Below, in pieces: positions 1 through 16,411 of a stretch of 16,411 bases of DNA. How positions within the stretch are numbered: the first letter of the stretch is position 1; every line of letters starts with the position of its first letter. Origin of the DNA: Gammaproteobacteria bacterium (GTDB taxonomy: Bacteria; Pseudomonadota; Gammaproteobacteria; Xanthomonadales; Xanthomonadaceae); contig JAAZHF010000062.1 in the NCBI GenBank assembly GCA_012510865.1, positions 1 through 16,411 of the forward strand. Reading direction: 5' to 3'. The notes under the pieces are model-generated. The model saw nothing but the letters and a program-made list of their open reading frames with translations, did no database searches and had not been told where the DNA came from. The position numbers and the translations under genes are program-made.

Positions 1-121
1 AGACCGTGGGCCAGCCGGCGTCGCGCGCCGCCCCTTGGAGCGACAGGATGATCTCGGTGATGCGGAGCCGGTCCGGGACCGCGGTGGGCGCCGTCGTGGA
101 CCCGGCGTGGGGCGTGTCCAT
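1..121 (-). CDS. queE: 7-carboxy-7-deazaguanine synthase QueE, N-terminal 40 codons (runs off window)
   Basis: Partial gene: it starts at the ATG at 121 and leaves the window at base 1 after 40 codons. Residues 18-40 read RLRITEIILSLQG..., then AARDAGWPTV. This matches the N-terminus of Xanthomonas-type QueE, a radical-SAM enzyme that makes 7-carboxy-7-deazaguanine from 6-carboxytetrahydropterin in queuosine biosynthesis. The diagnostic CxxxCxxC cluster motif would lie just outside the window, so it cannot be confirmed. In the homologues I know, the motif here is SLQGE; this copy has SLQGA (codon GCG where GAG is expected). The gene follows cpoB on the same strand after 57 bp, an arrangement (cpoB-queE-queC) familiar in this family. 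The call rests on the short N-terminal match plus this synteny. Confidence 0.8.
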   Translation of the reverse strand, partial: MDTPHAGSTTAPTAVPDRLRITEIILSLQGAARDAGWPTV

Positions 122-162
122 GGCGCGGATTGTACCGCGCGCCCCCGCGCCGCCGGCGCCCG

Positions 163-178
163 GCCCGCGCGCGCGGGC
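163..178. repeat. Perfect 16-bp GC palindrome between cpoB and queE
   Basis: GCCCGCGCGCGCGGGC is its own reverse complement and abuts the cpoB stop codon (TGA at 181-179). As RNA it could fold into a GC-only hairpin with a 4-nt loop. No T-run follows on the minus strand, so an intrinsic terminator is unlikely. In DNA this GC-rich, alternating purine-pyrimidine tracts arise easily, so function is uncertain. Confidence 0.4.
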
Positions 179-1009
179 TCAGCGCAGGCTGTTGAGCTGG
201 ATCGCCCGCAGGCGGTCGTCGGCGGTGCGGGCCGCGTCGGTGCCCGGGTACTGCGAGATGACCCGGCCCAGCGTGGCCTCGGCCGCCATCAGGTCGCCCT
301 GGCCGTACTGCGACAGGCCGACCTTCAGCAGCGCGCCCGGCGTCTTGTCGTGGGTCGGCCAGCGCTCGACGATGGCCTGGAACCGCGCCTGCGCGCTGGC
401 GTAGTCCTGGATGACGTAGTAGCTCTCGCCCAGCCAGTAGGTGGCGTTGGGCGCATACGAGCCGGAGGGATACAGGCGCAGGAACTCGGCGAACAGCCGG
501 GCCGACTGCTCGTAGTCGCCGCTGCGCAGGGCCGCGAACGCGGTTTCGTAGGCGCCGCGCTCGTCGGCGGCGTTGGCCAGCAGGCCGGCGTCCCCGAACA
601 CGATCGGCGCGCTATCGGCGGGAGCCGTGGCCGCCGGCGCCGAAGCGGGCTGCGCGGCGGACCCCGCCGCCGGACCGGGGCTGGCCGACGGATCGACCGT
701 GGCCCCGCCTTCGAGCGTGTTCAGGCGGTCGTCGAGGTCGAGGTACTGGTTGCGGACGTTGGCCTCGAGGGCCGCGTTCTGCTGCTGCAGCTCTTCCAGC
801 TGGCCGCGCAGGAAGCGGACTTCGTCGCGCAGCGCCGCCAGCTGGTTGAGAAGTTCGATGTTGCCCTGGTTGTTGGCCGCCTGGGCCTCGAGCGCGGCCA
901 CCCGTTCACCCAGGCTTGCGCGCTGGGCGGCGGCCGGCGGGGACGCGGCCAGTCCGGCCACGGCGGCGATGGCGAGTGCGAGGATCGTCGGGAGCGGGCT
1001 GCGGGTCAT
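179..1009 (-). CDS. cpoB: Cell division coordinator CpoB (YbgF), periplasmic TPR protein
   Basis: Periplasmic partner of TolA that links peptidoglycan synthesis by PBP1B to outer-membrane constriction during division. The 276 residues show the family layout. There is a Sec signal peptide (about 1-29, ending PPAAAQ), then a coiled-coil trimerisation segment (about 33-103, rich in Leu/Glu/Gln with heptad spacing, e.g. RGQLEELQQQNAALEANV). A Pro/Ala/Ser linker follows (about 104-137), then a C-terminal TPR domain (about 150-270) with repeats such as YETAFAALRSGDYEQSARLF and ATYWLGESYYVIQDYASAQA. It is the last gene of the Tol-Pal cluster. It is separated from pal by 87 bp that hold a strong hairpin. 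The start ATG at 1009 gives a proper signal peptide, but no good Shine-Dalgarno is visible, which suggests weak translation. Confidence 0.95.
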   Translation of the reverse strand: MTRSPLPTILALAIAAVAGLAASPPAAAQRASLGERVAALEAQAANNQGNIELLNQLAALRDEVRFLRGQLEELQQQNAALEANVRNQYLDLDDRLNTLEGGATVDPSASPGPAAGSAAQPASAPAATAPADSAPIVFGDAGLLANAADERGAYETAFAALRSGDYEQSARLFAEFLRLYPSGSYAPNATYWLGESYYVIQDYASAQARFQAIVERWPTHDKTPGALLKVGLSQYGQGDLMAAEATLGRVISQYPGTDAARTADDRLRAIQLNSLR

Positions 1010-1033
1010 GGCATCAACCGGGATTCGGGACTT

Positions 1034-1076
1034 GGAAAGACAATCGGCAGCTGGCGGGGTTCCCGCCAGCTGCCGA
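1034..1076 (-). terminator. Strong hairpin with short T-rich tail between pal and cpoB
   Basis: Bases 1044-1058 and 1062-1076 are perfect inverted repeats: a 15-bp stem containing CGGCAGCTGGCGGG, with a 3-nt loop. Read on the minus strand, the stem starts 20 nt after the pal stop and is followed by TTGTCTTTCC. That is the layout of a rho-independent terminator with an imperfect U-tract. Because cpoB begins only 34 bp further on, it may act as a partial terminator or as a 3' stabiliser of pal mRNA rather than a full operon end. Confidence 0.7.
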
Positions 1077-1096
1077 CGTGCGTCGCATGCCGCCGA

Positions 1097-1606
1097 TCAG
1101 CGGGCGGTATAGGTGATCTCGACGCGGCGGTTCCGGGCCCAGCAGTCCTCGTTCGAGGCGGTGCAGGTCGGGCGCTCCTCGCCGTAGCTGGTCACGGTCT
1201 GCTGGCCGGCCGAACCACCGTTGGCCTGCAGCGCGGACGACACCGCGTTGCCGCGGCGCTCGCCGAGGCCGAGGTTGTAGTCGCGGCTGCCGCGCTCGTC
1301 GGCGTGGCCTTCCAGGGTGATGCGGGCCGAGGGGCGGTCACGCAGGTACTTCGCGTGGCAGGCCATCGCCGCCTGGAACTCCGGACGCAGCGAGTCCTGG
1401 TCGAAGTCGAAGTAGATCGTGCGCTGGCGCAGGCACGCGTCGGTGTCCAGGTCCTCGGGGCCGTAGGCGCCCGGGGTGGTGGCCGGCTGCGTGGTGGTCG
1501 GCGTGGTCGGCGTGGTGGCCGGCGGCTCCTCCTTGACTTTCTTGGAGCAGGCCACCGCTGCGGTGCAGAGCAGTGCAATGAGCAGAACGCGGGTTGGGGT
1601 CTTCAT
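1097..1606 (-). CDS. pal: Peptidoglycan-associated lipoprotein Pal
   Basis: Outer-membrane lipoprotein that binds peptidoglycan and TolB and anchors the envelope at the division site. The 169-residue product starts MKTPTRVLLIALLCTAAVAC, a lipoprotein signal with lipidated Cys20. A Thr/Pro-rich tether follows (about 26-46), then an OmpA-C-like domain (about 62-169). The domain contains TIYFDFDQDSLRPEF, GHADERGSRDYNLGLGERR (Asp103 and the Arg117-118 pair, where the family binds diaminopimelate) and SYGEERP. I chose the ATG at 1606. The frame stays open upstream, but only this start places the signal peptide at the N-terminus, and an AAGGA lies about 12 nt before it. It lies 65 bp after tolB on the same strand. 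Confidence 0.96.
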   Translation of the reverse strand: MKTPTRVLLIALLCTAAVACSKKVKEEPPATTPTTPTTTQPATTPGAYGPEDLDTDACLRQRTIYFDFDQDSLRPEFQAAMACHAKYLRDRPSARITLEGHADERGSRDYNLGLGERRGNAVSSALQANGGSAGQQTVTSYGEERPTCTASNEDCWARNRRVEITYTAR

Positions 1607-1671
1607 CTCTCGTCGATCCTTCTGCAGATGGGCAGTGAATTCACATTGCTGTATCGGCCGTGCACGCGGCG

Positions 1672-3015
1672 TCAGCGCTCGCGGAACGGTCCCCACGCCG
1701 GCTCGCGGACGTTGCCGTCGGCAAGGACCAGCCGCTGGCGGACGCGCCCGTCGGCGGAGACGGCATACAGGACTCCCCTGCTGCCTTCCCGGCCCGCGTA
1801 CAGGACCATGCTGGCGTTCGGCGCGAAGCTCGGCGATTCATCGAGCGACCACGGCGACAGCGTGGACCAGCGCGGCGTTCCAAGGCTGCGGTCCAGCAGG
1901 GCGATACGGTATACGTTTCCTGAACCCTGCGCCACAGCGATCCTGGAGTCGTCGAAGGACACCGTCGGGCTGGCGTTGTACCGTCCCTGGAAGGTGACCC
2001 GGCTGGCGCTGCCGCCGGTGGCGGGCACCTGGTAGACCTGGGGCAGGCCGCCGCGGTCCGAGGTGAAATAGATGCTGCGGCCGTCGGCGCTCCAGACCGG
2101 CTCGGTATCGATGCCCAGCTGGTTGGTGATCCGGGTCAGCGCCTTGCTGGCGAGGTCCATGACGTAGATCTCGGGGTCCCCGCTGCGGGACAGGGTCAGC
2201 GCCAGCTTCGTGCCGTCGGGCGAGAACGAGGGCGAGCTGTTGATCCCGCGGAAGCTGGCCACGCGCTCGCGGGCGCCGGTCGCCAGGTCCTGGATGTAGA
2301 TCGCCGAGTTGTTGTTGTGCTCGAACGAGACGTAGGCCAGGCGGCGGCCGTCGGGGCTCCAGTCGGGCGACATCAGCGGCTCGGTCGAACGCACCACCAC
2401 CTGCGGGTTGTGGCCGTCGGCGTCGGCGACCATCAGCGCGTAGTTGATGTTCTCGCCGGTGCCGGTGGAGGTCACGTAGGCGATCCGGGTCCAGAACGCC
2501 CCGCGCACGCCGAGGATCTTCTCGTAGATCGCGTCGGCCATCTGGTGGGCCACGTCGCGCATCGCGTTCGGGCGGCCGGTCATGGCGATGCCGAGCAGGC
2601 GCTCCTGCTTCGCCACGTCGAACAGCTCGTATTCCACCCGGTAGGCGCCGCCCCCGGCATCCACCACCCGGCCGACGACCAGGAAGTCCTGCCGCAGCAT
2701 CCGCCACGTCGCGTAGTTGACCTCGCTGCCGCGGGTCGGGCGCTCGATCATGTCCTGCTCGGGCAGGCCGCGGAACTGGCCGGAGCGGGCCAGGTCCTCG
2801 CGCACCACGCGCGCGACGTCGGTGTCGGGCGGCGTGCCCCCGCCCTGGTAGGGCATCGGCACCACCGCGATCGGGAGCGCCTGGGGGTTTCCGCCGACGA
2901 TGTCGAACTCGAGGCCGCCCTGCTGGGCCGCCGCGGCGAAGGGCAGGAGGAGTGCGAGGCAGGCCGCGATCCACGCATGGGTGGTGGCGGCCAGCCGGCC
3001 TTGGATTCGGATCAT
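1672..3015 (-). CDS. tolB: Tol-Pal system periplasmic beta-propeller protein TolB
   Basis: Periplasmic protein that cycles between Pal and TolA. The 447 residues start with a signal peptide (about 1-30, ...LLLPFAAAAQ). An N-terminal alpha/beta domain follows (about 35-145), beginning LEFDIVGGNPQALPIAVVPM, and then a C-terminal propeller. At least five WD40-like blades are recognisable by repeated S-P-x-[WF]-S-x-D-G motifs: SPDWSPDGRRLAYVSFE, SPSFSPDGTKLALTLS, EPVWSADGRSIYFTSD, SPTVSFDDSRIAVAQG and SPSFAPNASMVLYAGR. The start at ATG 3015 is supported by GGAG 7 nt upstream; the longer in-frame start at 3072 would put non-signal sequence in front. A 99-bp gap separates it from tolA and holds no convincing promoter. 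Confidence 0.97.
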   Translation of the reverse strand: MIRIQGRLAATTHAWIAACLALLLPFAAAAQQGGLEFDIVGGNPQALPIAVVPMPYQGGGTPPDTDVARVVREDLARSGQFRGLPEQDMIERPTRGSEVNYATWRMLRQDFLVVGRVVDAGGGAYRVEYELFDVAKQERLLGIAMTGRPNAMRDVAHQMADAIYEKILGVRGAFWTRIAYVTSTGTGENINYALMVADADGHNPQVVVRSTEPLMSPDWSPDGRRLAYVSFEHNNNSAIYIQDLATGARERVASFRGINSSPSFSPDGTKLALTLSRSGDPEIYVMDLASKALTRITNQLGIDTEPVWSADGRSIYFTSDRGGLPQVYQVPATGGSASRVTFQGRYNASPTVSFDDSRIAVAQGSGNVYRIALLDRSLGTPRWSTLSPWSLDESPSFAPNASMVLYAGREGSRGVLYAVSADGRVRQRLVLADGNVREPAWGPFRER

Positions 3016-3114
3016 GCCGGGCTCCGGGAATGGACGTTCAGAGGGTGACAGGATGGCCGTGAAGACGCTCACAAGGATGAACGGATCCCTGCGCGGCCGT
3101 GGCCGCTCCCACGG

Positions 3115-4074
3115 TCAGCGGTCGCGGGCCTCGAAGTTCAGGATCAGGGTCCGGTTGAACACGCTCTCGAAGCCGGCATAGGGCAGCGGCTCGGCCTTGC
3201 GGACCGCGGCCTCGACCGAGCGCCGCCCGAGGGCGTCGTAGGGGCAGGAGGGCGCGAACTCCACCCGCACCACGGTGCCGCCCCGGACCTGGGTGATCGT
3301 CATCCGGCAGTGCTGCCCGAGCGGGACGCTGTCGGGCCGGGTCCAGTTGCTCTGGATGGCCTCCGTGATCGCGGCCTTGTAGCGTGCCGCCAGCCCGTCG
3401 TCCCCGCCCGCGTTGCCGGGCGGCGCCGGCGCCGACGACGCGGCCTGGTCGGACGCCTCTTCCGCCCTGCTCTGCGCGATCCGCTCCAGGCGCCGCTGGG
3501 CCTCTTCCGCCTCGCGGCGCGCCTGCTCCTGCTGCCGCTTGATCTCGGCGAGCTTCTGTTCGGCGAGGCGGCGCTTCTGCTCGGCCTCCTCCTGCTTCCG
3601 CTGGCGCTCGGTGAGGTCGATCTGCTCCTGGCGCCGGCGCTCCTCCGCCTCGCGCGCGGCGGTTTCCCGCGCGATCGCCTCGCGGCGGGCCGCCTCCTGC
3701 TCGACGACGTCCGGCTCGCGCACCTGCACCTGCGGCACCGGCTGCGGTTCGATCGGCGCGTCCTCGGGGACCGGCTCGGGGATCACCTGGGGCTCCGGCA
3801 CGGCTTCGGGGATCGGCTCGGCCTCGGGCTCGGGGTCCGGCGCGGGCTCGGGCTCCGGCGGCAGCGGCTCGGGGGTGCGCGCCATCGCGCGCCGGACCGA
3901 CGCCGGGACATCGCCGAAGTCCACGACGTCCGCGCTGATCGGCGAACCGGCGGCGGAGGCCGGCGCCGACGCGCGCGACCACCACATGCCCAGCAGCACC
4001 AGGGCGAACAGCGCGACGTGCAGCAGCACGGCCAGCACCACGGCGCGCGCGGTATCGGCACGGCTTTCGCGCAT
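3115..4074 (-). CDS. tolA: TolA, inner-membrane energy-transducing spanning protein
   Basis: TolA carries the force generated by TolQR across the periplasm to TolB/Pal. Of 319 residues, 10-32 form the single N-terminal membrane anchor (AVVLAVLLHVALFALVLLGM). Residues 68-113 are a Pro/Glu-rich segment built from EP/PEP units, resembling TonB more than E. coli TolA. Residues 122-205 are a charged coiled-coil helix. Residues 228-319 are the globular C-terminal domain (ARYKAAITEAIQSNW ...), with Cys256 and Cys277 where E. coli TolA has its disulfide pair. The ATG directly follows the tolR stop (TAG|ATG, no gap), indicating coupled translation. The Pro/Glu-rich segment is, as far as I recall, usual for xanthomonad TolA. 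Confidence 0.97.
   Translation of the reverse strand: MRESRADTARAVVLAVLLHVALFALVLLGMWWSRASAPASAAGSPISADVVDFGDVPASVRRAMARTPEPLPPEPEPAPDPEPEAEPIPEAVPEPQVIPEPVPEDAPIEPQPVPQVQVREPDVVEQEAARREAIARETAAREAEERRRQEQIDLTERQRKQEEAEQKRRLAEQKLAEIKRQQEQARREAEEAQRRLERIAQSRAEEASDQAASSAPAPPGNAGGDDGLAARYKAAITEAIQSNWTRPDSVPLGQHCRMTITQVRGGTVVRVEFAPSCPYDALGRRSVEAAVRKAEPLPYAGFESVFNRTLILNFEARDR
3735..3870 (-). repeat. Low-complexity Glu-Pro coding repeat within tolA
   Basis: This stretch encodes residues about 69-113 of TolA, made of degenerate Pro-Glu units (e.g. PPEPEPAPDPEPEAEP). On the plus strand the DNA shows recurrent GGCTCGG/GGCTCCGG units. Such tracts can vary in length by slippage. It probably acts as a stiff periplasmic spacer next to the membrane anchor. 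Confidence 0.6.
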
Positions 4075-4509
4075 CTAGCGGCCCGCCTCGGCCGGGCGGC
4101 TGATCAGGCTGACGCGGTCGATCCCGGCGGCGTTCACCGCGTCCAGCGCGTCCATCACCAACTGGTAGCTCGCGGTGCGGTCGCCGTTGACCAGCACCAC
4201 CGCGTCGGGGTTCTGGTTGTGGATGGCGCGCAGCCGGGTGGTCAGGTCCTCGCGCGTCACCGACACGTTCTCCCCCTCGTACACCAGCGCCAGCGCGCCG
4301 TCGGGGTAGACGCTGACCACCAGCGGATCCTTCGGCGTCTCCAGCGAGCGCGCGCTCGAGTCGGGCAGGTTGATGTCGGTGCCCAGGTTCATCAGCGGCG
4401 CGGTCACCATGAAGATGATCAACAGCACCAGCATCACGTCGATGTAGGGCACGACGTTGATCTCGTTCTTGAGCTGGCGGCGCTTGCCGCGGCGGCTGCG
4501 GACGGCCAT
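4075..4509 (-). CDS. tolR: TolR, proton-channel subunit of the Tol motor
   Basis: ExbD/TolR-family inner-membrane protein that forms the proton path with TolQ. The 144-residue product has a basic cytoplasmic N-terminus (RSRRGKRRQLKNEINVVPYI). One membrane helix follows (about 20-42, DVMLVLLIIFMVTAPLMNL) with the conserved essential Asp24 (Asp23 in E. coli), then a periplasmic domain ending VSLISRPAEAGR. The start at ATG 4509 lies 4 bp after the tolQ stop, with GAGG in the tolQ tail as ribosome binding site. The frame is open further upstream, but that region overlaps tolQ and gives no TolR-like sequence. The stop TAG is immediately followed by the tolA ATG. Confidence 0.97.
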   Translation of the reverse strand: MAVRSRRGKRRQLKNEINVVPYIDVMLVLLIIFMVTAPLMNLGTDINLPDSSARSLETPKDPLVVSVYPDGALALVYEGENVSVTREDLTTRLRAIHNQNPDAVVLVNGDRTASYQLVMDALDAVNAAGIDRVSLISRPAEAGR

Positions 4510-4513
4510 CGGC

Positions 4514-5317
4514 TCAGGCCTCGCCGGCAGAGGACTGGCGCTCCAGGATCGAGGAGAACTCCTCGGAGAAGGCATCGTAGCGGCCGGCCACGCGCTCGAC
4601 CTTGGTCGCGAAGCGGTTGTAGGCCCAGACCGCGGGAATCGCCGCGAACAGGCCCATCGCGGTCGCGACCAGGGCCTCGGAGATGCCCGGGGCGACGCTG
4701 GCGATGGTCGCCTCCCTCACGTTGGCCAGGCCGTGGAAGGCGATCATGATCCCCCACACCGTTCCCAGCAGGCCCACGTAGGGCGCGATCGAGCCGACGT
4801 TGGCCAGGAACTCCAGGTTGTGCTCGAGCCCGTCGAGCTCGCGGGAGCTGGCGACGCGCATGCCGCGCTGGGCGCCCTCGAGCTGGGCCCTGCTGTCGCC
4901 GCCACGGCGCTGCCGGCTGCGGCTGAACTCGCGGAAGCCCGCCTCGAAGATCGCCTCCAGGCCCTCGATGTCGCGGTTGCGCTCGCTGGCGGCGGCATAC
5001 AGCTTGCCGAGGTCGGCGCCCGACCAGAAGCGTTCCTCGAACCGGTCCGCTTCCCGCTCGGCGCGATCGAGCATGCGCTTCTTGCGGAAGATGATCACCC
5101 AGGACGCGACCGACGCGAACAGCAGCACCAGCATGACCAGCTGCACCGGGGTCGAGGCGTGCAGGACCAGCTGGATGATGTCGAGCTCACCGCCGCCGGC
5201 GGGGAGTCCCGACGCCTGGCCGGCGGCATCGGCGGCCAGCGCCACGGCGTCGGCGGGCGCCTCCTCCGGCAGGGGTTCGACGCTGCTTGCCTGCATCAGG
5301 ATCGCCGTTGCACTCAT
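4514..5317 (-). CDS. tolQ: TolQ, MotA/TolQ/ExbB proton-channel protein
   Basis: Inner-membrane motor subunit that, with TolR, uses the proton gradient to energise TolA. The 267 residues include a long Ala/Glu-rich N-terminal extension (about 1-45; E. coli TolQ is about 230 residues). Three membrane helices follow: about 50-77 (VMLVLLFASVASWVIIF), about 168-192 (IAPYVGLLGTVWGIMIAF) and about 203-226 (ISEALVATAMGLFAAIPAVW). A large cytoplasmic loop lies between the first two. The ATG at 5317 directly abuts the ybgC stop (TAG|ATG), with GGAG 9 nt upstream. A second Met at residue 8 is an alternative start. Confidence 0.97.
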   Translation of the reverse strand: MSATAILMQASSVEPLPEEAPADAVALAADAAGQASGLPAGGGELDIIQLVLHASTPVQLVMLVLLFASVASWVIIFRKKRMLDRAEREADRFEERFWSGADLGKLYAAASERNRDIEGLEAIFEAGFREFSRSRQRRGGDSRAQLEGAQRGMRVASSRELDGLEHNLEFLANVGSIAPYVGLLGTVWGIMIAFHGLANVREATIASVAPGISEALVATAMGLFAAIPAVWAYNRFATKVERVAGRYDAFSEEFSSILERQSSAGEA

Positions 5318-5755
5318 CTAGTCTTGCTCCGCATTGGATTCCAGGGATTTGAACAGCCCGTACAGCGTGTCCGGCAGCGCGCGCGGGCGGAAGCTGCGGG
5401 CATCGATGGCTGCGACCCGGACGCGGGCCGTGGCCAGCGGCTCGCCGTCGCGCCGCACCTCCTGTGCGAACTCGACGCTTGCCCGGCGCACCCGCGCCAG
5501 CGACACGGTGACCTCCAGCGCGTCGTCCAGGCGTGCAGGGCGCCGGAAGTCGAGCTGCATGTCCCGCACCGCGAAGACCAGGTCGAGCCCGTCGATCATC
5601 GCCTGCTGCCCGTGCCCGAGGCTGCGCATCCATTCGCTGCGCGCCCGCTCGAGGAACGCCACGTACCGCGCGTGGTAGACCACGCCGCCGGCGTCGGTAT
5701 CTTCCCAGTAGACCCTTGTCGGGAGGCTGAACAGGAGCCGACCGGCGCTGCTCAA
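5318..5755 (-). CDS. ybgC: YbgC, Tol-Pal-associated acyl-CoA thioesterase (hotdog fold)
   Basis: Cytoplasmic hotdog-fold thioesterase of the 4-hydroxybenzoyl-CoA thioesterase family, normally the first gene of the tol operon. Residues 15-39 carry the family signature [20 protein letters not shown] followed by LERAR, with the candidate catalytic Asp in EDTD. The 145-residue length is normal. No ATG or GTG near the N-terminus fits. The TTG at 5755 is preceded by GGAGG about 7 nt upstream and overlaps the ruvB stop as TTGA, so TTG is the likely start and translation is coupled to ruvB. Its stop TAG abuts the tolQ ATG. Fully packed between ruvB and tolQ, it ties the tol genes to ruvB transcription. 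Confidence 0.95.
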
Positions 5756-6774
5756 AACAGGCCCTCCGCGGCCTGCCCGCGCGGCTGCAGCCCGAGGTGC
5801 AGCCAGGCCTTGCGGGTCGCCATGCGCCCGCGCGCGGTGCGGACCAGGAAGCCCTGCTGGATCAGGTAGGGCTCGATCACGTCCTCCAGCGTCCCGCGCT
5901 CCTCGGAAAGCGCGGCCGCCAGCGACTCGACGCCCACGGGCCCGCCGTCGAAGGTCCCGATGATCAGGTTCAGCAGGCGGCGGTCCAGGTCGTCGAAGCC
6001 CTCGGCGTCCACCTTGAGCATCTGCATCGCCGCGGCCGCCACCCCGTCGTCGATGCGGCCGCCGGCCCGCACCTGGGCGTAGTCGCGCACCCGTCGCAGC
6101 AGGCGGTTGGCGATGCGCGGGGTGCCGCGGGCGCGGCGCGCGATCTCGGCCGCGCCTCCCGGCTCGCAGTCGATGACGAGGATGGTCGCCGAGCGGCGCA
6201 CGATCCGGGTGAGTTCTTCGGCGCTGTAGAACTCCAGCCGCTGCACGATCCCGAAGCGGTCGCGCAGGGGCGCGGTCAGCAGCCCGGCGCGCGTGGTGGC
6301 GCCGATGAGCGTGAAGGGCGGCAGGTCGAGCTTGATCGAGCGCGCGGCCGGACCCTCGCCGATCATGATGTCGATCTGGAAGTCCTCCATCGCCGGGTAC
6401 AGCACCTCCTCGACCACGGGCGAGAGGCGGTGGATCTCGTCGATGAACAGCACGTCGTGCGGCTGCAGGTTGGTCAGCAGCGCGGCCAGGTCACCGGCCT
6501 TCTCGATCACCGGCCCCGAGGTGACCCGCAGGTTGACCCCGAGCTCGTTGGCGATGACGTGCGACAGGGTGGTCTTGCCAAGGCCGGGCGGCCCGAAGAC
6601 CAGCACGTGGTCCATGGCCTCGCCGCGACGACGGGCGGCCTCGATGTAGATCCCCAGCTGCTCGCGGACCGGCTGCTGGCCCAGGTAGTCGTCCAGCCGC
6701 TGGGGGCGGATCGAGGCCTCGATGGCGGCGTCCTCGCGGGTCGCCCCGCCGCCGATGATCCGCTCTTCGCTCAT
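5752..6774 (-). CDS. ruvB: Holliday junction branch-migration ATPase RuvB
   Basis: Hexameric AAA+ motor that, with RuvA, drives branch migration of Holliday junctions in recombinational repair. With the start at 6774 the product is 340 residues. It has Walker [10 protein letters not shown] (61-69), Walker [10 protein letters not shown], sensor/ATTRAG segment [20 protein letters not shown], and a C-terminal winged-helix domain with [18 protein letters not shown] and [13 protein letters not shown] preferred ATG 6774 because GAGAAG lies 9 nt upstream. An in-frame ATG at 6783 follows that motif with no spacer, and the frame stays open to 6822. The N-terminus [20 protein letters not shown] resembles xanthomonad RuvB. 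It lies about 7 kb from ruvA, whereas the two are often adjacent. Confidence 0.97.
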
Positions 6775-6825
6775 GCCGTCCATCTTCTCACGCCGGCCGG
6801 CTCCCGGGTACCTTCTTCCCAAGGG

Positions 6826-6893
6826 CTGCAGGAGCGGCTATAGCCGCGAACAGGCCGGTGGAAGGCTGATCGCGGCTATAGCCGCTCCTACAG
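6826..6893. repeat. Inverted pair of REP-like palindromic elements (REPIN-type) between napC and ruvB
   Basis: The two 24-bp arms at 6826-6849 and 6870-6893 are inverted copies with one mismatch, flanking a 20-bp spacer. Each arm carries GGAGCGGCTATAGCCGCGA, whose core GCGGCTATAGCCGC is itself a perfect 14-bp palindrome. The right arm, read on the minus strand, starts CTGTAG, a GTAG head before a hairpin as in REPs linked to RAYT (TnpA-REP) transposases. The left arm has GCAG. The pair begins 10 bp after the napC stop. It may stabilise or end the nap transcript, but no T-run follows. Similar motifs are common in Lysobacteraceae intergenic regions (from memory). Confidence 0.85.
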
Positions 6894-6902
6894 GGGCCTG
6901 GG

Positions 6903-7556
6903 TCAGTGCGGGGACGGCAGGCCGGGGCTCGCTGCGGCCGGACCGGCCTGGACGCCCTGCGGGATCCCGGTCATGTCGGGGAGCCGGTGGGCGATGCCCT
7001 TGTGGCAGTCGATGCAGGTGGCCTCGCCGGTGGCCAGGTAGCTGCGGTGGATGAAGGCCGCGCGGCTGGCCTGGCGGGTCAGGTCCATCGAGTCGTAGGC
7101 GTGGCAGTTGCGGCACTCGAGCGAGTCGTTCGCCTTCAGGCGGTCCCATTCGTGCTGGGCCAGGACCAGGCGGTTGTCGAGGAACTTCTCGCGGGTGTCG
7201 ATGGTGCGGAAGATCTTGCCCCAGACCTCCTTCGAGGCCTGCATCTTGCGCGCCATCTTGTCGGTCCAGTCGTGCGGAACGTGGCAGTCCGGGCAGGTCG
7301 CGCGCACGCCCGAGCGGTTGCTGTAGTGGATCGTGGGCTTCAGCTCCTCGAAGACGTTGGCCTCCATCTCGTGGCAACTGGTGCAGAAGGCCTCGGTGTT
7401 GGTGGCCTCCAGCGCGGTGTTGAACCCGCCCCAGAACACGATGCCCGCGATGAAGCCGCCCAGGGTCAGGAAGCCCAGGCTCAGGTGCCGGGCCGGACGG
7501 TTGAACCGGCGCCAGAAGCCCGCGGCGGCGGCGCGCATCCGATGCCAGGCCCTCAC
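6903..7556 (-). CDS. napC: NapC, membrane-anchored tetraheme c-type cytochrome (quinol dehydrogenase)
   Basis: NapC/NirT-family protein that oxidises quinol at the cytoplasmic membrane and passes electrons to NapAB. The 217-residue product has one N-terminal membrane helix (about 25-45, [20 protein letters not shown]). Its four heme-binding motifs are CTSCH (58-62), CPDCH (88-92), CRNCH and CIDCH. Other family blocks are present, e.g. [19 protein letters not shown] and [14 protein letters not shown] chose GTG 7556, which overlaps the napB stop as GTGA and has GGAG 8 nt upstream. ATG 7538 would give 211 residues but with poor spacing. The C-terminal Pro/Ala/Gly tail of about 20 residues is longer than in E. 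coli. It is the last nap gene, followed by a REP pair. Confidence 0.95.
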
Positions 7557-8083
7557 TGCGCGCGCTCCGAACGCAGCACCTCGTCGATGTCCTTGAAACC
7601 GTTGGCGACCAGCGGCCGGGCATCGGTCTGGGTCACGTGGCACTGGACGCAGAAGTAGCGCCGCGGGGACACCTCGGCCAGGAACTGGTCGTCGCGGTCC
7701 ATGTAGTGGGTCACGCTGACCGGCGGCGCCTGGAACTCCGCGGCGGTGCCGCGCGCGTGGCAGAGCATGCAGCGGTTCGAGTTCAGGTCGACCTGGTAGC
7801 CGTCGATGCTGTGCGGGATCGTCGGCGGCTGCATCGGGTAGGCGCGCTCGCGGGTGCGGTCGAAGTTCTCCACCCGCGCCATCGGCAGCGGGGTGATCTC
7901 GACGTCGACCGGCACGTGGCGGCGGAGCGCGTCGAGCTCCTGCGCCGGGTTGCCGCGGGCGCTGATCGGGGGCGCGGGCCGCTTGACCTCCGGCTCCGGA
8001 TCACCGCCGCCGCAGGCCGCGAGCGACAGCGCCAGCGCGAGGCCGGCAAGCAGGCACGTGACGGGCTTCATGGCTTGGCGCAT
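7553..8083 (-). CDS. napB: NapB, diheme cytochrome c subunit of periplasmic nitrate reductase
   Basis: Electron-transfer subunit of the NapAB complex. The 176 residues carry two heme motifs, CMLCH and CVQCH. Conserved blocks are [31 protein letters not shown] and [12 protein letters not shown], matching E. coli NapB closely in order and spacing. The N-terminus is [20 protein letters not shown] followed by LAACGGGD. It has a basic n-region, a hydrophobic core and a textbook lipobox LAAC with Cys24, so this copy may be a lipoprotein rather than soluble in the periplasm, which is not typical of the family. ATG 8083 has GGAG 6 nt upstream and lies 1 base after the napA stop; the ATG at 8071 is an alternative. 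Its end overlaps napC. Confidence 0.96.
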
Positions 8084-8084
8084 C

Positions 8085-8357
8085 TCAGGCTCCCACCGCG
8101 ACGACCTTGGCCGCGCACTTCTTGAAGTCGGTCTGCTTGGAGATCGGATCGGTGGCGTCCAGCGTCACCTTGTTGATCAGCTGCGCGGCGTCGTACCAGG
8201 GCACGAAGATCACTCCCCGCGGCATCCGGTTGCGGCCGCGGGTCTCGACCCGGGTGCGCATCGCGCCGCGGATCGAGGAGACCTCGACTTCGTCGCCGCG
8301 CTTGAGGCCGCGTGCGCGGGCGGCGTCCGGATGCATGTAGACCTCTGCGGACGGCAC
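8085..8357 (-). CDS. Downstream NapA C-terminal fragment, possible reinitiated ORF
   Basis: A GTG at 8357 lies one codon after the internal TAG (TAG GCA GTG) in the same frame as napA. It opens a 90-residue reading frame: [20 protein letters not shown] ... [20 protein letters not shown] ... to [12 protein letters not shown]. This is the end of the molybdopterin-dinucleotide-binding domain of NapA, complete to its normal C-terminus. A GGAG lies 12 nt before the GTG, a long but not impossible spacing, so translational restart is conceivable. The fragment has no signal peptide and would stay in the cytoplasm unless it joined the main chain before Tat export. A separate product is speculative; it is simply the 3' part of napA by sequence. 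Confidence 0.35.
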
Positions 8358-8360
8358 TGC

Positions 8361-8363
8361 CTA
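8361..8363 (-). other. Premature in-frame TAG codon in napA
   Basis: The minus-strand sequence reads CCG GAG CTG TAC TAG GCA GTG CCG (Pro-Glu-Leu-Tyr-stop-Ala-Val-Pro). Homology to NapA continues in the same frame on both sides. A CAG (Gln) to TAG transition would explain it with one base. TAG also ends ybgC, tolR, napE, kup and the methyltransferase in this window, so TAG is an ordinary stop codon here. Confidence 0.93.
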
Positions 8364-10579
8364 GTACAGCTCCGGGATGCGCATGGTGATCGAGCCGGAA
8401 TGCCAGTTCTCGAGCACGCGCCCGGTGACCAGCCACAGGTCGTACTCGTCGTTTGGCGACTCCGCGGGCGGTTCGTAGGGCAGCGCCCAGATCACCGCGC
8501 GGCCATCGGGATTGCCGTAGAACTCGAAGCCGGAGCCGGGCTTCACGTATGGATCGGACCCTTCCCGGTAGCGCCACAGGGTCTCCTTGCCGTCCACCAC
8601 CGGCCAGCGCAGGCCGCGCTCCTGGTGGTAGCGATCGAAGGGCGCGAGGTCATGGGCGTGCCCCCGACCGAACTCGGCGTACTCCTCGAACAGGCCCTTC
8701 TGCACGTAGAAGCCGAAGGCCTCGGCCTCGTGGTTGGCGTAGCCCTCCTCGATGTCGGACACCGGGAACGCATCGACCTTGCCATTGCGGTACAGCACGT
8801 CGAACAGCGTCCTGCCGCGGAACTCCGGGTTGGCCGCCAGGATCTCCTCGGGCCAGCACTCGTCGGTGGTGAAGCGCTTGGAAAACTCCATCAGCTGCCA
8901 CAGGTCGGATTTCGCCTCGCCGGGCGCATCCACCAGCTGGTGCCAGAAATGCGTGCGGCGCTCGGCGTTCCCGTAGGCGCCCTCCTTCTCCACCCACATC
9001 GCCGCCGGCAGCACCAGGTCGGCCGCCTGGCAGGTCACCGTCGGGTACGCGTCGGACACCACGATGAAGTTGTCCGGGTTGCGGTATCCGGGCCAGCCCT
9101 CCTCGAGGATGTTGGCGCCGGCCTGCATGTTGTTGTTGACCTGGACCCAGTAGGCGTTGAGCTTGCCGTCCTTGAGCGCGCGGTTCTGCTCGACCGCGTG
9201 GTAGCCGGCCTTGTCCTTGATGATCCCGCGCGGGATCCTCCAGATGTCCTCGGCCATCGCCCGGTGCCCGGGATCGGTCACCACCATGTCGGCCGGCAGG
9301 CGGTGGCTGAAGGTGCCGACCTCGCGCGCGGTGCCGCAGGCCGAGGGCTGCCCGGTGAGCGAGAACGGGCTGTTGCCCGGCGTGGCGATCTTCCCCGTCA
9401 GCAGGTGGATGTTGTAGACCATGTTGTTGGCCCAGGTGCCGCGCGTGTGCTGGTTGAAGCCCATGGTCCAGAAGGACATCACCTTGGTGCCCGGGTCCGC
9501 ATAGAGTTCGGCCAGCTTCTCCAGCCAGCCGCGCTCCACGCCGGTCATCTCCACCGCCTTCTCCAGCGTGTACGGCGCGACGAAGCGCGCGAACTCGTCG
9601 AAGGTGATCGGCGTGCCGCCGTTGGGGTCGTCGGCGTTCCTGGCCGCGACCTGCAGCGGATGCTCGGGGCGCAGGCTGTAGCCGATGTCGTCGTTGCCGC
9701 GCTTGAAGGTGGTGTGCCTGTCGACGAACTCGCGGTTGACCCTGCCCGACCGGATGATGTGGTTGGCGATGTAGTTCAGGATCACCAGGTCCGTCTGCGG
9801 CTTGAACACCATCGGGATGTCGGCGAGGTCGAAGCTGCGGTGCTCGAAGGTCGACAGCACCGCGACCTTGACGTGCGGATTGGACAGCCGGCGGTCCGTG
9901 ACCCGGGTCCAGAGGATCGGGTGCATCTCGGCCATGTTCGAGCCCCAGAGCACGAAGGCGTCGGCGGCCTCGATGTCGTCGTAGCAGCCCATCGGCTCGT
10001 CCATGCCGAAGGTGCGCATGAAGCCGGTGACCGCCGAGGCCATGCAGTGCCTCGCGTTCGGGTCGATGTGGTTGCTGCGGAAGCCGGCCTTCATCAGCTT
10101 GTTGGCCGCGTAGCCCTCCCACACCGTCCACTGGCCGGAGCCGAACATGCCGATGCCGTCGCCGCCCTTGGCCTTCAGCACCGCCTTGAACTTCTCCTCC
10201 ATCACGTCGAAGGCCTCGTCCCAGCTGACCGGGGTGAAGTCGCCTTCCTTGTCGTAGACGCCGTTCTTCTTGCGCAGCAGCGGCGTGGTCAGGCGGTCCG
10301 CGCCGTACATCACCTTGGACAGGAAGTAGCCCTTGACGCAGTTGAGCCCGCGGTTGACCTCGGCCTTCACGTCGCCGTGGGTCGCCACCACGCGGCCGCC
10401 GCGCACGGCCACGTTGATGCCGCAGCCGGTCCCGCAGTAGCGGCACGGCGCCTTGCTCCACTTCAGCCCCTGCCCTCTCTCGGACACGGCCTCGGCCACG
10501 TGGCCGGGCACCGGCAGGCCGGCGGCGACGGCGGCGCTTGCGATGGCGCTGTTGCGGATGAATTCGCGGCGGGTGGTGC

Positions 10580-10882
10580 TCATCCGTGGGACTCCTGTGG
10601 ATCGGACGCGGGGACGTCGCCGTGCGGCTCCTGCCGCTCGACGTGGTGGTAGACGAGGTTGACCGTGATCACTCCCGGCAGCGCCTGCAGCAGGTCGATG
10701 CTGTCCATCAGGCCGAGGGTGCCGTCGGTTTCCTGCACGAGCACGCTGCAGGTGTCCTCCTGCAGGGCGAGTTCCAGCCCGGGGGCGGCGGCGACGGCCC
10801 CGGCCAGCGCCGGGATCGCCTCGCGGTGGTGGCGGACGACGAGGCTGGCCACGTGCCACTCTCGGGGCGCGTCATGCGACAA
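10580..10882 (-). CDS. napD: NapD, chaperone for the NapA Tat signal peptide
   Basis: Small cytoplasmic protein that binds the NapA twin-arginine signal and guards its maturation and export. The 100-residue product contains [20 protein letters not shown], then [19 protein letters not shown] and [15 protein letters not shown]. These match E. coli NapD blocks (VCSLVV ... VLAVSLVYHQ). No ATG fits. The TTG at 10882 has GGAGG 6 nt upstream and overlaps the end of napF by 11 bp, so TTG is the likely start. The reading frame is open far upstream, but that part is out-of-frame napF sequence. The stop overlaps the napA start (ATGA). The tail from about residue 82 is polar and probably disordered. Confidence 0.92.
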
Positions 10883-11393
10883 CGGGCACCTCCGCGGAAG
10901 CGCCGGCGATGGTGATCGCGGACGTGGGGCAGGCGCCGACGCAGCCGCCGCAGCCGGTGCAGCGGTCGGCGGCGACCTGCGGCCGCGCGACCGGGAGCGC
11001 GGGGGGGAAGCGGATCGCGGATTCGCCGCAGGCATCGCGGCAGCTCCAGCACACGACGCCGGCGCCAGCCAGGCAGGCGTCCCCGATCCACGCCCGGAGC
11101 GCCCACGGACGGCCGGTCGGCGCGACGAAGGCGCCCTCGCCGCAGGCCGCGGCGCAGTCGCCGCAGAAGGTGCATTCGCCGCGCGCGGGATCGAACTCCG
11201 GGAAGCCACCGCCGCCGCGCACCAGCACCGCGGGCGGGCAGGCTTCGGCGCAGGCGTTGCAGGCCGTGCAGGCCGCGGTGAAGCCGGCCTCGTCGCGCGC
11301 CCACGGCGGGCGCAGCAGCGGCGTCGCGCGTGCGCGGCCCGCGAGCAGCGCCCTGCGCGAACGGTCCGGAACGCCAATCCTGGAACGACCCAT
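10872..11393 (-). CDS. napF: NapF, ferredoxin-type iron-sulfur accessory protein
   Basis: Cytoplasmic Fe-S protein that interacts with NapA and is thought to help in its maturation. The 173 residues match NapF along their length. An N-terminal SRRALLAGR is followed by RPPWARDE. The cluster motifs are CTACNACAEACP (43-54), CTFCGDCAAAC (75-85), Cys108 with CWSCRDAC (116-123), and CTGCGGCVGACP (146-157). These would serve up to four 4Fe-4S clusters. ATG 11393 lies 7 bp after the napE stop, with AGGG just upstream. It overlaps napD by 11 bp. The residues ahead of SRRALL are a few more than in E. coli NapF, with no nearer start. Confidence 0.95.
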   Translation of the reverse strand: MGRSRIGVPDRSRRALLAGRARATPLLRPPWARDEAGFTAACTACNACAEACPPAVLVRGGGGFPEFDPARGECTFCGDCAAACGEGAFVAPTGRPWALRAWIGDACLAGAGVVCWSCRDACGESAIRFPPALPVARPQVAADRCTGCGGCVGACPTSAITIAGASAEVPVVA

Positions 11394-11400
11394 GCCGGCC

Positions 11401-11562
11401 CTATGCCGTCGGCGGGCCGGTGAAGAGCATCTGCGAGATCCAGACCGCGAATCCGTAGCCGCCGACGATCATCACCGACAGCAGCGGGAACAGCACCACG
11501 GTGATGAAGAGGAAAAGCAGGAGCTCACCCCTCCTGCCTGATTGGACGGTCTCCGCATCCAT
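11401..11562 (-). CDS. napE: NapE, small single-helix membrane protein of the nap cluster
   Basis: A 53-residue gene. ATG 11562 is preceded by GGAG at a 6-nt spacing, and it ends in TAG at 11403-11401. The protein starts MDAETVQSGRRGELLLF and has one membrane helix (about 14-42). The helix includes LFITVVLFPLLSVMIVGGYG, and the strongly conserved NapE tail GGYGFAVWISQM follows (E. coli-type NapE has VVGGYGFAVWMYQ). The function of NapE is not established; it is found at the head of nap operons. It lies 7 bp before napF and 32 bp after the flavin oxidoreductase gene, with no clear promoter in between. Confidence 0.93.
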   Translation of the reverse strand: MDAETVQSGRRGELLLFLFITVVLFPLLSVMIVGGYGFAVWISQMLFTGPPTA

Positions 11563-11594
11563 GGCGGGCTCCGCTGGCCTGGTCTGCGTGAAGA

Positions 11595-12608
11595 TTAGCC
11601 GCGATCGCCCTCCGCGGCCACCGGCAGCGATGCGCAGGCGCGCGCCGCCATGGCGAACGAGTGCAGCCGGGCCTGGTGGTCATGGATGTTGGCGGTGAGG
11701 ATCAGCTCGTCGGGACGGTGCCTGGCGACGAAGTCCGCGATGCCGGCGCGCAGGGTCGCCTCGTCGCCGATCACCGAGCAGGCTAGGGCCGCGTCCACCA
11801 TCGCGCGCTCCTGCGGCGTGCAGTGGGCGTCGATGTCGTCCACCGGCGGCGGCACCAGTCCGATCTCGCCGCGGCGCAGGCGCACGAAGGTCTGCTGCAT
11901 GGTCGTGAACAATCGGCGCGCCTCGGCGTCGGAGTCGGCGCCGACCACGTTGAGGGCGAGCATCGCGTACGGCGCGGCGAGCCGGTCCGAGGGACGGAAC
12001 TCGTGGCGGTACAGCGCCAGCGCCTGCTCCATCATCGCCGGGGCGAAGTGCGAGGCGAAGGCGAAGGGAAGGCCCATCGCCGCGGCCAGGCGGGCGCTGA
12101 AGAGGCTCGAACCGAGCAGCCACACCGGCACCTCGAGTCCCGCGCCGGGCACGGCCTGGACCTTCTGCCCCGGCCTCACCGGCGCGAAGTAGGCCAGCAG
12201 CTCGCCGACATCGTGGGGGAAGGCGTCGGCGGCGTCGTAGTAGCGGCGCAGCGCGCGCACCGTCGCCTGGTCGGTGCCCGGAGCGCGCCCGAGGCCGAGG
12301 TCGATCCGGTCCGGGTACAGCGTGGCCAGGGTGCCGAACTGCTCGGCCACCTGCAGCGGGGAATGGTTGGGAAGCATCACCCCGCCGGCGCCCACGCGGA
12401 TGGTCGACGTGCCGCCGGCGATGTGCCCGATCAGCACCGCGGTCGCCGCGCTGGCGATCCCCGGCATGTTGTGGTGCTCGGCCAGCCAGAATCGCCGGTA
12501 GCCGAGGCGTTCGGCGTGGCGCGCCAGGTCGAGGCTGTTGGCGAAGGCCTGGGCCGTGGTGCTGCCTTCGCAGACCGGGGCGAGGTCGAGCAGGGAACAG
12601 GGGATCAT
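11595..12608 (-). CDS. LLM-class flavin-dependent oxidoreductase (MsnO8/YhbW-like)
   Basis: Bacterial-luciferase-like flavoprotein of 337 residues, predicted TIM barrel that uses reduced FMN and oxygen; the substrate is unknown. Family blocks include [20 protein letters not shown] (about 38-57), [20 protein letters not shown] (about 73-92), [17 protein letters not shown] (about 97-113) and [20 protein letters not shown]. The last is typical of the MsnO8 group of the LLM superfamily. ATG 12608 is the first good start, with GGAG 4 nt upstream; the frame is open beyond it but enters the divergent promoter region. It ends only 32 bp before napE on the same strand, so it may be co-transcribed with the nap genes, though such a monooxygenase has no known role in nitrate reduction. 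Confidence 0.9.
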
Positions 12609-12766
12609 GGGAGCTCCGGACAGGGGACGGGTCGATCCAGATATGGGGCCACGTACCGGGCTTGCCAGCCCGCCCACGGCGTGCCGCGGCCCGGTGGTGT
12701 CCGATCGTCGCCGGGGCCCGCGTTGCAAGTGCGCAGGGGAGCCACGCCACCCGAGGACACGCGACA
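12609..12766. promoter_or_regulatory. Divergent intergenic region between the LLM/nap genes and the methyltransferase
   Basis: This 158-bp gap separates two divergent genes, so it should hold both promoters. It contains an inverted repeat CGGGCT-TGCC-AGCCCG at 12657-12672, a possible operator or hairpin. On the minus strand, TGGCAA is followed 17 bp later by ATATCT just before the LLM gene, a weak sigma-70-like pair. I found no FNR-type TTGAT-N4-ATCAA site and no clear NarP/NarL heptamers. It is the longest non-coding gap beside the nap cluster. Confidence 0.4.
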
Positions 12767-13537
12767 ATGCTGAGCGCCGAGCCCATCGAACTGCCCGGAT
12801 CCGGGCATGCCGGCCCCAAGATCGCAGTCGAGAACTACCGCACGCTGGGCCCCACCGGCATCGGCACCGAGCAATACCGGGGACTCGGCGTCTTCGCCTA
12901 TCCAGGGCTCCACGCCTCCTGCGCCGACCGCCTGCGCGAGCGGGTCCCGCCCGGGGCGGAGGTCCTCGAACTGGGCGCCGGGAGCGGCGCCATGAGCCTC
13001 CGGCTCGCCGACCTGGGCTACCGGCCCACGGCCGTGGACATCCTCGAGGAGAACTTCCAGGCCGGCGACCGGGCACGCTTCGTCACCGCCGACCTCAACG
13101 GCGACTTCGCCCGCGGCCTCGGCCGGTTCACCGCGGTGATGGCGCTGGAGATCATCGAGCACCTCGAGAACCCGCGGCATTTCCTGCGCCAGGCGCGCGC
13201 CTGCATGGAGACCGGGGGACACCTCGTGCTCAGCACGCCCAACCTGTCCAACCCGCTGTCGCGCGTGCAGTTCATGGTCGACGGGACCTACCAGTGGTTC
13301 CAGGACCGCAACTACGAAGGCATCGGCCACATCACGCCGCTCTCGCCCTGGCTGCTCGCGCACTGCTTCCAGGACTGCGGACTGGAGCCGGCCTGGATCG
13401 GCAGCTTCGGCGACGTCGGCAAGAACCTCGTCGGCTGGCCGCGCATGCGCTGGCTGGTGCGGATGATGCGGCCGCTGTCGCGGATCCCGCGCGACCTCGA
13501 CGGCGAGATCTACGTCGCCGTGCTGCGCGCGGTCTAG
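12767..13537 (+). CDS. Class I SAM-dependent methyltransferase
   Basis: The only plus-strand gene. Its 256 residues contain the SAM-binding motif [20 protein letters not shown] (66-85) followed by AVDILEEN, where the acidic residue should hold the ribose. Next come [17 protein letters not shown] (about 126-142) and [19 protein letters not shown]. The later block [11 protein letters not shown] is seen in methyltransferases (Methyltransf_23 type) linked to surface polysaccharides or UbiG-like enzymes. The substrate cannot be told. ATG 12767 has GAGGA 9 nt upstream and gives a sensible N-terminus; the longer frame from 12662 is not needed. It diverges from the LLM/nap genes and converges on kup, with the two stop codons sharing the same CTAG. 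Confidence 0.88.
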
Positions 13538-15486
13538 ATCTCCACCTGGGCGCCGAGCTCGACCAGCCGGTTCCCGGGAATGCGGAAATAGGCGTTGGCC
13601 GGCGCCGCGTTGCGGTGCATCAGCGCGAACAGCTTGTCCCGCCACACCGGCATGCCGGCGTGGCGGCTTGCGACCACGGTTTCGCGGCCGACGAAATAGG
13701 TCGTGTCCATGGGATCGACGTCGAGCCCTTCGATGTCGCAGCCGCGCATCAGCGCCAGCGGCACGTCGGGGGTCTCCATGAACCCGAAGCGCAGCGTCAC
13801 GCGGTAGAAATCGTCGCCGATGCCCTTCAGCTCCAGGCGCCGGTCGCGCGGGGCGAAGGGCACCGCCAGGGTATCGACGGTCAGGAACAGGTTGCGCTCG
13901 TGCAACACCTTGTTGTGCTTGAGGTTGTGCATGAATGCGTGCGGCACCACGCCCGGGGCGCTGGTCATGAAGATCGCCGTGCCGGGCACGCGCACCGGCG
14001 GCGCCAGCATCAGCCCGGAGATGAAGGTGTCCAGGCGCAGGCCGTCCGCCTGGACCGCATCACGCAGCAGCTGGCGGCCGCGGCGCCAGGTGCGCAGCAT
14101 GGTGAACAGCACGATGCCCAGCACCAGCGGGAACCACGCGCCCTGCAGCACCTTGGCACCGTTGGCCACCACGAAGGCGATGTCGATCACGAAGAAGCCG
14201 ACGCAGCAGGGCAGCACCCAGCGCCGCGCCTTGGGCCACAGCGCGCGCGCGACGATCGCCAGCAGCAGCGTGTCGATCAGCATCGTCATCGACACCGAGA
14301 TGCCGTAGGCCGCGGCCAGCGACGACGAACTGCGGAAGCTCAGCACCAGGGCGATCACGATGGCCGCCATCGCCCAGTTGATCGCCGGGATGTAGATCTG
14401 GCCGATGGTCTCGCTGGAGGTGTGCTTGATGCGCATGCGCGGGATGTAGCCGAGCTGCATCGCCTGGCGCGCGACGGAAAAGCCGCCGGTGATCACCGCC
14501 TGCGAGGCGATCACGGTGGCCGCGGTGGCCAGCAGGATCATCGGCCAGCGCCCCCACTCGGGCACGCCGATGAAGAACGGGTTGCGGATCGCCTCCGGGT
14601 CCTCGAGCACCAGCGCGCCCTGTCCCAGGTAGTTCAGCATCAGCGAGGGCAGCACGAACCAGTACCAGCCCAGCCGGACCGGGCGCGCGCCGAAGTGGCC
14701 CATGTCGGTGTAGATCGCCTCGCCGCCGGTCACCGCCAGCACCACCGCGCCGAGGATGAAGACGCCGCCCCAGCTGTGCTCGACGAAGAAGCGCGCCGCC
14801 CACCAGGGATTGATCGCCTTCAGCACCTCGGGCTCGTGGGTGATGTTGAGCACGCCCAGCGCCGCCAGCGACAGGAACCAGAGGATGGTGATCGGCCCGA
14901 ACACGCGCCCGACCTTCTCGGTGCCGTAGCGCTGGCTGGCGAACAGCGCCGCCAGCACCAGTACGGTGATCGGCACGATCCAGTCGTGCAGCTGCGGCGC
15001 CACGACTTCCAGGCCCTCCACCGCCGACAGCACCGAGATCGCGGGCGTGATCACGCCGTCGCCGAAGAACAGCGAGGCGCCGAAGACGCCCAGCAGGCCC
15101 ACCAGGTACACCGACCGCGAACCGGGCCTGAGGCTGCGCTGTGCCAGCGCCATCAGCGCCATGATCCCGCCCTCGCCCTCGTTGTCGGCGCGCATGATGA
15201 TGGTGACGTACTTGAAGGTCACCACCACGGTCAGCGCCCAGAAGATGAGCGACAGGATGCCGAGCACCGTGTCGTGGTCGGCGGTCAGTCCGTAGTGCGG
15301 GTTGAAGGCCTCGCGCAGGGTGTACAGCGGGCTTGTGCCGATGTCGCCGAAGACCACGCCGATGGCGCCGACCACCAGGCCCGCCAGGCCGATCCTGCCG
15401 TGTTCCTTGCCCGGACCGGCGCCTTCGCCGGGGCCATGGCCCCGTCCCCGCGCCGCGGCTGCGTGCCTGGTTCGACCTGAGGACAT
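13534..15486 (-). CDS. kup: Low-affinity potassium uptake permease Kup (KUP/HAK/KT family)
   Basis: Inner-membrane K+/H+ symporter of 650 residues. A Gly/His/Arg-rich N-terminus (about 1-30) precedes the first helix, with [20 protein letters not shown]. Further family blocks are [58 protein letters not shown] and [11 protein letters not shown]. There are about twelve helices to about residue 460, then a cytoplasmic tail with [20 protein letters not shown] and [20 protein letters not shown]. The length is slightly above E. coli Kup (622). ATG 15486 lies 23 bp after ruvA with only a weak GGAA ribosome-binding site. The frame is open upstream within ruvA, but that is not Kup-like. It ends at a CTAG shared with the opposing methyltransferase gene. 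Confidence 0.96.
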
Positions 15487-15509
15487 CTGGTTTTCCGTGG
15501 AGCGCCGGC

Positions 15510-16100
15510 TCAGCGAAGCGCGGACTGTAGCGCCTTTCGGATGATGGTTTCGGCACCGTCGCCCTCGGCCTGCGCGCTGCGCGCCATGCGCTGGGCCTCG
15601 GCCGGCTTGTAGCCGAGCTGCTGCAGGGCCACCGTCGCCTCGGACAGCGGATCGGCGGGCACGCCCGCGCTCGCGGGCAGCGCCGCGCCGCCCATGATCG
15701 CCTCGGCGCGGTCGCGCAGTTCGACCACGATGCGCTCGGCGGTCTTCTTGCCGATGCCGGGGATGCGGGTCAGGGCGGTGACGTCGCCGGCCTGCACCAG
15801 GCGCGCGAATTCCTCGACGCTGGCGCCCGACAGGATCGCCAGCGCGATCTTCGCGCCGATGCCGCTGACCCGCTGCACGTCGCGGAACAGGCGCCGCTCG
15901 GATTCGCTGGCGAAGCCGTACAGGGACACCGAGTCGTCGCGCTGCGCGTAGTGCGTGAACAGCGCGACCTCCTTCCCGGTCGCCGGCAGCTCGTAGAAGG
16001 TGCTCATCGGCGCCTCCAGCTCGTAGCCCACGCCGTTGACGTCCACCACCAGCCACGGCGGCGACTTGTGCGCGAGCACCCCCCTCAAACGACCGATCAT
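15510..16100 (-). CDS. ruvA: Holliday junction DNA-binding protein RuvA
   Basis: Tetrameric junction-binding protein that loads RuvB. The 196 residues show an N-terminal OB fold ([20 protein letters not shown] ... [15 protein letters not shown]). Two helix-hairpin-helix motifs follow, [13 protein letters not shown] (about 79-91) and [16 protein letters not shown] (about 113-128). After a flexible linker, the C-terminal RuvB-binding domain is [20 protein letters not shown] ... [14 protein letters not shown]. The ATG overlaps the ruvC stop (ATGA), so the two are translationally coupled. Length is normal. kup follows 23 bp later, and ruvB is about 8.7 kb away by start codon. Confidence 0.97.
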
Positions 16101-16411
16101 CTGCGGCTCCAGGCCATGCTTGAATCGATGCCCAGGCGCCGCGCGCTGGCGCGGACGTGGGCATGGGTGATGGCGATGGCCAGCGCGTCGGCGGCGTCGG
16201 CCTGCAGCCGGCCCTTCAGACCCAGCATCGCCCCGACCATGTGCTGCACCTGGGCCTTGCCGGCGGCGCCGGTGCCGACCAGGGCCAGCTTCACCTGGCG
16301 GGCGCCGTACTCGTGCACCGGCAGGCCGTGCATGACCACAGCGCAGATGGCGGCGCCGCGCGCCTGGCCCAGCTTGAGCGCGGAGTCCGCGTTCTTCGAC
16401 ATGAACACCTG
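16097..16411 (-). CDS. ruvC: Crossover junction endodeoxyribonuclease RuvC, C-terminal part (runs off window)
   Basis: Partial: the last 104 codons are inside the window, and the gene continues past 16411. It resolves Holliday junctions as a dimeric Mg2+-dependent nuclease. The visible part begins [20 protein letters not shown], the same block as in E. coli RuvC. It continues with [20 protein letters not shown] and the catalytic C-terminal motif [17 protein letters not shown], which carries two of the acidic metal ligands. The tail [17 protein letters not shown] is short. Its stop TGA overlaps the ruvA start. The GTG at 16408 is internal to the gene, not a start. Confidence 0.96.

Follow-up and report, generated by a model that had tools for sequence, protein, structure and literature searches.

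A single in-frame TAG in napA of a Luteimonas-related draft genome is most likely an assembly error

The stretch of DNA analysed here (the window) is contig C293 at its full length of 16,411 bases. It belongs to a draft bin of 469 contigs totalling 2,671,254 bases, with a completeness of 90.99% and a contamination of 4.71%; the closest named relatives are Luteimonas. The window carries a set of nap genes on the minus strand:

11401 to 11562, minus strand: napE-like open reading frame of 53 amino acids, intact
10872 to 11393, minus strand: napF, intact
10580 to 10855, minus strand: napD, open, its start codon not settled
10583 to 8085, minus strand: napA, whole frame (740 codons, TAG, 91 codons, TGA)
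8361 to 10583, minus strand: napA 5' part, 740 amino acids, ending at the TAG at 8363 to 8361
8322 to 8408, minus strand: napA codons 726–754, with the stop and four private residue changes (726, 732, 747 and 754)
8363 to 8361, minus strand: the in-frame TAG, codon 741 of napA
8085 to 8360, minus strand: napA 3' part, the remaining Molydop_binding sequence, 91 codons plus TGA in an unchanged frame
7553 to 8083, minus strand: napB, intact
6903 to 7643, minus strand: napC, intact

The napE-like frame is named from its position and hydrophobic sequence rather than from a family search. Reading of the frames confirms what the first-pass annotation had described: napA is interrupted by a single in-frame TAG at codon 741 and continues in frame to a TGA, and the napE-like frame, napF, napD, napB and napC are all open. 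Homology does extend across the stop in one frame, as had also been claimed, since in the NapA model TIGR01706 (830 positions) the first piece aligns to positions 3–740 and the second follows on at 743–829. The 740-residue piece alone scores 1388.4 bits, above the curated cut-off of 930.55. It contains the Tat signal, the 4Fe-4S domain (PF04879), the molybdopterin domain (PF00384) and the first 25 codons of Molydop_binding (PF01568), which lies mostly in the second piece, so that the domain order is that of NapA. The PF01568 match spans codons 716–824 and the TAG is its 26th codon. In the sequence as given, NapA is therefore not encoded by a single uninterrupted reading frame.

Two other parts of the window deserve mention. 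Between nap and kup (11595–13537) lie a monooxygenase-like gene on the minus strand and a methyltransferase-like gene on the plus strand, both named by reading rather than by family search; the former is unmatched in relative L119, and in L117 it is matched over 30 residues only. The product of tolR (4075–4575, minus strand) is 82% identical to that of L117 and 58–62% identical to those of the close relatives L115, L116, L119 and L038, and that of the adjoining tolQ is 89–92% identical to its relatives. Possibly tolR is a recombined gene.

We compared napA with 103 napA loci, 23 found via a search for relatives and 80 taken from named genome contigs; six further loci (L029–L034), which are other enzymes or fragments, were left out of the napA counts, and 100 distinct sequences remained after three duplicates were dropped. 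None of the 103 loci has a stop in napA. At codon 741 the relatives have a sense residue, as the first-pass annotation expected, and in the 100 distinct sequences it is basic in 96 (Arg 51, Lys 45, Ser 2, Gln 2). Identity is 87–93% to 16 of the 17 same-genus loci (L006–L022) and 83% to L022, with lengths about equal. The Tat signal, the domains and the nap neighbours are common to this locus and to the nap operons of Luteimonas and other Xanthomonadales; what sets it apart from Xanthomonadales NapA is one TAG with four clustered private residues, found in this assembly only. Elsewhere in the set, the napA of genome G060 (L028) departs from otherwise invariant columns at four codons lying within a stretch of 30 (636, 640, 645 and 663), without a stop.

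The interrupted frame could in principle encode a two-chain NapA, made of the 740-residue piece and a 90-residue domain IV piece starting at GTG 8357. This GTG is the first start-like codon of the 3' part, lies one codon past the stop and has a GGAG 12 bases upstream. A separate domain IV chain also has a parallel in the FwdB/FwdD pair of tungsten formylmethanofuran dehydrogenase, in which Molydop_binding resides on its own subunit, and the napA tail piece matches FwdD weakly (26.3 bits against a cut-off of 175). FwdD, however, carries the whole Molydop_binding domain, whereas napA is broken inside that domain rather than at its border, and the 90-residue piece would itself lack a Tat signal. 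A split is likewise found in none of the 103 loci and in none of 120 listed representatives of protein clusters. In that comparison, 8000 candidates were scored against the 740-residue piece and at least 7954 matched; the 120 listed among these are 828–850 residues long, at most 94% identical and never near 740 residues, in a database clustered at 90% identity whose clusters could hide a shorter member. With the break off the domain border and the split not kept in relatives, we consider a two-chain enzyme extremely improbable.

Separate proteins of fitting length that match the NapA tail do exist (837, with 120 listed). Many come from short contigs and could be incomplete genes; we let these proteins weigh on neither side of the split-enzyme question. 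Many of those listed are exactly 99 residues long (e.g., P0128 and P0218), some of them on long contigs; these may be partial gene calls that begin at a conserved Met near codon 734.

The first-pass annotation saw no other decay in napA, and this part of its description does not hold. Codons 726, 732 and 754 break columns that are invariant in all 100 distinct relatives, and codon 747 encodes a residue present in none of them. Codon 303 likewise breaks a column invariant in the 100, which brings the invariant-column breaks to four (303, 726, 732 and 754), whereas none of the 17 same-genus loci L006–L022 has more than one; more distant napA loci have up to six (L028). The total of private residues is only slightly above that of congeners (seven here, 0–6 in 13 of 14). 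When the events counted were the stop and the six private residues whose columns do not vary among 18 Luteimonas-type loci, five of the seven fell inside 29 codons (scan by simulation, P = 1.6e-4, for a stretch picked post hoc). A dense burst of wrong bases was expected around the stop, but in a 90-base-window scan for dense private nucleotides the 12 top-ranking windows did not include the napA site. The cluster is thus one of residue changes and not of all bases.

Selection on the tail was assessed from dN/dS. For the nearest two relatives the values are 0.06 and 0.05 in the tail and 0.13 for both in the part preceding it; across 19 comparisons they range from 0.05 to 0.22 in the tail and from 0.09 to 0.22 in the preceding part. 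This shows that the tail is under purifying selection comparable to that on the remainder of the gene.

These observations bear on whether the organism has genuinely lost the enzyme. A very recent nonsense mutation would have inactivated napA, since the cofactor would not be held without the last 91 residues, and periplasmic nitrate reduction would be lost; the neighbouring changes would then be early decay, or would have arrived in one event with the nonsense mutation. The four broken invariant columns speak for such a loss, as does the lack of a second NapA-like gene in the assembly, where the best match scores 1978 bits and the runner-up 44. Truncation of napA is known in nature: a premature napA stop is reported to make Yersinia pestis strains of biovar Medievalis (MED) nitrate-negative (PMC12445494). 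The likeness to our case is the premature stop itself. In Y. pestis the stop is reported to mark a lineage and to match a phenotype (PMC12445494), whereas here it occurs in one draft in which rpoB has a stop as well. Decay that follows a stop should moreover spread over the whole gene, yet five of the seven events lie within 29 codons, and the remaining nap genes and the remainder of napA look constrained. A real loss would also leave the rpoB stop without explanation. We therefore regard it as a possible but unlikely reading of the locus.

The rpoB stop and a third interrupted gene lie on other contigs of the assembly:

Contig C231 (locus L225), bases 1945 to 1947: in-frame TAG in rpoB, residue 402 of the aligned frame
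Contig C124 (locus L170), bases 1024 to 1026, minus strand: in-frame TGA in the gene of a WYL-type regulator, residue 179

The assembly contains a single rpoB match, and its frame continues past the TAG to the contig end. Compared with 13 same-genus genomes (the partial loci L226 and L227 were left out), this rpoB departs at 22 columns that are invariant among them, the stop and 21 others, whereas those genomes depart at 0–7. Seven of the changes fall at columns invariant in all 21 relatives compared. We found no clustering of the rpoB changes (P = 0.25). A cell whose sole RNA polymerase beta subunit is truncated and altered at many sites is not viable, and therefore either the assembly has bases foreign to the organism or the bin mixes organisms.

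The WYL gene has an open frame of at least 327 codons in all 24 other same-genus genomes searched. In an alignment with 19 relatives, none has a stop at the residue-179 column, and one (L193) has a stop elsewhere. Changes at invariant columns in this comparison fall at 148, 180 and 182, two of the three within three codons of the stop, and against six relatives radical changes are found at 99, 180 and 200. The 90-base windows at the WYL stop were under the 95% limit. Since the per-gene count for contig C124 took in wrong-frame open reading frames, only its WYL rows were used.

We also looked for same-frame stops in a non-random sample of 254,472 bases, made up of the window and 20 previously searched contigs, with frameshifts outside the scope of the search. 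Of 13 candidates, three are inside the window; two of these, in the tol region, are gene borders and the third is napA. Six of the other ten were scanned with Pfam (both pieces of four, the downstream piece of two) and four were judged by eye from their residues; only the WYL gene is truly interrupted. A sample of 179,109 bases from relatives gave 11 same-frame candidates and was not used as a control.

The kind of private nucleotide change was examined in a pool of napA (14 relatives; L015, L020, L021 and L022 left out), rpoB (13 relatives) and carB (14 relatives, all of the same genus and without the partial L251). Of the private changes, 46 of 86 are nonsynonymous here and 195 of 651 in the relatives (Fisher P = 2.5e-5). 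Taken singly, rpoB gives a strong excess (21/38 against 49/214, P = 1e-4), napA a modest one (14/24 against 64/192, P = 0.02) and carB no significant one (11/24 against 82/245, P = 0.26), and rpoB is thus the main carrier of the pooled signal. Without napA the pool still shows the excess (32/62 against 131/459, P = 4e-4). Removal of L019 and L250, one locus each from two further fragmented assemblies, lowers the relatives' count to 143/556 (P = 7.5e-7). Both have many residue changes (16 in napA, 15 in carB), which fits draft quality as a cause, although L019 may simply be more distant.

With TAG interrupting two conserved frames, one of them the essential rpoB, and with downstream conservation kept in both, the codon might be recoded, or an amber suppressor might decode it, with full-length NapA and RpoB as the products. 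TAG is nevertheless an ordinary stop here, as the first-pass annotation had argued: the 132 coding-like frames of the 254-kb sample end in TGA (111), TAG (17, the napA one included) or TAA (4). RF1 is present, as its N-terminal part at a contig end, so neither its loss nor a retirement of TAG as a normal stop was found. None of the 34 tRNA matches in the assembly has the anticodon CTA; this absence is weak evidence because tRNAs for Phe, Tyr, Trp and Ile are missing from the set too. The third gene, WYL, is interrupted by TGA instead of TAG, and the two TAG columns differ in the residue type of the relatives, basic in napA and acidic in rpoB. Recoding or readthrough is accordingly very improbable. 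The same holds for its variant in which an efficient suppressor tRNA is encoded in the missing part of the assembly; amber codons would then be tolerated in both NapA and the RNA polymerase beta subunit, with TAG still a minor stop.

Of the three options that the first-pass annotation left side by side, sequencing error is the best supported, mainly because rpoB has a like in-frame TAG; a recent loss is possible, and readthrough or a split enzyme found no positive support. In an assembly that has bases foreign to its organism, or a bin that mixes organisms, a base error becomes the best reading of the napA TAG as well, and the napA stop does sit amid changes at otherwise invariant residues. 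The 103 stop-free napA loci, the purifying selection on the tail, the interrupted WYL gene, the pooled nonsynonymous excess and the fragmented bin also speak for it. Several results weigh against this reading. The 90-base scan showed no dense patch at napA, the private-residue count of napA is close to that of congeners, carB alone gives no significant excess, and the WYL gene has radical changes far from its stop (99 and 200). In-frame stops are uncommon in the assembly, with none in its 36 ABC_tran, 13 ACR_tran and 16 TonB-receptor matches, and carB is open. At 4.71% contamination, moreover, the rpoB contig may derive from a different strain or species; in that case rpoB would say less about the napA contig. 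On balance, we think that the napA TAG is probably a base-level error of a fragmented draft assembly. A real and recent loss of Nap ranks second, and recoding or a split enzyme is unlikely. The errors may have arisen when low-coverage or mixed-strain reads were sequenced, assembled or binned. We found no literature on premature stops or errors in metagenome-assembled genomes, and do not claim that none is in print.

Our analysis carries a caution for draft genomes, in that a clean in-frame stop in a conserved gene mimics a pseudogene or recoding as long as no essential gene from that assembly has been checked; rpoB is that control here. Were the napA stop real, the strain would retain the rest of its nap genes, but nitrate reduction by NapA would not be expected. 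Judged from sequence, the TAG is most likely an assembly error and not new biology, and the organism in nature most likely carries napA without interruption and has a functional Nap system.
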